DNA of 64,000 nt from Roseateles sp. XES5 (GTDB lineage: Bacteria; Pseudomonadota; Alphaproteobacteria; Rhizobiales; Rhizobiaceae). The notes below the pieces were generated by a model. The model was not told the origin of the DNA and searched no databases. It saw only the letters and a list, made by a program, of their open reading frames with translations. Made by a program: the position numbers and the translations under genes. How positions within the stretch are numbered: position 1 is the stretch's first letter; the number at the start of each line of letters is the position of its first letter. Of the stretch, positions 1 through 64,000 are shown piece by piece. The DNA lies in assembly GCF_020535545.1 (NCBI RefSeq), contig NZ_CP084752.1:3623501-3687500 (forward strand), read 5' to 3'.

Positions 1-1
1 G

Positions 2-151
2 ATCAGAACGGAAAAGCTGAAGGAACTTGTCAGCATAAGAATGGAGGACGGCGTCCCGCTGGACGCCGGGCTTCTCGACCGTGTCGAGTTCAAGATTATC
101 CCCTTGGGAACCGCTCGCGCCGCCAGCCCACTGCGGAGGCTGATGGGATGA
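2..151 (+). CDS. 3' end of unknown protein (partial)
   Basis: The last 49 codons of a reading frame that enters from the left edge and stops at TGA 149-151. The tail ends in RRLMG. The stop overlaps the next start by 4 bp (ATGA), the usual sign of translational coupling in an operon. Nothing in the fragment identifies a family. Confidence 0.6.
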   Translation: MRTEKLKELVSIRMEDGVPLDAGLLDRVEFKIIPLGTARAASPLRRLMG

Positions 152-930
152 AGAGCTTCAGGGAGCGCTTGGAGGCGCAGCGGGCCGACAAGGGCAATCT
201 GCAGAAGCGCGTGCTGCCGCTCATCGCCTTCTATGGACGCGGGCCTGAGTTCGAGCGCCGGAGGCTGCAGTTCTACACGGATCTGGCAAAGGTGCTGGCC
301 CAACCAGCAAAGCGCGAAGAGAAGCCCGTCAAGATCTCCAGCCGTGACGGGCGTCCGGCGGAAATTGCGAGCATAGGTCTAGATCGAGCCATGCCGGTCA
401 TCACCAATACCGCTCCCTTGGAGTATCTGTTCAGCAAGGGCCTGCTCCAGGGCAAACAAGATGCTCACGGCGCGGCCTACCGGCGGCTGTCCACCGGCCT
501 GCGGCTGCGCAGCATCTGCGAGGGCGCGGAAATCTCGGGTCTGAAGGCGGCAAACCTGGAGGGAGCGAGCGGTGGCGGTTCGCCCGGCCGGCTACCGGGC
601 GACTACAAGATGGATTGCATCAAGTCACTTGGCGAGCTGCGTGGTGCATTCGAGATCACGGGTCTTGCGCGATCACCGTTCTCTATCGTCGAAGACCTTG
701 TCTATCACGACAAATGGGTGTGGGAGAACGTGCGGTCGGACCGGCGCGAGCGCTTCATGCTCAAGATTCATAAGGCGCTCGACGAACTATCGGTCCGGTT
801 CTTCATGATGTCGCAGGGCGATTTCAGCGAGCGCTGGAGCGTTGGGCGAAAGCCTGCAGAAGCGAACGGATCACGCGGTCCGTCTCAGGATCCGACCCCG
901 TCTCCTGCCGAGCCTCCGTCGCAACCCTGA
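148..930 (+). CDS. Hypothetical prophage protein, 260 aa
   Basis: Rightward gene starting inside the stop of the preceding one (ATGA). It is charged and basic. The middle part (about residues 105-140, YRRLSTGLRLRSICEGAEIS and following) faintly recalls the DUF6456 type of phage protein, in which a short helix precedes a Gly-rich linker. This is a weak resemblance. The C-terminal 25 residues are Pro/Ser-rich and probably disordered. The 3' end overlaps the converging gene at 824-1300 by 107 bp, so one of the two ends may be longer than in relatives. Function unknown. Confidence 0.6.
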   Translation: MKSFRERLEAQRADKGNLQKRVLPLIAFYGRGPEFERRRLQFYTDLAKVLAQPAKREEKPVKISSRDGRPAEIASIGLDRAMPVITNTAPLEYLFSKGLLQGKQDAHGAAYRRLSTGLRLRSICEGAEISGLKAANLEGASGGGSPGRLPGDYKMDCIKSLGELRGAFEITGLARSPFSIVEDLVYHDKWVWENVRSDRRERFMLKIHKALDELSVRFFMMSQGDFSERWSVGRKPAEANGSRGPSQDPTPSPAEPPSQP

Positions 931-1300
931 GCGCTTCGGCGCGGATGACGGCGCGGACGGTGCGGACGGCCTCTTCCTCGGCGTCGCCGCCATTCGCGAC
1001 CTCCTTCATTTCGGCCTTCAGCAATTCGTAGAGCGTCCGGATTGCTTCAATCTCGGTGGCGCTGTCCGGCGACCATGCCGGCAGCCCTGCCGTGGCCGCT
1101 GCCATCGCCAGCCGTTCGGTGGACGTGAGGTCGCGCAGGCCTCGGCTGGAGTGGCCAGCGAGGGACGAAGACATGCCGACGAGCTCGCCCGCAGCGCTAA
1201 CCTGCTTGGAGTTGAAGCCCATGGACCTCATCCAGGTGCGGAAATCGTTGTTCTCGGTCTCGTCGTCAGCCATGGTCGGCACCCCTATGGTGGCGGTCAT
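824..1300 (-). CDS. Hypothetical protein with N-terminal HTH-like region, 158 aa
   Basis: Last gene of the leftward early operon. The start at 1300 has a GAGGAA ribosome site about 8 bases upstream; a second ATG at 1273 is possible. Residues 20-75 look like a helix-turn-helix of the Cro/CI kind: a first helix FRTWMRSMGFNSKQVSAAGE, then a Ser-rich turn, then LTSTERLAMAAATAGLPAW. The C-terminal half is a charged helix rich in Glu and Arg. It could be a small DNA-binding regulator, inferred from the helix pattern only. Confidence 0.6.
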   Translation of the reverse strand: MTATIGVPTMADDETENNDFRTWMRSMGFNSKQVSAAGELVGMSSSLAGHSSRGLRDLTSTERLAMAAATAGLPAWSPDSATEIEAIRTLYELLKAEMKEVANGGDAEEEAVRTVRAVIRAEALRVATEARQETGSDPETDRVIRSLLQAFAQRSSAR

Positions 1301-1360
1301 CGATATTGTTCCTCGGTTTCATATACGATTCGGGGAAGGACGGCGCCGAAGCGCCGCCGA

Positions 1361-3160
1361 TCATTTTTTCTTCGCCTTGGCCTTCTTCGGCTCAGGAGCC
1401 GTCGGCATCGGCCCTTTGTAGCCGGCCGTCCGAAGATATTCCGGCAGCCAGCCCGTCCTCTTTGCGACGTCAACGACTGCCGTGACCATATCCGCCTTCT
1501 TGCCGTCCTTGAGGTCCTGGCCGGTGATCTCCTTGTAGGCCGCGAAGATGATGGGCTTGCGGGCCGCCTTGAAGAAGCTGTCGACGTCGAAATGCGGCGT
1601 GGGGTCCACATCAAACGCATCGAGGGTAGCCCGCCGCATCGCTGCGTTCGAGCCGAGCCATTCCTGGCTAACGTCTACCGTTCGCGACACCAGCTTCGCG
1701 AGGGCCGTGCCGATCTCGGCCGCGTCCATGTCCGAATACGACTTGAAGGCGTCCGCGTAAGAACGGGGGCTGGTGTCGCTTCCGTAGCTCCCCGGGGCGC
1801 TCCCGGGCTGTTCAAATTTGAGGCGGCCGGGCCGGTATTGGGTGTAGGACGAGACAGTGCCGAGCTCCAGGAAAGCGGCAAGCATAGCCAGAGCCTTCGG
1901 CGGATTTGCCTCGACAGCGTGGGCCAACGCGACAGTTGATGCCTTCCCCAGTTCAGAGAGCGTCGGCGCTGAGAGCGCAAGCGGGTCCTTTTCCTGTTTC
2001 GGGCTTGAGGTGCTCGCAGACGACGACGCTTTTGGTTCGACCATGCCGAACTCGACCTGGTAGTTGCGGTCGTCGTAGATCACAACGCCAGACTTGGCTT
2101 TTTGCTCCGCCGAGAACTTGCGGCCGGCATTCTGGAATGCTTCGTATTCCTTTTCGAGCCGTTCGAACTCTTCGAACTCCTCATCGTCGAGTTGATCTGC
2201 CTCAGCTCGCTCGGACAGGGGCCCGAGGCGCGCTGCCATCTCGTCCATCCTGGCTTGATCATCGGCCGAGAGGACGACTTCCTCGGGCTTCAGTCTGGTA
2301 AGCTGCCAGCTGTTGCAGGCGAGCTCGCCCAGCGTTTTCACGAACGACCAACCGTCCGCGGTGAGGTCGGCCTTTAATTCGGCAATGCGTTCGACCTTCA
2401 GCCGTTCGATGAGGTCGAGGCTGATCCAGAAATTGTGATCCTCGAACAGATCCACCGTGACCTTGCCGCCGGCGGCGAGGTATCGTTCCTCGCCAATGAA
2501 GGTTGCGACCTGACCGTTCGAGCGAAGAGCGGCCCCCGTGATGGCGGTTTTGATGTTGTGGCTGGTGTCGCGGCACCAGGTCGGCAGATTATCGTAGATT
2601 TCGAGCTGGCGGTCCGGATCCGGCTCGAGCGTGTAGGCGGACGCCGCTGCGAACGAGAGCTTGCCGTCGTCCACCAATTCAAGAAGGGTTTCGTGCAGCC
2701 CGCCGAGCGCAAGCCGCCCCATAACGAACTTGATGGACTGCCCGAAGCGCAGCGCGATCTCTTCGACGCTGAGCCCCTCGTCGGCGAGGCGCACGAACGC
2801 CTTGAACTCATCGACCGGCCGCATCGCACGACGCATGATGTTTTCCGCGAGGCTAAGCTCCTCAGCGTCGTCGTCACCGGCAGGTTTCAGGAGTGCGGGG
2901 ATGAGATAGTCGGCCGGCAGCTTGCCGTCGAAAATGAGTTCGTTGACTGCCTGCAAGCGGCGGCCGCCGGCGAACACGCGGTAGCGATCGCCTTCAAGGT
3001 CGCGATCGGCGCCGGCTGGCGCCCGAACGGCAATCGGCTGGATTATGCCGTGGGCGAGAATGGATGCCTTCAGGGAATCGAGGGAGTCGGCGTTGCGCAT
3101 CTTGCGGGCATTGTGCGTGTCGAGCACAAGCCGATCGGCGGTGAGCAGCATCTGTTCCAT
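1361..3160 (-). CDS. ParB-like nuclease/CTPase-fold protein, 599 aa
   Basis: ParB/RepB/Spo0J-type protein. After an N-terminal segment, residues 61-70 read RVFAGGRRLQ (the GxRR box), then SLAENIMRRAM with a downstream PVDEF matches the second ParB box, followed by a helix-turn-helix (VEEIALRFGQSIKFVMGRLA). The long C-terminal part has an acidic stretch near residue 325 and a Lys-rich tail (PEPKKAKAKKK). The start at 3160 is chosen because AAGAGG lies about 10 bases upstream; the longer open frame to 3271 begins with a Pro/Arg-rich non-conserved stretch. ParB proteins bind centromere-like sites for partition; plasmid and phage forms can also regulate genes. No ParA partner is visible in the window. 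Confidence 0.85.
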   Translation of the reverse strand: MEQMLLTADRLVLDTHNARKMRNADSLDSLKASILAHGIIQPIAVRAPAGADRDLEGDRYRVFAGGRRLQAVNELIFDGKLPADYLIPALLKPAGDDDAEELSLAENIMRRAMRPVDEFKAFVRLADEGLSVEEIALRFGQSIKFVMGRLALGGLHETLLELVDDGKLSFAAASAYTLEPDPDRQLEIYDNLPTWCRDTSHNIKTAITGAALRSNGQVATFIGEERYLAAGGKVTVDLFEDHNFWISLDLIERLKVERIAELKADLTADGWSFVKTLGELACNSWQLTRLKPEEVVLSADDQARMDEMAARLGPLSERAEADQLDDEEFEEFERLEKEYEAFQNAGRKFSAEQKAKSGVVIYDDRNYQVEFGMVEPKASSSASTSSPKQEKDPLALSAPTLSELGKASTVALAHAVEANPPKALAMLAAFLELGTVSSYTQYRPGRLKFEQPGSAPGSYGSDTSPRSYADAFKSYSDMDAAEIGTALAKLVSRTVDVSQEWLGSNAAMRRATLDAFDVDPTPHFDVDSFFKAARKPIIFAAYKEITGQDLKDGKKADMVTAVVDVAKRTGWLPEYLRTAGYKGPMPTAPEPKKAKAKKK

Positions 3161-3240
3161 ATCGGTAAAACCTCTTGAGTTGGGATGCGGGGTATCGATG
3201 GAAGTTGGGCCGGCGCCGCGGGCGCCGGCTTGTTGCGGCC

Positions 3241-3627
3241 TTATGCGGCATCTGCCACCTGCTGGCGGCAAAGCGACCTGACCAGGCCGCGGATGGACAG
3301 CCGGACGTTCGGATCGCCGATTGCCTCGAAGTCGTTGGCAAGAGAGATCGCTTCCTTGCTCATCGCGAATGCGGGCTCCGCATTTGGGTCGGCCTCGGCG
3401 GCGGTGCCGGCGAAAAGCGTGTCGACCGTGACCCCAAAGACGGCAGCGATCTCCACGAGACGGCTTGCACTGACGCGGTTGGTGCCCCGCTCGTATTTCT
3501 GGACTTGTTGGAACGTCACGCCGATCTTGGCGGCTAGCGCCTCCTGGCTAACGCTGCGGCGGAGCCGCTGCTGGCGAATGTTATTGCCGACCTGCACATC
3601 TGCGGCTGCGGGCTTCTTGGCTTCCAT
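3241..3627 (-). CDS. XRE/Cro-CI family transcriptional regulator, 128 aa
   Basis: Single HTH_3 domain at about residues 14-68 (RQQRLRRSVSQEALAAKIGV, then TFQQVQKYERGTNRVSASRL), followed by a short C-terminal segment without a peptidase domain. It is therefore a DNA-binding regulator that cannot be inactivated by RecA-stimulated self-cleavage. GGAAGAGGAA lies just before the ATG. It sits between the clamp gene and the ParB-like gene in the same orientation. Its target is unknown; the divergent control region at 15.8-17.2 kb is the obvious candidate. Confidence 0.85.
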   Translation of the reverse strand: MEAKKPAAADVQVGNNIRQQRLRRSVSQEALAAKIGVTFQQVQKYERGTNRVSASRLVEIAAVFGVTVDTLFAGTAAEADPNAEPAFAMSKEAISLANDFEAIGDPNVRLSIRGLVRSLCRQQVADAA

Positions 3628-3643
3628 GGGGATTCCTCTTCCG

Positions 3644-3672
3644 AAATGAAAAGGGCCGCGTGACGCGGCCCC
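3644..3672 (-). terminator. Rho-independent terminator after the clamp gene
   Basis: Stem of 8 bp (GGGCCGCG/CGCGGCCC at 3653-3660 and 3664-3671) with a 3-base loop. Read leftward it is followed by TTTTCATTT. It lies between the end of the dnaN-like gene and the XRE regulator, so it could attenuate transcription between them. Confidence 0.7.
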
Positions 3673-3702
3673 GATTGAGTTTGACGATAGTGTGATGGTG
3701 GC

Positions 3703-4875
3703 CTACGCCGCGGATGGCATCAGCACGCCCGTCCAGCCGCCGATGGAGCCGGAGACAAGCGCCGGGGAAGCGGCATCCTTCATCCGGATGATCATCTTCC
3801 GTCCGTCCGGGCTGGCTGCCTCGATCGCCGAGCGCAGGTTCTTGGCGTCGAAGGCGATGGTGAATTCGTCACCCTCGTAGCTGCAATCGACCACCACGCT
3901 GCCTTCGCCTGACGCACCGGTCACGGTGATCGCGATCTCGCTCTCGGAAAAAGCGAGACGCACCAGTTCTGCACTGGCGCCCTCGGCCAGAGCCGCGACG
4001 GCTTCGGATAGCGCGCCGCCGGCAACCGCGACCTTCTTGTCCGGATCGGTGGGGATAACGCGGCCATAGTCCGGGAACGGACCGTCAACCAAATTCATGG
4101 TCACCGCCATCCCACGGAACACGAACACGGCCACGCCCCCCGAGAGTTCGACCTGCACCGGATCAGCGCCGGCATAGCCGTCGAGCAGGCTGGCGACGAA
4201 CTTCGCGCCGTCGGTCGGCAGGATGGCGCTGATCTCGGATTTCCCGGTCTGGACGTTGCTATCCTGGATGTAGAGACGGTGCCCATCGGTGGCTGCAAAC
4301 CGCAGGCGGCCATGGTAATCGTGCAGGTAGACGCCATTGAGGTTGCGGCGCGTCTCGTCCGTAGAGACCGCATCGAGCGTGCCGTCGATCGCGTTCCAGA
4401 GCACCGCGCTGGGAATGGAGAAGCGCTGGATCTTCGAGCCCTCCGCGTGGCGAATGGGCTCAGGAAAATCGCCGGTCGGCATGACGTCAATCACGAACCG
4501 TGTCGTGCCAACATGGACTGCGCATTTGGCCGCCACGAAGCGTTCGTCGACGGCGCCGTCCTCGGCGGTGAGCTCCAGGATGGCGTGGTTGCTGGGCGTG
4601 CCCTTCTTCATGAGCTTCAGCAGAGCCGCGGCCGGCAGGGCGGCCGAAAAGCGGGCGTCGGTGTCCGCCGTCATAGACGTTTCCGCCTGAAGCGATGAGT
4701 TCGTGGCGATGAAGGCCAGCCCGCCTGTCTCTGACGAGACACGGACATGGCCGAGGATCGGGTGCATCGGACGCGCGCAGAGCCTGGCAAGCAGGGCAAT
4801 CCGATCGGTGAATTCCGCCCTGTCGACGAGCGCGGACGGGTTTTCTGTGGTGAAAAGGGGTACGACTTTCTGCAT
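3703..4875 (-). CDS. dnaN: Prophage-encoded DNA polymerase III beta sliding clamp
   Basis: Full-length (390 aa) beta clamp. Hallmarks seen are ETRRNLNGVYLH in domain 2, RFAATDGHRLYI, and FPDYGRVIPTDPDKK opening domain 3, plus a hydrophobic C-terminal strand ending GWTGVLMPSAA. The chromosomal clamp is usually 366-372 aa, so this copy is slightly longer with an altered N-terminus. The start at 4875 has AGGAGA about 6 bases upstream. The clamp encircles DNA and tethers polymerase, ligase and mismatch repair proteins. No polymerase, clamp loader or primase gene is seen near it, so it probably works with host enzymes. Confidence 0.93.
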   Translation of the reverse strand: MQKVVPLFTTENPSALVDRAEFTDRIALLARLCARPMHPILGHVRVSSETGGLAFIATNSSLQAETSMTADTDARFSAALPAAALLKLMKKGTPSNHAILELTAEDGAVDERFVAAKCAVHVGTTRFVIDVMPTGDFPEPIRHAEGSKIQRFSIPSAVLWNAIDGTLDAVSTDETRRNLNGVYLHDYHGRLRFAATDGHRLYIQDSNVQTGKSEISAILPTDGAKFVASLLDGYAGADPVQVELSGGVAVFVFRGMAVTMNLVDGPFPDYGRVIPTDPDKKVAVAGGALSEAVAALAEGASAELVRLAFSESEIAITVTGASGEGSVVVDCSYEGDEFTIAFDAKNLRSAIEAASPDGRKMIIRMKDAASPALVSGSIGGWTGVLMPSAA

Positions 4876-4895
4876 GCTGTTCTCCTGAGGTTGGC

Positions 4896-4918
4896 ATAAA
4901 AAAACCGCCTTGCGGCGG
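4896..4918 (-). terminator. Rho-independent terminator after the methylase-like gene
   Basis: CCGCC/GGCGG stem with a TTGC loop (4905-4918). Read leftward it is followed by seven T residues. It separates the methylase-like gene from the clamp gene. Confidence 0.75.
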
Positions 4919-4929
4919 CGGGCATCCGG

Positions 4930-6222
4930 TCAAAGACCGAAATCGAAAAGGGATGGTCCGGAGGGGGGCGGCCTGGGCGGCGCTCTCCGCTTGGCGAGCG
5001 GTGACCGAATGGGGGTGACCTGTGTCGGGGTTATCGGTGCGGCTGCATGTTCGGTGGCGCGATCAGCGGCCAGCCGCCCTGTCCAGAAGCCCATGATGTG
5101 CGCCGGCGTGAACCAATCCTCGCGAAATTCGAGGCGGAGCGTGTCGCCAACGATGACCTGTGCCGGAATGTGCAGTAGCGAGAACTGGACGTAGGCCATG
5201 TGCACGGCGCGCGGGTCGATATCGACGGCCGTCACATGAAGATGCTGCTGATAGTTGACGCCGAGATCCTTGATTGCTTCAGCCAAGGCGATGATCGTGG
5301 CGCCGGCGCCGACTGCCGGCTCTTGGGCGGTGATGTATCCGCGCTTGTCGATGATCGCCTGCAGGTCCTCGGCGGTGCCCGCGTTGATCTTGGCCATCAT
5401 CCTGCAGAGCTCGTACGGCGTGAAGAACTGGCCGCGCGCCTTGTTGTGCAGCTCGAGCTCGTGGAACGTAGCGCCCAGAATATCCTGCGGCGCTGCCTCA
5501 AGCGCCATCGTCACCTCGCCGAAGATTTGCGGAAACGTGGCCAGCTCCTCCTTGGTGTAGCGCTTGACGATATCGAGGTAGCGAGCCTCGCGCTTCTCAC
5601 GCTGGCGGATATCCATGGCATTGCTCATGGCGATCGCAGCGCATTCACACCAATCGGAAAACACCTGATAGATATCGTGGCGATATCGACAGGTCTCGAA
5701 GAGTTTCACGATGCTCGCCAGGTGCTGATTGGCCATTGGAATCCTATAGGTCAAAAGAGGAAGCCCCGTTTTCGGACGGGGCTCGGGAGATTCCTTGATG
5801 GTGATGAGTGTCGGTGGTGGACGACTTGTTTCCTGGGCGATGATGGCGCGGGCCCAGTTTATGACGGCGGCGAGATCTGGCCCTTCCAGCTTCCCGGTGA
5901 AGAGCCCATTCCATCGGCGAGACGCCCGAGCCACACGGATCATCCGCGCCGCGGCGACACGGATGGCCGTTTCACGGGTGCCGTAGACGCAAGGTCGGGG
6001 CTTCTCCCAGTGGCCGTTGCAGTTGTTCTCGCTGATGGAATAGACCGAACCATCGGTGGAGAAACGGCCGTCGGCGAGCGCTACGATTCCGAAGTTCCAA
6101 CGGGAATCAATGCGGTAGCCGAACTCCTTGTTCGCCCACCACCAGTCAGTGAACCAGAGATAGTGATTTTGCGGCGCGCGGCCATAGATGTCCCGGATCG
6201 GGCCGTCATACTCCCGTGACAT
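4930..6222 (-). CDS. N6-adenine DNA methylase-like protein fused to an unknown N-terminal domain, 430 aa
   Basis: The C-terminal part (from about residue 162) resembles the HsdM/type I methylase fold: LHNKARGQFFTPYELCRMM is the segment before motif I, EPAVGAGATIIALAEAI is the AdoMet-binding loop, and VTAVDIDPRAVHMAYVQ is motif II. The catalytic (N/D)PP(Y/F) motif is not visible; the frame ends soon after VIVGDTL. The N-terminal part (Trp-rich, PQNHYLWFTDWWWANKEFGY) is unrelated and unrecognised. The start at 6222 has AGGA 8 bases upstream and overlaps the upstream gene by 17 bp. A terminator-like hairpin and a possible second start (ATG 5738) lie at the junction, so two genes may have merged. 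Confidence 0.75.
   Translation of the reverse strand: MSREYDGPIRDIYGRAPQNHYLWFTDWWWANKEFGYRIDSRWNFGIVALADGRFSTDGSVYSISENNCNGHWEKPRPCVYGTRETAIRVAAARMIRVARASRRWNGLFTGKLEGPDLAAVINWARAIIAQETSRPPPTLITIKESPEPRPKTGLPLLTYRIPMANQHLASIVKLFETCRYRHDIYQVFSDWCECAAIAMSNAMDIRQREKREARYLDIVKRYTKEELATFPQIFGEVTMALEAAPQDILGATFHELELHNKARGQFFTPYELCRMMAKINAGTAEDLQAIIDKRGYITAQEPAVGAGATIIALAEAIKDLGVNYQQHLHVTAVDIDPRAVHMAYVQFSLLHIPAQVIVGDTLRLEFREDWFTPAHIMGFWTGRLAADRATEHAAAPITPTQVTPIRSPLAKRRAPPRPPPSGPSLFDFGL
5751..5783 (-). other. Terminator-like hairpin inside the methylase-like reading frame
   Basis: Perfect 8-bp stem AGCCCCGT/ACGGGGCT (5762-5769 and 5776-5783). Read leftward it is followed by TTCCTCTTTTGA. It lies just upstream of the internal ATG at 5738, which has an AGGAT ribosome site. 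This is the usual arrangement at a gene boundary, yet no stop codon separates the two halves. Confidence 0.6.
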
Positions 6223-7051
6223 CCGCGTGTCCTGCAATGAGCATGATGAACGACACCTTGTCGACCTTGCGGAGGTCGACGACATCGATGTTGTCGAGGA
6301 TCCACTTCCGCAGGTCGGCTGGCTTGACGTCCCAGGCGCTGCCGCCCTGCTGCGTGCGGCGCTGATCCTCGCGCTTTGTCGCCGGCAGCTCGCCGGAGAT
6401 GATTCGGGCGGTCATCGACTTGTCATCGATGCCGAGGATCCGCGCGCAGCCGCGCGCCGATAGCTCTTCCCGGGCAGCGCGCCGAGACAGGTTGAGCCGC
6501 TTCGCCCGCACGACGATCGCCGTGGGTGAGCGGCTGAAGCCGTGCTCGCGGAAGAACCTTGCCGCCTTGTCCGGCATGTGAAGCGGCGCTTTCTTCATCA
6601 ACTCGTCTTCCGCGGCAGTCCACTGCGGCTCCTTCTTGTGGCGGGTCGTCAGCCCGAGATGCGTCAGACGCTTCGACAACCACCAGCGCGGGACGCCGAG
6701 ACGGTCAGCGAGATCGTTGACCACGCCCTTCTTGCCGGCGTTGAGCTGCTGCCACTCTTTGCGGATACGCTCGTCGAGTTCCGGCGTCGCGTCATATCGT
6801 CCCTTGTGAGGAGAGGGCGCACTCGACGTGACGCCGAGATTTTTCGCTCGCTGATATACACCGCTCGGCGTGCGGTGCGCTGCCAGGCGCGTCAGGCACG
6901 CCGCTGCGCCGCCGGCGGGGAAGTACGCGCGGATGATCGCATCCTCATCCTCAGTCCAGAAGCGCTTGTCGCGCTTCCCCGGAACGCAAGGAGCCGAGAT
7001 GCGCGGGTCCTGCCCGCGCGGCTTGCTGAAGGTGACGGGTTTCAGGCTCAT
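6206..7051 (-). CDS. Myb/SANT-like DNA-binding protein, 281 aa
   Basis: Two Trp-containing helix repeats. Residues about 30-75 (KRFWTEDEDAIIRAYFPAGG, later TPSGVYQRAKNLGV) and about 140-190 (PQWTAAEDELMKKAP, later SPTAIVVRAKRLNLSRR) follow the W..xED..l pattern of Myb/SANT-like domains common in phage early genes. A third HTH-like segment (ARGCARILGIDDKSMTARII) follows. It is coupled by a 4-bp overlap to the HerA-type gene upstream and by a 17-bp overlap to the methylase-like gene downstream. Likely a DNA-binding regulator or accessory factor; its site is unknown. Confidence 0.7.
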   Translation of the reverse strand: MSLKPVTFSKPRGQDPRISAPCVPGKRDKRFWTEDEDAIIRAYFPAGGAAACLTRLAAHRTPSGVYQRAKNLGVTSSAPSPHKGRYDATPELDERIRKEWQQLNAGKKGVVNDLADRLGVPRWWLSKRLTHLGLTTRHKKEPQWTAAEDELMKKAPLHMPDKAARFFREHGFSRSPTAIVVRAKRLNLSRRAAREELSARGCARILGIDDKSMTARIISGELPATKREDQRRTQQGGSAWDVKPADLRKWILDNIDVVDLRKVDKVSFIMLIAGHADVTGV

Positions 7052-8340
7052 GTGGCCATTCCTTTCCCGGTGCGCACCGCGCGGCCCTCGCTCATGTCGC
7101 TGATCTCGACTGCACCGTAACTGTCGAGGAGGGCGAGGGCGGCCGACACCCGGCCGGCATCGATGGAGAGATAGTCGGCGAGATCGGCCACCGACGCGCC
7201 CTGCGGCGCGAGCGGCGAGATCACCTCCCAGATGCGGCCCGCGTCCGCGAACGCCGGCTCGCGGATGAACGCCCGGACGCCGCGATAGGCCGGCGGGATG
7301 CTCGCCTCCGACCGAATTTCCTCGTCACCGGCCGTCGCCGCGTGGAGCTGGTCGAGATCCAGAAGGGATGCCGCGCCGGCGGCATCGATGGCGGCCGGCG
7401 CACGGATCTCCGGTCGGGCGCCGATGTGCCTGGTCTGGACGGCGCCGACGTGTAGGGTTGCTGGTGCCAGATTGAAGGCCGGGCCGGAAGCAACGAAGTC
7501 GCCCGGCTGCAGAGTAGGCAGCCGGTCGAAGCCCTTGCTCGCATCCCAGCCGATCGTCTCGGCCGCGCGCCGGATGTCGATATCGAGCGTGTTTAGCCCG
7601 ATCAGGAAGTTCAGGACCTCCGCCGAAACGGACTTCGCCAGCTTCGCAATGCGTTGCGTGGCGAGCACGCCCGCCAGGCCGCGCTTTCTCCCACGGCTCA
7701 TCAGATCGGTGATCGTCTGCGTCGCAGCTTGGCGGACAGAGGTGGCCGCGAGACCGCCGCCTCCAAAGGGTGCGAACAGATGCGCCTCGTCGATGACGAT
7801 GAGCGCGGGGTGCCAGTTCTCGCGCGGCGCGGAGATCAGGGCGCCGACGAAAGACGTGACCGCCTGCATCTGCGCCTCTCGATCGAGCTGCGACAGGTCG
7901 AGCAACACGGAAAGCCGATGCTCACGCACGCGGCCGGCGGCGACGGCGAGCGCCGCGGCGTCGAGCCGGGTGCCGTCCATGATGGGGAAATCGAACTGCT
8001 GCGCGAGAGAGCCAAATTCGCCCTCCGGATCGATGATGATCTGCTGCACCAGTCCGTTGGTCTGCTCGACGATGCGACGGAGTGTCCAGCTCTTGCCCGC
8101 ACCGGAGGTTCCCTGCACGAGCAGTCGACCGTCCAGCAGCTTTTCCATGTCGAGATAGATCTGCTTCCCATGTTCCGACATGCCAAGATGGATGCCGCCA
8201 GCTGGTGGCGGTTCGACGGGCGCTGGCTTCGCCAAGTTTTTGTTTCCCATCTCTGCGGCCAAGGCCTTGGCCAGTTCCTTCTCGGCCGGGCGGAGCCGGC
8301 CGATTTGGTCGGCCGTCATGGTGACATTGCCGAAGCTCAT
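7048..8340 (-). CDS. HerA/DUF87-type ATPase, 430 aa
   Basis: P-loop motor protein. Walker A is GTSGAGKS at residues 77-84, followed by the IIIDPEGEFGSL segment typical of HerA/FtsK-related DUF87 ATPases. Walker B is LIVIDEAH near residue 185, and a conserved region (TDLMSRGRKRGLAGVLATQR) resembles the sensor/arginine segment. The C-terminal 60 residues look like a winged helix (APQGASVADLADYLSIDAGR). HerA ATPases are hexameric DNA translocases, found in archaeal repair, in DNA packaging and in some defence systems, usually with a nuclease partner. No NurA or Sir2 partner is seen here. The neighbours are DNA-binding and methylase-like. Confidence 0.85.
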   Translation of the reverse strand: MSFGNVTMTADQIGRLRPAEKELAKALAAEMGNKNLAKPAPVEPPPAGGIHLGMSEHGKQIYLDMEKLLDGRLLVQGTSGAGKSWTLRRIVEQTNGLVQQIIIDPEGEFGSLAQQFDFPIMDGTRLDAAALAVAAGRVREHRLSVLLDLSQLDREAQMQAVTSFVGALISAPRENWHPALIVIDEAHLFAPFGGGGLAATSVRQAATQTITDLMSRGRKRGLAGVLATQRIAKLAKSVSAEVLNFLIGLNTLDIDIRRAAETIGWDASKGFDRLPTLQPGDFVASGPAFNLAPATLHVGAVQTRHIGARPEIRAPAAIDAAGAASLLDLDQLHAATAGDEEIRSEASIPPAYRGVRAFIREPAFADAGRIWEVISPLAPQGASVADLADYLSIDAGRVSAALALLDSYGAVEISDMSEGRAVRTGKGMAT

Positions 8341-8531
8341 GGTTTTCCCTTTCTCTTTCTGTCAGGAGGTGGCGCCGGCAACGTGCCGCGCTCGATGGCG
8401 CGGCGGCGCAGTTCGGCTACGGCCGTCGTGAAGATATCGTCGCGAGGAATGGACTGATCGTTCACGAAGCCCATCCAGAATTCTTTGCGATCGGGAACTC
8501 CGGCCAGTTGCTCGAGCTCGCCGATCGTCAC
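8337..8531 (-). CDS. Small hypothetical protein, 64 aa
   Basis: Overlaps both neighbours by 4 bp (ATGA), which supports it as a true operon member. Acidic N-terminal half and a basic tail (PPPDRKRKGKP). No recognised family. Confidence 0.65.
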   Translation of the reverse strand: MTIGELEQLAGVPDRKEFWMGFVNDQSIPRDDIFTTAVAELRRRAIERGTLPAPPPDRKRKGKP

Positions 8532-8827
8532 GTCCAGCCCTCGGCGAGGGCAATGGCTTTCTTCGTCCGATCGACGGCCGTTTCGACGGGAGCAATGTAT
8601 TCGGGCACGCCAGAAACCTGGCGGTTCTTCAGTTCTTCTTCTAGGAGCCTGAGGTTGACGCGCAGGGTAGCGAGCACCTCGTCATGGGCGTTTGCCGCAA
8701 TGATGATCGGCACGACCGCATCGATGGATTTGCAGCGGGCGACCGTGACGCCGAAGCTGTTCACGATCTCGTCGGAGCGGTTGGTGGCCAGTTTCACGGG
8801 CAGATGAATATGGTCAGCGACATTCAT
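8528..8827 (-). CDS. Hypothetical protein, 99 aa
   Basis: The start at 8827 is chosen because GAGGAA lies 8 bases upstream and the stop of the preceding gene is at 8829; the longer open frame runs into that gene. The C-terminal half is predicted helical (LATLRVNLRLLEEELKNRQV). No family recognised. Confidence 0.65.
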   Translation of the reverse strand: MNVADHIHLPVKLATNRSDEIVNSFGVTVARCKSIDAVVPIIIAANAHDEVLATLRVNLRLLEEELKNRQVSGVPEYIAPVETAVDRTKKAIALAEGWT

Positions 8828-8828
8828 T

Positions 8829-9095
8829 TCAGTGTTCCTCGGGGTATGCCCATGCGTCGGGCGCGTCATCAGGAAATCCGTTTTCGTCGCTCACCCAGCC
8901 CGCGCCCATACTGCCGCCGCCACCGGGATGTGAGCGATATTCTTCCCATCGGACCAGCCTGAGTTCGTCGCCTTGGTAGAGTCCGATGATGATTGTGCCG
9001 TCGCGCGGCGCATCATCGATCGGACGGCAGTCGATATCGACATGTTCAAAAACACTGGCGACGAGGCCGCCGCACGTTGGGCAGCGGTCAGCCAT
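8829..9095 (-). CDS. Small zinc-ribbon / DUF551-like phage protein, 88 aa
   Basis: Begins MADRCPTCGG, a CxxC zinc-knuckle half. It continues with CRPIDDAPRDGTIIIGLYQG, resembling the 'PI.tAPrDGt.ill' signature of DUF551-type phage proteins. Starts 8 bp inside the end of the ASCH gene. Function of the family is unknown. Confidence 0.65.
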   Translation of the reverse strand: MADRCPTCGGLVASVFEHVDIDCRPIDDAPRDGTIIIGLYQGDELRLVRWEEYRSHPGGGGSMGAGWVSDENGFPDDAPDAWAYPEEH

Positions 9096-9579
9096 TGTCG
9101 TTGCTCCAGTTCCAGAAGCCTTGCGCGCCGCGGGACGGGACCGGAGGGACGAGCCGCTCAATATCGGTCAGGGGCCAGCCCCAATTGAAGGTCCCTTCGC
9201 GATCGCTGTCGTTGCCGGCATTTTCGCCAAATTCGCTGGCACATTCGTGGCCCGGCTTGGGTTCTCCGAGAATTGCCGTGCACAGGACATGAGACAGGGG
9301 CAGCGCGCCGGCCTTGGGGTTGCGATACGCGATATCCAAGACCGGCACGGCAAGAGGCGCGTGCAGGCAGGGTTGTCCGTAACGGTGCGGGTCCAGGAGT
9401 TGCATCTGCAGAACAGCTACTTCGTCGCGTCGGACAGGCCGTGAACCGGCGTGGATTGCGATGCGCTGGCCGATGAGCGAAGTTGGAGGCTTCCAGCGGC
9501 GAAACTCATAAGGCTTTGCGCCCTGCAGTATCAGGGTGGCCCAAGGCTGCCAGACGGTAATGGCCTTCATGATTGCCAT
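9088..9579 (-). CDS. ASCH domain protein, 163 aa
   Basis: The N-terminus KAITVWQPWATLILQGAKPY followed by EFR is the ASCH signature; RIAIHAGSRP and VLCTAILGEP are the following conserved strands. ASCH domains are PUA-like RNA/nucleotide-binding folds common in phage accessory genes. The ATG at 9579 has AAGGAG upstream. Overlaps the downstream gene by 8 bp and the upstream gene by 13 bp. Confidence 0.85.
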   Translation of the reverse strand: MAIMKAITVWQPWATLILQGAKPYEFRRWKPPTSLIGQRIAIHAGSRPVRRDEVAVLQMQLLDPHRYGQPCLHAPLAVPVLDIAYRNPKAGALPLSHVLCTAILGEPKPGHECASEFGENAGNDSDREGTFNWGWPLTDIERLVPPVPSRGAQGFWNWSNDNG

Positions 9580-9758
9580 GGATTTTTCTCCTTGTTTTTC
9601 GGAAGCCGCTCGGCGATCTCCGCTTCCGTCAGGTCTTCGAGGAAGACGAGGCAGGTGCCGTTGCGGTAGACCATGATCGTGCGCCTGCCATCGATATGGC
9701 CTTTGAAGTCGGAATGGGTGTGCCGGTAGACTGCATCGAGCTGCTGTTCACGCGTCAT
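9567..9758 (-). CDS. Small hypothetical protein, 63 aa
   Basis: Start at 9758 overlaps the stop of the upstream gene (ATGA). Contains a compact beta-rich stretch (GRRTIMVYRNGTCLVFLEDL) followed by a helix with EAEIAERLP. No recognised family. Confidence 0.6.
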   Translation of the reverse strand: MTREQQLDAVYRHTHSDFKGHIDGRRTIMVYRNGTCLVFLEDLTEAEIAERLPKNKEKNPWQS

Positions 9759-9994
9759 TGCTTCACCTCGTTGCATTTCGGGCAGGGCAGGCCGCGACGG
9801 ATCTCGGTAACCGTCATGTCAAAGGACCAGCCGTCATCGTGACCGCACCGCCTGCAGCGGAAGTGCGCGCCCTGCGCTGTCCGCCACCCGGGCATGAGCC
9901 CGGGCGCTTCGCCGTGGTCGATTGCGCGCATCCTGACTACGGGTGGCTTGCGTGGCACGGGGCCGAAGAGGTCAATCGCCATGGCCTGGGTCAT
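9755..9994 (-). CDS. Zinc-ribbon protein, 79 aa
   Basis: Two CxxC pairs (FRCRRCGHDDGW and LPCPKCNEVKQ) 20-25 residues apart form a four-cysteine zinc ribbon at the C-terminus. The start may be 9994 or the in-frame ATG at 9982; neither has a strong ribosome site. Probably a small nucleic-acid-binding protein. Confidence 0.6.
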   Translation of the reverse strand: MTQAMAIDLFGPVPRKPPVVRMRAIDHGEAPGLMPGWRTAQGAHFRCRRCGHDDGWSFDMTVTEIRRGLPCPKCNEVKQ

Positions 9995-10277
9995 CGTCGT
10001 GCGTGATGGCGGGATCCGGCCGGTAGTCGACCGGGCGGATGGGACGCGGGTCGTGGTAGCTGTAGCCGGCCTTCGTCCGAGCGATTTCCTCGGTGCAGGG
10101 GCGAATGGAGTAGAGCGCTGGCGCCCCGTAGAGCTCTGTCACGAAGTCGCTGTCCGAAATCGGGATATCGACCTGCAGCATCTTGGTGCCGAACATCTCG
10201 ACTTCCTGCACCTTGCCCGGCCTTGTGCGATGTCCCATGAGCTCGACGATAGCCCAGCCGCTGTATGCCTGTTCCAT
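9972..10277 (-). CDS. Conserved phage hypothetical protein, 101 aa
   Basis: Contains SGWAIVELMGHR, then KMLQVDIPISDSDFVTELYG and LYSIRPCTEEIARTKA. This pattern is common in phage early regions (WAIVELMGHrr...TEEiAr), of unknown function. AGGAAGG lies 7 bases before ATG 10277, which is preferred over ATG 10283. Confidence 0.65.
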   Translation of the reverse strand: MEQAYSGWAIVELMGHRTRPGKVQEVEMFGTKMLQVDIPISDSDFVTELYGAPALYSIRPCTEEIARTKAGYSYHDPRPIRPVDYRPDPAITHDDDPGHGD

Positions 10278-10386
10278 GTTCATGCCTTCCTTTTGGATGG
10301 GGCAAGAGCGCGCGGAAGTCACTCTTGCCACGGGGTGAAATAGCTATAGGTTGCAATGCCAAACCGACGTGCCTGGGAGGTCCAAG

Positions 10387-10719
10387 ATGGCGTTGCTCAC
10401 ATGCGCCGATTGCAGCGGAAGCGTTTCAAGCAGCGCGGTTGCCTGCGTTCATTGCGGGAACGTGCTCCAGGAGCGGCGGCCGGGTGTAATCGGGACCGTG
10501 CTCCGTGTCCTCTACGGGCTGTTCTGTGTCGCGCTGCTGGTCATCGGCGTTGTGGCCGTGCGTGACGTCGCCTCTGGTGCTATGCGGCCGAGCGAGGTCC
10601 TTTTCGTGCCTTTGGTGCTGTTCGGCATCTGGTTTGCCGGTTCGGCGGCGATCGCGGTGCTGCTGTATGTGACGCGGCATGGCCGCGTCGTGCGCCTTGA
10701 GAGCGCTGTTAAGAGATAG
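10387..10719 (+). CDS. Zinc-ribbon membrane protein, 110 aa
   Basis: The only rightward gene inside the leftward operon. Starts MALLTCADCSGSVSSSAVAC and has two CxxC-type pairs (CADC, CVHC), a zinc ribbon of the TM2/zinc-ribbon_2 style. Two hydrophobic helices follow (VLRVLYGLFCVALLVIGVVA and VLFVPLVLFGIWFAGSAAIA). GGGAGG precedes the ATG. Its opposite orientation and membrane location suggest independent expression, perhaps from the lysogen. Its end overlaps the neighbouring leftward gene by 11 bp. Confidence 0.7.
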   Translation: MALLTCADCSGSVSSSAVACVHCGNVLQERRPGVIGTVLRVLYGLFCVALLVIGVVAVRDVASGAMRPSEVLFVPLVLFGIWFAGSAAIAVLLYVTRHGRVVRLESAVKR

Positions 10720-10960
10720 GTTTGACCGGGGCCGGCCCAACGGTCACGATTTCATGGTTGCGGGTGCGAAGGAAAGGCACGCATTCGGAGCCCTCATAAC
10801 GTCGGGCCTCGCTCGACCGAGCTTCGACGACTTGAAATCGGTCACCGGGGCGGAGCTGGCTACTGGCGGCCGCTATCGCGGCAGCCCGTGTTTTTTCTTC
10901 ACAGGCGAGATTGTAAACGTCGGCGTCAGGTTCGCCAGCCCACCAAGACCAGGGCGTCAT
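10709..10960 (-). CDS. Small hypothetical protein, 83 aa
   Basis: Start at 10960 has AGGAAGAG just upstream; the stop of the preceding gene overlaps it (ATGA). Starts MTPWSWWAGEPDADVYNLAC, followed by an Ala-rich helix and a basic strand. Tip of a run of tiny, coupled genes. No family recognised. Confidence 0.6.
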   Translation of the reverse strand: MTPWSWWAGEPDADVYNLACEEKTRAAAIAAASSQLRPGDRFQVVEARSSEARRYEGSECVPFLRTRNHEIVTVGPAPVKPIS

Positions 10961-11160
10961 GTCTCTTCCTTTCGGGGTGCACTGACGGGCTGGCGCGCCA
11001 GCCAATGAAGATAGCAACCGCGGTTTTCCGCCTTGGGGCATCCTTCCCACCAATGCCAACATGTACCAGGTCCTGCATCAGGATCTCGCTTGCAAGCGTG
11101 CTTTCCCCTGGGCCGCACCCATGTTTTCGGGGGCGGAAAGGGCAGTTCAGGTTGCGGCAT
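10957..11160 (-). CDS. Small Cys/Trp-rich protein, 67 aa
   Basis: Cysteines at spaced positions (HACKRDPDAGPGTCWHWWEG, then CPKAENRGC) with a Trp cluster suggest a metal-binding mini-domain. Overlaps the next gene by 4 bp and the previous by 14 bp. Functional assignment not possible. Confidence 0.5.
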   Translation of the reverse strand: MPQPELPFPPPKTWVRPRGKHACKRDPDAGPGTCWHWWEGCPKAENRGCYLHWLARQPVSAPRKEET

Positions 11161-11341
11161 CGCTTACCCCCCGTGCTGTTCTGGGGCGCGCCTTGGCGAG
11201 CATCACGGTCTCCGCGACGACGGTTCTCGCAACTGCCCGGCTTGCCCACCGAAACTCCGGCATGATTTCCTCGCCGGTCACGGGGTCCCGCGCTATCCAA
11301 CCGTAGCCAGGATCATGTTCGACTGTTCGGATGCGCATCAT
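11147..11341 (-). CDS. Small hypothetical protein, 64 aa
   Basis: Begins with consecutive ATG codons (11341 and 11338) overlapping the stop of the upstream gene. Contains GYGWIARDPVTGEEIMPEFR followed by a helix. No family recognised. Confidence 0.5.
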   Translation of the reverse strand: MMRIRTVEHDPGYGWIARDPVTGEEIMPEFRWASRAVARTVVAETVMLAKARPRTARGVSDAAT

Positions 11342-12129
11342 TCGCCTCCGGACACGGCGGCGGTGGCCTGAACACGAATGTCGCCTTCGATTGGCAGACG
11401 TGGGTTGCCTAAGAACATGTAGGGTCCGAACGTGTGCATGAGCTCCCAGAACTGGAAGGAGACCCGGCCTTCGGCGTCTTCGCGCTTCGGAGAATAGGGG
11501 CCAATTTGGGGGGCGCGCCGAAGCAGCTCCTCGTGCTTTTCAACAAGTATGCGAAGACCTTCTTGCGTAAGGCGCACACTGACGCTCTCGTTGAAATTGA
11601 ATTCAACCATGCCCTTCAAATCAGCCATGGTCGCCTCCTGAAGGATTACTGGCGGGATCGAGGCCGGGCCTTCCGGAGATGAAAGAGCGGATCGAAGCGC
11701 CTCGATCGCGTCGCTCAGCGGGTCGCCCTCCCAGTCCCTCGGCATCGTTTCCCGAAAGTCCTGCTCAGCCTCGAAAACCTTGTCCAGCAGCGAACGTGCT
11801 GCCGTATTCGGAGCCAAGACCAGGGCGATCTCCAACGCGTCGAGGACCGCCTGAAGGTCGTGGACGTTGGTCAAGCCTGCGGGCCGGAAGACCTTCTCCA
11901 TTGTGTTCGTGCCGACAAGAAACCTTTCGGCCTCGGCGGCCTCAGTATAGGCGGCCAGAGCCGCCGTAGCGTACCGCTGCCAGACCTTGTCGCTGGGCAT
12001 CGACACGCCAGATTGGTCGAACGACGCACCGGACAGATCTTCGATCACGTTCTCGAATGAAGCCTTCAGGGCATTCGCCACCTTCGCAAGAAGCTCGCTC
12101 GCGGTAAGATTAACAGTCTTCGCGATCAC
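11338..12129 (-). CDS. Hypothetical protein, 263 aa, possible fusion of two genes
   Basis: Start is GTG at 12129, overlapping the previous stop (GTGA) with GGAGG 7 bases upstream; the longer open frame to 12165 is rejected. The N-terminal 165 residues are helical and acidic. The C-terminal about 95 residues start at an internal ATG (11628) preceded by CAGGAGGCGACC, a near-perfect ribosome site, and encode MADLKGMVEFNFNESVSVRL followed by a compact domain. The C-terminal piece may also be made alone. No family recognised for either part. Confidence 0.6.
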   Translation of the reverse strand: MIAKTVNLTASELLAKVANALKASFENVIEDLSGASFDQSGVSMPSDKVWQRYATAALAAYTEAAEAERFLVGTNTMEKVFRPAGLTNVHDLQAVLDALEIALVLAPNTAARSLLDKVFEAEQDFRETMPRDWEGDPLSDAIEALRSALSSPEGPASIPPVILQEATMADLKGMVEFNFNESVSVRLTQEGLRILVEKHEELLRRAPQIGPYSPKREDAEGRVSFQFWELMHTFGPYMFLGNPRLPIEGDIRVQATAAVSGGE

Positions 12130-12452
12130 TGGATGACCTCCTCGTACCCCGTCTCGGAAACCCACAGCCCATCATCCGTCCGGACCGTGATGAGCGTGTA
12201 GCAGGCCGGTTTCGGCCCGGCCGGCGACGCGTGAACGTCGCTGATGAAGCTGCCTAGGCCCAGCCGTGCAGCGGCGAGGGCGGGCTTCCGTCCGTCGTCG
12301 CCGGCCATCTCGCCGGCGCGCATCACCCAATGAAGAATGCCGCCGATCAGGTCGGCGGCGATTGCCTCGGGCGTCTTGTAGGCGGCGCCTGGCTGGCTTG
12401 CGAATTGGCGCACGAGTTCGGCCACGCCGTCGGCGCGGTTGCGGTTAAGCAT
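12126..12452 (-). CDS. Hypothetical protein, 108 aa
   Basis: CGGAGA precedes the ATG at 12452. Helical N-terminal half (GVAELVRQFASQPG), ending in a beta-rich stretch (PACYTLITVRTDDGLWVSET). Coupled to the next gene by a GTGA overlap. No family recognised. Confidence 0.6.
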   Translation of the reverse strand: MLNRNRADGVAELVRQFASQPGAAYKTPEAIAADLIGGILHWVMRAGEMAGDDGRKPALAAARLGLGSFISDVHASPAGPKPACYTLITVRTDDGLWVSETGYEEVIQ

Positions 12453-12469
12453 GAGATATCTCCGGAAAT

Positions 12470-12494
12470 GAAAAAGCCCACCATGCGGCGGGCT
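12470..12494 (-). terminator. Rho-independent terminator
   Basis: Stem AGCCC.CC/GG.GGGCT (12475-12494) with an ATGC loop and one mismatch. Read leftward it is followed by TTTTTCATTT. Lies after the 98-aa gene and before the 108-aa gene, so it may tune expression inside the operon. Confidence 0.65.
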
Positions 12495-12519
12495 GAAGGG
12501 GAACGTGTGCAGCTGCGCG

Positions 12520-12816
12520 TCAGCCCATCTGGAAAGGATTCAGGACGAAATCACCCATGTTGCGGCGGCTGGCCACAGCCGCGTCATAGTCGGCCCGCTC
12601 GTGGTCGGGGAGGAGGAACAGCTTGCCTTCGTCGACCTTGGCGGCGAGCACCTTTACTCTCTCGCCGTGGCGGTTATGCCCCTCGGCCGAAACGGCTGAC
12701 GCCGGGTCGCAGAATGGCGGTACAGGGTAAGCATGGGGAGAAAGGACAGCCAACGGCCGTGCCGAACTCTCATAGATGTACCAGATGACGATTGAGGAAT
12801 TGGCGTCGGTGGTCAT
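12520..12816 (-). CDS. Hypothetical protein, 98 aa
   Basis: GGAGA precedes the ATG at 12816. Contains SIVIWYIYESSARPLAVLSP followed by a Pro-rich stretch and a helical C-terminus. No family recognised. Confidence 0.55.
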   Translation of the reverse strand: MTTDANSSIVIWYIYESSARPLAVLSPHAYPVPPFCDPASAVSAEGHNRHGERVKVLAAKVDEGKLFLLPDHERADYDAAVASRRNMGDFVLNPFQMG

Positions 12817-12940
12817 GGGTGTCTCCGTGAATCGCTAGCGTCTCGCCGATGTTTGACGGCGCTATGGCTTTGCTGCTTCTCGTTCAGATCCACGCCCAAG
12901 GGCGACATTCACGGCGCGGTCATGATAGCCGCGCCGGGCG

Positions 12941-13033
12941 TCAGTGCACAAGGCCGGCGACAATCACGGCCCAAAGGTCCACAGCGAAAACGAACACGAT
13001 GATCGTCACGAATGCGAAAAGATCGCGGATCAT
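12941..13033 (-). CDS. Very small single-span membrane protein, 30 aa
   Basis: Starts MIRDLFAFVTIIVFVFAVDL and ends in VAGLVH. One hydrophobic helix covers most of it. The ATG lies 2 bp after the TAG of the 132-aa gene, so translation could be coupled; no strong ribosome site of its own is visible. Small membrane proteins are common in phage early operons. The hydrophobic pattern supports it, the weak start lowers certainty. Confidence 0.4.
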   Translation of the reverse strand: MIRDLFAFVTIIVFVFAVDLWAVIVAGLVH

Positions 13034-13035
13034 AG

Positions 13036-13434
13036 CTATAGCCGCACGTGATTGCTGGACATGTTGACGAAGTCGTCAAGCGCGTCTGCCGCGCGCGAGG
13101 CATCCAAAAAGCTGTCTCGGGCGCGGATCAAATCGCGGGCGGCAAGCAACGGCGCCAGCATGGCGTTCAAGATCACGAACGCGCTGGCCTTGCTGTCGAA
13201 ATCGCCGATCAAGACGGATTCGAGCGGCAAGACCGCGCCTGCGCCGACATCGAGGGGATACATCCCGTAGATGGACCAGAACGTTTCCAGCGGGATTTTC
13301 GCGGATTTCAACGCGGCCAATGCGCGTTCATATTCAGCTTCCGTGTGGAAGCTCTCCACCCAGCTGTCGGGCGCTCCAGGCGTGATCTGGATGCACGGCC
13401 GAATTTCGAGATGTTGGAAAGCCATGGCGGCCAT
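13036..13434 (-). CDS. Hypothetical protein, 132 aa
   Basis: AAGGAA lies 6 bases before ATG 13434. Contains YPLDVGAGAVLPLESVLIGD and a helical C-terminal half with Arg/Asp pairs. No family recognised. Confidence 0.55.
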   Translation of the reverse strand: MAAMAFQHLEIRPCIQITPGAPDSWVESFHTEAEYERALAALKSAKIPLETFWSIYGMYPLDVGAGAVLPLESVLIGDFDSKASAFVILNAMLAPLLAARDLIRARDSFLDASRAADALDDFVNMSSNHVRL

Positions 13435-13445
13435 CGGGGTTCCTT

Positions 13446-13709
13446 TCAGGGCAATGGTGAAGAGCGACGGCCGATCCAGAGATTGGAACGGGCGGCGCGG
13501 ATTGCGGAATCGATAATGAGACGGCGACGGCGGGGCTGGAGCCTGCCGCTGGCGACGTCGTCACGAATTGCGGAAAGCTCGGCGATCGCACGATAGGCAG
13601 CGCTGATGTGCGCGGCGGGCGACGTCAGCCCGTCGGTAAGGTACCACCACTGGAATGTGCGGCTGATCGCGTCCTTCCGCCGCTGGGCGGGTGAAGGGCG
13701 GCGCTTCAC
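13446..13709 (-). CDS. Basic hypothetical protein, 87 aa
   Basis: GTG start at 13709 overlapping the previous stop (GTGA). Strongly basic (KRRPSPAQRRKDAISR at the N-terminus; GRLQPRRRRLIIDSAIRAAR later). Could bind nucleic acid. No family recognised. Confidence 0.5.
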   Translation of the reverse strand: MKRRPSPAQRRKDAISRTFQWWYLTDGLTSPAAHISAAYRAIAELSAIRDDVASGRLQPRRRRLIIDSAIRAARSNLWIGRRSSPLP

Positions 13710-13996
13710 GGTTTGCTCTCTGCCTTCGCAACGGCTGCCATCCAGTCACGAATGGCCTGACAGTCGCCCGCCCTCTGGCCGGCGGCCCAATACACCTCTG
13801 CAAGCTTTACTGTGAGGTGCTTGCCGGCCTGAAGCAGGTCAGGGGCCGCAGCGATCAGAAGCGCATTCGCCATGGCGCCGTCACCAGTGGCGCAGCGAGC
13901 GACGATGCGGCGGTCACCGGCGAAGCTGGTTGGCTGGTGCACGACGTCAAAGGTGTCGCCGTTTACGTGCCACGGTCCGGGTGTTCTTGTGCTCAT
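13706..13996 (-). CDS. Phage hypothetical protein of the 'PGPW...AAPDLL' type, 96 aa (copy 1)
   Basis: Contains TPGPWHVNGDTFDVV and, about 40 residues later, ANALLIAAAPDLLQAG. This two-part signature is widespread in short phage early proteins of unknown role. The adjacent gene (13993-14283) shows the same layout, so the two look like tandem duplicates that diverged. 4-bp overlaps at both ends. Confidence 0.7.
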   Translation of the reverse strand: MSTRTPGPWHVNGDTFDVVHQPTSFAGDRRIVARCATGDGAMANALLIAAAPDLLQAGKHLTVKLAEVYWAAGQRAGDCQAIRDWMAAVAKAESKP

Positions 13997-14283
13997 GTGC
14001 GTTCCTCCGCCTTGGCAATGGCCATGCGGAGTGCCTCGCCGGGGTTGTCGTCACTGTCGACGAGGTATGGGATCGCTTCTCGCTCAATCCATGCCGCCAT
14101 ACGCAAAGCGGCGGCGAGCAAATCGGGCGCGGCAACGATCACGAGGGCTGTTTTCTCTCTTTCGGCGTGGTTCCCCACAATGGCGAGTGGGCAACCGTTG
14201 CTTGCCGTTACGACGACCTCCGGCAGTCCGTCCGCGTTGATGCGACGGAAGCTCTTCCAAGGTCCGGATGGGTAGGCGGTCAT
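13993..14283 (-). CDS. Phage hypothetical protein of the 'PGPW...AAPDLL' type, 96 aa (copy 2)
   Basis: Contains PSGPWKSFRRINADG and TALVIVAAPDLLAAALRMAA, matching the order seen in its downstream neighbour. AAGG is found upstream of ATG 14283. The 172 bp between this gene and the next upstream one hold three strong hairpins that would form in its 5' leader. Confidence 0.7.
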   Translation of the reverse strand: MTAYPSGPWKSFRRINADGLPEVVVTASNGCPLAIVGNHAEREKTALVIVAAPDLLAAALRMAAWIEREAIPYLVDSDDNPGEALRMAIAKAEERT

Positions 14284-14314
14284 GGTGTAAACCTTTCAAG
14301 GGATGCAGCCGGAA

Positions 14315-14421
14315 GGCCGCACGCGAACGGGGGCACGCGTGCGGCCGCGCAAGCGGCACCGGAAGGGCGGCAGGTTGCCGCTTGCGATCACCGGCCCTTT
14401 GAGGGGAAGGGGCAGGGCCGG
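14315..14421 (-). promoter_or_regulatory. Cluster of three perfect stem-loops in the leader of the 96-aa gene
   Basis: Three successive inverted repeats without mismatches: 11 bp (GGCCGCACGCG at 14315-14325 with 14336-14346), 10 bp (GCAAGCGGCA at 14349-14358 with 14376-14385) and 8 bp (CCGGCCCT at 14391-14398 with 14414-14421). They fill most of the 172-bp space upstream of the start at 14283. None has a T-tract, so they are not ordinary terminators. They may be a structured leader RNA or protein-binding sites. Confidence 0.6.
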
Positions 14422-14455
14422 AGATTTGGAGATTGAGAATTGAGAAGGTGGCGGG

Positions 14456-14689
14456 CTAGATGCCGCGCCCGCCAAGGAAACCAGCCGCACCGTCTCGAGC
14501 AAGGTAGTAGGCGTGGCGCGCGCCGTGCGCGGCATCGAGCGCGGCGGTAACCTCAGTCGGCACGGGTTCGCCGCGCTCAATGGCGCGATAGGCACCCCAT
14601 CGGCCATCGCAGTAGTGAGGGCGGCAAGCGGCGTCGAATGCTGCGTCGGCCGCGTCAGCGTCAGCTCGAAGGGCTGAAAGGTCGGTCAT
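14456..14689 (-). CDS. Hypothetical protein, 77 aa
   Basis: Ala-rich, mostly helical (LSALRADADAADAAFDAAC). Start overlaps the previous stop by 4 bp. The C-terminus is Gly-rich. Unknown. Confidence 0.5.
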   Translation of the reverse strand: MTDLSALRADADAADAAFDAACRPHYCDGRWGAYRAIERGEPVPTEVTAALDAAHGARHAYYLARDGAAGFLGGRGI

Positions 14690-14850
14690 GTTCCGGCCTC
14701 GATTACGCGGGCGGATGCAAGGCGAGCGCGCAGCGCGTCGGCCTTGTTGAGGTAGGCGGCGAGTTCTTCAGCGGCTTCCCGCTGATGGCGCTGGCGTGCG
14801 CTTTCCCAATCCAAGGGCATGCGCGCACGGCTGGAATGCTGACTGGGCAT
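14686..14850 (-). CDS. Small hypothetical protein, 54 aa
   Basis: The start at 14850 has TTGGAGA 8 bases upstream; a longer frame to 14877 lacks this. A single long charged helix (RQRHQREAAEELAAYLNKAD) covers most of the protein. Unknown. Confidence 0.55.
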   Translation of the reverse strand: MPSQHSSRARMPLDWESARQRHQREAAEELAAYLNKADALRARLASARVIEAGT

Positions 14851-14873
14851 GAACGTTCTCCAAGGGAGGAAAT

Positions 14874-14900
14874 GCAAAAAGCCCGGCTCAAGGCCGGGCT
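14874..14900 (-). terminator. Rho-independent terminator
   Basis: AGCCCGGC/GCCGGGCT 8-bp stem (14880-14900) with a 5-base loop. Read leftward it is followed by TTTTTGCATTT. It follows the DUF1640-like gene. Confidence 0.8.
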
Positions 14901-14923
14901 AGGGTGCATTGCAAGGGGGTGGC

Positions 14924-15160
14924 TTAGGTCAGCTTGATCAGCACGGCCAAGGCGCCAATGCCCGCCATCATGAGCCCGCCGAGCCGGACCGTCAGCCGCA
15001 GCGCGAGGGTATCCATCGCGGCGGTCAGGTCGGTCTTTGTCACGAGTTCGGCCATGATGAAATCCCGTGCGGCTTCCGCGTGGGCTTCCGCCTGCTTCTG
15101 GGTATAGCCAGCGTCGCGGAGCCGTTTCGAATAGCCGAGAGTATCAAACGCAACTGCCAT
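14924..15160 (-). CDS. DUF1640-like coiled-coil membrane protein, 78 aa
   Basis: Starts MAVAFDTLGYSKRLRDAGYT and then KQAEAHAEAARDF, the N-terminal pattern of DUF1640 (mitochondrial-calcium-uniporter-regulator-like, common in phages and mobile elements). The C-terminal hydrophobic helix is LGGLMMAGIGALAVLIKLT. CGGAGAA precedes ATG 15160. Role unknown; it may anchor a complex at the membrane. Confidence 0.75.
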   Translation of the reverse strand: MAVAFDTLGYSKRLRDAGYTQKQAEAHAEAARDFIMAELVTKTDLTAAMDTLALRLTVRLGGLMMAGIGALAVLIKLT

Positions 15161-15199
15161 GTTCAATTTCTCCGTTGTGGGAGCAAGCGACAATCAGAA

Positions 15200-15230
15200 A
15201 GGGAGGGGCTTGGCGGTCGAGCCAAGCCCC
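15200..15230 (-). terminator. Terminator-like hairpin
   Basis: GGGGCTTGGC/GCCAAGCCCC 10-bp perfect stem (15205-15230) with a 6-base loop. Read leftward it is followed by TCCCTTTCTG, so the T-tract is weak. It lies between the frameshifted gene and the DUF1640-like gene. Confidence 0.6.
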
Positions 15231-15240
15231 AGAATGCTGC

Positions 15241-15836
15241 CTACGCCGCGATGGTGTTCGCGGCCGGGGCCTGCAGCGCGGCGGCCGGGGTATCGTCAGC
15301 CTTCGGCGCGGCGTTCTTGCCTGCCGGCGGCAAGGGCTTCTGGTTGCGGACGACGACGACCGGACCCTTGGCGACCTTCTGCGCGCCCTCGATGGCGCGG
15401 ATGATGCGCGGATCCACCTCTTCCTTGGTCAGCTTTTCGAGCACCTTGGCGAGATAGTCGACGACGACGAAAGCCTTCGGATCGGCGGCGGCTTCCTTGC
15501 GGCCTTCTCGAAGTTGGCCGGGGCGATCTCCATTGCGCCTTCGATGTTCGACGGCTTGGACTTGGCGTAGACGAACGTGCCGCCCTGGCCGCTCTCGGCA
15601 GCCTTGAAGGTGCACTTGCCGAATTCGAGGAACCACTTGCGCAGGCCGGTGCGATAGTTCGCCGGCGACATGTCATAGAGGGCCTGCACATAGATGACGT
15701 CATTGTGTTCGCCGAGATGGGCAAGGGCGGACACGGCGAGCTGGTGCTCGCGCTGCGTGAAGGTGGCGATCTGAGCGCCGCGGCCGGCGATTGCGGACTT
15801 GAGGGCCTTGCCGGTGATGATTTCGAACTTTGCCAT
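15241..15836 (-). pseudogene. Hypothetical early protein interrupted by a one-base frameshift
   Basis: The first reading frame starts at ATG 15836 (AGGAGA 8 bases upstream, MAKFEIITGKALKSAIAGRG). It stays in one frame until about 15500, where the sequence reads EIAPANFEKAA, then runs off into nonsense and stops at 15429. The frame shifted by -1 continues as KEAAADPKAFVVVDYLAKVL to 15241. Adding one C in GCCGC-AAGGAAGCC joins them perfectly. It is the first gene of the leftward operon. The downstream part shows no further damage, so the change is recent, a sequencing error, or a programmed shift. Function unknown. Confidence 0.75.
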
Positions 15837-16414
15837 TGTCGTTTCTCCTGTTGGGTGTCCCTCGCGCAGGGACGGTTGAGGCAGATTGCCGGGAAAGCGC
15901 CGCCAGTCGGTGGCCTTTCCGGGCAGTCTGAGGAGAGAGGGCAAGCAGTGGCCTGCCCTTCAGATTTTCCGTTGTGATTTTTTCTTGAGGTATCCCGACT
16001 TGCGGGGGGCTAGCTTTTCGGGGGGCGGCAACCTTTCGGGTTATCATTGGACCGCAGTCCACCGCGCATTGCCCCGCGCGCTCTGTCTTCGCTCCACCAC
16101 ACACATGGTTGTCACGTCGGCCTCACGGCCTCCATACCCTGCATTTCTTGCGCAGGTCACCGCGTCACGCGGCTTATGCTGGAACACCTCAACAGCCCTT
16201 CCTTTTTCATAAGTCAGCGCGGGAGGGAGCGCCCGATTGGCAGCAGAGGCGTCACCCTCTCCAATCACCGATATCGCCGATACGCGAGACCCAGCAGCCC
16301 GCCTTACAATCGAGGCTTTGCCCGCTTTCGCGAGGTTGTCGCCTAAACCTTGGGGCCGATAACCGGACCATCGCCAGCTTTTCAAAGAACCTTGCGGAGG
16401 CTCTAGGCCGTCTC

Positions 16415-16560
16415 GCAATCTCGAAGTGATTTCGTTTTCGCTTCGGTGATTGAGAGAATATCGATTTCATTTCGTTATGCAATGCGGTTTTGGCGCAAAT
16501 CGAAGTGAAAGCCGCTAAGGCGTTGATTTGAAAGCGAAGAAATTTTCGTTTTCGCCGTTC
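16415..16560. repeat. AT-rich segment with CGAARTGAAA motifs in both orientations
   Basis: This stretch is markedly richer in A and T than the rest of the phage. The motif CGAARTGAAA (or its complement TTTCAYTTCG) occurs as CGAAGTGATT at 16422 (partial), TTTCATTTCG at 16465 and CGAAGTGAAA at 16501, and TTTCGTTTTCGC-like words recur. AT-rich DNA next to iterons is the usual layout of a replication origin, where the duplex first opens. Confidence 0.5.
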
Positions 16561-16753
16561 GAATGGCCAAAAACGCATTGGTTGCGATTTTCTGGCGCGG
16601 GCAGGGCGGGCTTGAACCGAATCACTCGTCGGCGCGCGCTGTGCTTTTCGGGTGCCCTGCGGGCCGTTGCGCCGCCCGGAATGCCCGCCGCGCAAAATAT
16701 TTTTTGCTCGCAGATCAAGGGTTGTATCTCCGGCTTTTCCGAAGCGCCGCCGC

Positions 16754-16892
16754 GCGGAAGAATTGCGGAAAGAACGCGGAAAAACGGCGGAAAATACGCG
16801 GAAAACCCGCTGCCTTCTGCCTCTGGTTGCCGTGGTCTCAGGCGCTCGAAAATCAGGGCGCGGAAAATCTGCGGAAAAATCGCGGAAAATCG
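16754..16892 (+). repeat. Two arrays of 11-bp iterons, consensus GCGGAAAANNN
   Basis: Array 1 starts at 16754, 16765, 16776, 16787 and 16798 (GCGGAAGAATT, GCGGAAAGAAC, GCGGAAAAACG, GCGGAAAATAC, GCGGAAAACCC). Array 2 starts at 16860, 16871 and 16882 (GCGGAAAATCT, GCGGAAAAATC, GCGGAAAATCG). Spacing within each array is exactly 11 bp, about one helical turn, so a protein bound to each copy would sit on nearly the same face. The binder is unknown; the ParB-like, XRE and Myb-like proteins of the early operon are candidates. Confidence 0.85.
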
Positions 16893-16940
16893 GTGCTGGC
16901 CTCGCATGCGCACGCGCGGAGATTTTTATTTATCCTTGAT

Positions 16941-16965
16941 GGAGAGGGCCTTCAGGCCCTTCTCC
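16941..16965. other. Hairpin beside the iteron arrays
   Basis: GGAGAGGGCC and GGCCCTTCTCC pair around a TTCA loop with one bulged T. It lacks a clear T-tract on the rightward strand. It could be a weak terminator or a structural element. Confidence 0.4.
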
Positions 16966-17038
16966 CTTCTCCAATCAGGGAGGGAAAGAACCTTCCGCGA
17001 GGGCAGACCCTGAGCGCGGTAGGCCGCTGGTGGCGCGC

Positions 17039-17134
17039 TTGACAAAAACCGCCGTAACGAGTCATCTGGCTACGGATGCTTGATTTGCGTCTAGAGACAA
17101 GGCGGTCGCCCCTCCCGGGCTGGACCGCCTTTTT
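17039..17134 (+). ncRNA. Candidate short transcript between a TTGACA box and a terminator
   Basis: A perfect -35 hexamer TTGACA (17039-17044) is followed, about 55 bases later, by a strong terminator. No -10 box matches well and there is no open frame in between. A transcript of about 70 nt starting near 17070 would consist largely of the terminator hairpin. It may be a small RNA or simply the tail of a read-through transcript. Confidence 0.3.
17099..17134 (+). terminator. Rho-independent terminator upstream of the HNH gene
   Basis: AGGCGGTC/GACCGCCT stem (17100-17107 and 17123-17130), with a nested GCCC/GGGC stem in the loop, ending in five T residues (17130-17134). It would stop rightward transcription coming from the iteron region just before the late genes. 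Confidence 0.8.
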
Positions 17135-17155
17135 CGTTCCCGGCAAGGGGCATCC

Positions 17156-17482
17156 ATGGCACGCAACAGCTATTACAGCTCGCCGCATTGGCGCGCCCTC
17201 AAACGTGCCACCCATGAGCGGGACGGGTGGAAATGCGTTGTACCTGGCTGCGGCTCTTCCGCTGGCCTTGTCTGCGACCACATCCGCACGCGGCCCAACA
17301 TCGACCACGCCACGGCCTTTGATGCCATCTCCAACACCCGCACGCTCTGCGGCGTTCATGATCGTCAGATCAAGGAACAGCGCGGCGGTGCTCGCCGACG
17401 AGATGGCAAACCCATCGTGCAGGGGTGCAAGCCGGACGGCTCGCCCCTTGACCCGCGCCACCCTTGGTTCAGGAGACCATGA
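17156..17482 (+). CDS. HNH endonuclease, 108 aa
   Basis: Complete HNH fold. Zinc cysteines are C27 and C32 (WKCVVPGCG) with C65 and H68 (TLCGVHD). Catalytic residues are D41-H42 (LVCDHIRTRPN), N60 and H68. AGGGG precedes the ATG. HNH proteins next to terminase genes cut DNA during packaging in HK97-type and other cos phages, so it is likely part of the packaging machine rather than a homing nuclease. Overlaps the next start (ATGA). Confidence 0.9.
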   Translation: MARNSYYSSPHWRALKRATHERDGWKCVVPGCGSSAGLVCDHIRTRPNIDHATAFDAISNTRTLCGVHDRQIKEQRGGARRRDGKPIVQGCKPDGSPLDPRHPWFRRP

Positions 17483-17730
17483 TGCACACTGCGGCGGCCT
17501 ATCTCCGGGAAGGGGCAAACGACCTTGAGGCCAGCGCGAAGCAGCGCCGCGAAATGATTGCTGACCTGCAAGGCAAAATAGCCGCGCTTGAGGACGCCGC
17601 CCGGACGTTCGAGGACGACGCGCGGGAGCTTAGAGCCGCTGCTTGTGCGCTCGAAGGAACAAGCGCTTCGATGGCTGGTGCTGACCTGCCGGGCAGCGCT
17701 GGCAAGGTGGCTCCGCCCCGCGATTGGTGA
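17479..17730 (+). CDS. Small coiled-coil protein, 83 aa
   Basis: AGGAGA lies before the tandem ATG codons at 17479 and 17482. The central part (EASAKQRREMIADLQGKIAA, later ALEDAARTFEDDARELRAAA) is a long heptad-rich helix, followed by a loose Pro/Gly tail. Function unknown. Confidence 0.6.
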   Translation: MMHTAAAYLREGANDLEASAKQRREMIADLQGKIAALEDAARTFEDDARELRAAACALEGTSASMAGADLPGSAGKVAPPRDW

Positions 17731-17924
17731 GGCCGGGGGGTGGTCGAATGTCTGGGGGAGGTGGGGCGCCCACCGTCCGGGGCCTTCGTTTGCAGTGGGA
17801 GCAAAATAAGCGCCCCCCCTTTCTTGAAACGAAGACTCAGATTTTAGGCGCAATAGCCTGACATTCCCGCCGCCGGCACCCCTGCTGCCGGGGCGAAACC
17901 AGCTCCTTCCGGCTTAGGGTTGGT

Positions 17925-18086
17925 ATGATTAAGAAGCCGGCGCGCACGTCGCCTCTACGAGGGACACAAGCGCGACAATTCGAGGAGCTTCCAAGGGAAG
18001 TCCCAAGGTTAGCTCCCAAGCTATCGGCCCGCGCTACGGCGCGCCCGACATCGAACCTGGGTGACGGACAAGGCTATGGCCCGTGA
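17925..18086 (+). CDS. Possible small basic protein, 53 aa
   Basis: ATG at 17925 with AGGG about 7 bases upstream. The frame begins MIKKPARTSPLRGTQARQFE and ends in NLGDGQGYGP. Basic and low in hydrophobic residues. It lies in an otherwise empty stretch (17731-18230). Composition is not clearly protein-like, so this is tentative. Confidence 0.3.
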   Translation: MIKKPARTSPLRGTQARQFEELPREVPRLAPKLSARATARPTSNLGDGQGYGP

Positions 18087-18230
18087 GGTGACAGGCGGGG
18101 AGTGGGACGGCTGCGCTGCGGCACAGCCGGAAGACCACCGAAGTCGATTACCAAGCCGGGGTGGGAAGCGCGTGGTCTTCCAGGTTCGATACCGCGGCCA
18201 GCGGGACCGGTCTCAACAAGGAGAAGTCGC

Positions 18231-18488
18231 ATGTTCAAAAGCGAACAGACCGAAATGCGCGCGAAGATGCGCATCACGGAAGTCAATCGGTTCGAAGGTT
18301 CGGACCGGATCAAGATGGTGGCCGTCGCCCGTTCCGCTGGCTATCCCGCCGACGGGTCCGACGAAGACAATACCTATGCCAAGTATACGCCGCAGGGTGA
18401 GTTGACGATCACGGTCAACAATCCCGCGCTACTCGGCAAGTATGAGCCCGGGACGAAGTTCTATCTCGACTTCACGCCGGCCGAGTAA
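18231..18488 (+). CDS. Conserved phage hypothetical protein, 85 aa
   Basis: AAGGAGAA lies 8 bases before ATG 18231. Contains NRFEGSDRIKMVAVARS and a C-terminal TVNNPALLGKYEPGTKFYLD followed by FTPAE. The last part is shared by many small proteins encoded near phage terminase genes (NPALxGxxxPGxxfYldFTPa). Role unknown. Confidence 0.75.
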   Translation: MFKSEQTEMRAKMRITEVNRFEGSDRIKMVAVARSAGYPADGSDEDNTYAKYTPQGELTITVNNPALLGKYEPGTKFYLDFTPAE

Positions 18489-18542
18489 CCCGCTCACGGG
18501 GTGGGCACGTTGCCCATCCCGCCCGCCAACCTCTGAGTTTCC

Positions 18543-19031
18543 ATGAGAGGCAGAAAACCGAATCCCACCCCGGTCACCAACGTCGTCCCGGGGCCGTTTC
18601 CCGGCGTCGAGGCGCCGGAGGTCGAGTTCGAAGAGCCGGATTGGCTCCTGACGGTCAACGTCAAGGAATGGGGCAAGCGCCGTGCGAAGATCGCAAGCGA
18701 GCGCTGGAAGACCCTGACGCAAAGCTTGGCCCGCAAGGGCCTGCTGGACGTCGACAATGACGTGCTCATCGAGATGGCCGCCGGCGCCTACGCTGACTGG
18801 AAGTTGGCTGAGGCTCATGTGGCTCGCTACGGCGTGATGATGCCGGCGCCCAAGACCAAGGTCATGATGCACAACCCGTACAAGGCGATAGCCGACGCCG
18901 CGATGAAGCGGGTCATGGCAGCCGAACGCGAGCTCGGGATCCCGCCGACGGAACGCGGGCGCGCCGAGAAGGCGCCGCCGAGATCTGGAAGGAAGAAGCG
19001 CGCAGCCGATGCCTACCTCGGGAACAAGTGA
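18543..19031 (+). CDS. terS: Terminase small subunit, P27 family, 162 aa
   Basis: Begins MRGRKPNPTPVTNVVPGPFP, the typical start of P27-family small terminases (RGRKP...). A helical core follows (MAAGAYADWKLAEAHVARYG) and a basic tail (PPRSGRKKRAADAYLGNK). The small subunit recognises the packaging site and hands DNA to the large subunit. It overlaps the large terminase start by 23 bp. Confidence 0.88.
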   Translation: MRGRKPNPTPVTNVVPGPFPGVEAPEVEFEEPDWLLTVNVKEWGKRRAKIASERWKTLTQSLARKGLLDVDNDVLIEMAAGAYADWKLAEAHVARYGVMMPAPKTKVMMHNPYKAIADAAMKRVMAAERELGIPPTERGRAEKAPPRSGRKKRAADAYLGNK

Positions 19032-20874
19032 TCCGGTAACCGACTGGGCCCAGGAGGTCGTCGACGGTTGGATCACGTCCGGTCATTTCGGCCGCCTTGC
19101 GTGCCAGCGACATCTGCGCGACCTTGAAACTGGCCATCAGCGCGGATTGGAATGGCGGCCGGAAGCAGCGCTGAAGGCGCTTAACTTCTTTCCGTCCGTG
19201 CTGATGGTTACCGCCGGCGCTATGGCGAACACGCCGTTCCATCTGCCCAGCTATACGACCTTCGTGGTCGGTTCGCTCTACGGCTGGTATCGGAAGGATA
19301 GCGGACGTTTGCGGTTCCGCTCCTCGTGGGTGGAAACGGGCAAGGGGCAGATCAAATCGCCCGTCGCCGCGGCGCTCGGCCTGTACAATATGGCCTTTCG
19401 CGGCATTCCACGCGCCGAGTGCTATGCGATCGCCAAAGACCGCAACCAGGCGAATGTTCTTTTCGGCGATGCGTCCGCGATGGCGCTGGCCGAGATGCCG
19501 GAAGCGGAATTCGACGGTGAGAGCCTAGTGTCGCGCGGCACGATCGTTACGCGCGGCACGGGCGACATGATCTGGATGCTCGAGCATCCGGGTAGCGGCT
19601 CAAAGTTTCGCTCGCTTGCTGGCGACGAAAAGGTCAACGGTCCGCGCCCGACGTATGTAGCCGCCGACGAAATCCACGAGTGGAAATCGGATGGCGCGTT
19701 GAACACCTGGAAATCGGCCGGCGCCAAAATGCCCGGCGACTTCCTACTGTGGATGTCCACAAACACCCCGGCCGCGGATCAGGTCGTTGCGACGGAATGG
19801 AGCCAGAAGCACCAGCGCATTTTGCGTGGTGAGGCAGACGACGATTCGGCGTTTGCCTTCATTGCGCGCGTCGATCCGGACGACAAGCCGTTCGAAGACG
19901 AGAGCTGCTGGCGGAAATCCATGCCCTGCCTCGGCATCACGTTTCCGATCGAGAACGTCCGGATCGAGGTAAATTCGGCGCGGCATTCGGTCGGCACCCG
20001 ATTGAGCACCGAGCGCCTGTATTTCGGCATTCCTGTCGGATCGTCCGAATACTGGATCGACCTGGACTTCTGGGATGCGGTGCAGGGTGTCGTCGATATC
20101 GATGACGCGGGCGACCGGGACCTGTACCTGTCGCTCGACTTGTCAAAAAAGAACGACTTGACAGCGATCGGCCTGGGCTGGTCGGACGACAAGGGCGTCC
20201 TGCATGCGACGGTTGAATATTGGAAGCCGTCCGAGAAGCTGAAGGAAAAAGCTGAGGAGGACCACGCGCAATATGTCGAGTGGGCCGCTGCAACACCGCC
20301 CCTTCTGAACTTGGTGAAGGGCCGCTCGATCGAGTACGAGTTCATCGCGCAGCGCATCAAACAGCTTGTGGCTAAGTTCAACGTACCGGCGCTAGTTGTT
20401 GATCCGGCTTATCTTTCTGACTTTCGAAAGGCATGCGAAAATGTCGGCCTCGACGTCTGGGTATGGGAACCGGATGGTGAAATCGGGTCCGGCCTGAAGA
20501 TCATGATCCACGGCCAGGGCCGTCTCGGCATGCAGTCGAAGAAGGCGCTCTGGATGCCGCGCTCGCTTCAGAAATTCGAGGACAGGATTCTGCAGCGGCG
20601 GGTAGTCATACACGAAAGCCCCATCACGAAATGGTGCTCCGGCAATGCTGCGATTCAGCCCGACGCGCAGAACAACCGGTTCTTCGTGAAGAAGCACCAG
20701 CGCGGGCGCATCGATGGCATGACGGTCCTGGCGATGCTGAGCGGGGCCGCAGATCTCGATGACGCCGACGGCGGTCAATCCGGCATCGACACGGCAGAGG
20801 ACCTGGACGATCTGGAGGCCATGATCGAAGCCGAGCTTGCCGCCATGGAACAGGATGTTCCGCACCTATTCTGA
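19009..20874 (+). CDS. terL: Terminase large subunit, 621 aa
   Basis: HK97/YmfN-type terminase with an N-terminal ATPase and a C-terminal RNaseH-fold nuclease. The Walker A region is SSWVETGKGQIKSPVAAALG (about residues 102-122); relatives normally have Gly before the Lys, here Ile. Walker B is PTYVAADEIHEW (about 212-223). The nuclease domain opens with DLYLSLDLSKKNDLTAIGLG. The enzyme cuts concatemers and pumps DNA into proheads. Confidence 0.92.
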   Translation: MPTSGTSDPVTDWAQEVVDGWITSGHFGRLACQRHLRDLETGHQRGLEWRPEAALKALNFFPSVLMVTAGAMANTPFHLPSYTTFVVGSLYGWYRKDSGRLRFRSSWVETGKGQIKSPVAAALGLYNMAFRGIPRAECYAIAKDRNQANVLFGDASAMALAEMPEAEFDGESLVSRGTIVTRGTGDMIWMLEHPGSGSKFRSLAGDEKVNGPRPTYVAADEIHEWKSDGALNTWKSAGAKMPGDFLLWMSTNTPAADQVVATEWSQKHQRILRGEADDDSAFAFIARVDPDDKPFEDESCWRKSMPCLGITFPIENVRIEVNSARHSVGTRLSTERLYFGIPVGSSEYWIDLDFWDAVQGVVDIDDAGDRDLYLSLDLSKKNDLTAIGLGWSDDKGVLHATVEYWKPSEKLKEKAEEDHAQYVEWAAATPPLLNLVKGRSIEYEFIAQRIKQLVAKFNVPALVVDPAYLSDFRKACENVGLDVWVWEPDGEIGSGLKIMIHGQGRLGMQSKKALWMPRSLQKFEDRILQRRVVIHESPITKWCSGNAAIQPDAQNNRFFVKKHQRGRIDGMTVLAMLSGAADLDDADGGQSGIDTAEDLDDLEAMIEAELAAMEQDVPHLF

Positions 20875-20891
20875 AACTCTGGAGCACCAGC

Positions 20892-21104
20892 ATGCGCTTG
20901 CTTAGGTTCGCCGGCCGCTGCATGCGGTCGATCGGGAGATTCACGGCTGCGGTCGTGCCGCCGCTGTTTCGCGAGGCGATTGGCATCGCCGGTGCCGGGA
21001 TCTTCGTTTATGGGTTCTGGCAGATCTTCGCGCCGGCGGGCTTCATTGTCGGCGGCATCCTGTTGATGGCGGCGGCCATCATCATGGCGAGGTCGCGGGC
21101 ATGA
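20892..21104 (+). CDS. Small membrane protein between terminase and portal, 70 aa
   Basis: GGAG lies 8 bases upstream of ATG 20892. One or two hydrophobic helices (EAIGIAGAGIFVYGFWQIFA and FIVGGILLMAAAIIMA). It overlaps the portal start by 4 bp. Role unknown. Confidence 0.65.
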   Translation: MRLLRFAGRCMRSIGRFTAAVVPPLFREAIGIAGAGIFVYGFWQIFAPAGFIVGGILLMAAAIIMARSRA

Positions 21105-22414
21105 GGGGGCTTTTCGGCGCGCTCGCCGGCGGCGGCGAGCGGAAGGAAGAAACTCGGTACGGCCTTGTCGATCAGATGTGGGCCGACTTCTTCGGCGGAG
21201 CGTCTACCTCGAAAACGGGCATCTCTGTAAACTGGAAGTCCGCCCTTAGCGTGACGACGGTTTTGGCGTGCTGCCGGGTGCGTGCCGATGGGCACGCGAC
21301 GGTTCCTTGGAAGCTTTATCAACGGACCGAAAAGTCCATGAACGGAAAGCCGGTTGTGGGCCGCCGTGAGGCTCGCGACCTGCCTTTGTACGACTTGCTC
21401 GCGACGGCGCCGAACGAATGGATGACCAGCCTGGAATTCCGCGAGACGCAGAGCTTCCATGTCGACCTCACGGGCAACTCATGCGCGTTCCTGAACAAGG
21501 TTCGCGGCAATATCGTCGAGATGATCCTCATGGAGCCGTCTCGCGTGTCGTGGAAGGTGAACGCGGATTACTCGCGGACCTATACGCTAACCGGTCTTGA
21601 CGGCACGGTGATGACTGTTCCGGGCGATCTCATCTGGCATGTCAAGGGGCCGTCGTGGGACACAGTCGGCGGCCTGAACATCGTGCGCTATGCCGCCGAG
21701 GCCATCGGCCTGGCGCTCGCCACGGAAGAGAGCCACTCGTATTTCCATCGTCACGGCGCGCGGCCGAGCGGCATTTTGTCGGTCGAGCCATCGCTCGATG
21801 AGACCAAGCTGGCGCGCCTCGCCGCGTGGGTCCGTCGCCATTTCGGCGGCTCGCAGAACGCCGGAAAGATCATGGTCGTCGACCGTGGTGCGAAATTCAC
21901 GCCTGTTCAGATGAGCGGCGTCGACTCGCAGCATATCGAAACGCGGAAATTTCAGGTCGAACGCATCTGCGAGGTGCTGAGGGTGATGCCGATTATGATC
22001 GGCTTTTCCGGTGACAAGAACGCGACGTTCGCTTCCGCCGAGCAGATGTTCCTCGCGCACCTGGTTCATTGCGTCCGTCCCATCCACCGCCGTTTCGGCG
22101 GCTCCGCGGATCTGTTCCTGCTGTCGAAAGACGATCGCGCGAAGGGCTTTTACACCGGTTTCGTCGACTCCGACTTCCTGAGCCCCAGCGTCGAGGCGAA
22201 GGCGAAGTACAACCAGATCGCCCTTGGCGGCCCGAATAATCCGGGCTGGGTCACGCAAAACGAGGTTCGCGGCTGGGACGAGCAGGATGCCGTTGATGGT
22301 GGTGATCGGCTTTTCGTTCCCGCGAACATGGCCGCTCTAGGCGACGACGGCGAGCCGATATTCTTCACACCGCCGGCGCCGGCGGCCGCACCGAAGCCGC
22401 CATCCGAGGAATGA
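21101..22414 (+). CDS. Portal protein, HK97 family, 437 aa
   Basis: Contains SVTTVLACCRVRADGHATVP near the N-terminus, YDLLATAPNEWMTSLEFRET and MPIMIGFSGDKNATFASAEQ, all typical of HK97 gp3-type portals (L.P...N...T...F; G..D..T...aEq). It forms the dodecameric ring at one capsid vertex through which DNA passes. Confidence 0.92.
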   Translation: MRGLFGALAGGGERKEETRYGLVDQMWADFFGGASTSKTGISVNWKSALSVTTVLACCRVRADGHATVPWKLYQRTEKSMNGKPVVGRREARDLPLYDLLATAPNEWMTSLEFRETQSFHVDLTGNSCAFLNKVRGNIVEMILMEPSRVSWKVNADYSRTYTLTGLDGTVMTVPGDLIWHVKGPSWDTVGGLNIVRYAAEAIGLALATEESHSYFHRHGARPSGILSVEPSLDETKLARLAAWVRRHFGGSQNAGKIMVVDRGAKFTPVQMSGVDSQHIETRKFQVERICEVLRVMPIMIGFSGDKNATFASAEQMFLAHLVHCVRPIHRRFGGSADLFLLSKDDRAKGFYTGFVDSDFLSPSVEAKAKYNQIALGGPNNPGWVTQNEVRGWDEQDAVDGGDRLFVPANMAALGDDGEPIFFTPPAPAAAPKPPSEE

Positions 22415-23115
22415 CCATGGAGCATCTTGAAACAGGCCTGATCGAGGTGAAGTTCTCCCAGGCCTCTGCCGAGGAGGGCACGTTTTCCGGATATGGCGCT
22501 GTCTTCGGGAATATCGATTCCCATGGCGACATCATTGAGAAGGGTGCCTTCAAGAACAGCCTTCGCGAATGGGAAACCAAGGGCAAGCTGCCAAAGATGC
22601 TTCTGCAGCACGGCGGCTTCTTCGGTCCCGTCGATGACATGCTGCCAATCGGGAAATGGACCTCGATGGAGGAGAACAGCAAGGGCCTGAAGGTAGAGGG
22701 GAAGTTGTTCGCCCTCAACACGGACCGCGGCGCGCTGATCTATGAGGGCCTGAAGAGCGGGGAGCTCGACGGCCTTTCCATCGGGTTCAAGTCGAAGAAG
22801 CATCGGATGGGTACGAAACCGCAGGATCCGACGCGCTGGCTGGAGGAAATCGACCTCCGCGAGGTCAGCATCGTGACCTGGGGGTCAAATGACCGCGCCC
22901 TCGTCGGCCAGGTCAAAGCCTTCGACATGTTCAACCCGCGCGAACTCGAGCGGGAACTGAAAACCATTCTTTCGGGTGCCGACGCCGTGAAGGCCGTCGC
23001 CATCGTAAAGAAGCACCTCCAGCGTGACGCTGGAGGCCAACCCACGACGTCTTCTCGTGACGAGGAAGCCGCGATGGAACTGCTCGCAGAGCTGAAAAAG
23101 CTCCGAGTGGCTTGA
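22411..23115 (+). CDS. Prohead protease, HK97 family, 234 aa
   Basis: Peptidase S78 pattern: FSGYGAVFGNIDSHGDIIEK, LPKMLLQHGG (catalytic His), GLSIGFKSKKHRM (catalytic Ser) and a following EIDLREVSIVTWGSN. It cleaves scaffold and capsid precursor during maturation. The start may be 22411 (overlapping the portal stop) or ATG 22417. The C-terminal segment, with a Lys/Asp-rich helix, may act as a scaffold because no separate scaffold gene is seen. Confidence 0.92.
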   Translation: MTMEHLETGLIEVKFSQASAEEGTFSGYGAVFGNIDSHGDIIEKGAFKNSLREWETKGKLPKMLLQHGGFFGPVDDMLPIGKWTSMEENSKGLKVEGKLFALNTDRGALIYEGLKSGELDGLSIGFKSKKHRMGTKPQDPTRWLEEIDLREVSIVTWGSNDRALVGQVKAFDMFNPRELERELKTILSGADAVKAVAIVKKHLQRDAGGQPTTSSRDEEAAMELLAELKKLRVA

Positions 23116-23140
23116 TCCACTTCTCATAACGGAGGGCGTC

Positions 23141-24520
23141 ATGCCCGAATTGAAGGACGTGCTGGACGATGTCCAGCGCGAGGTAAAGCGCGCCGGCGAC
23201 GACATCAAGCAGCTGCAGGATTCGATGCAGCGCGACCTGAGGTCTGTCCGCGAACTCGCGGAAAAGGCTGGGAAAGATGCCGAGGCCGGTACGCAGTTCA
23301 AGAGCGATCTCGACGCCCTGACCCGCGGCGTCGAGGAGAAGCACACCGCGATCGAGGCGAAAGTCGCTGAGATCATCAAGAGGGCCGAGGAGGAGGCCAA
23401 GGCCGTCCTCGAAATCCAGAAGAAGATGAATCGTCCCGGCGGTGGCAATCCGGGCGATGAGGGCAAATTCGTTCTCGATGCCACCGAATTCAAGCGTGTC
23501 TCGATGTCCCGTCGTGGTGAGCTGAAGGCGACGACGAACCTCAAGCCCGAGGAGACGAACGTCGACGAGTACAAGTCCTACTGTGACGCGTTCAAGATGT
23601 CGCTGCGGCGGGAGATCAACTTCCTGACCGCCGACGAGCAGAAGGCAATGATGGTCGGCTCCGATCCGGACGGCGGCTATCTCGTCCCGACGGCGACGAG
23701 CTCGCGCATCATCACGAAGGTCTGGGAAACGTCGCCGCTCGATGAACTGGCCTACCATGAATCGATTTCTACGGATGCGATCGAAATCCCGATCGACACC
23801 GACGAGGCCGGCGCAGGCTGGGTCGGTGAGACGGACGCGCGGACTGAAACCTCAACGCCGCAGGTCGGCGTGCAGCGTATTCCGGTCCACGAGATCTACG
23901 CGAAGCCGAAGGCAACGCAGCAGCTGCTCGAGGATGCCGGCGTCGATATCGAGGCCTGGCTCGAGCGCAAGGTCGGCGAGAAGTTCGCCCGCATGCGCGC
24001 TCTGGCCTTCATTTCCGGGAACGGTATCAAGAAGCCGCGCGGCATCCTCACCTATCCGGCGGGCGCCAATGGCGCACGCGGTACCATCTTGCAGGTGGCC
24101 TCGGGCGACGCGACTTCGCTGACCCCGGATGGGCTCGTCAAGCTGACCTTCTCCCTGAAGGACAAGTATCTGGCGAATTCCAACTGGCTCATGAAGCGTG
24201 GGACCGTCGGCGCGGTCATGCTCTTCAAGGACCTCCAGGGCCAGTACATCTGGCGTCCGGGCCTCGAAGCCGGCAAGCCCTCTATCTTGCTTGGTTACAA
24301 CGTTCGGCGTGCCGATGACATGCCTTCCGTCGGCGCCGGTGCCCTGCCGATCGCCTTCGGTGACTTCCGTGCCGGCTACACGATCGTCGATCGTCTCGGC
24401 ATCCGCACCCTGCGCGATCCTTACTCCTCGAAGCCCTTCGTCGAATTCTACACGCGCCAGCGTGTCGGCGGCGACGTCGTCGACTTCGAGGCTTACGCCC
24501 TGCAGGTCGTGTCGGTCTAG
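23141..24520 (+). CDS. Major capsid protein, HK97 family, 459 aa
   Basis: The N-terminal 100 residues are a charged coiled coil (KDVLDDVQREVKRAGDDIKQ), the delta/scaffold domain removed during maturation. The fold then starts near VGSDPDGGYLVPTATSSRII and continues with WVGETDARTETSTPQVGVQR and FVEFYTRQRVGGDVVDFEAY. GGAGG precedes the ATG. Confidence 0.94.
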   Translation: MPELKDVLDDVQREVKRAGDDIKQLQDSMQRDLRSVRELAEKAGKDAEAGTQFKSDLDALTRGVEEKHTAIEAKVAEIIKRAEEEAKAVLEIQKKMNRPGGGNPGDEGKFVLDATEFKRVSMSRRGELKATTNLKPEETNVDEYKSYCDAFKMSLRREINFLTADEQKAMMVGSDPDGGYLVPTATSSRIITKVWETSPLDELAYHESISTDAIEIPIDTDEAGAGWVGETDARTETSTPQVGVQRIPVHEIYAKPKATQQLLEDAGVDIEAWLERKVGEKFARMRALAFISGNGIKKPRGILTYPAGANGARGTILQVASGDATSLTPDGLVKLTFSLKDKYLANSNWLMKRGTVGAVMLFKDLQGQYIWRPGLEAGKPSILLGYNVRRADDMPSVGAGALPIAFGDFRAGYTIVDRLGIRTLRDPYSSKPFVEFYTRQRVGGDVVDFEAYALQVVSV

Positions 24521-24538
24521 TCGGTCTGGCTCCCCGGT

Positions 24539-24570
24539 GGGGCGCGCAGCAGGCGCGCCCCTTTCATTTT
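24539..24570 (+). terminator. Terminator after the major capsid gene
   Basis: GGGGCGCGC/GCGCGCCCC 9-bp stem (24539-24547 and 24553-24561) followed by TTTCATTTTC. A terminator here would keep capsid transcript levels above those of the following genes. Confidence 0.75.
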
Positions 24571-24606
24571 CTCCCGGCCAATTGCCGGCATCTCACGGAG
24601 GCTCCC

Positions 24607-25032
24607 ATGCGGGACCTGATCAGCAATATCGACCTCAAGCGGGCAATTTCTCCGGCCGCCGCGATCGCGGACAATACGCCGGTCGTCACGCAGATCCTCA
24701 ACCGCCTGGGCGTCGAGGCCGTTGCCCTCGCGATCATCCTGGGTGACCTTGCCGACGCCGACGCAACGTTCGCCGTCACCATGGAACATGGCGATGCCGC
24801 GAACCTCTCCGACGCGACCGCGGTTCCCGCCGACCAGATGAACGGTTCACTGGCGCTGGCCGGCTTCACCTTCGCCGCGGACAACGGCGTCCGCAAGATC
24901 GGCTATGTCGGCGGCAAGCAATACGTCCGGGCGACAATCACGCCGACCGGCAATGCGGGCAACGCATTTGTCGCAGCGCTCTGGATCCTCGGAAAGACCA
25001 ACATACGGCCGACACCGAACCCGCCCGTGTGA
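24607..25032 (+). CDS. Probable capsid-associated protein, 141 aa
   Basis: Begins MRDLISNIDLKRAISPAAAI, followed by a beta-rich, Ala/Gly-rich body (GYVGGKQYVRATITPTGNAG). Its place directly after the capsid gene and its length fit a decoration or capsid-stabilising protein. No confirmed family; position-based inference. CGGAGG precedes the ATG. Confidence 0.65.
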   Translation: MRDLISNIDLKRAISPAAAIADNTPVVTQILNRLGVEAVALAIILGDLADADATFAVTMEHGDAANLSDATAVPADQMNGSLALAGFTFAADNGVRKIGYVGGKQYVRATITPTGNAGNAFVAALWILGKTNIRPTPNPPV

Positions 25033-25113
25033 GGGTAGCGCCAGAAGGGCGGCCCAGGTTCCGGCGCGACGCGCGCCGGGCCACCTATCTCAACATCGCA
25101 AGGAGAATCCGCC

Positions 25114-25809
25114 ATGAGAGGTATAGCGAAGAAAGCCTTCCCGTTCGCACTCGACGGGATCAACGTGGTGCATATCTCGGCTGGCAGCGACTTCCCGCCG
25201 TCCGGATACACCGTCAGCGACACGACCTTCGGCGGCCTTGCTGCAGCCGGTTTCCTGGAAGCGGTCGAAGAGGGCCTATTGCCTGAAGAAGAGGCGCTCA
25301 ATCGTCGCCTTATCGTGGCGATCGACAAGCGCATGAGCGCCATGTCCGACGAGGACCTGAAGGCGCTGATCGCGCGTCGTGGCACGCCCTTCAGCGGCAA
25401 TATGGTTCATGCGGTTCTCGTCGCCGAAGCGAAAGCCCAGTTGTTGCGCGAATACGAGGGTGCCGAGCCGGTGGCTTTCGTCAATCCCAACGCCGGCGTG
25501 ACCGAGCAGCCTCTGTCCGCTCCTGGGCAGGCAACACCGCCGTCGGCCGCCGCCGCGGTCGAACAGCAGAAGGCTCAGCAGGAAGCGAGTCAGCAGCAGC
25601 AGGAGGCGAACATGCAGAATGGCGGCGAGAACAAAGCCACCAATCAGTTTGGCGAACCGCTGCCGGCCGGCGCGGGAAAGCTCACGCGCGGTGAACTCGC
25701 GAAGCTGAACAAGGCCGATCTCGAAGCCTATGCCGCCAAGCACGAGGTTGATCTTACCGGCGCCAAGACCAAAGACGAATTCCTCGACGCCATCGCCGGC
25801 AAGTACTGA
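25114..25809 (+). CDS. Hypothetical virion-region protein with C-terminal SAP-like motif, 231 aa
   Basis: The N-terminus (FALDGINVVHISAGSDFPPS) is a small beta domain. Then come a helical part, a Gln/Ala-rich linker (VEQQKAQQEASQQQQEANMQ) and a C-terminal helix-hairpin (LNKADLEAYAAKHEVDLTGA with KTKDEFLDAIAGK) of the SAP/HeH type found in phage structural proteins. Probably a minor head or head-completion protein. Confidence 0.6.
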   Translation: MRGIAKKAFPFALDGINVVHISAGSDFPPSGYTVSDTTFGGLAAAGFLEAVEEGLLPEEEALNRRLIVAIDKRMSAMSDEDLKALIARRGTPFSGNMVHAVLVAEAKAQLLREYEGAEPVAFVNPNAGVTEQPLSAPGQATPPSAAAAVEQQKAQQEASQQQQEANMQNGGENKATNQFGEPLPAGAGKLTRGELAKLNKADLEAYAAKHEVDLTGAKTKDEFLDAIAGKY

Positions 25810-25856
25810 CCAACGACCTGTAGCGGCTCGCGTGCCGCGCGCCCAAAGGAGCGGCT

Positions 25857-26510
25857 ATGCGTCAAACCTTCACCGTGATTGTGCCCTCCGCCAATTTGTC
25901 CCTGGTGCCGATCGGACGAATGCGCGCCGCTGCTGGACTTGCAGTCGACGACGATAGCCGGGATGCCGAGCTCACAGCGCTAGGCGAGGCGATCTCCACC
26001 GATATCGCCGTCGCGTGCAAGGTCGCGAGCGACGGTCTCCGCCCGCCGACGCTACTGCAGGAGACCGTGGCGGAGACGTTCTGGTTGTACGATCGCGAGC
26101 CGGACATCTTCCTGTCCCGCCTGCTCGTCTCGTCTATCGCTTCCGCCGCCGAGGCTGGCAGCGCGCTGATCCCATCGGATTGGGTGCTTAACGCCGGGGC
26201 TGGCATGATCTCGCGAGTTTCCTTCGGGCGCCCATCATCCTGGTGCGCAGGCTCAGTCGAGCTGACATACACGGCGGGCCTTGCCGCTGTGCCGGCGGAC
26301 CTCGCTGAAGTTGTTGTCGATATCGCCCGCCTACGCCTTGCCGGTGGAGATCGTGATCCGCTGGTGAAGTCGGAAAGCATCGAAATCCCCGATGTGCAGA
26401 CGCGGCGAACGGACTATTGGGTGGGTCCATTGCCCGGGTCCGCGGCTGGCCCAATCCCGGCGGAGTACGTTTCCCGTCTCGGCCGCTACATGAACGTGTT
26501 GCTGCCGTGA
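25857..26510 (+). CDS. Head-tail connector (gp6-like) protein, 217 aa
   Basis: The predicted helical fold with YTAGLAAVPADLAEVVVDIA matches the 'Y.aGya.vP.dl..a' signature of gp6-like connectors (DNA packaging protein family). Follows the capsid genes, as connectors do. AAAGGAG precedes the ATG. Confidence 0.75.
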   Translation: MRQTFTVIVPSANLSLVPIGRMRAAAGLAVDDDSRDAELTALGEAISTDIAVACKVASDGLRPPTLLQETVAETFWLYDREPDIFLSRLLVSSIASAAEAGSALIPSDWVLNAGAGMISRVSFGRPSSWCAGSVELTYTAGLAAVPADLAEVVVDIARLRLAGGDRDPLVKSESIEIPDVQTRRTDYWVGPLPGSAAGPIPAEYVSRLGRYMNVLLP

Positions 26511-26866
26511 GGAACATCACGCCGGCCGAAGCAATCGCGGAGCTTGATCGCTCGCTGGCCGAAGCAGGTGAAGACGTGATCCTGCGCAGGTACACGGCGG
26601 CATCCGGCAACCCGCGGCCGAAGATCGACATCCTCGTTCGCGCCTTCGTTCGCCCGGTCGATGCGCTCGACGTGAAAGAGCTCGTCGGGAACCTGGCGAC
26701 CCCTTACTTCGAGGTGGTGGTCAGCCCAACAGGTGCCGGCGCCATCCTACCGCTGGTGCGCGGCGACAAAATCCTCGTTGAGGGCAGGGAACGGAACATC
26801 GAGCTGCCCCGGCCGGTGCGCCTGCAGAACGTGCTTGTCCGAATGAAGCCGCTGGTGGCGGGTTGA
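26507..26866 (+). CDS. Head-closure / head-tail joining protein, 119 aa
   Basis: GTG start at 26507 overlapping the connector stop (GTGA). Basic beta-rich protein (RPKIDILVRAFVRPVDALDV and PYFEVVVSPTGAGA). In comparable phages this slot holds the stopper. Family not recognised directly. Confidence 0.6.
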   Translation: MRNITPAEAIAELDRSLAEAGEDVILRRYTAASGNPRPKIDILVRAFVRPVDALDVKELVGNLATPYFEVVVSPTGAGAILPLVRGDKILVEGRERNIELPRPVRLQNVLVRMKPLVAG

Positions 26867-27516
26867 TGGCGACTTTCGAGAGCTTCGAGCAGGAGATCCA
26901 GATGGCGACAATCGGCATTTCGCCGGAGGCCATCAATCGTGCTTTGGCAAATTTCGCTCGTTCCGAGCTGCGGAAGGCCCAGGCGGTGGGCGCCAGCCGG
27001 ACGTACCAGTTGTTCGTCAACGGGCGGCCGGCCTCGTCGGAAGATGAGGTCATGGCCCCGGGGCCTATCGTCTACCAGTTTTCTCTGTGGGGAGAGATCA
27101 TCAATTTTGCCATAGCCGAATTGCAGCGGCGCTCGCCGGTGCGCACCGGGCGATTTCGCAATTCGTTCATTGTGCTTGTCGACGGCCAGCTCGTGCAGGC
27201 GACGCGCGACGTGCCAGCGATGTCCGAGATCATCATCACCAATTTCCAACCCTACATCCGCAAGGCGGAGGCAGGGCTACTGGGGACGAAGCGCTTCGCC
27301 ATCTTTGACGGGACGAAACGCGCGTTGGCTCGGAAGTTCGGCAACGAGGGGCGGCGCGATGCCGGTTACCTCTTCGAGACGAAATGGCTGAACATCGCCG
27401 CCGGCGTCCATCCGGAAATCCCCTACATCCTCAAGCATAGCCAGGGCCGCCGTAAGGACCGCCAGGCCGGCATGCCGATCAGTTATCCGGCGGTCGTGAT
27501 GAGCATGGTGGTGTAA
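26866..27516 (+). CDS. HK97 gp10-like tail-completion protein, 216 aa
   Basis: Contains RSPVRTGRFRNSF (the conserved P..TG.lr.S segment of gp10/tail-completion proteins) and a C-terminal IPYILKHSQGRRK stretch. The ATG at 26866 overlaps the previous TGA. An alternative ATG at 26902 has GGAG 6-7 bases upstream and may be the true start. Confidence 0.72.
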   Translation: MATFESFEQEIQMATIGISPEAINRALANFARSELRKAQAVGASRTYQLFVNGRPASSEDEVMAPGPIVYQFSLWGEIINFAIAELQRRSPVRTGRFRNSFIVLVDGQLVQATRDVPAMSEIIITNFQPYIRKAEAGLLGTKRFAIFDGTKRALARKFGNEGRRDAGYLFETKWLNIAAGVHPEIPYILKHSQGRRKDRQAGMPISYPAVVMSMVV

Positions 27517-27933
27517 ATGGCGACGCCGGAAGCCTTCGACGCGATCCACGACAAGATGGAATTCGAATGGGCAGAAACGCCGCTTCTATTCGAAAATGAC
27601 CGGCTTCTGGATCCCGCCACGCAGGACCCCTTCGTATTCGTCGAGGTCGTGGGCGATTTGCTCGAGCAGGATACCTTCGGCGCGCCCGGCCAGAACGAGT
27701 GGGTGGAGGAGGGCGCGGCTTACCTGCATGTCATGGTGCCGGACGGAACCGGATCGCGCGAGGCGCGGGCGATCGGCAAGCGGCTGACCAACCTGTTCCG
27801 CGAGGCGCCGATCGGGACCATGCATTTCGGGCGCATGTCGATCGGCGCCGGCGATCCCGGTCGCCATTTTCCAAACTTCTTCGCCATGACGGTGACCATC
27901 GCGTGGAACCGGCGCGACACCACCGGCCAATAG
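27517..27933 (+). CDS. Tail terminator-like protein (DUF4128-like), 138 aa
   Basis: Contains PLLFENDRLLDPATQDPFVF, followed by a beta-rich body and FFAMTVTIAWNRRDTTGQ. Size and position (after gp10-like, before the tail tube) match tail terminator proteins that cap the tube. Starts immediately after the previous stop. Confidence 0.72.
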   Translation: MATPEAFDAIHDKMEFEWAETPLLFENDRLLDPATQDPFVFVEVVGDLLEQDTFGAPGQNEWVEEGAAYLHVMVPDGTGSREARAIGKRLTNLFREAPIGTMHFGRMSIGAGDPGRHFPNFFAMTVTIAWNRRDTTGQ

Positions 27934-28096
27934 GCGAATTCCCCGGCGGTTGCGCATGCCGCCTTGCAAAGCCTGCTCGCCGCGCTCTGCGCGTCGCCAA
28001 GACCTGAAAATGTTCCCGGCATCATAGGGGACTGTAGGCCAAGCGGCGATTGTGTGGGTGGGGGCTGGCCGCCGGGGAGCCTTAATACTGAACGCA

Positions 28097-28122
28097 AGCC
28101 GCCTCTTGGGGCGGCTTTTTTG
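28097..28122 (+). terminator. Terminator before the tail tube gene
   Basis: AGCCGCC/GGCGGCT 7-bp stem (28097-28103 and 28110-28116) with a TCTTGG loop, followed by TTTTT. Separates the head-completion genes from the tail genes. Confidence 0.85.
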
Positions 28123-28172
28123 TTTCCGGCCTGTCCGGATGCCGAACACGCGCCTTCGGCAAGCGCGCAATG

Positions 28173-28227
28173 GCCCGCCGTGATGGCGCGCCCTTCCCAG
28201 AGGTCTTTGCCCGCCGTGATGGCGCGC
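28173..28227 (+). repeat. 19-bp direct repeat, 36 bp apart
   Basis: GCCCGCCGTGATGGCGCGC occurs at 28173-28191 and 28209-28227. The 36-bp offset is a multiple of three, so it may be a remnant of an in-frame duplication at the original start of the tail tube gene. Confidence 0.75.
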
Positions 28228-28253
28228 TCCCCTCACAGATGGAGCCTCTCATC

Positions 28254-29186
28254 ATGGCTGTAGCTCATGGCTCGCAGACCAGGCTGGCCTATATCATGGA
28301 GACGACGCCCGGCGTCATCCCCGCCACGCCTGCCTGGAAGATCGCGCGGTATGTCACCGAAGGGATCACGCTCGACAAGCAGACGGTCTCCTCCGATGAG
28401 GTCCGTCCGGACAGGAACCGCACCGACCTGACAGACGTCGGCCGGCAGGTTACCGGCCCGATCAACACGCTTCTCTCGTACGGCACCTACGATGACTGGC
28501 TTTCAGCTCTGTTCGCGGCCGAATGGGCGACGAACCTTCTGAAGAACGGAAATGTCATCAAGACTGCCGCCTTCGAGAAGACATTCGAGACCGGCGCCAC
28601 GGACGTTTTCGCGCGGTATCGCGGCTGCCGGTTCAACACGCTCGATCTGCAGCTGAGCTCGAAACAGAACGTCACCGCGAACTGGGGTATCATGGGCCTC
28701 GGCAGTCCGGATCCCGAAAACGCCATCGTTACCGGCGCCACTTATACGGATCCGACCACTTCGCCCGTCCTCAACGCCGCGCTGAATGTGGGCAGCCTGG
28801 CCATCACAGGGATAACGGCTTCTCCGAAGCTCCAGTCCCTGTCGATCCGGATCAACAACGGGCTCTACCCGGTCGACGTGATCGGCCAGTACGAGACCTA
28901 TGACTTCGGCCTTGGCCTTTTCGACGTTTCCGGCACCATGACAGCGGTGTTCGAAAACAAGGATCTGTTCCAGGCGATCATCAGCCACGCCGACTTGTCG
29001 CTCTCCTTCACGATCGGCGCCTCGGCCAACAACAAGTACACCTTCGCGATCCCGAAACTGAAGGCGAACAACGGCTCCCCGGTGGGATCCGGCAATGGGC
29101 GCGCTGTGGTCATGGAAGTTCCGTTCACCGGGATCTTTGACGCGACGCTCGGCGCGACAATGAGCGTCACGAGGGCCGTCGCATGA
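28254..29186 (+). CDS. Major tail tube protein, 310 aa
   Basis: Contains RLAYIMETTPGVIPATPAWK near the N-terminus and QTVSSDEVRPDRNRTDLTDV, both standard in long-tailed-phage tube proteins, with alternating beta strands thereafter. GGAG lies 9 bases before ATG 28254. Forms the stacked rings of the tail. Confidence 0.88.
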   Translation: MAVAHGSQTRLAYIMETTPGVIPATPAWKIARYVTEGITLDKQTVSSDEVRPDRNRTDLTDVGRQVTGPINTLLSYGTYDDWLSALFAAEWATNLLKNGNVIKTAAFEKTFETGATDVFARYRGCRFNTLDLQLSSKQNVTANWGIMGLGSPDPENAIVTGATYTDPTTSPVLNAALNVGSLAITGITASPKLQSLSIRINNGLYPVDVIGQYETYDFGLGLFDVSGTMTAVFENKDLFQAIISHADLSLSFTIGASANNKYTFAIPKLKANNGSPVGSGNGRAVVMEVPFTGIFDATLGATMSVTRAVA

Positions 29187-29407
29187 CCGGGGCGAAGGCA
29201 GCAGGCAAGGGTGCGACCGAGAAAGAGGCCGCAGCCGAAAGGCTCGTCACCTTTACCCCATCCGTTGGCTTCACGGGTTATCCGGCCAACGTGAAGACCA
29301 AGTTCACCGTCGGCAAAGAAAGCGTACCGGTTCCGACGGAATTCCTCGAAATGGTTCGCGCCAAGGGCTTTGTCCAGGAAGAGGACCCGCCCGAAAAAGA
29401 AGGCTAA
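29183..29407 (+). CDS. Small hypothetical tail-region protein, 74 aa
   Basis: Coupled to the tube gene by ATGA. Lys/Ala-rich N-terminus, then VTFTPSVGFTGYPANVKTKF and an acidic tail. In relatives this slot may hold a small structural or assembly protein; not recognised. Confidence 0.55.
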   Translation: MTGAKAAGKGATEKEAAAERLVTFTPSVGFTGYPANVKTKFTVGKESVPVPTEFLEMVRAKGFVQEEDPPEKEG

Positions 29408-29413
29408 AATCAC

Positions 29414-29818
29414 ATGACGAAGAAGGTAGTGCTCTCCAGCCTCAAGGCCAATCTCAGCCGTGAGAAAAACGGAGACTGGGTGCCATACCCGAGTTGGCCG
29501 GGCGTCTCCTTCAACGTCTCCGCGCTTACCGATCCGGCCTACGAATCCGCCCGCGACCTCATGTTCAAGACGTTGGCGGAAAAATATGGGGATGAGCGGA
29601 TCCCCCGCGAGGTTCTGTCGGTCGAACTCGGCAAGCTCTATTCGGAGCACATCCTTCACGACTGGCGCGGCTTCGACGTCGAGTACACCGCGGACGTAGC
29701 CCGCGAGACCCTGGGCGATCCGGAGCATCGTGCCGTCGTCTCGGCCGTCGAATTCTGCGCGTCCAAGCTCTCGGAGATCGAGCCGCAATTCACCAAGGCC
29801 GAGGAGGGAAACTCCTAG
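29414..29818 (+). CDS. Tail assembly chaperone G-like, 134 aa
   Basis: Upstream frame of a frameshifted pair, between tube and tape measure genes, the fixed place of lambda G/GT-type chaperones. Ends KAEEGNS and stop at 29816. It contains the slippery site near its end. The product coats the tape measure protein during tail assembly. Confidence 0.8.
   Translation: MTKKVVLSSLKANLSREKNGDWVPYPSWPGVSFNVSALTDPAYESARDLMFKTLAEKYGDERIPREVLSVELGKLYSEHILHDWRGFDVEYTADVARETLGDPEHRAVVSAVEFCASKLSEIEPQFTKAEEGNS
29806..29812 (+). other. Slippery heptamer for -1 programmed frameshift
   Basis: GGGAAAC arranged as G GGA AAC in the frame of the chaperone gene, the X-XXY-YYZ pattern used by tail chaperone genes; lambda G uses GGGAAAG. 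It lies two codons before the stop at 29816. The ribosome then enters the frame read from 29812. Confidence 0.85.
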
Positions 29819-30201
29819 CCGCCTTTCGCGCGCGTCTGACGCGTCAGCGGGAGGCAGCTTACAGCGGGTGGCTGGAAGAACTCGCCCGCGAATATCCCGA
29901 GGAAGATTGGCTTCAGCCCTCTGCCGAAGGCGAGGACCTGGACTACGAGCCCCGCCGATGGCACCGGCTCTTCTTTCTGGCCTTCGACGATCTTCGATAC
30001 GACCGATTTTACGGGGCGCTCGGCGGGCGAATGCCGATCAGCTACATGGCGATCAGTGCTTTTGCCCGTGATCACGGCATTTCGGGGACGAACTTTTCGA
30101 CCTTCAAGCATGTGATCCATATGCTTGACCACCTCTATCTTGAGGCGGAGGCGGCGGCGGATCGCGATCGACAACCAATCCAAGGCGGGGAGTCTGAATA
30201 G
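29812..30201 (+). CDS. Tail assembly chaperone T-like extension, made by -1 frameshift (GT fusion)
   Basis: This frame has no usable start codon of its own. After the slip it adds LLAAFRARLTRQREAAYSGW and a body with ARDHGISGTNFSTFKHVIHM, about 129 residues, giving a fusion of about 262 aa. The T domain binds the tail tube protein. The short G form exceeds the long GT form in known phages. Confidence 0.8.
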   Translation, partial: LLAAFRARLTRQREAAYSGWLEELAREYPEEDWLQPSAEGEDLDYEPRRWHRLFFLAFDDLRYDRFYGALGGRMPISYMAISAFARDHGISGTNFSTFKHVIHMLDHLYLEAEAAADRDRQPIQGGESE

Positions 30202-30221
30202 GGCTCCCCGCCTTTTCATTT
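30182..30221 (+). terminator. Terminator overlapping the end of the GT frame
   Basis: AGGCGGGGA/TCCCCGCCT 9-bp stem (30183-30191 and 30205-30213) followed by TTTCATTTTTC. The left arm lies in the last codons of the chaperone extension. It separates the chaperone genes from the tape measure gene. Confidence 0.8.
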
Positions 30222-30250
30222 TTCACCCAAGCTCGTGAAAGGACGCCAGC

Positions 30251-33200
30251 ATGGTCATTGAACTGCGCACGCTGCGCGTCACATCCGATTTCGACGCCGG
30301 CCGGTATGTCGCCGGCATGAACCAGAAAGTGAATGCCGACAAGGCAGGCGCGCAATCAAGCAAGGCCGCCGGCGCCGCAGTTGAAGAGCAAAAGATCAAG
30401 GTCTCTTCGTCCATTCCGCTGCTCGAGCGCCTCAGCCGCACCTATGTTGACGGCTACGGGACCGCTGCGAAGTTCAACACCGAGATTCTGCGACTGGCGA
30501 GATCCCAGGACACCAACGCTGCATCGGCTGAGCACCTCGAGCGCGTCTACGATGGCCTTCAGCGGAAGTTCGGGCTCATCGCCGACGCCACCGAGCTGCG
30601 GGCCCGCGGCTTTGTCGGCGTGGCCAATGCCATCGATGCTGTAAACCAGCGCCTGAGCCACGCCGGTGGAGCGGAGCAGGCGACGGCGCTTAGCGCGCGC
30701 GTCGAGCAGTTGCGGAGGCAATTCGACCCCACATATGTGTCTGCGCAGCGCCTCACCGACGAGGTGAACGATCTTTCGGAGGCCGAGCGCCTCGGCGTGC
30801 AGATCACGGGTGGTTATGAGCGCGCGCTTGAGGCCATTGTCCTCAAGCATGATGCCGTTGCAGCAGCGGCCAAGCGACAACGCGAGGAATATTCCCGCCT
30901 TGCGCAGGAAGCGCGCGAAGCCGCCGCCGCCGACCGTGCGCAGCAGGCCTTTAATCAGCGACTGGGCGTGTTCAACGGGCCTGGCATCCGGGCCAGCGAC
31001 TCTGCCGCGGTCTTTGCCGAGCAGCTCGCGCGCCAAGAAGAGATCAATCGCCTTCGCGCGCAGCAGCAGGCAGACAATTTCGCCGCCGACCTCGGCCGGC
31101 GCTTCTTCAGCGGGTCCGGCTCCTCCGCGCAGTCGTCTGCGGCAGTGTTCTCCGCCGAATTCGCGCGCCTCGAGGAACTGCAGCGCCAGCGTGCGATGCA
31201 GCAGGGCAGCGCGTTCACCTCCGATCTAAACCAGAGGCTTGGTGTAAATGGGTTTGGCACGTCGGCGCGCGGCTCGGCCGCTGCTTTCGAAGAGGCTGCT
31301 CGCGCGGCCGAGGAACTGGATCGGAAGGCTGCAGCGCTGCGCGCTCAGATCGATCCGCTCGGCGCGGCGCAGAGGCGGCTGAACGCGGAGCTGGCCGAAT
31401 ACGACGAGCTGGCCCGGCGAAACGCCATTTCCGCGGGCGAACTTGTGCAGGCCCAGTCGCTTGCACGTCAGCGCTATGCTCAAACCGCAAAGGAAATCGA
31501 AAAGCAGGGTGCAAGCGGCTTGCAGCGTGCCCGCATGCTGGAACCTTGGCAGGTCAACAACCTCCTCTATCAAGGCTATGACGTCGCGCAATCCTTGGCG
31601 CTCGGCATGCCGGCCATGCAGGTCTTTCTTCAGCAGGGGCCGCAGATCGCGCAGATTTTCTCAGCGGGCAACGGCGCGATGCGCGCGATGCTGGGCGTGC
31701 TCACGCCGCTGAACCTCGCCTTGGGGGGCACTGCGGCGATCGCGCTGCTTGGCGCCAAGGCATGGTACGACTACCTCAAGGCCACGAAAGAAGTTGAAAC
31801 GGCTGCTGCCGGGCTCGGCCGTGCCACGGCAGGTTCGCTTGCAGAGATGGAGGCCAGCGCGCGTGCGGGCGCTAGCGCGGCCGGCATCTCGGTTGCATCG
31901 GCGCGCTCCATGGAAGTGCAGTTCCTGCGCACGGGGCGCATTGGCGCGGAGCATTTCGAGACGCTGATCGCGTTGTCGAAAGACTTCGGCGCCACGATCG
32001 GTGTCGATGCGAACGAAGCGGGGAAAAAGCTCTCGGAGATGTTTGCCGATCCGGCGAACGCTTCGAAGGTCCTGTACCAGCAATATGGGCTGATAAACGC
32101 CGCAACGGCGCGCCAAGCTGCGAACCTTGCGGCGCAGAACCGCGAATCTGAAGCCCAAGCCCTGCTGTTGCGCGCTCTGCCCTCTCAGCTTGCAGACGCC
32201 GAACAGGCGGCGACTGCGCTGGGACGCGCTTGGAACAGCATCTCAAATGCCGCAAGCGATGCCTATGAATGGATGGGCCGCGCCGTCGATCGGGCGGCTT
32301 CCGGGCCCACCATAGATGAGCAGCTCGCCGATGCTCAGGCCAGATTGGATCGATTTTCCGGCCAGTCATGGTTGTTGCGCACATTCAATGGCGGCCAGGA
32401 GCAAGCCGACGATGCGCGCCGCGAAATTGAAAACCTGCAGGAAAACCGTCGGCGCCAGAATCAGGCAGAGTTCGAACGCCAGCGCGCTGCGCGGGACATT
32501 GCTCGTGGTCGACGCGCGGAATCCTACGCTAACAGTTCGGGCGCCAACGCCGACGCGATCAGGATTGAGACGCTTCAGAACGAGATTGCGGGGCTTCGCA
32601 GCGGGCAGAGCGTCACGGGTATCGATCAGGGCAGGGTAACCGCTGCCATCGAGGCAAAGACGCGCGCCCTGGATGCCCTCATTAACCGGCAGGCGCGCGC
32701 TCTTGAGCTTGATCGGTTGGATGTCCAGATCCAAAACGAGATCAATCCCTTGCGCCGCGCCGACCTTGAGGCCCGCCGCGCGCGATTGGAAATGGGCGAT
32801 CAGGAGATCAACTCCGCACGGATCGAAGAGGAGGCCGCCCGGGCACGAGCGCGCATCATCTCGGAGACGATCGGTGCGTCCGAGGCCCAAAATCGGGACA
32901 TGCAGGCGGAGGTCGCAACGCGCATTCGATTGGCCGGGCTTGTTGCCGCTGGATCGATCACCGCGGCGGATGCAAATCGAATCCTCCAGGAGGAACTTTC
33001 GCTGCGGGGCCTTGTGGAGGCCGCAACGATGGCGGAAGGCGAGGAGAAGAGGCGTCTCCAGTCCACCGTCGATGATCTCATGACCAGCTACGAGCAGCTC
33101 GCGCAACAGCGCAAGGAAGAGGCGGCAGCCGCCATTGTTCGTGGTCAGAATGATCAGATCGAAACGCTCCGCGCCGAGATCGCTCTCGTCGGTGAATCTG

Positions 33201-34816
33201 AGAAGGTGAGACGACGCACGCTCGCGCTACTTGAGGCGGAACAGCAGATCCGCCGAGACGGCCTTGCCGGCACTGCCGACGCGCAGAAGATCCGCGACAA
33301 CGCCGCCGCGCTTTCCGATATGACCGCCGAGCTCGAGCGCCAGCGCGATGCTTGGGGAGAGCTTCGATCGGCGGGCGAGAGCGCCATCGACACCGTGTTC
33401 GATGGGCTATCCAACGGGAAATTCGACTTCAAATCCATCGCAAAAGACTTGGGGCAGGGGCTCCTGAAGTCCTACGTCGAGCTCGACATCAAAAATCCGC
33501 TGAAAAACCGGTTGCTCGGGACCAACTATGGGACGCTTAGCGACCTCACGGGCGGTAAGTCGGGCGGCATTCTGTCGACGATCTTCGGCGGCGCCGGCAG
33601 CGTCGGCGCAATGTCCGTCAACGCGGCCACCGTCAATATCAACGGCGGCGTGCTTGGCAACCTGGGCGGATCGGGCGGAGTTCTCGGCTCGCTGACGGGC
33701 GCGGCGAACGACAACGGGGTTTCCGTTCTCGGCGGGAAGTCGGCCCTCGGCCTCTATGCTCAGGCCGTCAAGGACATCGAATCCTCCGGCGGAAACTATC
33801 GTGCCCTTGGCCCTATCACCGCTTCTGGCGACCGGGCCTACGGCGCATATCAGATTATGGGCGCAAATATCGGTCCTTGGACGAAATCCGCGCTCGGCCA
33901 TTCTATGACGCCGCAGGAATTCCTTCGCTCCGATTCCGCGCAGGACGCGGTGTTCGACAAGGTTTTTGGCAGCTATGTAAGCAAATACGGGGCGGACGGC
34001 GCGGCGCAGGCTTGGTTCGGCGGTCCCGGCTCGGTCGGCAAGGGAGGAGCGGGCTCCGACCTGTACGGGACCACGGGCACCTCCTATGTCGCCAAGTTCA
34101 ACGCCTCGCTGGACCGGCTTTCCAACGCCGCCGGCAGCACGACCGGCTCCATTGGCACGCTCGGCTCCGGCCTCGACGCTGCCGGCAAGGGGCTTGGCGA
34201 TCTCGGCAGCGGCATGGGCCAGTTCGGGAAAAACCTCTCCGGCTATTTCCCGGCCGCGCCTTCGGGCGGCGGCGGTGGCATCGGCGGCTTTTTCTCTCGA
34301 CTGTTCGGCGGAGGCGGTTCTTCCGGCGGTCTTTCCTCCTTCGGTCAATCCCTCCTGCAAACCTCGCCGCAGTTTGCGGCTGCCTGGGCGAACGGCGGCG
34401 TCGGCCTTTATGATGGCGGCGGCTACACCGGCGCCGGTGGCAAGTACGATGTCCGCGGCCTCGTCCATGCCGGCGAGGTTGTCTGGTCGCAGGCCGATAT
34501 CGCCCGCGCGGGCGGCGTCCAGGTCGTCGAGGCCATGCGCCTTGGCATGCGTGGGTATGCTGATGGCGGTCCCGTGGGTGTTGTTCCGGTATCGCGCCCT
34601 ATCCTTCGCGCCGCGAACAGCAATCCTGGCGGATACAACATGCCCGTTCCGACCGCGGCGAACCTCAATGTTCGCATGTTGGTCGAAGGGGCCCAGACCC
34701 CCGAAGACATGCGTCGCGCCGGCTACGAGGGCATGCAGCGGGCGCTTGAGGAATACGACGCCAATCGGCTGCCTGCACGCATACGCCAAATTCAAAACTA
34801 CCCGGAGTGGGGCTGA
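30251..34816 (+). CDS. Tail tape measure protein with lytic transglycosylase-like domain, 1521 aa
   Basis: Long, Ala/Gln/Arg-rich helical protein. Coiled segments occupy residues 1-430 and about 690-1060. Two hydrophobic stretches (about 470-510: MRAMLGVLTPLNLALGGTAA and onwards) and a central TMP segment follow. Residues about 1160-1275 contain DIESSGGNYRALGP, AYGAYQIMGANIGPWTKSAL and ADGAAQAWFGGPGSVGKGG, an SLT-like peptidoglycan-cleaving domain with a likely catalytic Glu (ESSGG). A Gly-rich tail follows. Length sets tail length; the enzyme domain would help DNA entry. Confidence 0.92.
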   Translation: MVIELRTLRVTSDFDAGRYVAGMNQKVNADKAGAQSSKAAGAAVEEQKIKVSSSIPLLERLSRTYVDGYGTAAKFNTEILRLARSQDTNAASAEHLERVYDGLQRKFGLIADATELRARGFVGVANAIDAVNQRLSHAGGAEQATALSARVEQLRRQFDPTYVSAQRLTDEVNDLSEAERLGVQITGGYERALEAIVLKHDAVAAAAKRQREEYSRLAQEAREAAAADRAQQAFNQRLGVFNGPGIRASDSAAVFAEQLARQEEINRLRAQQQADNFAADLGRRFFSGSGSSAQSSAAVFSAEFARLEELQRQRAMQQGSAFTSDLNQRLGVNGFGTSARGSAAAFEEAARAAEELDRKAAALRAQIDPLGAAQRRLNAELAEYDELARRNAISAGELVQAQSLARQRYAQTAKEIEKQGASGLQRARMLEPWQVNNLLYQGYDVAQSLALGMPAMQVFLQQGPQIAQIFSAGNGAMRAMLGVLTPLNLALGGTAAIALLGAKAWYDYLKATKEVETAAAGLGRATAGSLAEMEASARAGASAAGISVASARSMEVQFLRTGRIGAEHFETLIALSKDFGATIGVDANEAGKKLSEMFADPANASKVLYQQYGLINAATARQAANLAAQNRESEAQALLLRALPSQLADAEQAATALGRAWNSISNAASDAYEWMGRAVDRAASGPTIDEQLADAQARLDRFSGQSWLLRTFNGGQEQADDARREIENLQENRRRQNQAEFERQRAARDIARGRRAESYANSSGANADAIRIETLQNEIAGLRSGQSVTGIDQGRVTAAIEAKTRALDALINRQARALELDRLDVQIQNEINPLRRADLEARRARLEMGDQEINSARIEEEAARARARIISETIGASEAQNRDMQAEVATRIRLAGLVAAGSITAADANRILQEELSLRGLVEAATMAEGEEKRRLQSTVDDLMTSYEQLAQQRKEEAAAAIVRGQNDQIETLRAEIALVGESEKVRRRTLALLEAEQQIRRDGLAGTADAQKIRDNAAALSDMTAELERQRDAWGELRSAGESAIDTVFDGLSNGKFDFKSIAKDLGQGLLKSYVELDIKNPLKNRLLGTNYGTLSDLTGGKSGGILSTIFGGAGSVGAMSVNAATVNINGGVLGNLGGSGGVLGSLTGAANDNGVSVLGGKSALGLYAQAVKDIESSGGNYRALGPITASGDRAYGAYQIMGANIGPWTKSALGHSMTPQEFLRSDSAQDAVFDKVFGSYVSKYGADGAAQAWFGGPGSVGKGGAGSDLYGTTGTSYVAKFNASLDRLSNAAGSTTGSIGTLGSGLDAAGKGLGDLGSGMGQFGKNLSGYFPAAPSGGGGGIGGFFSRLFGGGGSSGGLSSFGQSLLQTSPQFAAAWANGGVGLYDGGGYTGAGGKYDVRGLVHAGEVVWSQADIARAGGVQVVEAMRLGMRGYADGGPVGVVPVSRPILRAANSNPGGYNMPVPTAANLNVRMLVEGAQTPEDMRRAGYEGMQRALEEYDANRLPARIRQIQNYPEWG

Positions 34817-35463
34817 TGGCCGATCCTTTGCCGCTCGCGGAAATCTTCGATCACCTTGTTATCTCAACCGTCGAATGGGATGTCGTGCGGCTTGATCAGA
34901 CTTCCGTGACAGGTGCAGCGGAATCATTCCAGGGGGAGCTCGCTGACCCGCTGTGGAAAGCGACCGTGTCGCTGAGCACGCGAAATTCGGCGGCGCTCAA
35001 TCAGTCGGCTGCACTGATCCGTAGCCTTCGCGGCTCGCAGCAGCCATTTCTCATCTGCAACCCGACGGCGCTGTGGCCGCAGGCCGATGAGGGCGGGCTA
35101 TTGCTCGGCGCATCGGCAATCACTGTGCGCGCTATCGCACCCAATCGCGCACTCGCCCTTCTGCAGGGGTTCCCGCCCGGCTATGTGCTGACACCTGGGG
35201 ATAAACTCCAGATCACCTTCGGCGCACCCCTTCGCTACACCTTCTTCGAGGTTTCCAGAACGGCTGTCGCGAACGGTCTGGGGCAATGCGATGTGGCCGT
35301 TTTCCCATGGCTGTCGATGCTGCTGCCGGTTGGCGCTTCGGTGACGTTGGTGCGCCCCGCCTGTCCGGTGACCATCGAAAAGGGGAGCCATCGTCCAGGT
35401 GTCGCGCGGCGCACCGTGACGGATGGGGCAAGTTTCGTCGCCCTTCAGAAGCGTCGCCGATGA
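34816..35463 (+). CDS. Minor tail protein, 215 aa
   Basis: ATG overlaps the tape measure stop (TGATG), with GGAG 8 bases upstream. Contains ATVSLSTRNSAALNQSAALI and KLQITFGAPLRYTFFEVSRT, a beta-rich distal-tail-like protein. Its position matches the first tail-tip gene after the tape measure protein in gene-transfer-agent-like and rhizobial phages. Confidence 0.65.
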   Translation: MADPLPLAEIFDHLVISTVEWDVVRLDQTSVTGAAESFQGELADPLWKATVSLSTRNSAALNQSAALIRSLRGSQQPFLICNPTALWPQADEGGLLLGASAITVRAIAPNRALALLQGFPPGYVLTPGDKLQITFGAPLRYTFFEVSRTAVANGLGQCDVAVFPWLSMLLPVGASVTLVRPACPVTIEKGSHRPGVARRTVTDGASFVALQKRRR

Positions 35464-36086
35464 TTGAAGCAGATCCGGCGCTTGTCGCGCTGCTGAACGC
35501 CTCCCCGGAAGATGGTCACGGCGAGCGTAAGCTCGTTTGGCTTGTCGCCCGCCGCCGGGATACCGGCGCCGAGGTAACTCGCGGCCTCTGGAACGGCGAG
35601 GACGATATCACCTTTTCGATCCGATCCGGTTTCACCGGCTTGAACGAGGACCGCACCTACTATGGCGCCTCGATTAAGGATGTCGGCGAGATCGTCAGTG
35701 GCATCGACCTCAACGTCCCGAGCGTGGACGTGACCTTGCCGATCATGAACGATGTCACGGAGCAGTTGCTGCGCGAATACAACGCCCGCCTAGCATCGGT
35801 CGAAATCCACACCCTCTACCTGGCTCCCAATACCGGCATGCCGGTCGGCACCCTGCTCGATTTCGTCGGCGAGGTCGACAAAGCCCCGATCAAGACGCCG
35901 GAAGCCGGCGGTGAGGGCTCAATCGTGATCAAGGTCGTGAGCGACATCATGTCCATGCTCACCCGCATCAACGGCAGAAAATCCTCGCATGAGGATCAGG
36001 CCAAATACGGCGATGGCGATCAGATCAACAAGTACGCATCGACGGTCGCGCGTTGGCCCATCCCCTGGGGGCAGAAACGAACATGA
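35460..36086 (+). CDS. Minor tail / tail-tip assembly protein (GTA gp13-like), 208 aa
   Basis: Begins MIEADPALVALLNASPEDGH, then DDITFSIRSGFTGLNEDRTY. The order (two small tail-tip proteins, NlpC/P60-like, host-specificity) fits ORFg13 of gene transfer agents and DUF2163-containing tail proteins; the resemblance is by position and length only. Overlaps both neighbours by 4 bp. Confidence 0.6.
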   Translation: MIEADPALVALLNASPEDGHGERKLVWLVARRRDTGAEVTRGLWNGEDDITFSIRSGFTGLNEDRTYYGASIKDVGEIVSGIDLNVPSVDVTLPIMNDVTEQLLREYNARLASVEIHTLYLAPNTGMPVGTLLDFVGEVDKAPIKTPEAGGEGSIVIKVVSDIMSMLTRINGRKSSHEDQAKYGDGDQINKYASTVARWPIPWGQKRT

Positions 36087-36517
36087 GCATGCTCACCCTC
36101 AAGCGCCGCGACGACTGGCGCGCCCACCTCCTCGCATATTTGGCCGAAGTCAAGGCCACGCCATTGAACTACGGCGGCCATGATTGCGGCGTTGGTCTGG
36201 TTGCCCGCGCCGTCGAAGCCATGACCGGCGTCGATCTCGCCGCGCAATGGCGTGGCCGTTACGATTCCGCGCGCGGCGCGCTGCGCATGCTCCGCGACGA
36301 CGGGTACGCTGATCTCGAAACCCTTGGTCGCTCGATGCTGCCCGCCTTTCACCCCTCCTTGGGCCAGATCGGCGATATCGCCCTCGTGCGCGATGACGGT
36401 CTCGGTGCGCTCGGCATCGTCCAGGGCGAGCGCATTATCGTCATGACGGAGACGGGTCTGGGATCCGTCGATCTGCTCGCCGCCAAGCTCATATTCCGGG
36501 TTGGCGATGCTCGCTAG
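36083..36517 (+). CDS. DUF6950-like tail-tip protein (NlpC/P60-related), 144 aa
   Basis: Contains LNYGGHDCGVGLVARAVEAM, MTGVDLAAQWRGRYDSARGA and LGQIGDIALVRDDG, the Cys of HDC and the later Asp/Gly loop matching the NlpC/P60-like fold. The Cys may be catalytic in peptidoglycan cleavage or only structural. Overlaps the next gene by 11 bp. Confidence 0.75.
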   Translation: MSMLTLKRRDDWRAHLLAYLAEVKATPLNYGGHDCGVGLVARAVEAMTGVDLAAQWRGRYDSARGALRMLRDDGYADLETLGRSMLPAFHPSLGQIGDIALVRDDGLGALGIVQGERIIVMTETGLGSVDLLAAKLIFRVGDAR

Positions 36518-39341
36518 GATTTTTGTCCTCGCCATTTGGGTATTGCTGATCGACACCGTCGACGTGGCGCATGCCGCGCCGGTGGCCGGTGCGATCGCTC
36601 TGGTGAGCAAGGCCATTGCCGGCATTGCAGCGTCGGGCTGGCTTGGCGCGCTCGTCGTCGGCGCGGGCAAGGCGCTGGTGGTCGGCCTGCTCAATCAGGC
36701 GCTTGGCAAGCTGATCGGCAAGCTAGACAAGCAGGACCCGGTTGGGCTCGTCCTGCAGACGCAGACCGGTGACGATCAGCCGTTGTCCGTCGTCGTTGGC
36801 CGGCGTGGTACGGCCGGAAAACTCAAATATTGGGGCACGTGGGGGAAAGACGGAAAAACGCCCAACGCCTTTTACGTAGCGGTCTACGAAGTCGGGGCGA
36901 TAGCGTCCGGGGCGCCGCAAACGGATCTGCAGACGATCTGGATAGGCGAGACGAAATGCACTCCGAACTGGAGCGCATTGGACGCTGAAGGGCGTGGCGC
37001 GCCGCTCACCGAACTCGCGCGCGAAGGCGTCGATTTTGGCTGGGTGCGGTATCTGAACGGGTCGCAGACCGTGGCCGAGCCGTACCTGCTCGAAAAGTTC
37101 GGCGGTGATCCCGAGCGGCCTTGGACCTCCGATATGATCGGCCGGGACAAGCAGCTCGTCATCGTCACTTTGCGCTACAACACCACGGTTTTCCCTAGCG
37201 AGCCGGCCATGCTCGTCGAGCCACCTGCTTTGCGCATGTACGACCTGCGCAAGGACGGCAGCGCGGGCGGCAATGGCCCGCAGCGCTGGAACGATCCTTC
37301 CACCTGGACGCCGACGCGCAACCCGGCAGTCATCCTCTACAACATCATCCGGGGCCTGCGTGACCGCAAAGGTGATTGGGTGTATGGGGGGCAGAACGTT
37401 GCCGCCTACCGCCTCCCGGCATCCTCCTGGATGGCTGCGGCCAACGAATGCGACCGCATCATAAACGGCCGGCCGCAGTTCGAGGTCGGCGCGGAAATCG
37501 CCTTCGACGGTAAGCCCACTGATGTCGCACAGGAAATCCTGCTTGGCTGCAACGGCCGGCTCGTCGTTGACGGCGGTTCAGTGCGATTGCTCGTCGGCGC
37601 GCCGGCCGCGCCGATCTGGCACATGACGGACGCGTCGATCATCATCAGCGATCCGCAAGAGCTGGATCCTTGGCCGACCCTTGCCGAACTCACCAACAAT
37701 ATGCCGGCAAGCTATCCGGATCCGGCCAGCCGATGGGCCATGAAGGATGCGCCGGAATATTTCAGCGCTGCCTATGTGGCTTCTGACCGTCGCCGACTCT
37801 CCAAGCCCTATCCGTTCAAAGCCGTGTTCGACAGCGCGCAGGTCCAGGCGCTCCAGAGGACCCTGGTTGAGGAAGGCCGGCGGTTCGTCATTCATGACAT
37901 GACGCTGCCGCCGATCGCGCGCCTCTTCACGCGCGGCGACGTGATTTCGTGGACCTCGGATCGTAACACCTACATCGACAAGCTCTTCATCATCGAGGAG
38001 ATCCGTCGGCTCCGCGGCTCGCTTCAACGTGTGCGTATCCGCGAGCTCGACCCGCTCGACTACGATCCGCCGGAAACGATCATTCCGCCGTCCGAAGGAT
38101 GGCTGGGTAACATCGACGTGCCCGCCCAGATGATGTCTGGTTGGACGGCGGAAAAGGCCGCCATCGAGGACAACAACGGTGTCGCGCGCCGCCCCGCGAT
38201 CCGCGTCGGCTGCGCGGCCGACCTTGACGATATTGTCGCCGTGCATGTTCAGGTGAGTCTCACGCAGGGCGGCCCGCCGATTTTCGACAACGCGGCGGCG
38301 GCGGCCTATCCGCGCCCGCATTCCGGCGGCGTCTATTCTTGGCTCCTTTCCGGCACATGGTGTGTGCCAGCTGGCACCTATTGGGTCAGGGGCAGGCTTG
38401 TGCCGGGCACGGAACGCCCAGTGCTCTGGTCGGACGAGATCTCGGTCACGGTCGACGATATCCGGCTTGGCGACCAGGACGTGTTCCTGCCCGGCGTGAT
38501 CGAAGAGGTGCAGGAGCGCTTGAAGGGCCTTCACGAATGGCTCGGCGCCGGGACCCGCGACCTGATCGAAAGCTCGCGGAAGAATGTCCTGCTGGACATC
38601 GATGCCGATGTCGGCCGCTATGCGCAGGTCCAGATGGTCCGCCAGGAGGTCACGGCAACGGCGCAGGGCGTCAGCGCCAAGGCGACGGCCGAGCTGCTGG
38701 CGGCAACCGGCACCGGGTCCGCGATCGCGCAGAGCCTGACTGCGCTCAATGCGGCCGTGTTCGATCCGGCGACCGGCCTTAGCCCGACCGCCGCCGCGCT
38801 GGTGGCAACGACAGCGCGCGTCACCACGGCAGAGGGGCGGATTAACACGCTGTCTCAAAACCTCGTCGACCTCACCACCACGGTCGGCAGCAAAGCCTCT
38901 GCCGCAGCTCTCTCCCTGCTGCAGACGCAGGTCACACAGCAGGGCGACACCCTGGAGGCAACCAGCAATTCCTTGACCTCGCTCACCACGACGGTCGGCA
39001 AGTTTTCCGCCAACGGCATGTTCAGGATCTCGGTCGAGGCGACGCCGGCAGGCTCGCGCTCGCGAATTGGCTTGTCGGCCGCAGCGGATGGCGTTGAAGG
39101 CAGTTCGGCCGCTGCACTCTTCCTGGAAGCGATCGCGGGTGGAAAGAGCATCGCGGTGGTCGAGGCGGACGCCTTCTATGTGCGTAACGGGGCGGGCCGC
39201 GAGCCGGTCTTTGCCGTCTCCGGCGGGATCGTGCGCATGATCCTTGCCTACATCGGCACCATCCGAAGCGGCCGTCTGCTGTCCCTCAATTCGAAGGTCG
39301 ATTTCGACCTCGATAACGGGAGGTTGATCTTCAAATCATGA
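36507..39341 (+). CDS. Host-specificity / tail tip protein J-like, 944 aa
   Basis: ATG 36507 is used (a TTG six bases earlier is less likely). The first 27 residues (MLARIFVLAIWVLLIDTVDV, then AHAAP) look like a signal peptide, followed by a hydrophobic repeat-rich region to about residue 70 resembling tail protein I/TIpJ. The middle has VYGGQNVAAYRLPASSWMAA and later strands of the phage-tail FN3-like type (EISVTVDDIRLGDQDVFLPG), and the C-terminal part is a long helical stalk (VTAQGV...). It recognises the host surface receptor. Confidence 0.8.
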   Translation: MLARIFVLAIWVLLIDTVDVAHAAPVAGAIALVSKAIAGIAASGWLGALVVGAGKALVVGLLNQALGKLIGKLDKQDPVGLVLQTQTGDDQPLSVVVGRRGTAGKLKYWGTWGKDGKTPNAFYVAVYEVGAIASGAPQTDLQTIWIGETKCTPNWSALDAEGRGAPLTELAREGVDFGWVRYLNGSQTVAEPYLLEKFGGDPERPWTSDMIGRDKQLVIVTLRYNTTVFPSEPAMLVEPPALRMYDLRKDGSAGGNGPQRWNDPSTWTPTRNPAVILYNIIRGLRDRKGDWVYGGQNVAAYRLPASSWMAAANECDRIINGRPQFEVGAEIAFDGKPTDVAQEILLGCNGRLVVDGGSVRLLVGAPAAPIWHMTDASIIISDPQELDPWPTLAELTNNMPASYPDPASRWAMKDAPEYFSAAYVASDRRRLSKPYPFKAVFDSAQVQALQRTLVEEGRRFVIHDMTLPPIARLFTRGDVISWTSDRNTYIDKLFIIEEIRRLRGSLQRVRIRELDPLDYDPPETIIPPSEGWLGNIDVPAQMMSGWTAEKAAIEDNNGVARRPAIRVGCAADLDDIVAVHVQVSLTQGGPPIFDNAAAAAYPRPHSGGVYSWLLSGTWCVPAGTYWVRGRLVPGTERPVLWSDEISVTVDDIRLGDQDVFLPGVIEEVQERLKGLHEWLGAGTRDLIESSRKNVLLDIDADVGRYAQVQMVRQEVTATAQGVSAKATAELLAATGTGSAIAQSLTALNAAVFDPATGLSPTAAALVATTARVTTAEGRINTLSQNLVDLTTTVGSKASAAALSLLQTQVTQQGDTLEATSNSLTSLTTTVGKFSANGMFRISVEATPAGSRSRIGLSAAADGVEGSSAAALFLEAIAGGKSIAVVEADAFYVRNGAGREPVFAVSGGIVRMILAYIGTIRSGRLLSLNSKVDFDLDNGRLIFKS

Positions 39342-40864
39342 CCGCAGTTCTTTTCGGATTTGACTATGTCGGCGTGCAGTCGCTCAAAATCACCAAGGGG
39401 ACGATCAACCCTGTGACGGAGCCTGATAGCAATGTCGGCTCGTTCCTCTTCAACAGCAAATGGGCTGCCGACTATAAACTGACCGGCATCGACATGATGG
39501 GGTCAGTTGGTGCGGACACATTCTGGCCGGCCGGCTCTGGCCTTGTGAACTACACCAAGTACTCGGAACTCACATATCCGGCCGGCCAGACCAGCTATTT
39601 CCGAAAGGCGCATTTCCCGACGCTGCCGTTTGAATACGATTTGCCGCTCTGCGAGGTGAAGTCGCGGCGGATCTCGAACGGCCGCTTCATCGGCTCCCTC
39701 GTGAGCGAGGTTTTGAGCGGCTACGAAAATCGTGGTGGCAACTGGCGCACGGCCGGCCGGGAGTGGGCCGGCTGGGGCAAGGGCATGACGGTGGCCTATA
39801 ACAGCACCACCGGCTCGATCTCCTCCGGCTCGGTCGTCACCAACTATTTTAGTCAACCCGCCGGCGTGACCAACGAGGTGTTTTACAACAACCTGGTCGT
39901 ATGGCGCTTGCCCGGCGATGAGACGGCCGTGCTCGATGGCGCACCGGTCGCCCCTGTGTCCGGACAGCATGCCATCGAGATCGACAGCGCCGGCGTACGC
40001 ATTGCTAAGCCCGGTTTCGATGCCCGGACCGCGACGCCGACACAGATGGCGCTCGATACGGCGAGGCACCCGACCAAGGTCATCGGCGCGGCCGACGTCG
40101 CTTGCCCGGCGGGCGTCTCCTATTACGACATCGGCGTCACCATTCCGGCCGGGGCCGTCGCGGACGTGCATTTCTACCAGGGCAGCATCATCCTCTATCC
40201 GGCCAATCCGGTCGCCACGCCCTACGGCGCCGAATACTGGTTTGATGGCAGCCGCATCTACTTCAACAACGCCTTCGCCGCCTGCAGGGCGCGCTTCATT
40301 GTCTACGCGATCGGCACCGACGCGCCGACCAGCGGTGCGAACGATGTGCTGCGCCAGTTCAACGATGGCTCGCAGGAGGTCTTCCAAATCCTGCGGCCGG
40401 GTGCGGCAGCAAACCCGAGCTGGGCCGATATCGTCATCGACAGCCGCTGGCCGTGCATCCAGATCCTCGCGCAGGGCTTTATTTCGGTCGGCGCCGGCGA
40501 CCTGACGCACGTCGTCGATTTCAACGGGACCGGCTGTTTTCCAGTCGTGAAGTACATGACGGTTCACGGCGCGAGCGGAGCGACGACGCCGTCGCCCTAC
40601 GTCCTTTCCTACAGCAAGCTTGTCCGCCAGCCGTTCACCAACGTCATCGGCTCGTACAAGGTCGGGTGGACCTACCAGCAGGGCGGCGACAGCACTTACT
40701 GCGAGCTGTCCGCCAGCCAGGCCCGTTTCCGCACCTTCGTCGGCAATCCCATCCGTCGCTACTACCGCAACTTCGCGGACTTCCAGGGCGACGTCATCAC
40801 CTACCAGTACGACCCGTCGCCGCTCTACGGCATCCGATATTTCATCCTCGGCATCCCGGCATAG
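39338..40864 (+). CDS. Phage tail fibre-like structural protein, 508 aa
   Basis: Overlaps the previous stop (ATGA). Rich in Tyr, Gly, Ser and Asn, with many beta strands (YSELTYPAGQTSYFRKAHFP; YDIGVTIPAGAVADVHFYQG). No catalytic motif seen. Its place directly after the host-specificity gene and its composition fit a receptor-binding or fibre protein. Confidence 0.65.
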   Translation: MTAVLFGFDYVGVQSLKITKGTINPVTEPDSNVGSFLFNSKWAADYKLTGIDMMGSVGADTFWPAGSGLVNYTKYSELTYPAGQTSYFRKAHFPTLPFEYDLPLCEVKSRRISNGRFIGSLVSEVLSGYENRGGNWRTAGREWAGWGKGMTVAYNSTTGSISSGSVVTNYFSQPAGVTNEVFYNNLVVWRLPGDETAVLDGAPVAPVSGQHAIEIDSAGVRIAKPGFDARTATPTQMALDTARHPTKVIGAADVACPAGVSYYDIGVTIPAGAVADVHFYQGSIILYPANPVATPYGAEYWFDGSRIYFNNAFAACRARFIVYAIGTDAPTSGANDVLRQFNDGSQEVFQILRPGAAANPSWADIVIDSRWPCIQILAQGFISVGAGDLTHVVDFNGTGCFPVVKYMTVHGASGATTPSPYVLSYSKLVRQPFTNVIGSYKVGWTYQQGGDSTYCELSASQARFRTFVGNPIRRYYRNFADFQGDVITYQYDPSPLYGIRYFILGIPA

Positions 40865-40872
40865 GAGGCACC

Positions 40873-41142
40873 ATGGAACAGCAACAGCTCGTCATCACCC
40901 CAGAAGTCCAGGCGCAAGAAGCCGCGGCGCTTGAGGGCTATTTCCGTAATCGTGGCCTTCTCCAGGCGCAGTGCATTGAGCACCTGAAGGCGGACTTGCT
41001 CGCCAAGACCGCCGAACTGGAGGACGTGAAGAAGGAGGCGGCCGAGCAGCTCGCCGCCCTGCAGGCGCAACTGAATGCGATTATCGCCATGATGCCGCCT
41101 GTCCGGTCCGCCGAAACTGTCATCGAGGAGCCGGCAGAATGA
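40873..41142 (+). CDS. Small coiled-coil protein between fibre genes, 89 aa
   Basis: GGAGG precedes ATG 40873. A single long amphipathic helix (KADLLAKTAELEDVKKEAAE, then QLAALQAQLNAII) dominates. Likely structural, bundling fibre stems or capping them. Overlaps the next gene by 4 bp. Confidence 0.65.
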   Translation: MEQQQLVITPEVQAQEAAALEGYFRNRGLLQAQCIEHLKADLLAKTAELEDVKKEAAEQLAALQAQLNAIIAMMPPVRSAETVIEEPAE

Positions 41143-42566
41143 CCTTCGCGACGCACTATAATGTCGGAACGGTGACCGTCACAGCGGGGTCGGCCAACGT
41201 CGTCGGCGTCGGGACTTTCTGGCTCGCGAATGTCGAGCCCGGCGACATCCTTTGGGTCAACGGTCTCATGTGCCGCATCCTGACCGTCAACAGCAACACC
41301 AGCATCACCCTCGCGCGCAATTGGCCCGGTGCGACGGCGGCCGGGGCGTACTATGAAGCCTGGGCGGTCTTGGACGCGGTCGGGTTTCAGGAAAAGACCA
41401 AGGACCTTCTGACCAAGCTTGCGAGCGGCAACCTCGATGCGCTCGCCGGCTTGACTTCAGACATCGACAAGCTGGCCTATTTCAACGGTGTCGGCACTGC
41501 CGCTCTCACGGCGTTTACCGCTGCCGCACGCTCGCTCCTGGACGATCCCGACTTTGCGACCATGCGGACAACCCTCTCCGTTTTGGCGAGCAATAACCCG
41601 CAGGTCACCGGGCAACTCTGGTTCAATAATCCGGGCAATAGCTTTGCGATATTCCAGCGAAGCGGCGTAACGCGCGCTGGCGCGGGCCTCGACGCGAGCG
41701 GCAACTATTCGATTGAAAAGTATTCCGCGACCGGAACGTGGTTGGGTTCGAAGCTCAACGTCGACGACAACGGACTAGTATCGATGCCGGGTGGCATCCT
41801 GATTTCGTCGACTACGGCTGGTGCGCGGGCTCAGCTCAATGGCTTCGGTTGGGGTCAGGGCGTGGGCGTGATGTTTACGCCGGCTGTCACCAACAATGAC
41901 CCAATCCGCTTCAACAACACCGGCGGCACCCAAGTCGGCGGCGTGACGTGCAACGCCACGGCCACCAGCTATGCTACTTCGTCGGATCACCGACTTAAGA
42001 CGGGCGTCGAGCCGCTTGTCCCATTCTCGTTGTCTGCCGCGGATTTCGATGAGCTGGACACGGCACTGCTCCGCCTTATGGCGATGAGGCCTGTGTCCTA
42101 TTCGTGGATCGCTTTCCCCGAACTCGGCCTTCAAACCGGTTTTATCGCTCACGAGCTTCAGGTTGCCGCTCCCCATGCCGTGACAGGCGTCAAGGACGCC
42201 GAGGAAGAAATCGGCACTGCGACGATTCCTTCGCAGTCCATACCGGAAACGCTCGTGCCCGGTGAGCTCGTGATCGTCGCAGACCCGGTTACGGGCGAGC
42301 AGCGAGAAATGCGCCTGCCGGACACGGTCTTTCCGGCGCTGGAGATCCCTGCACAGGTCCGCCATGACGTTCTGGATGGCGAGGTCGAAGGAGCGGATTG
42401 GGTGCCAACTGGGACCCGTCCTGTCCACCAAGGTGTCGATCACGGCCGCCTGACGCCTGACATCGTTGCCGCGTTGCAAAGTCTCACACTCATGGTGCTG
42501 GAGCTGCGGGGCGAAAACGCACTGCTGGCGGCGCGCATCACGGATCTTGAAACCGCCGCGGTTTGA
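41139..42566 (+). CDS. Tail fibre with C-terminal S74 intramolecular chaperone, 475 aa
   Basis: The C-terminal domain opens at S281-S282-D283-H284-R285-L286-K287, the SSDxRLK signature of Peptidase_S74 chaperones, followed by YSWIAFPELGLQTGFIAHEL. This domain trimerises the fibre and then cuts itself off at the conserved Ser. The N-terminal half is a beta-rich shaft. Confidence 0.85.
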   Translation: MTFATHYNVGTVTVTAGSANVVGVGTFWLANVEPGDILWVNGLMCRILTVNSNTSITLARNWPGATAAGAYYEAWAVLDAVGFQEKTKDLLTKLASGNLDALAGLTSDIDKLAYFNGVGTAALTAFTAAARSLLDDPDFATMRTTLSVLASNNPQVTGQLWFNNPGNSFAIFQRSGVTRAGAGLDASGNYSIEKYSATGTWLGSKLNVDDNGLVSMPGGILISSTTAGARAQLNGFGWGQGVGVMFTPAVTNNDPIRFNNTGGTQVGGVTCNATATSYATSSDHRLKTGVEPLVPFSLSAADFDELDTALLRLMAMRPVSYSWIAFPELGLQTGFIAHELQVAAPHAVTGVKDAEEEIGTATIPSQSIPETLVPGELVIVADPVTGEQREMRLPDTVFPALEIPAQVRHDVLDGEVEGADWVPTGTRPVHQGVDHGRLTPDIVAALQSLTLMVLELRGENALLAARITDLETAAV

Positions 42567-42603
42567 CCGGGCGGCAATAGCAGTTTGCTTTCAGGAGACA
42601 GCA

Positions 42604-42837
42604 ATGGAAGTTGGTCATGCGCTCTTTAGCGCCGAATTCAGAACCGCTTGCGTTTCGGTCGAGGGCCGGAGCGCTCTACTGTTTTTCGACCAGGCCAGCG
42701 CGGACAGTCTTAAAAAATGCGTCGAGAGCCTGAAGAGCAAAGCCGACAGCGTCCGCCTCGGCTTCTATCGCGATCTTCTCCGCAATCGTCCCCTTCATGG
42801 CCCAGACGGCATTCTCGTGGAGCTGGTCAAACCATGA
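42604..42837 (+). CDS. Small hypothetical protein after the fibre gene, 77 aa
   Basis: AGGAGA lies 6 bases before ATG 42604. Contains ALLFFDQASADSLKKCVESL and ends GILVELVKP. Codon third positions are strongly G/C in this frame, which supports it over the competing antisense frame (42676-42888). May be a fibre chaperone by position. Confidence 0.65.
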   Translation: MEVGHALFSAEFRTACVSVEGRSALLFFDQASADSLKKCVESLKSKADSVRLGFYRDLLRNRPLHGPDGILVELVKP

Positions 42838-43010
42838 GAGATCGACAGTGCCCTTTGTGTTCGCAAGTTCTTCCAGTGCGAGGCGCAAGGCACATGAACC
42901 CTATCACCGCGGCTGCAAGGAAGCCCCAACGTTCTCCGGGTTTATCTGAACTTCAATCTCCATGCGCTCTCCTCTGTGAGAGCCGGATCTCTTCCCTGCG
43001 GCCGGAATGA
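42834..43010 (+). CDS. Possible small CxxC protein, 58 aa
   Basis: Overlaps the previous stop (ATGA). Begins MRDRQCPLCSQVL, with one CxxC pair only, and later contains two isolated Cys. Composition beyond residue 20 is not convincingly protein-like. Confidence 0.4.
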   Translation: MRDRQCPLCSQVLPVRGARHMNPITAAARKPQRSPGLSELQSPCALLCESRISSLRPE

Positions 43011-43167
43011 CCGGGCGGCCGAGGCGCGCGAAAGCCGCAACGACGTGATGGCCGGAATCCTCTGGCCCGCCCGCGCGACTGGATCTCCATCCCGCACCTA
43101 AGCCGTGCCGCGGGCTCCGCGACAATGCGGCATCGAAACGTTCAATCCAAGTCAACAGGAGACTTTC

Positions 43168-43404
43168 ATGCGCCTCGTTGCCAACTGGCGGGCGGTGTTT
43201 CGCTATGCGTGGAGCATCCGCCTTATCGCCATCGCCGGCCTGCTTTCCGGCCTTGAGGTCGCCTTGCCGCTCGCCGGCGAGGCCCTCCCTGTCCCGCCCG
43301 GCGTCTTCGCCGGTGTTTCCTTTATCGTCACGGCCGCTGCCTTCGTGGCCCGCTTCGTCGCTCAGGAGGGCGTATCCAATGACCAGCCGTCTCAAGAAGG
43401 GTAG
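43168..43404 (+). CDS. Holin-like protein (DUF7940-like), 78 aa
   Basis: AGGAGA lies before ATG 43168. Two hydrophobic helices (SIRLIAIAGLLSGLEVALPL and GVFAGVSFIVTAAAFVARFV) separated by a short loop, with charged ends. First gene of the lysis cassette. Its end overlaps the endolysin start by 26 bp. Holins trigger membrane opening at the set time. Confidence 0.78.
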   Translation: MRLVANWRAVFRYAWSIRLIAIAGLLSGLEVALPLAGEALPVPPGVFAGVSFIVTAAAFVARFVAQEGVSNDQPSQEG

Positions 43405-43846
43405 TGCCCTGCTCGCCGCTGCCGTGGCGCTGATCGGGTCCTGGGAGGGCCTTCGCACTGTCGCCTATCGCGATGTCGTCGGCATTCCGACCGTCTGCTA
43501 CGGCGAAACGCGCGGCGTTTCGATGGGCGACAGCTACACGGCCGAAGAATGCCGGGCGATGCTCGGCGACGGCATCGTGGAATTCGAGCAGGGCATGCGC
43601 AAATGCCTGACGGCGCCCGATGCCATCCCCGCGAAGAGCTATGTGGCGTTCCTTTCGCTCTCCTACAACATCGGCAACCGGGCCTTCTGCGGGTCGACGG
43701 TGGCGCGCCGCGCCAATGCCGGTGACGTCCGCGGGGCTTGCGAGGCGATCCTGATGTGGGACAAGGCGGGCGGGCGGCGCGTGCAGGGCCTCGCGAACCG
43801 CCGCGCCGACGAGCGGCGCATCTGCCTGCAGGGGGTTGCGGGCTGA
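43379..43846 (+). CDS. Endolysin, T4-type lysozyme (GH24), SAR-like, 155 aa
   Basis: Catalytic triad E23, D32 and T38 (SWEGLRTVAYRDVVGIPTVC), spaced as in T4 lysozyme (E11-D20-T26). The N-terminal helix (KKGSALLAAAVALIGSW) is weakly hydrophobic and Gly/Ala-rich, typical of signal-anchor-release endolysins that are exported by the host Sec system. GGAGG precedes the start. Cleaves peptidoglycan. Confidence 0.9.
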   Translation: MTSRLKKGSALLAAAVALIGSWEGLRTVAYRDVVGIPTVCYGETRGVSMGDSYTAEECRAMLGDGIVEFEQGMRKCLTAPDAIPAKSYVAFLSLSYNIGNRAFCGSTVARRANAGDVRGACEAILMWDKAGGRRVQGLANRRADERRICLQGVAG

Positions 43847-44211
43847 TGTCGCCCGTCACCTGGCTCGTACAGTCGCTCGGCCTGACCGGAATCCTCGCGG
43901 TCGCGGCTTTCGGCTGGCATCTCTACGACCGGAACCAAGCCTATCAGGCCGGCCAGCGCGATGAGCGGCTTGTCTGGCAGGAGCGCCAGGCGCGCGCCGC
44001 GGCCACGCGGCAGGCGGAGCGCGACGCAGCCCAGACCAAGATCGATTCGGCCGAGCGGGATTACCTCGCCCGAGAGACGGCCGCCGCCATCAAGATTTCC
44101 GAACTGGAGAAAGCCCTTGAAGAGGATCAGACGAGCAGCCCTGCTGCTGGTTGCGGCCCTGCCGTGTCTCGGCGGCTGCGCGACGCTCTCGACGCAATCG
44201 GCCGCGACTGA
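43846..44211 (+). CDS. i-spanin (Rz-like), 121 aa
   Basis: One N-terminal membrane helix (VQSLGLTGILAVAAFGWHLY) followed by a long charged coiled coil (RQARAAATRQAERDAAQTKI). Start overlaps the endolysin stop (TGATG). Partner of the outer-membrane spanin encoded within its 3' end; together they fuse the inner and outer membranes. Confidence 0.8.
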   Translation: MSPVTWLVQSLGLTGILAVAAFGWHLYDRNQAYQAGQRDERLVWQERQARAAATRQAERDAAQTKIDSAERDYLARETAAAIKISELEKALEEDQTSSPAAGCGPAVSRRLRDALDAIGRD

Positions 44212-44419
44212 CGGGCGCGCGATCGACCCGGCCCGCGTGCCGGAAAGCTTGAAGCAGGCCTGCCGCCCGGTGGTTGGCCTGCCGGCCGGAGATCTGTCGT
44301 CCGCCGAGACGGCGCGCCTGTGGGGACAGGATCGAGCGGCGCTGGGCGAATGCCGGCGCCGGCATGGGGCGTTGGTGAACGCAATCAACGCGATTGAGGG
44401 GCAGGGGACCGATGATTGA
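44117..44419 (+). CDS. o-spanin lipoprotein (Rz1-like), nested, 100 aa
   Basis: Starts at TTG 44117 with GGAGA 7 bases upstream, inside the i-spanin gene in another frame. Signal peptide with lipobox LGG-C (RRAALLLVAALPCLGGCATL), then a hydrophilic tail. Nested Rz1 genes are typical of lambda-like lysis cassettes. It is longer than lambda Rz1. Confidence 0.75.
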   Translation: MKRIRRAALLLVAALPCLGGCATLSTQSAATDGRAIDPARVPESLKQACRPVVGLPAGDLSSAETARLWGQDRAALGECRRRHGALVNAINAIEGQGTDD

Positions 44420-44750
44420 TGGAAGCGTGCACCAGCAACTGGGGATGCTGCTGGCCGAGGTCAAGAATCTTCGCGAGGACTTCCGGCGCTCCGAAGACAA
44501 GTCCGATGCCAGCCGCGCCTCGATGCACCGACGGATGGATGACCTGGTCGAGCGGGTCGGAACGCTTGAGGGGGCGATGACGTCGGTGAAAGAGGACGTC
44601 ACGGAGATGCGGCCGGTGACGGAAGAGGTCAGGCGCTGGAAGATCATGGGGCTTGGCGCGCTAGGAGCCACGGGCATCGCTTTCATGGCCCTTGGCGTGA
44701 CGTTCGCGGACGCGATCCGGCGGGTAGGAGAGGTGGTTTTCGGTCGGTAA
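44412..44750 (+). CDS. DUF1515-like membrane-anchored coiled coil protein, 112 aa
   Basis: Begins MIDGSVHQQLGMLLAEVKNL, then DFRRSEDKSDASRASMHRRM, the rhizobial DUF1515 pattern, with a C-terminal membrane helix (IMGLGALGATGIAFMALGVT). Overlaps the o-spanin end by 8 bp and may share its transcript. Role unknown. Confidence 0.82.
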   Translation: MIDGSVHQQLGMLLAEVKNLREDFRRSEDKSDASRASMHRRMDDLVERVGTLEGAMTSVKEDVTEMRPVTEEVRRWKIMGLGALGATGIAFMALGVTFADAIRRVGEVVFGR

Positions 44751-44753
44751 GGG

Positions 44754-45002
44754 TCAGGGGCGGACGAAAATGTCCGCCTCTTGCGCAGCCTTGAGGAAGG
44801 CCGCTCTGGCGGTCTCGGGGTCTTGCTGGCCTGCCAGCACTGCGATGCACGCCGTCTTTGCGCGCCGCAGGTTCTTGCCGCTGGAAAGCGGCCAATCCTC
44901 CAACAGGATCCGCGCAGCTTCCGCGGTGCTGGCAATCGTCCGGTACTGCCCCAGCGTGGCCGTCTCATAGGTGACGGGTTCCGTCCATCGCCCTGTGTCC
45001 AT
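44754..45002 (-). CDS. DUF982 family protein, 82 aa
   Basis: ATG 45002 with TGGAGA upstream (a longer frame lacks a ribosome site). Contains YRTIASTAEAARILLEDWPL and GKNLRRAKTACIAVLAGQ, the DUF982 signature, a family confined largely to rhizobia. Function unknown. Converges with the DUF1515 gene. Confidence 0.85.
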   Translation of the reverse strand: MDTGRWTEPVTYETATLGQYRTIASTAEAARILLEDWPLSSGKNLRRAKTACIAVLAGQQDPETARAAFLKAAQEADIFVRP

Positions 45003-45016
45003 TGCACTCTCCAACG

Positions 45017-45044
45017 CAAAACAAAGGCCCCGCCGAAGCGGGGC
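45017..45044 (-). terminator. Rho-independent terminator
   Basis: GCCCCGC/GCGGGGC 7-bp stem (45027-45033 and 45038-45044), CGAA loop; read leftward it is followed by CTTTGTTTTG. It follows the SRAP gene and lies just ahead of the DUF982 gene. Confidence 0.7.
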
Positions 45045-45138
45045 AGGCAAAAGAAATGAGTGACGTGAACGGGCAAACGTCATAACAGGCGTCTTGTTCC
45101 GTCAGGGCTTCGGAATCTCCCCCGGAAGCGGTGCGCTT

Positions 45139-45786
45139 TCAGAAGAGCGTTGGAGGGGCGTCCACCGCCGGCTTTTTCCTGACCCATAGCTCCGGGGTGC
45201 GCTCGACCTCGATCAGCTCGGGCGGGAAGACGCGCGTTTGAAAGCCTAGTGCGTCTTCAAAACTACCATGTAGCCATTGCTCATATTCATCAGGCTGCAG
45301 CAGCACTGGCATTCGATTATGGACCGGTGCGACCGCCGCATTGGCGTCGGTCATAAGGCCTGAATAGACTGGTCCCCATTCATCCGAAACACGCCAGAGG
45401 CCAGCCCAGGCGGCAATCGGTTGATCGCGGACAGTGAACCATGTTCTGGTCATCTTCCCTTTTTCGCCTTCGGCCTCCGCGAACGCGGTCAGGGGGATAA
45501 GGCACCGCCATTGCGGCTTGCGCGCGAGGCCGACCCACATTGGTTTCCGTAGATCGGCGATGTTGTTGACGGGTTTGGGCTTCGCGTCTGGCTTCATGTC
45601 CTTGAGGCGCAGCGGGAAGCCCCAGGTCATCGACTGCAGCAGACGCTCGCCATCCTCTTCGCGGACGACCAGGCCGGGCGTGCCCGGGTAGACTTCTTCG
45701 GCCGCATTCGACGGAGCGAATTTCCCGACCCGGAAATGGGAGGCAATTTCATCGGCCGAGCGTTTCGCTTTGTACAGGTTACACAT
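45139..45786 (-). CDS. SRAP family (YedK/HMCES) protein, 215 aa
   Basis: Cys2 is the nucleophile (MCNLYKAKRSADEIASHF). Other conserved points are VNNIADLRKP (Asn), CLIPLTAFAEAEGE (Glu) and VAPVHNRMPVLL (His). SRAP proteins cross-link to abasic sites in single-stranded DNA and protect them. The family often appears in prophages and near SOS genes. GGAGG precedes the ATG. A LexA-type box lies 0.9 kb upstream, before the first gene of this leftward cluster. Confidence 0.93.
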   Translation of the reverse strand: MCNLYKAKRSADEIASHFRVGKFAPSNAAEEVYPGTPGLVVREEDGERLLQSMTWGFPLRLKDMKPDAKPKPVNNIADLRKPMWVGLARKPQWRCLIPLTAFAEAEGEKGKMTRTWFTVRDQPIAAWAGLWRVSDEWGPVYSGLMTDANAAVAPVHNRMPVLLQPDEYEQWLHGSFEDALGFQTRVFPPELIEVERTPELWVRKKPAVDAPPTLF

Positions 45787-45867
45787 GTCTTCCCGTCCTC
45801 CATCGAGGGAGGATAGGGCGGCGCCGGCGGCACGGCAACCCGCCAGGGCTATTGTGCTTTCTGATCG

Positions 45868-46401
45868 TCATCGGGGCAGTCTTTCGAGGCGGATTTTGAT
45901 CTTGCCCCGCGGCCGACCGGCATTCTTGCATGCCTGGCAGTCCAATTTTTCCGCGATGACCCGCAGGGGCCAGCCTTTCCATCTCAGAATTGCAGGGTCG
46001 TATCGATCGACAGGCGATTTTTTCCCGCAGACGCATTGCCCGACAAGCGTCCACCACTGCGGCAGCTCATCAAGGTACATTTCGTCTGACGAAATCTCCC
46101 CATGCGCATCAGGCTTATCGTCTGGAGCGACGACCGCGCGCAACTCATATGGACCGTTGGTTTGCGCGAGATAGCGGCCCGGATATTGCGCAATCGCCTC
46201 TTTCCAGCACGCCTGCACCGCGAGGCGCAGAGACGTCTTCAGGGCATAGCCCAAAAACGCGCCGCCCTCGCTCTCCCAGACCTGGATCTCATAGTTGTCC
46301 TCGCCCTCCAAACGCGCGGCCGTTTTCGGCCCTCCAATTGGGGTGTCCGTGCCGACAACTGCCAATCGCGGGGGCGGGGTCTTTTTGTATTTGATCGACA
46401 T
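45868..46401 (-). CDS. Hypothetical protein, 177 aa
   Basis: Contains EIQVWESEGGAFLGYALKTS and a C-terminal half with two CxC/CxxC pairs (QCVCGKK, DCQACKN) that may bind zinc. In the middle LAVQACWKEAIAQYPGRYLA is helical. Common in rhizobial accessory regions. No recognised function. Confidence 0.65.
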   Translation of the reverse strand: MSIKYKKTPPPRLAVVGTDTPIGGPKTAARLEGEDNYEIQVWESEGGAFLGYALKTSLRLAVQACWKEAIAQYPGRYLAQTNGPYELRAVVAPDDKPDAHGEISSDEMYLDELPQWWTLVGQCVCGKKSPVDRYDPAILRWKGWPLRVIAEKLDCQACKNAGRPRGKIKIRLERLPR

Positions 46402-46410
46402 GGCCGGGGC

Positions 46411-46635
46411 CTATTCTCGTTCGCCGCTTGGCCGCCAGCCGCGCGTATAGCCGTGGCCGACGGCTCGGCCGGCAAGCTCAAGCTGCCAGCGCAGATAGGC
46501 GCAGTCGGCCAGCAGAGTGGCGACGGTCGCGCGGATGTCACCGCCATGCCATGCCAGGGCTGCGTCAATTTCGTTGGTGGTATCCGGGTGACTTTCGAGC
46601 GGGCGCACGTCGTCGTTCTCCTGTGCTGGTGCCAC
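46411..46635 (-). CDS. Small hypothetical protein, 74 aa
   Basis: GTG start at 46635, no strong ribosome site. Contains DIRATVATLLADCAYLRWQL and ends RGWRPSGERE, a pattern I have seen in rhizobial proteins of similar length. First gene downstream (leftward) of the LexA-type box, about 49 bp from it. Confidence 0.6.
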   Translation of the reverse strand: MAPAQENDDVRPLESHPDTTNEIDAALAWHGGDIRATVATLLADCAYLRWQLELAGRAVGHGYTRGWRPSGERE

Positions 46636-46683
46636 AGAGGCATCGTCTCAAAGGTTTCAGATTGGCGGCCGCATCGCCGACTT

Positions 46684-46698
46684 GTTCTCAATATGTTC
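46684..46698. promoter_or_regulatory. LexA/SOS box of the alphaproteobacterial type
   Basis: GTTC at 46684-46687, seven bases, GTTC at 46695-46698 (GTTCTCAATATGTTC). This is exactly GTTC-N7-GTTC, the direct-repeat LexA site of alphaproteobacteria. It lies in the 117 bp between the leftward 74-aa gene and the rightward S24-like gene, so one LexA dimer could govern both. Confidence 0.75.
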
Positions 46699-46752
46699 TC
46701 GCTGTAGGAAGAGTCAACAGGCTGCGAGAAATGCGGGTGTGAGGAGGGCGGT

Positions 46753-47151
46753 ATGAAGATGGAAGCGGTATCGAAAACCGGTTTTGCGATCCCGAGTTGG
46801 GCTGGCATCAGGCCTGTCGGCCGGATCGTTCGCGGCTATTCTATGGGGGCCATCAGGGACGGATGGATTGTCGTTTACGACGATCAGCAGCGCCCCATGC
46901 GCCCAGAACTGATCGATGAGCTGTGTGTCGTGCAGCTCGCCGACGGCCGCTGCCTGATCCGTTTCGTGCGGGAGGGAAGGCGGTCGGGATGCTGTGATCT
47001 TTTGACGGAATCGGGGCCGGCGATTTTGGACGCTGAGGTCATTTGGGCGGAGGCCGTCACCGCTATTATTCCCTACCGGCCGACGGCAGAGGATCTGCTT
47101 CTGCCAGGCCTGGAGGGGATGCCGTCAGAGGTCGGAAGGTCGATGGCGTAG
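46753..47151 (+). CDS. S24/LexA-like domain protein without helix-turn-helix, 132 aa
   Basis: GAGGAGG lies before ATG 46753. The body reads GRIVRGYSMGAIRDGWIVVY, DELCVVQLADGRCLIRFVRE and DAEVIWAEAVTAIIP, matching the C-terminal self-cleaving domain of S24 repressors (GDSM.p.i.dG; GR..vK.l). Ser30 is present but the catalytic Lys is Arg (R70), and there is no DNA-binding domain. Probably inactive as a peptidase; it could bind other S24 proteins and change their cleavage. Confidence 0.75.
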   Translation: MKMEAVSKTGFAIPSWAGIRPVGRIVRGYSMGAIRDGWIVVYDDQQRPMRPELIDELCVVQLADGRCLIRFVREGRRSGCCDLLTESGPAILDAEVIWAEAVTAIIPYRPTAEDLLLPGLEGMPSEVGRSMA

Positions 47152-47508
47152 CGGGGTTATCCACAGGCGCGGGTTTCTGTGGATTGCCGAAAGCGCGTGG
47201 GACACCAGCTTGCCAACTGCTTGTAGCGAAACGACCTGGAATGTCCGCTCGTGGGACACTTTTCGCCCGGATTGTCAGGGTGTTCAGCGGATTTCCGGGT
47301 CTTCTCGACCGCACCAAAAAGAACCCGGCCTAGTGCCGGGTTCTTTTGTTTTCAGGCCCTTGTTTTATCCGGTGTCACAGAGGCGGGAGCAGGTATCGGA
47401 CCATTCCCTTGCTCCATCGCGCCGAGGGCAAGCGCCCATATGCCGACACGGCGACATGTGCACCCGAGACATCCCGAACGACCTTAAAGAGGCCGCCCTA
47501 CAAGGCAG
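47152..47508. other. Intergenic region with DnaA-box pair and terminator
   Basis: No gene recognised. Contains TTATCCACA at 47157-47165 (perfect DnaA box), the near-box TGTGGATTG at 47179-47187 on the other strand, two copies of CGTGGGACAC about 50 bp apart (47199-47259) and a terminator at 47319-47348. The segment 47350-47508 shows nothing notable. Confidence 0.5.
47319..47348. terminator. Bidirectional terminator
   Basis: AAGAACCCGGC and GCCGGGTTCTT pair (47320-47330 and 47335-47345) with TTTT to the right and a run of A to the left, so it can act in either direction: after the S24-like gene or after the leftward gene at 47509. Confidence 0.8.
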
Positions 47509-47718
47509 TTATGGCTTGCCGTCCATCGGAGCGGGCATCGCGTCCTTCGGCCGGATCGCATGGGCGACGCAGAAAAGCACATAGAGATCCTCGACGCCGT
47601 GGGGCGAGGCCGATTGATCGGCCGCGAAACTGCTGAGGTCCTTGTAGATGGCCGAGCCCTCGCGGCATCGCCAGCCGTGCCGGGCCCGGAAATAGTCGAT
47701 GAAGCGATCGGGCGTCAT
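47509..47718 (-). CDS. Hypothetical protein, 69 aa
   Basis: AAGGAGCGGG precedes ATG 47718. Begins MTPDRFIDYFRARHGWRCRE, with acidic helical C-terminus. No recognised family. A cargo gene or chromosomal gene near the prophage right end. Confidence 0.6.
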   Translation of the reverse strand: MTPDRFIDYFRARHGWRCREGSAIYKDLSSFAADQSASPHGVEDLYVLFCVAHAIRPKDAMPAPMDGKP

Positions 47719-47817
47719 ACCCGCTCCTTGTCCAATTTACCGTGTCAGGGGATAGGCTAGCCGAAACAGCCGTGATTCTCTCCCCGCCATATCCGGTGGG
47801 TTTGCGCCCCGTCTCGC

Positions 47818-48237
47818 CTATTCAATGATAAGGGATAGTTCCCCCATTCTGGGGCGAGATATCAGCAGCAGACTGCCGTGATCGTCTTCGCCATAATAGA
47901 GTTCGAAATGCCGTTCGCTGCCGAACCTGACGGAGGACCAGCCGGGCTTGAAGGAGCAGTCGTCTGCACAGCGGATCCTGATTTCGCCATCGTCGGTCGC
48001 TCCCTGGCGAGAGAGGCTGATCGTCACCTCAAATCCCAGATCGAAATGATAAAGCACCTGGCAAGGCATGTTCGCCTGACAGTCGGCCTCACCGAGAATC
48101 GGCTCCGGGTGATCATCCAGCAGGATCGCTGCCCGGACGTGGCGACTTGCGGGCCTAGCGTCCTGCGCGAAAAGCGGGGAGGCCCAGAGGGCCATCAGCA
48201 GGAGACAACGAGACGCTCGTACATATGACCCCGACAT
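47818..48237 (-). CDS. Secreted or periplasmic hypothetical protein, 139 aa
   Basis: GGGGAG precedes ATG 48237; the longer open frame upstream is not supported. Signal peptide at the N-terminus (ASRCLLLMALWASPLFAQDA, cleavage after AQ or nearby). Four cysteines in the mature part (EADCQANMPC and RIRCADDC) may form two disulfides. Beta-rich. No recognised family. Confidence 0.7.
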   Translation of the reverse strand: MSGSYVRASRCLLLMALWASPLFAQDARPASRHVRAAILLDDHPEPILGEADCQANMPCQVLYHFDLGFEVTISLSRQGATDDGEIRIRCADDCSFKPGWSSVRFGSERHFELYYGEDDHGSLLLISRPRMGELSLIIE

Positions 48238-48429
48238 CGACCGCTCCCCACTGCAAGACGTGCAGAGGATACGAGCTTTGTGACGCAATGACGGCTCTGG
48301 CTGCCCATATGCTTTGCACGATTGCGGAGAGCATGTTTGTAAGGCGGGCCGCCAAGGGCAGTCGCAGAATTCAGCCCGCCGGTTTTCAATGCGCGCGACA
48401 GGCAGCACTCCACAGAGGATGCAGGAGCA

Positions 48430-48705
48430 ATGGCTACGTCTTTGAAGGATCTTCTCGCGGTGCTCTACGAAGCCGGGGCGGAAGACGTGCCGGCCGATGA
48501 AACCGGCTGGACTTCCGACATGACGCCCGCGCTGGTGACGGCCATCAACATGGGCTACGTCCGCTATCGCGACCGGGACGATGTGCGATATTTCTCTCTC
48601 ACGAAGGTGGGCTATGACGCCATCGGCATCGCGCCGCCAGACCATTCTCCGTGGGGGCTGATCAGGGCGTGGTTCAGCAGTCTGTTCGGGCGGCAGGGGT
48701 CTTGA
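48430..48705 (+). CDS. Hypothetical protein, 91 aa
   Basis: GCAGGAG precedes ATG 48430. Helical start (SLKDLLAVLYEAGAEDVPAD) and a C-terminal Trp/Phe-rich segment (PWGLIRAWFSSLFGRQGS). Function unknown. Confidence 0.6.
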   Translation: MATSLKDLLAVLYEAGAEDVPADETGWTSDMTPALVTAINMGYVRYRDRDDVRYFSLTKVGYDAIGIAPPDHSPWGLIRAWFSSLFGRQGS

Positions 48706-48722
48706 AGGGGAAAGGGTCTCGC

Positions 48723-48926
48723 ATGCGTCGTCTTCTTATTCCCCTCTGTGCGCTGCTCGCGCTTTCGTCCTGCATGCCCCGCATTCCCGAGGCGGTGCTG
48801 GACGCCGGCTGGTGCCGGGACATGGAGGCGGCGAAGGCCGATGCGGATGAACGCGGACGGCGCAACCTGACGCTGGCGATGAAGAAGCATGATTGTGCGG
48901 CGAAACTTGCCGCCGCCGCCGGATAG
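48723..48926 (+). CDS. Small lipoprotein, 67 aa
   Basis: Lipobox LSSC at residues 14-17 (RRLLIPLCALLALSSCMPRI). The rest is a charged helix with Lys/Asp pairs (AKADADERGRRNLTLAMKKH). Downstream partner of the 91-aa gene; a terminator follows. Role unknown. Confidence 0.6.
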   Translation: MRRLLIPLCALLALSSCMPRIPEAVLDAGWCRDMEAAKADADERGRRNLTLAMKKHDCAAKLAAAAG

Positions 48927-48950
48927 GGCTTCACCGGCCTGCTAAAGGAA

Positions 48951-48975
48951 ACCCGCCTTTCGGCGGGTCCCTCTT
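48951..48975 (+). terminator. Terminator after the small lipoprotein gene
   Basis: ACCCGCC/GGCGGGT 7-bp stem (48951-48957 and 48962-48968) with a TTTC loop; followed by CCCTCTT, so the T-tract is weak. Confidence 0.6.
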
Positions 48976-49009
48976 ACGGCGTGAAGCTTTTACGGCGTGG
49001 AACCGGTCG

Positions 49010-49243
49010 TCAGTTCATCGACGACCATTCCCGCTTCACGTCTTCCGCGTTCTTGTTGAGATGGACATGGGCGTCGACATGGTCGACCCAGTCGAGCGGG
49101 ATGAGGTGGTGGCGGCCGTCTACGGAATCGCTGCGGGTGAGCTTGATCCGGCTGTCGCCTTCCATATGGTCCACCGTGCCGACATGGCTGCCATCGGCGC
49201 CCCTGACTTCCATATGTTCGCGAATCTGGTTTGCTCCGACCAT
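49010..49243 (-). CDS. DUF2171 family protein, 77 aa
   Basis: AAGGAGAA precedes ATG 49243. Contains MVGANQIREHMEVRGADGSH and IKLTRSDSVDGRHHLIPLDW, the DUF2171 pattern (small PRC-barrel-like proteins of proteobacteria). The strand-rich body could bind partner proteins; function unknown. The first recognisable chromosomal-type gene right of the prophage. Confidence 0.85.
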   Translation of the reverse strand: MVGANQIREHMEVRGADGSHVGTVDHMEGDSRIKLTRSDSVDGRHHLIPLDWVDHVDAHVHLNKNAEDVKREWSSMN

Positions 49244-49314
49244 CGGTCTTCTCCTTCTTTCGAGGTTGGATAGATCGAAAACGCCGAAGCCCCCGCGTGG
49301 TTCCCTCCGCCGCT

Positions 49315-49809
49315 CTATTCGCCCATCTTGCGGAATTTCTTGACGATTCGCTCGCGCTTGAGCCGCGACAGGCGGTCGATCCAGAAGATGCCGTCGAGCT
49401 GGTCGATCTCGTGCTGCAGGCAGACGGCGAGAAGGCCGTCCGCCTCCTCGGTGTGCGGCGCGCCGGCAAGATCCTGATAGGCAAGGCGGATGCGGGCGGG
49501 GCGCTCCACCTCGTCCGTCACGCCGGGCATGGAGACGCTGCCCTCCACGTGACGCTGCAGCTCCGGCGAGGACCACTCGATCCGCGGGTTGACGTAGATG
49601 CGCTGCGAGGCCGGCCCGTCGAGTTCGAGCACCGTCAGCCGCTCGAGAATGCCGGCATGGGCGGCGGTGATGCCGATGCCGGGCGCGGCGCGCAGCGTCA
49701 GGGCAAGGTCGGCGGCGAGCGTGGCGAGGCGCTGGTCGAAGGCGTCGACCGGCTGGCAGGGCGCACGCAGGCGCGGGTCGGGATAGCGGACGAGGGGAAG
49801 GATCGCCAT
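49315..49809 (-). CDS. Peptide deformylase-like protein with degenerate metal site, 164 aa
   Basis: Overall fold and length of a deformylase. The three motifs are altered: motif I is GIGITAAH (GxGxAAxQ expected, Gln to His51), motif II is EGSVS (EGCLS expected, Cys to Ser91), motif III is HEIDQ (HExDH expected, last His to Gln137). Two of three metal ligands are therefore lost (Cys91, His137). ATG 49809 is preferred over 49833. Likely a non-catalytic paralogue. Formyl removal would be done by a second gene elsewhere. Confidence 0.85.
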   Translation of the reverse strand: MAILPLVRYPDPRLRAPCQPVDAFDQRLATLAADLALTLRAAPGIGITAAHAGILERLTVLELDGPASQRIYVNPRIEWSSPELQRHVEGSVSMPGVTDEVERPARIRLAYQDLAGAPHTEEADGLLAVCLQHEIDQLDGIFWIDRLSRLKRERIVKKFRKMGE

Positions 49810-50108
49810 GAGGGCTCCAGGCATCGGTTGCATCGCCTCTTCCTAGCCCGTTTGCGGCGGGTGGAAAATGCCGGCGGTTTCCGGTGCCGGGCGAATCGTG
49901 CGTTTTGCATGAAATTGCAACAGCTTGCGAAATTCTTGCGTCAGGCCGGCTTTTGCCGCTTTCGGCGATGGACCGGCTCCGCGCTTTGCTTTAGCACGGG
50001 GAAAGCGGCGCCCTCGGAGAGGGGCGCTGCGTCCAACCCTGCAAGCAATCCCTGTCGTTCCAGCTCCGACGCGCCGGGCCGGACGAACCCGGTACAAGGA
50101 GCGGCCCG

Positions 50109-51539
50109 ATGGAAGACACCGGCGACGACGACCGTATCCATCAGGGGCAGGCAGAACACAGTACCTTCGACGGTGAGGACATCTATGCCGAGGACGGTTC
50201 GATCCGCTCGGACTTCCTCATGTATGTCGGCGCCGCCATCGCCGACCGCGACCTCCTGTTCCTGCGCCGGCATGTCGCGCGGCTGCACGAATCGGAAATG
50301 GGCGACCTTCTCGAGGCGATCCAGCCCGAACAGCGCCGCCAGCTCGTCTCGCTGCTCGGCGCGGATTTCGACCTTGCGGCGCTGACCGAGGTCGACGAGG
50401 CGATCCGCCTCGACATCGTCGAGCACCTGCCGAACGAACAGATCGCCGCCGCCATCGGCGAGATGGATTCGGACGATGCCGTCTACATCCTGGAAGACCT
50501 CGACCAGGAGGACCAGGAGGAAATCCTCTCCAAGCTGCCCTTCACCGAGCGCATTCGTCTGCGCCGGTCGCTGGACTATCCGGAAAGCACGGCCGGCCGC
50601 CGCATGCAGACCGAATTCGTCGCCGTGCCGCCGTTCTGGACGATCGGCCAGACCATCGACTACCTGCGCGAGGACGCCGACCTGCCGGAAAGCTTCTCGC
50701 AGATCTTCGTCATCGACCCGACCTTCCGTCTGCTCGGCGCCATCGATCTCGACCGTATCCTGCGCACGCCGCGCGGCATCAAGACCGAAGCGATCATGCA
50801 GGAGACGAACCACCCGATTCCGGCCGAGATGGACCAGGAAGAGGCCGCGCAGCTCTTCGAGCAATACGACCTTCTCTCCGCCGCCGTCGTCGATGAGAAC
50901 GGCCGGCTCGTCGGCGTTCTCACCATCGACGACGTGGTCGACGTCATCCAGGAAGAGGCCGAGGAAGACCTGATGCGCCTCGGCGGCGTGGGCGACGAAG
51001 AACTGTCGGATACCGTGATCGCCACCTCCCGTTCGCGCGCGCCGTGGCTGCTCGTCAATCTCCTGACGGCCTTCATCGCGGCCTCGGTGATTTCGCTTTT
51101 CGAGGGCACGATCGAGCAGATCGTGGCGCTCGCCATCCTCATGCCGGCGGTGGCGGGCATGGGCGGCAATGCCGGTTCGCAGACGATGACCGTGACGGTG
51201 CGCGCGCTCGCCACTCGCGACCTCGATATTCACAATGCCTGGCGCGTCGTGCGGCGCGAGGCGGGCGTCGGCCTGCTGCATGGCGTCGCCTTCGGCATCC
51301 TGATCGGCTGCGTGGCGGGTCTGTGGTTCCACGATATCAACATCGGCGGCGTCATCGCGGTCGCCATGCTGATCAACATGTGCGCGGCGGCTTTGGCCGG
51401 CATCATGATCCCCATGCTGCTCGACCGGGCAGGGGCGGACCCGGCGGTTTCCTCGAGCGTCTTCGTGACGGCCGTCACCGATATCGTCGGCTTTTTCGCC
51501 TTCCTCGGCCTTGCGACCTGGTGGTTTGCCATTCGGTGA
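50109..51539 (+). CDS. mgtE: Magnesium transporter MgtE, 476 aa
   Basis: N-terminal MgtE_N helical domain (residues about 45-150, ESEMGDLLEAIQPEQRRQLV), two CBS domains (about 150-275, ending GVLTIDDVVDVIQEE), a connecting helix and five membrane helices from about residue 310 (LLVNLLTAFIAASVISLFEG). PAVAGMGGNAGSQTMTVTVR is the pore signature. GGAG precedes ATG 50109. Imports Mg2+ with gating by cytosolic Mg2+. Confidence 0.95.
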   Translation: MEDTGDDDRIHQGQAEHSTFDGEDIYAEDGSIRSDFLMYVGAAIADRDLLFLRRHVARLHESEMGDLLEAIQPEQRRQLVSLLGADFDLAALTEVDEAIRLDIVEHLPNEQIAAAIGEMDSDDAVYILEDLDQEDQEEILSKLPFTERIRLRRSLDYPESTAGRRMQTEFVAVPPFWTIGQTIDYLREDADLPESFSQIFVIDPTFRLLGAIDLDRILRTPRGIKTEAIMQETNHPIPAEMDQEEAAQLFEQYDLLSAAVVDENGRLVGVLTIDDVVDVIQEEAEEDLMRLGGVGDEELSDTVIATSRSRAPWLLVNLLTAFIAASVISLFEGTIEQIVALAILMPAVAGMGGNAGSQTMTVTVRALATRDLDIHNAWRVVRREAGVGLLHGVAFGILIGCVAGLWFHDINIGGVIAVAMLINMCAAALAGIMIPMLLDRAGADPAVSSSVFVTAVTDIVGFFAFLGLATWWFAIR

Positions 51540-51548
51540 GTGGAAAAA

Positions 51549-51576
51549 TTGACTTATACGTAAAAGTCAATAGAAT
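51549..51576 (+). promoter_or_regulatory. Promoter with MerR-type operator in the spacer
   Basis: TTGACT (51549-51554, -35) and TAGAAT (51571-51576, -10) are 16 bp apart. A near-perfect palindrome TTGACTTATAC/GTAAAAGTCAA occupies 51549-51570, with one mismatched pair. It lies 28 bp upstream of the MerR gene start, so the gene probably controls itself. Confidence 0.7.
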
Positions 51577-51603
51577 GCGGCTCCAGAGAAGATCGGAGCA
51601 GGC

Positions 51604-51990
51604 GTGGACAAGTTTTATACCATAACCGAGCTGACGCGCGAATTCGGGGTTTCCACCCGCACCTTGCGCTTCTACGAGGATGAGGGGCTCATCAATCCCG
51701 AGCGCCGTGGCCGCACGCGTCTTTTCCGTCCCGCGGACCGTCGCCTGATTCAGGAAATCCTGCGCGGCCGGCGCATCGGCTTCACCATCGCCGAGATCCG
51801 CGAGATCATCAAAGTCTACAAGGATCCGCCGGGCGAAGTCGGTCAACTGGAAATGCTGATGACCAAGGTCAGCGAAAAGCGCGACGAGCTGCGCCAGAAG
51901 CGGCGCGACATCGAGGAGACGCTGGCCGAACTCGACAATGTCGAGGAAGCCTGCCTGACGCGTCTTGCCGAAATCGGCGTCGGCACCTGA
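51604..51990 (+). CDS. MerR family regulator, LiuR-like, 128 aa
   Basis: N-terminal MerR HTH (ITELTREFGVSTRTLRFYED, ending EGLINPERRG), wing and a dimerisation coiled coil (KRDELRQKRRDIEETLAELD). It lacks metal-binding Cys residues, so it is unlike CueR/ZntR. The closest resemblance is to LiuR, the branched-chain amino acid/fatty acid catabolism regulator, whose site is a TACGTAAA-type palindrome comparable to the one upstream. Confidence 0.85.
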   Translation: MDKFYTITELTREFGVSTRTLRFYEDEGLINPERRGRTRLFRPADRRLIQEILRGRRIGFTIAEIREIIKVYKDPPGEVGQLEMLMTKVSEKRDELRQKRRDIEETLAELDNVEEACLTRLAEIGVGT

Positions 51991-52041
51991 CGACCGGGCG
52001 CAGCCCGACCCCTGTTCCGCTCCGTTGTCAAATCGCGCTGG

Positions 52042-52515
52042 TCAGATCCAGCGCGACGTTCCGTTGCAATACCGTTCGAAATCGATGCCGAAGCGTGCGA
52101 GCAGGTGCAGTTCCTCGCGCTTGATCGCCACGATGCTGGTGACGGCGGCGGCGAAAATGGCCGTGACGATGCACCAGGGATTGAGCATGGCAAGGCCGAT
52201 GCCGGCGGTCGTCAGCGTATAGCCGAGATAGATCGGGTTGCGCGTGAAGCGATAGGGACCCGACGTCACCAGATGGGTGGAACAGCGGTTCGGCAGGATC
52301 GTCGTGTGACAGTCGAGCAGCGTGCGCATCGCCCAGACATCCAGAACGATGGCCAGCACCACCAGCCCGCCGCCGGCGGCGCGGGCGATCCAGATATTCG
52401 TGTCCGCGACCGCGAGTGGAAAATACGCCTGCAGCAGGAAGGCCGCCGCTATGGCCGCGCCGTAGATCAGCGGCGGCCAGGGGAAGGCGAGAGGCTTCCT
52501 GCGATAGGCATTCAT
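52042..52515 (-). CDS. Isoprenylcysteine carboxyl methyltransferase-like membrane protein, 157 aa
   Basis: ATG 52515 with AAGGAG upstream. Four hydrophobic helices; RFTRNPIYLGYTLTTAGIGL with VTSGPYRFTRNPIY is the ICMT/PEMT signature for AdoMet binding. Bacterial members methylate small hydrophobic compounds; the substrate here is unknown. Its start lies 4 bp after the stop of the acyltransferase-like gene. Confidence 0.8.
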   Translation of the reverse strand: MNAYRRKPLAFPWPPLIYGAAIAAAFLLQAYFPLAVADTNIWIARAAGGGLVVLAIVLDVWAMRTLLDCHTTILPNRCSTHLVTSGPYRFTRNPIYLGYTLTTAGIGLAMLNPWCIVTAIFAAAVTSIVAIKREELHLLARFGIDFERYCNGTSRWI

Positions 52516-52519
52516 GATC

Positions 52520-53540
52520 CTACTCCTTGGGGGCAATCCCCGCTTCGGCATCCGCCGTGCATTGCATCGACAGCGTTGCGATGCGTTGGTCCGTGGCGAC
52601 GTCGATCGCGCCGCGGTTCAGGTCTGCGAAAAGGTTCTGCTTCACCAGCGCGTCGAGCGTGCAGCCGCAGAAGCTCTGGCAGAAGCCGGCATCCCGCTCG
52701 CCCTGGCATGCGCGCATGCAGCTCTTCGTGTAGCTGACCGCCGGATCCGCCGCCGGGGCGGGAAACACCAGCGAAAAGCCGTAGACGAGCGCGATGAGCA
52801 CCGGCTGGTGGACAAGGTAGATGGCGAGACTGTGGCGACCAGCCGCCTCCAGCAGGCTTTTCCACCGGCTTTTCGTAGCATTGCCGAAGCCGGCGAGCCG
52901 CTCGGGCAGGGCGCTCGCAACGAAGAGGCGGGCAAGCGCGATGCCCAGCAGCACCGGCGCGATCCAGGGCAGCAGCGGTACATAGTCGTTCGAGCGCGGC
53001 ACCTCGACGGAAAGTCCGACCCACCAGAGGGCGGGATGGTCGAAGACCGGCGCACGCAGATAGAGCGGCGCGGCGACGGCGGCCGCGGCGGCAAGGAGCG
53101 TGAGGACGACCGGCAGGCGCAGGAAGAGGAGGCCGACCAGGCTTGCGGCGGCAATCGCATGCAGGATGCCGAAGAAGATGAAGGTCTGCGGAAAGGCGAA
53201 CCAGGTGGCGAGCGTGATGGCGCCGGCGGCCAGCGCGAGCTTGCCGAGGCGGATGAAGAAGGGCCGCGGGCGGAAGCCCCGCTGGTGGCCGAGGACCAGG
53301 CTGAAACCGACGAGGAACAGGAAGCTGCCGGCAATGAGCCGGGCGAAGATGCGCCAGCCGCCGGTCGTCGCCGTTTCGGGGTCGATATAACCGAAGAAGC
53401 CGAGGTCCCAGGTGAAGTGATAGATCGCCATGGCGATCAGCGCGACGCCGCGGGCCTGGTCGATGAGCGGAATGCGCGGCAGGCGGCGCGGTGTCGCGCT
53501 CTCTCCTGCCACATTGCCGTCAATCACCGTCGTCGTCATG
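52520..53540 (-). CDS. DUF1624/heparan-alpha-glucosaminide N-acetyltransferase-like membrane protein, 340 aa
   Basis: ATG 53540 chosen; 53558 is possible. RIPLIDQARGVALIAMAIYH is the signature of the DUF1624 transmembrane acyltransferase family, followed by about eight helices. The C-terminal domain is Cys-rich (SCMRACQGERDAG and FCQSFCGCTLDALVK) and may be a separate periplasmic cap. Substrate unknown. Confidence 0.8.
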
Positions 53541-53634
53541 GTTCGGGGTCGCCGCATAGCTTGGGTCCATGGGAGAATGTCACGCCAAGCTTGCGCCGGG
53601 CGGATGGCCGAAAGGTGGCCGTTGGGAAGGGATG

Positions 53635-54324
53635 TCAGTCGAGGTTTTCCAGCACGGCGAGGCGCGCTTCGGAATAGAACTGCCGGCGCACGAGCACGAC
53701 GATGATGCCGACGGTCGTCACCATGAAGAGATAGGGACTGACGAACCAGCCGAGATAACCGATCGACAGGAAGATGGCGCGCAGGCCCTTGTTGAAGTGC
53801 TTGGCGGCGAGGATGTTCATGCGGATGACCTTGTCGGCGGCAAGGTCCGCGCCGGCCGGGTCCTTGTGGATGTCGCCGCTCATCGGCATCGCGCCGAGCA
53901 GGATGGTGCAGTAGTTGAAGAGCCGGTAGGACCAGCCGAACTTGAAGAAGGCATAGCCGAAGATGATGGCAAGGCCGCCGACCTTCAGCTCGAAACCGGC
54001 GCGGCTGCCGCGGAAGACCTCCGGCAGGTCGTTGAAGATCGCAAATACCTGCTCCGTCGCGCCAAGCAGGGCAAAGCAGCTGCCGAGCGCCAGCAGCGAG
54101 GTGGAGGCGAAGAAGGCGGTGCCGTTCTGCAGGCCGGCCATGATCTGCGTGTCGATCATGCGCAGGTCCCGGTGCATGGCGTTGCGGATCCACACCGCAC
54201 GCTGCGAGCTCATGGCCCGCGTGAGGCTGACGCGGTCGAACAGGCGCGCCCGGTCGGTGATCCAGGAATACGCGATCCACAGGACGACGAAGACGGCAAG
54301 GGCGGTAAGGTCCGGGGTGCTCAT
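53635..54324 (-). CDS. DUF599 family membrane protein, 229 aa
   Basis: ATG 54324. Contains LTALAVFVVLWIAYSWITDR at the N-terminus, then RNAMHRDLRMIDTQIMAGLQ and RVF..., the DUF599 pattern; four membrane helices. Function unknown. Monocistronic or with a short leader. Confidence 0.88.
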   Translation of the reverse strand: MSTPDLTALAVFVVLWIAYSWITDRARLFDRVSLTRAMSSQRAVWIRNAMHRDLRMIDTQIMAGLQNGTAFFASTSLLALGSCFALLGATEQVFAIFNDLPEVFRGSRAGFELKVGGLAIIFGYAFFKFGWSYRLFNYCTILLGAMPMSGDIHKDPAGADLAADKVIRMNILAAKHFNKGLRAIFLSIGYLGWFVSPYLFMVTTVGIIVVLVRRQFYSEARLAVLENLD

Positions 54325-54617
54325 GGCGCAGCGTTGTGCCACGGATGGCGCATTTTGCAAGCGCCTTGGGGCTGCGCCGCCCGGTCCGTTCAGACCTTGG
54401 GCGAAAAGACGGCGCGGCGTGCTTCGTCTCCCGAAGCGACGGGTACCCGCAACTGTCTGATTTTGCGACAGGTCATGCGCTGGGCGCGGGGCTCCTATGA
54501 CTTTGGTGCCTTGGTTTCGCCATTTTTCGCGATTGCGGTTTCATAAATTCTTCATTAAACAGGCTCCACGCGGCGCCGACATCGGCTGCGGCAACGATCT
54601 CTTCCATCGGGGAAATC

Positions 54618-54719
54618 ATGGAAAGCACTGTTCAGAAATCCTGCTGGGGCGTCACCGCCCGTGCAGTCCTCGGTTTTGGTGCCGTTCTGGTCATCGCCTA
54701 TCTCTTCGGCGGCATCTGA
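54618..54719 (+). CDS. Very small single-span membrane protein, 33 aa
   Basis: Starts MESTVQKSCWGVTARAVLGF and ends in VIAYLFGGI, one hydrophobic helix. GGGGAA precedes ATG 54618. A strong terminator follows 28 bp after the stop, which supports an independent small gene. Unrecognised. Confidence 0.65.
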   Translation: MESTVQKSCWGVTARAVLGFGAVLVIAYLFGGI

Positions 54720-54746
54720 AAACACCGGCCCACCGTTCCTACATTA

Positions 54747-54781
54747 ACAGCGCGCCCCTCCCAGGCGCGCTGTTTTTGTTT
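54747..54781 (+). terminator. Rho-independent terminator of the 33-aa gene
   Basis: ACAGCGCGCC/GGCGCGCTGT 10-bp perfect stem (54747-54756 and 54764-54773) with a 7-base loop, ending in TTTTTGTTTT. Strong. Confidence 0.9.
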
Positions 54782-54907
54782 TAAGGCTCAATGGAGGGGA
54801 TGTCGCGCTTGTAAAACCCGATGTCGGGAGATCGCCATGGGCGCGCGGCATGATAACGTAGCTTCAAAGGTCAAAGCGCCTGCCGAGGCAAGGGAGAAGT
54901 CCGGGCA

Positions 54908-56308
54908 ATGTTTCTTTCGGTTTTCGATGTTTTCAAGATTGGTATCGGGCCGTCGAGCTCCCACACCATGGGGCCGATGTCGGCGGCGAACCGCTTTCTG
55001 GACCTGATTCTCTCGGATGACTGGCCGCGTCCTTCCGGCGCGCATGTCACCGCCATCCGCATGAGCCTGCACGGTTCGCTCGCCTATACCGGCGTCGGCC
55101 ACGGCTCCGACCGCGCGGTCATTCTCGGCCTGATGGGCGAGCGGCCCGATTCGGTCGATCCGGACCGCATGGATGCGATCGTCGGCGAGGTCGAGCGCAC
55201 CGGCCGCATCACGCCACCGGGCCATCCGGGCTATGCCTTCCAGCCGAAGACCGATCTCGTCTTCGACAAGAAGAACCCGCTGCCCGGCCATGCCAACGGC
55301 ATGACCTTCACCGCCTACGATCGCGACGACCGGCTGCTCCTGAAGCGCATCTACTACTCCGTCGGTGGCGGCTTCGTCGTCACCGACACGGAGCTGGAGC
55401 AGATGCGCGCCAGCAAGGCCAAGCCCGCCGGTACGAAGGTGCCGTTCCCCTTCGCTTCCGCGAAACAGATGCTCGAGATGGCGGAGCGCTCCGGCATGAC
55501 GATCGCGCAGATGAAGCGCGCGAACGAGGAAGCCGCCATGTCGCGCGAGGAGCTGAATACCGGCCTCGACCGCATCTGGGAGGCGATGAAGAGCTGTATC
55601 GACCGCGGCCTCAAGAACGAAGGCATCATGCCGGGCGGCCTGAAGGTGCGCCGCCGCGCCCGTTCCATTCACGACAAGCTGCAGGAGGAGTGGCGCTCGA
55701 ACAAGGCGAACCCGCTGCTCGCCAACGACTGGCTCTCGGTCTATGCCATGGCGGTCAACGAGGAGAATGCCGCCGGCGGCCGCGTCGTGACGTCGCCGAC
55801 CAACGGGGCGGCCGGCGTCGTGCCCGCCACCATCCGCTACTACCTGCATTTCCATGAGGATGCGGACCAGGACGGTATCCGCGACTACCTGCTGACCGCC
55901 GCCGCCATCGGCATCCTCTATAAGGAAAACGCCTCCATCTCCGGCGCCGAGGTCGGCTGCCAGGGCGAGGTGGGCGTGGCCTGCTCCATGGCCGCCGCGG
56001 CCCTGTGCCAGGTCATGGGCGGCACGCCCGAGCAGGTGGAGAACGCCGCCGAGATCGGCATGGAGCACCACCTGGGCCTGACCTGCGACCCCGTGGGCGG
56101 CCTGGTGCAGATCCCCTGCATCGAGCGCAATGCACTTGGCGCGGTGAAGGCGGTGACGGCGGCCTCGCTCGCCATCAAGGGCGACGGCAAGCATTTCGTG
56201 CCGCTCGACGCCTGCATCGAGACGATGCGCCAGACGGGCGTCGACATGAACGAGAAGTACAAGGAAACCTCCACTGGCGGCCTCGCCGTCAACGTGGTGG
56301 AGTGCTGA
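54908..56308 (+). CDS. sdaA: L-serine ammonia-lyase, single-chain iron-sulfur type
   Basis: Converts L-serine to pyruvate and ammonia. The beta domain opens [20 protein letters not shown] (the SSSHT motif). The alpha domain has [20 protein letters not shown] and the iron-sulfur cysteines in [20 protein letters not shown] and [15 protein letters not shown]. Length 466 aa is normal. AAGGGAG precedes the ATG. A stretch around 55966-56127 uses different codons from the rest of the gene. Confidence 0.95.
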
Positions 56309-56384
56309 GCCCATTTCCCCGCATCCCTGTGGGTGCGACGCGGCGGCCTCTTGACCCGGCCGCCGCAAGGGCGTTCAAAGGGGC

Positions 56385-56822
56385 ATGGCCCTTCATCTCA
56401 TCAAACTCTGTGTCGGCGCGGACTCGATCGATGATCTGCGCGAATGGGTGTCCGAGCGCTCGCTGATCGCGATCGCCGCGGGCATGGAACCGCATTCCAG
56501 CCACATCACCCGCATGGTCCCGAAGCGGGACCAGGAACTGCTCGACGGCGGCTCGCTCTACTGGGTGATCAAGGGCCAGGTACAGGCGCGCCAGCCATTG
56601 CTCGGCCTCAAGACCTTCACCGATGTCGACGGCATTTCCCGCTGCGAGCTCATGCTCGGCCCGGAGGTCGTCGAAACCGAGTTCCAGCCCCGCCGCGCCT
56701 TCCAGGGCTGGCGCTACCTGACGGAAGAGGACGCCCCGCGCGACCTCAAGAACATGGGCGACGGCACGGCCGACCTGCCGCTGGACCTGCGCCGGGAACT
56801 CGCCGAACTCGGCCTTCTCTGA
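56385..56822 (+). CDS. DUF1489 family protein, 145 aa
   Basis: Begins MALHLIKLCVGADSIDDLRE, then HITRMVPKRDQELLDGGSLY and EFQPRRAFQGWRYLTEEDAP, the full DUF1489 pattern of alphaproteobacteria. Unknown function. Lies 76 bp after sdaA in the same orientation. Confidence 0.92.
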   Translation: MALHLIKLCVGADSIDDLREWVSERSLIAIAAGMEPHSSHITRMVPKRDQELLDGGSLYWVIKGQVQARQPLLGLKTFTDVDGISRCELMLGPEVVETEFQPRRAFQGWRYLTEEDAPRDLKNMGDGTADLPLDLRRELAELGLL

Positions 56823-56915
56823 AAAGGGCAAGGCCGGGGTCCTGAATCGCGTTTCAGGTCTCGTGGGCTTCCTCTTTGCCGCATCCCGGTCTCGTTCATC
56901 AACACGAGGCCCTTC

Positions 56916-57950
56916 ATGTTCAAACCGCTTTTCTCCGCCGCCGTGCTTCTTGCCGGCTTCACCACGCCCGCCCATGCCGATGCCGTCGGCGTCCGTGACG
57001 TCGCGATCACTGGCTCCGTAGACGGCCGCGCCCTGTCCGCCGTCGTCTGGTACCCGACCGCCGACAGCGGCACGCCCGAAATCGTCGGGGAGAATCCCGC
57101 CTTTGTCGGCCTGCCGGCGCTTCGCGGCGCATCGCCGGGTGACGGGGCGCATCCGCTCGTCGTGCTGTCCCATGGCTATGGTGGAAGCTGGCGCAATCTG
57201 AGCTGGCTTGCCAATGCGCTCGCCGCGCAAGGATATGTCGTTGCGGCCACGGATCATCCGGGCACGACGACCTTCGACCGTAGCCCGGTGGAGGCGGCGA
57301 AACTCTGGGAGCGTCCGCGCGACCTCAGCCGGCTGATCGATACCCTCTTCGCCGACGGGGACCTTGGGGCCCGCATCGACCGCAAGCGGGTCGCCGCCAT
57401 CGGCCATTCGCTCGGGGGATGGACGGTCGCGGCGCTTGCTGGCGCCCGGGTCGATGCCGCGCGTTTCGCCGAGGATTGCAAGGAAAAGCACAGCCCGCGG
57501 GCCTGCGCGCTTTCCCATGAGCTCGGACTGGACAGCGTCGGCGAGGCGCGGACGCGGCTGGAAGGCGATCTCGCCGATCCGCGCGTCGGGGCGGTCGTCT
57601 CGCTCGATCTCGGCCTTGCCCGTGGCTTCTCGCCGGAAAGCCTTGCGGCGGTCCGCACGCCGATGCTGATCTTCGCCGCCGGCATCGATGTCGGCGGCCT
57701 GCCGGGCGATCTGGAATCGGGTTATCTCGCGGCGGGATTGCCGATGGCGATGCGAGACTATGTCGTCATCCCCGACGCCATGCATTTCAGCTTCATGCAG
57801 GTGTGCAAGCCCGGCGCGGTCGAGATGATCGAGGCGCGTTCGCCGGGTGACGGCGTCGCCTGCAAGGACGGCGGCACCCGGGGACGGGCGGCCATCCATG
57901 CGCAGGTCATCGACCGTATCGTCGCTTTCCTCGGCGCTACCCTGCCGTAG
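56916..57950 (+). CDS. Secreted alpha/beta hydrolase (PAF-acetylhydrolase/dienelactone hydrolase-like), 344 aa
   Basis: Signal peptide MFKPLFSAAVLLAGFTTPAH, cleavage after AHA. Contains HPLVVLSHGYGGSWRNLSWL (oxyanion region), AAIGHSLGGWTVAALAGARV (nucleophile GHSLGG) and a C-terminal MHFSFMQVCKPG that includes the likely catalytic His. Periplasmic esterase, substrate unknown. Converges with the AraC regulator and overlaps it by 14 bp. Confidence 0.88.
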   Translation: MFKPLFSAAVLLAGFTTPAHADAVGVRDVAITGSVDGRALSAVVWYPTADSGTPEIVGENPAFVGLPALRGASPGDGAHPLVVLSHGYGGSWRNLSWLANALAAQGYVVAATDHPGTTTFDRSPVEAAKLWERPRDLSRLIDTLFADGDLGARIDRKRVAAIGHSLGGWTVAALAGARVDAARFAEDCKEKHSPRACALSHELGLDSVGEARTRLEGDLADPRVGAVVSLDLGLARGFSPESLAAVRTPMLIFAAGIDVGGLPGDLESGYLAAGLPMAMRDYVVIPDAMHFSFMQVCKPGAVEMIEARSPGDGVACKDGGTRGRAAIHAQVIDRIVAFLGATLP

Positions 57951-58974
57951 CGGCGCGGCGAAAATCGCTGGGGCTGCGGCCGGTCAGGCGCAGGAACTCG
58001 CGGTTGAAGTTCGATTTGGTCTGGAAACCCGCCTCGAACATCACCGTCGTGACCGGCATGTCCGTCTCCGCCAGCAGGCGCTTCGCCGCTTCGATGCGGT
58101 AGCTGTTGACGAGCTGCGAGACGTTCTGTCCCTCCAGGCGATTGACGGCGCCGGAGATCTGGCGGGCCGGGATGCCGGCCCGCCGCGCGATCCGGTTCAA
58201 GGTGAGGTCCGGGTCGCGGAACAGTTGCCTTTCCCGCATCAGCCGGCCGACCGTTTCGAGCACCCGCGCATCCGCCTCGGCCGAAACATCCGACCTGGCG
58301 CTTTCTGTGGCGTCGGCTTCGGTGGCTGCGATGTCGCCGGTGCTTTCGGCCAGCATGCTGCGACCGACGACGGCCACCGCATAGGCCAGGACCGGCAGCA
58401 CGAAGAGATTGCCGAGCGTCACGATCGTCTCGGCATGTATGCCCCGGTAGAGGTCGAAATCCACGGCGATGAGGAGGTCGACGATGGCGGAGCTGACGAG
58501 GAGCGCCCCGGCAGCAAGCGTCGCCTTCTGCACGCCGGCGGCATCGCTCAGCCGGGCCGCTTCAAAACCGTCGGGTCCGGCGCGGGCGAGCCGCAACAGG
58601 GCGGCGCCATAGCCGAGATAGAGAAGGGCGAGCAGCAGGTCGACCGGAGAGCGCCAGACCGGCCAGAGGGCCGACAGGACGAGGATGAGCGCGACGGGCA
58701 GGACATGCAGCCAGCGTGCCGGGCCTCGCGCCTTTTGCCCCATCGCAAAGCAAAACCAGGCGATCGGCGGCACGGCGGAGGCAAGGACCGGCTGGAGAAA
58801 GCGCACGAAGCGCCAGTCGAAGGTCCAGCGCGCGCCGACGGCGATCGCGAGGATCGTGCACGCCGCGACAAAGCCGATGGCCGGCCTCAGGGCAGGTTCG
58901 CGCAGCAGCGCAAGCCTCAGGAGGAGGACGGCGAGCAGCAGCGCGATGACGAAGGGAAGGGGTATGGCCGGCAT
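57937..58974 (-). CDS. Membrane-anchored AraC family regulator, 345 aa
   Basis: ATG 58974 is preferred; the longer frame adds Cys-rich residues. The N-terminal 190 residues carry about six or seven membrane helices (FVIALLLAVLLLRLALLREP; AETIVTLGNLFVLPVLAYAV). The C-terminus is an AraC HTH pair (DLTLNRIARRAGIPARQISG; TTVMFEAGFQTKSNFNREFL). It may sense an envelope signal and act on nearby DNA. Its convergent neighbour is a secreted hydrolase. Confidence 0.88.
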   Translation of the reverse strand: MPAIPLPFVIALLLAVLLLRLALLREPALRPAIGFVAACTILAIAVGARWTFDWRFVRFLQPVLASAVPPIAWFCFAMGQKARGPARWLHVLPVALILVLSALWPVWRSPVDLLLALLYLGYGAALLRLARAGPDGFEAARLSDAAGVQKATLAAGALLVSSAIVDLLIAVDFDLYRGIHAETIVTLGNLFVLPVLAYAVAVVGRSMLAESTGDIAATEADATESARSDVSAEADARVLETVGRLMRERQLFRDPDLTLNRIARRAGIPARQISGAVNRLEGQNVSQLVNSYRIEAAKRLLAETDMPVTTVMFEAGFQTKSNFNREFLRLTGRSPSDFRRAATAG

Positions 58975-59040
58975 GCGCCATGCACAGCAGATGCCGCGGC
59001 ACATTGCAAGGCCGACGCCGGCTGGCCCGGCGGGTGACGG

Positions 59041-59301
59041 TCAGCGCAGGCGCAGACGGACCGCGTGGCGGCGTTCGCTGACGCCGACATGGAGATGGAT
59101 CCCGACGGCCGGCTGGCCCGAGCGCCAGGCCCTGGCGCCATGGGCGAGCAGCATGCCGACGAGATCCTTCGTCCTGTTGCGCGAACGGCCGAGCCCGATA
59201 TCCGCGATCCGCATTGCCGCTTCGTGCAGCGGATGGAGCGTGCCCTTCAGCGACTTGCGCTTCTCGGGTTGGACATCGAACAGGTTCTCGTTCATCGCCA
59301 T
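59041..59301 (-). CDS. Hypothetical protein, 86 aa
   Basis: GAGG lies 6 bases before ATG 59301. Contains LFDVQPEKRKSLKGTLHPLH and ADIGLGRSRNRTKDLVGMLL, basic with a conserved-looking middle. No recognised family. Confidence 0.6.
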   Translation of the reverse strand: MAMNENLFDVQPEKRKSLKGTLHPLHEAAMRIADIGLGRSRNRTKDLVGMLLAHGARAWRSGQPAVGIHLHVGVSERRHAVRLRLR

Positions 59302-59466
59302 GATCTGCCTCGTACGCATTACCCAATCGAGGATGGCAGAGCCGTTTGAAGGGCTTGCCGGCCTTCCCCCGCGGCCTCCGGTACGCAATACCTCACCGGT
59401 GGCCGTTGCGGGTGCAAGGCGGTAGTTCAGGGGGCGCGCCGCTGACGGCGTGACCCTATGTCGGTG

Positions 59467-60918
59467 TTACTGTTGGCTGGCCCAGCAGGCGAAGCCCTTG
59501 CGCTTCAGCACCTTGCAGGCGGCCGATGCGCGGTCCTGGTTGTCGAAGCCGCCGAAACGGGCGCGGAAGAGCTGTTCGCTGCCGCTGCTGACCGCCACGG
59601 TGAAGGGCTTTGCGCTGGAGAGCGCCTTGCCGCCCTGGTCCTGTGCCTTGGAAAGCAGCTTCTGGGCCTGGTCGCGGTCCGGCGTGGCGCCGATCTGGAT
59701 GACCCAGCCCGAGGGCGTGGTTTCGGAGACGGCCGAGGTCGTCAGCTTGTCGAGATCGGCGTTGGTGTCGCCCTGTTCCGTCAGATCGGCCGGGGGAACG
59801 ACGGCGTCGCGCTGGATCTTCAGCGTGGCGGCGAGGGCGCGCTTGCCGACGACTTCCGAGCCTTCGTCCGCCGTTGCGGCATAGGCCGTCTCGATGCGGC
59901 TTTCGTTATAGCGGTAGGACGGGACCGGGCCGTTTTCCGGCAGGTCGAAGCTGCTGCCGCCGACCGAAGCGGTCACGGCCTGCGTTGCGACTTCTGCGGT
60001 CAGGGTCGGTGCATCCTTGGTTTCGGCGATCAGGTCGCCACCGCCGCGGCGCGAGGCCTTCGGCATATATGCGGCGATGAGCTTGCGCATCTGCTGGTCG
60101 CGGGCCGCGCCCGAACGGCCACCCATGACGACGCCGACGACGCTGCGGCCATCGGCCATGGCCGAGGTCACGAGGTTGTAGCCGGAAGCGCGGGTATAGC
60201 CGGTCTTGATGCCGTCGACGCCGCGCACGCTGCCGAGCAGGCGGTTGTGACCGTTGATGACCTGCTTGCCGAAGCGGAAGCTGCGGGTGGAGAAATAGGA
60301 ATAGTACTGCGGGAAGTGCTGGCGCAGCGCGATGCCGAGACGGGCCTGATCGCGCGCCGTCGTCACCTGCGCGGTGTTCGGAAGGCCGTTGGCGTTGCGG
60401 TAGACGGTGCGCGTCATGCCGAGCGCACGGGCCTTCTGCGTCATGATGCGGGCAAAACGCTCTTCCGAGCCGCCGAGGAATTCGGCCAGCGCCGTGGAGG
60501 CGTCGTTCGCGGAGCGGGTGATGAGGCCGAGGATCGCCTGTTCGACCGTAATGGACCGGCCGGCACCGACGCCAAGCTTGGTCGGCGGTTCGGACGAGGC
60601 GTTCTTCGAGAAGGGCACGCGCGAATCGAGACTGATCTTGCGGGCTTCCAGCGCCTCGAAGGTCAGATACAGCGTCATCATCTTGGTGAGCGACGCCGGA
60701 TAACGCAGTTCGTCCGCATCCTCGCTGTAAAGCACCTTGCCGGTCTTGGCGTCGATGACGATGCCGGCATATTTCGGGGCGGCGGCGGCCGGGCTTGCGA
60801 AAGCAACGGTGGCGACCATCCCGACCATCACCAGACCTTTCGCCGCATTGGCAATCGCCTGGCAGGAGCGGGGGAGGAAATCACGGAATACGGTAGGGAA
60901 CACTACGTTACTCTTCAT
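59467..60918 (-). CDS. D-alanyl-D-alanine carboxypeptidase (PBP5-like) with SPOR domain, 483 aa
   Basis: Peptidase S11. Signal peptide, then SLTK (catalytic Ser and Lys in RYPASLTKMMTLYLTFEALE), SAND (TRSANDASTALAEF) and KTGYT (GIKTGYTRASGYNLVTSAMA). The C-terminal about 75 residues (GWVIQIGATPDRDQAQKLLS onward) form a SPOR domain that binds denuded septal peptidoglycan. A linker of about 130 residues is acidic and variable. Trims pentapeptides. A second longer opening to 60933 is possible. Confidence 0.92.
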   Translation of the reverse strand: MKSNVVFPTVFRDFLPRSCQAIANAAKGLVMVGMVATVAFASPAAAAPKYAGIVIDAKTGKVLYSEDADELRYPASLTKMMTLYLTFEALEARKISLDSRVPFSKNASSEPPTKLGVGAGRSITVEQAILGLITRSANDASTALAEFLGGSEERFARIMTQKARALGMTRTVYRNANGLPNTAQVTTARDQARLGIALRQHFPQYYSYFSTRSFRFGKQVINGHNRLLGSVRGVDGIKTGYTRASGYNLVTSAMADGRSVVGVVMGGRSGAARDQQMRKLIAAYMPKASRRGGGDLIAETKDAPTLTAEVATQAVTASVGGSSFDLPENGPVPSYRYNESRIETAYAATADEGSEVVGKRALAATLKIQRDAVVPPADLTEQGDTNADLDKLTTSAVSETTPSGWVIQIGATPDRDQAQKLLSKAQDQGGKALSSAKPFTVAVSSGSEQLFRARFGGFDNQDRASAACKVLKRKGFACWASQQ

Positions 60919-61038
60919 TCTCGGATTGCACATGTCGATCAGGCGCGACCTGCCGGAGCGACCGTTTCAGGCACAATAGCGTCACAGCGTTACCAATCGG
61001 TTTATGATGAATCATTGGTTTCTGAGATTGGCGGTGTT

Positions 61039-61800
61039 TTATCGGCTGCGGGCGGCGGACGATGCGACGCCGTTTTCGATGAAGGATCGGCCGAGATAGT
61101 CACGCACGCGCGTCTCCATGGCCTGCCACTGCGGCAAAAGTCTGCTCGAAAAACGGTAGAGAACGGAAAGATCGCGGCCGATGTGGATATCGCGCTGGCA
61201 ATCCGCACTGGTCGATTGCGATTCGTCTGCCGGCATCATGCAGCGCACCGCATAGTCCGAGCCGTCCTGCAGGATGCCGGTGAAGAAGACTTCCTCGCCA
61301 TAGCCGGAATTCGCCTTGATGCGCTGCAGGGTAAGGCCGGCAGGGCCGGGTTCCGGCCGGTCGTCGAAGAGGTGGCTGTAGATCGGCCCCAGCCGGCCGG
61401 ACATGTCCCGGGACATGGTGCTTTGCGAAAGGTTGAGGAAAATCAGGCTGTCGGGCCGGCTCGCATCGTTGAAGCGGAGACGTTCCGCATTGGAATAGCC
61501 CTGCATTTCCGGCCAGGTGAAATAGAGGTCGACCCGTTCGGCGCGGCCCGTCTGGCGTTGTTCCGTAAAGCGGATCGTGTTGGCGGGCAGGCGGATCTGG
61601 TCCTGACCGATGACGATGTCGAGGGCTTCCGTGCTTTCCGTGTGGCCGGCAAGGGCGATGCGTTCGCCGAGCAGGCGGCCGGCGACGGAGATCGCCACGG
61701 TGAGGCTGGCGAGAACGGCGACGCCCACGGTCAGGCGCGTCAGCAGGCGGCTGGAGAGAAGCGGGGCGTGATCGTCGTTGCCGGTCGTTGCCGCAGCCAT
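61039..61800 (-). CDS. Hypothetical membrane protein, 253 aa
   Basis: One N-terminal membrane helix (RLTVGVAVLASLTVAISVAG), the remainder periplasmic with a beta-rich part (EALDIVIGQDQIRLPANTIR). Frequent in Rhizobiales by my recognition. It faces the same way as the carboxypeptidase, 121 bp from it. Role unknown. Confidence 0.8.
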   Translation of the reverse strand: MAAATTGNDDHAPLLSSRLLTRLTVGVAVLASLTVAISVAGRLLGERIALAGHTESTEALDIVIGQDQIRLPANTIRFTEQRQTGRAERVDLYFTWPEMQGYSNAERLRFNDASRPDSLIFLNLSQSTMSRDMSGRLGPIYSHLFDDRPEPGPAGLTLQRIKANSGYGEEVFFTGILQDGSDYAVRCMMPADESQSTSADCQRDIHIGRDLSVLYRFSSRLLPQWQAMETRVRDYLGRSFIENGVASSAARSR

Positions 61801-61889
61801 CGTGCCCTCGGTGTCCGTTGTGGAATATGTCGGCGAGGGTCTGCGAACATGGTTAATTTTTGATTGAAATCGGCTTTTGCGCAGGGCTC

Positions 61890-61930
61890 AAAAAGAAAGC
61901 GGCCGGTTCCGGGACAGGAGAACCGGCCGC
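61890..61930 (-). terminator. Terminator after the transglutaminase-like gene
   Basis: GCGGCCGGTT/AACCGGCCGC 10-bp stem (61899-61908 and 61921-61930) with a 12-base loop; read leftward followed by TTTCTTTTTG. Confidence 0.85.
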
Positions 61931-62032
61931 AGGGCCATGGTCGGGGACGGGGATTGGGGGACTGACCGGGCCCATTTTCGCGCCCGGCGCCTTCGCCGGG
62001 CAATTTCGTCGGATGGCGCGAGGCGCCGCTGG

Positions 62033-62632
62033 TTACTTGACGCTACCGACAGCTTCGGCGCGGCCGTCCTGCAGCTTGACCCACTTGCCGGCATTGACGG
62101 AGGACTGGCGCTTCAGGAAACGGTATTCGGTTTCGGACCAGAGCAGGACCTTGTTCCGCATGTTGTCGAGCACGAAGTCGCCGCGGTCGGTGCGCACGGT
62201 CAGCACCGCATGACCGTCGCCGTTCGGCTGGAGCACGACCGTGATCAGGAGGTTGGACGGCGAAATCCCGGCTTCGATCAGGCGCTTGCGCTTGATGAGC
62301 ACGTAGTCTTCGCAATCGGCCGCCGTATCGGGATAGGTCCACTGCTCCTCGACGCCGTAGATCTCCATGTCGGTCATCGGCACGTATTGGGTGTTGGCTT
62401 CGTAGTTGACGTTGAGGATCGTCTTCCAGTTTTCCTGCGTCAGCGTCAGCGGGCCGGTGTCCTTGCCGTTGGAGCCGCATTCGTCGCTGTACTGCTTGCA
62501 GAATTCATAGTGGCCGATGGGCTGGTTGGTCGCGCCCGCCAGCGGAATGTTCGCCGGAAGCGCAAGGGCGGCCTGCGCCGCAACCAGAGAAAAGAGGAAT
62601 GCAAACGTCCCTGTCTTGATCGTTTTTGTCAT
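62033..62632 (-). CDS. Transglutaminase-like cysteine peptidase (BTLCP family), 199 aa
   Basis: Signal peptide (TGTFAFLFSLVAAQAALALP). Catalytic residues by motif: Cys in ADCEDYVLIKRKRLIEAG, His in GHAVLTVRTDRGDF, Asp in FVLDNMRNKV. Periplasmic peptidase, often linked to LapG/LapD-type adhesin processing in other families, but no LapD is visible here. ATG 62632 has GGGGAC upstream. Confidence 0.85.
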   Translation of the reverse strand: MTKTIKTGTFAFLFSLVAAQAALALPANIPLAGATNQPIGHYEFCKQYSDECGSNGKDTGPLTLTQENWKTILNVNYEANTQYVPMTDMEIYGVEEQWTYPDTAADCEDYVLIKRKRLIEAGISPSNLLITVVLQPNGDGHAVLTVRTDRGDFVLDNMRNKVLLWSETEYRFLKRQSSVNAGKWVKLQDGRAEAVGSVK

Positions 62633-62659
62633 TGTGTCGTCCCCGTTTGATGAGGTCAC

Positions 62660-63051
62660 AATGACACGTATGTTTTGAGCTTACGCGAAGCCCCGAAGTA
62701 TAACTTAGTTCAAATCAAGATTGCATAAGTATAAAACAAGAAGAAAATTCGACTATTGTTTTATCTGTATTTGAGGCGAATTTTATTAAAATTATAGCGG
62801 ATTGACCGGCAGCGGCAGCGGCCCCGCCTGCGCGATAGTCTTTTCTTTCAAGGCTTTGGATGGTTACCATTCGGTTTTTGGCCGCGAGACGGCCCGTCTC
62901 CGCGCTGGTGCAGGCAGGGGAAGGGAGGGCGCGCGCGGTCCGCAAGTCTTGCCGGCGTTGCCCGGACCCTCGCATTTTCCGCTGAAATGCTGTCAGGGCG
63001 CTGAAAAAAAATTTGATTTTTTGTTGGCGTGCTGCACCGGTTTGAAACAGC
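62660..63051. promoter_or_regulatory. AT-rich intergenic region upstream of the cysteine peptidase gene
   Basis: No gene recognised in 62633-63106. The part 62690-62805 is very AT-rich for this genome (for example CAAATCAAGATTGCATAAG and TTTTATTAAAATTATAG), which fits a promoter for the leftward gene. Open frames over this part are unlike their neighbours and are treated as spurious. Confidence 0.5.
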
Positions 63052-63075
63052 AAAGGGCCCGACAGGGCCCTTTTG
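63052..63075. terminator. Bidirectional terminator
   Basis: AAAGGGCCC/GGGCCCTTT 9-bp perfect stem (63052-63060 and 63065-63073) with a GACA loop, ending TTTTG rightward; the leftward side has AAAGGG with CTTTG. Ends the PilZ gene transcript. Confidence 0.7.
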
Positions 63076-63106
63076 AAACGGATGCGATTGTCTTCGTGCC
63101 GGAATG

Positions 63107-63721
63107 CTACAGGAAAGCGGTGAGTGCTTCGCGCGACTGGACCGAGGAGAACTCGATGGCGACGCCCTCCTGGAAGTGGCGGACGACGCGGCCCTTCATG
63201 TTGCCGAGCTGTACGGGCGTGCCGAGCGCCGGGCGCACGTCGATATCGACGGCGGCGCCGGACAGCGAAAGGTCTATGATGCGGCAGGGATAGCGCCGGC
63301 CGTCGTCGAGCATCAGGTCCGTGCGCGTGTTGCGCGGGGTGAGGCGGTCGTGGCGGCGGTCTTCCGGCAGGCCGAGTTCGTGCTTGTTGGCAATCCAGGT
63401 CAACTGCGCGGCAAGCTTCTCGCGCTTGCGGTCGGTGGCGTTCAGCTGGATGACGAAGCCGCTTTCGGTGAGCAGCGCGACGGTGCCCTCGATGCGGCCG
63501 AGGTGATCGACATAGGCGATGATGCGTTCGCCCATGCGCGGGCGGGCGCTGCACGTAAAGCTCGCGTCGCCGGGCGACATGTCGAGCACGGTGCAATCAT
63601 ATTCGTCATGGCTTGCGAGCATCAGCCGCCCAGACAGATTCACGGTCACGCGCTGGAAGCTGCGCTGATCGGGCTGCTGCGGTTTGCGGGCGGCGGGCGA
63701 TGCTTGCTGGAAAGAGTACAT
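63107..63721 (-). CDS. Tandem PilZ domain protein, 204 aa
   Basis: Two PilZ-type regions: QRVTVNLSGRLMLA with CTVLDMSPGDASF (degenerate, DxSxxG incomplete) and RHDRLTPRNTRTDLMLDDGR with DLSLSGAAVDID (RxxxR and DxSxxG present). The second should bind c-di-GMP, the first may only dimerise. Cytosolic effector, possibly of motility or exopolysaccharide. AAAGAG precedes ATG 63721. Confidence 0.9.
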   Translation of the reverse strand: MYSFQQASPAARKPQQPDQRSFQRVTVNLSGRLMLASHDEYDCTVLDMSPGDASFTCSARPRMGERIIAYVDHLGRIEGTVALLTESGFVIQLNATDRKREKLAAQLTWIANKHELGLPEDRRHDRLTPRNTRTDLMLDDGRRYPCRIIDLSLSGAAVDIDVRPALGTPVQLGNMKGRVVRHFQEGVAIEFSSVQSREALTAFL

Positions 63722-63910
63722 GAACGCGCGTGCCTGATGATCCTATCTCTTTCCAAGACTTAACCTTTCGGGGTTAACAGAAGGTTTGCCGGAAAGGGAA
63801 ATGTCATCGCAATCAAGGATTTCGGCAACCTGTGGGCGTCTGTAGTTGCTTTGCTCGCCCTGCTTGCCGGTCTCACGTGACGGTGCAGGTTTGCGCCGCC
63901 GCGCCTGCGC

Positions 63911-64000
63911 CTAGCGGCCGCGCGTTTCGCCGGGCTGCCGGCCGCCCTCGAAGATGCGCAGATGCAGCACCCGGCTCACCGTCTGGCCGAAGCCCGGCGG
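63911..64000 (-). CDS. 3' end of an unknown gene (partial)
   Basis: Thirty codons in one frame (GFGQTVSRVLHLRIFEGG visible) to a TAG stop at 63911-63913, running off the right edge. Third positions are mostly G/C, as in neighbouring real genes. Too short to identify. Confidence 0.45.
   Translation of the reverse strand, partial: PPGFGQTVSRVLHLRIFEGGRQPGETRGR

Follow-up and report, generated by a model that had tools for sequence, protein, structure and literature searches.

Phased 11-bp direct repeats in a Rhizobiaceae prophage as a candidate iteron part of its replication origin

Two arrays of direct repeats, of five and three units with a period of exactly 11 bp and a common core of GCGGAA, occupy the control region of a prophage in Roseateles sp. 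XES5. On comparative grounds and by analogy with known replicons, they probably form the iteron part of the phage's own replication origin, working like an IncQ oriV. Within the window, meaning the whole 64,000-nucleotide stretch of DNA analysed, they lie where the leftward early genes meet the rightward packaging genes, a position that an earlier, sequence-only reading had also given. The arrays are arranged as follows.

16754..16808, + strand: left array, five 11-bp iterons (starts 16754, 16765, 16776, 16787, 16798), from exact spacing, Tandem Repeats Finder and relatives
16809..16859, no strand: spacer between the arrays, from the alignment of relatives
16860..16892, + strand: right array, three 11-bp iterons (starts 16860, 16871, 16882), from exact spacing, Tandem Repeats Finder and alignment

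The earlier reading had counted eight copies of GCGGAAAA. All eight units are present at these starts with exact 11-bp spacing; six of them carry the exact sequence, while those at 16754 (GCGGAAGA) and 16765 (GCGGAAAG) deviate at position 7 or 8. Both arrays are called by Tandem Repeats Finder. Chains of at least three exact 6-mers occur twice in the window at lag 11, whereas 40 Markov-1 shuffles gave a mean of 0.0 at that lag; one further chain, at lag 22, falls inside the Tandem Repeats Finder span of the left array. Throughout the organism's own genome (5,810,938 bases), three GCGGAAA at 11-bp spacing with at most one mismatch are found nowhere but here (4 overlapping matches on the + strand, 0 on the − strand and 0 in the reversed control). 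When both arrays of the window and of the related loci L089 and L094 are pooled, all 24 units retain GCGGA and 23 have the A that follows it.

The arrays are supported as noncoding because conservation across relatives has a period of 11, not 3, with indels between the arrays. The same conclusion had earlier been drawn from a period that is no multiple of three; the conclusion holds, but that general argument is unsafe, since 12 of 72 genome loci with the same pattern share one protein family. These 12 (L020, L025, L028, L031, L036, L037, L038, L068, L069, L072, L075 and L085) carry 11-bp GCGGAAA repeats near the shared family in bacteria and archaea. We read the family as AlbA_2-like, and in several of the loci the array lies at or across the 3' end of the gene and looks to us like a coding repeat. 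In total, three GCGGAAA at 11 bp were found in 72 genome and 11 viral stretches, and one triple with a single mismatch was seen in G219. Within the DNA fetched, only L006/L011, L015 and L022 match the packaging proteins of the window, and pattern matches were rejected as a guide to relatedness, few of them sharing those proteins. For the window itself, several repeats of one orientation, helically phased and set in noncoding DNA, are present as in an iteron origin.

Relatives were gathered by pattern scans and a search with the terminase small subunit (TerS). The close ones are 74-79% identical to the window in the HNH endonuclease, 88-93% in TerS and 86-89% in the terminase large subunit (TerL), with the more distant L096 set apart. 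Seven sequences, the window included, were aligned. L089, L091, L093, L094 and L022 all carry both arrays in the same position, as does L090 for the portion it contains; some units of the left array have degenerated in L022 and L093. The contigs L090 and L091 are nearly identical in sequence, and L092 falls short of the region. Only GGAA cores, mostly still 11 bp apart, are left of the units in L095. The distance from the start of the last left unit to that of the first right unit is 62 bp in the window, 63 bp in L094, L022, L089 and L091, and 52 bp in L093, where the right array has four units. Among phage records, none matched the DNA of 15400-19100, and Rfam at gathering thresholds gave no match in the window. 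Searches of open-licence literature (11-bp phage repeats, GCGGAAAA, ParB-like prophage repeats in Rhizobium, phage or IncQ iterons) returned no title or abstract describing this motif.

The arrays are flanked by further conserved or structurally distinct elements.

16693..16732, no strand: low-stability stretch left of the arrays, candidate unwinding element (99.87th percentile of low duplex stability, 40-bp windows, first 46 kb)
16694..16706: AT-rich AAAATATTTTTTG, left of the arrays, within the low-stability stretch
16899..16919, no strand: GC-rich block GCCTCGCATGCGCACGCGCGG, 81% GC (81-86% in 7/7 aligned phages; several invariant alignment columns)
16920..16942, no strand: AT-rich block, 26% GC, candidate unwinding element (13-26% GC in 7/7 aligned phages)
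16941..16965, + strand: hairpin with predicted stem, candidate priming hairpin or terminator
17039..17065, + strand: TTGACA (17039-17044) and ACGAGTCAT (17057-17065), candidate rightward promoter with GANTC site (invariant alignment columns)
17099..17135, + strand: second conserved hairpin followed by TTTTT, terminator-like or second priming hairpin (stem predicted in 7/7 sequences)

To the right of the three-unit array, the order of a 21-bp GC-rich block, a 23-bp AT-rich block and a hairpin is kept in all seven aligned phages. We read the GC-rich block as an imperfect inverted repeat. The sequence of the hairpin varies among relatives, with a stem still possible. Between 16200 and 17150, four 40-bp stretches rank at or above the 99.8th percentile for low stability within the first 46 kb (16445-16484, 16515-16554, 16693-16732 and 16917-16956, the last at the 99.8th), so that AT-rich, low-stability DNA adjoins the repeats, as in iteron origins. 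The AAAATATTTTTTG stretch is the same in five of the six aligned sequences that span it; L093 is one T shorter and L091 stops short of it. Further left, about 700 bp at 15840-16556 contain no convincing gene but include two TCGAAGTGA repeats and the very unstable 16445-16484; the longer stretch to which they belong is 83% identical in L095. Downstream of the hairpin, the alignment shows a rightward leader with invariant TTGACA and ACGAGTCAT; a consensus promoter scan called none at 17039..17065. An invariant GAGTC (GANTC) follows TTGACA there in all seven phages. GANTC, the CcrM methylation site, is scarce in the window (74 found against 325 expected, an expected figure that may count this palindromic pattern twice), and 17039-17065 may be a methylation-dependent (GcrA-type) late promoter.

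A comparable succession is described for IncQ plasmids, whose oriV elements comprise iterons, a G+C-rich region, an A+T-rich region and palindromes (excerpt of PMC7557826). In the IncQ plasmid pFECG, used as a yardstick, three iterons at 22 bp are followed by up to 71% GC, a dip to 38% GC (both in 21-bp windows) and two palindromes. The prophage likewise has direct-repeat iterons and then GC-rich, AT-rich and palindromic segments, in that order, together with a helicase domain that may be of RepA type. It differs in that the iteron period is 11 bp instead of some 20-22 bp (22 bp in pFECG), the arrays are two instead of one, and the helicase is fused to a primase. The helicase of RSF1010 is the repA product, and its oriV is bound by the repC product (excerpt of PMC2200642). 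Since the period differs and RepC and RepB lie outside the comparison, the arrays are not filed as a member of IncQ oriV, which they resemble in layout and perhaps in the associated helicase domain. The lambdoid ori, with its O-protein iterons, is a phage origin with a few iterons beside AT-rich DNA; the present arrays differ in being intergenic, not inside an initiator gene, and in having another helicase and another unit. The parC site of plasmid R1 (ParMRC) shares the 11-bp direct repeats, ten of which flank its promoter, and ParR needs at least two 11-bp repeats (excerpt of PMC9426499). Unlike parC, the prophage has 5+3 units and a GC/AT/hairpin tail; no ParM or ParR was seen among the proteins scanned, which include some but not all of the small ORFs.

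Association of the arrays with particular genes was assessed across more distant prophages. The early genes concerned are the following.

1361..3160, − strand: ParB-like protein of 599 aa, ParB N-terminal domain and HTH, candidate iteron binder (Pfam, NCBIfam, PHROGs, Foldseek, co-occurrence)
3703..4875, − strand: phage DNA polymerase III beta clamp, in the early operon (domain and family matches)
15429..15836, − strand: first gene of the leftward early operon, phrog_1448, marker of the early module (PHROGs, relatives)

The first early gene has relatives in four other genomes and eight viral records outside the window group. Two of the records are the same prophages as genomes (G775 and G776 apparently correspond to G362 and G116 and are counted once), and among the ten carriers the arrays occur in G059 only. 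Absence refers, for L290-L294, to 16.3-kb loci (lags 8-15) plus 4.5 kb upstream of the gene, which are parts of the whole records, and, for G362, G116 and G177, to 39.8-kb contexts. A linkage of the arrays to the first early gene alone was rejected, as eight carriers show no array in the DNA searched. In G059 (locus L238) both arrays stand in both positions with an 11-bp period and the unit CTCGGACNNNN, which retains the CGGA core, and a GC-rich stretch and a hairpin follow. The order is that of the seven phages with weaker contrast, the GC block being short, with 76% GC (measured over a window that takes in the tail of the last unit) and then 43% GC in the AT block. No match to the terminase genes of the window was found in G059. 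The element thus does not follow the packaging module, G059 having the arrays without that terminase. Because G059 retains the layout with another unit sequence, the binder is more probably encoded by the phage than a constant factor of the host.

Two genes accompany the arrays. An AAA_25 protein, whose gene lies in the prophage's left flank, slightly beyond the edge of the window and about 17 kb left of the arrays, occurs in 7/7 array-bearing prophages (the window; G771-G774 and G783, at 74-84% identity; and G059, at 49%) and in 0/8 prophages that share the first early gene but are array-less where searched (G775-G781 and G177). The ParB-like protein has the same distribution (7/7 against 0/8) and, of the window's own early genes, is alone in being limited to the window group and G059. 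Two records, both taken as fragments, were left out of the seven and the eight: G784 (L090), a 31-kb record with the array, ending near it, and no ParB match; and G782 (L295), a 28-kb record with no array in the 8.3 kb examined and no ParB match. G771 (L095) was scored as array-bearing despite its worn GGAA units, which the exact-repeat scan had missed. Absence from related prophages with the same early operon had been named beforehand as a ground for refutation. It applies in part, to the eight carriers of the first early gene with no array where searched, but all eight also lack primase-helicase and ParB-like matches. The association with the primase-helicase is complete, yet it comprises only two lineages, and the cases are not independent. 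In three of the eight array-less prophages a DnaB-like protein stands near the primase-helicase position (G362/G775, G116/G776 and G177); the helicase of G362 is DnaB by Pfam, and those of G116 and G177 are DnaB in our reading.

Other genes follow a similar pattern. Among window genes, the late-region ORF 43738-44419 also matches G059 alone, and three more left-arm ORFs, one of them weakly GapR-like, match G059 only among the four genomes compared, G775-G781 being outside this comparison for all four ORFs. Because of the three further left-arm matches, a wider replication block would be common to the window group and G059. The left arm of the prophage (L308, G000:C1:3603601-3623500) also encodes RecT, a YqaJ nuclease, an AAA_30/UvrD_C_2 helicase, a DnaJ-domain protein and the weakly GapR-like protein, and a tRNA-Leu(gag) at L308:1007-1091 may be an attachment site.

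The AAA_25 protein models as a T7-gp4-like primase-helicase. Its predicted structure (mean pLDDT 81.8, pTM 0.43) has T7 gp4 as best fold match, with RSF1010 RepA also among the fold matches and the sole sequence match among solved structures at E≤0.001 (9e-07). Residues ~610-700 are predicted to form helices followed by a short beta pair, and we read this C-terminal part as winged-helix-like. Database relatives of the family number at least 244. Among 71 order-level genomes searched, only the own genome encodes the protein, and plasmids at a threshold of 1e-80 gave no match. A scan of 45,000 of the 61,694 bases of Microcystis phage Mae-JY30, whose primase-helicase is 35% identical, revealed no comparable array.

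For an origin, we infer the steps of binding, melting and priming, along with the mode and direction of replication and the identity of the initiator. An initiator would oligomerise on the phased 11-bp units, along a single face of the helix. The three-unit array is succeeded by the GC-rich block and then by the AT-rich block, which would melt. The hairpin beyond the AT-rich block could act as a priming site, and the T7-gp4-like primase-helicase would then be loaded, assisted by the phage beta clamp. The initiator may be the primase-helicase, through its C-terminus, or the ParB-like protein, or else the product of a further gene in the left-arm block shared with G059. Several observations count against an origin: GC skew shows no sign change at the arrays, the primase-helicase gene does not adjoin them, the association covers two lineages only, the scanned stretch of Mae-JY30 is array-less, the GC and AT blocks of G059 are weak, and IncQ iterons have a 22-bp period in the yardstick plasmid. 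A broader proposal, held tentatively, is that of a temperate-phage IncQ-like replicon, in which the 11-bp iteron unit would co-evolve with a fused T7-gp4-like primase-helicase that has an origin-binding winged helix of its own, or with a CTP-dependent ParB-like initiator, and a single module of origin, primase-helicase and ParB-like protein would span unrelated packaging systems.

Alternatively, the repeats may be an operator array on which a phage regulator switches divergent early leftward and rightward transcription, a role that would be compatible with that of an origin and is in itself unlikely. The arrays do sit between the early operon and the rightward leader, with the invariant TTGACA and GANTC block and the hairpins downstream, but a conserved hairpin separates them from TTGACA, and an operator leaves both the co-occurrence with the primase-helicase and the GC/AT/hairpin order unexplained. 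Furthermore, the array-bearing 59.7-kb context of G059 yielded no homologue, at E≤1e-3, of either the XRE protein (3241-3627) or the D5/Myb-like protein (6206-7051). The sequence-only reading had proposed a site for an initiator or a master regulator. The initiator half gains indirect support from the primase-helicase co-occurrence, the order resembling IncQ oriV and the nearby low-stability DNA. Of the three binders it had suggested, the ParB-like protein alone has a homologue in G059. The 6206-7051 protein matches phrog_323 ('transcriptional regulator, D5-like') and is encoded beside an N6 methylase-like and a HerA/DUF87-like ATPase protein.

More doubtful still is a ParB loading site, from which the ParB-like protein, loaded either on the arrays or on the GC-rich inverted repeat, would spread for partition, silencing or anti-silencing in the manner of KorB or VirB. 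A ParB-family protein is encoded in the same element (Pfam PF02195 and PF17762, on a longer 636-aa frame), its distribution follows that of the arrays, and Foldseek places it nearest to ParB, Noc and KorB, with a ParB/Noc fold in about the first 200 residues. A precedent exists in VirB, a ParB relative that loads at its site in a CTP-dependent manner and controls transcription (excerpt of PMC10770331). Against this, known ParB sites are inverted repeats and the iterons are direct ones; the GC block, by our own reading, is an imperfect inverted repeat. The recognition helix is the same in L095, with its worn array, and in L093, with a clear one, which also slightly disfavours the ParB-like protein as the initiator. 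ParB-like relatives elsewhere lack arrays (0/9 genome contexts and none of the scanned stretches from five phage or plasmid records), and no ParA was found in the subset of window ORFs scanned. A ParB profile matched 0/18 of the other 8 viral GCGGAAA records and 10 viral CTCGGAC records, an empty result that says nothing by itself, as the set contains no positive.

A packaging site, with iterons bound by the small terminase beside cos, initially appeared the leading explanation, the arrays lying upstream of HNH, TerS and TerL in close relatives. It was dropped once a separate cos-like block had been found, and is now highly improbable.

17156..17482, + strand: HNH endonuclease, packaging module
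17733..17848, + strand: HK97-type cos region, likely packaging site, predicted cut near 17783 (block conservation, HK97 TerS site comparison)
18543..19031, + strand: terminase small subunit
19009..20874, + strand: terminase large subunit

The block lies between HNH and TerS, 0.9 kb right of the arrays, and is 81-87% identical in close relatives. It is also present in four more distant loci (L143, L130, L138 and L142), whose TerL is 60-74% identical, with E from 1e-5 to 5e-4; further loci, down to a TerL identity of about 50%, match it with non-significant E. None of these loci has arrays in the DNA examined. Metagenome contigs L142 and L185 begin exactly at the predicted cut (window 17783) and L135 about 4 bases before it, although many other contigs among the 80 loci compared begin elsewhere. 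HK97 TerS binds a single 15-bp site, which spans +15 to +29 relative to the cut and contains a G next to an A-tract (excerpts of PMC11331095; also PMC9410871); in the window, GAGCAAAATA stands at +17 to +26 from the predicted cut. The packaging module (HNH, TerS, TerL) is thus related to that of HK97 and has a nearby cos-like block. A cos or TerS site adjoins the DNA cut and virion ends; the predicted cut and the contig starts, as indirect evidence, place these at 17783 and not at the arrays. The likely cos is the block at 17733..17848, distinct from the arrays. No arrays were found in L130 and L143 (TerL 73-74%, HNH 60-65% and TerS 31% identical) or in L096 (TerS 62-66% identical), and G059 keeps the array layout without the window's terminase. 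In L235, L237 and L238, a GGGTCCTTCC block with GCGCAGCGCAG nearby, upstream of terminase genes that were read as lambda-type, is possibly a cos site. Intrinsic curvature from A-tracts phased at 11 bp, with no specific binder, was rejected as barely credible: AAAA is present in most window units, but position 7 is A in 14, G in 9 and T in 1 of the 24 units of the window, L089 and L094, and the G059 units have no A-tract at that place while retaining the CGGA core.

To our knowledge, few origins of temperate Rhizobiaceae phages have been mapped. The reading of the arrays as the iteron part of an origin makes a short defined fragment and a few candidate proteins available for origin work in these phages, and it connects a candidate origin with a primase-helicase family that has at least 244 relatives in the database. 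It raises the question of whether phage ParB-like proteins take part in initiation. In this phage group, the candidate origin is now separated from the cos site.
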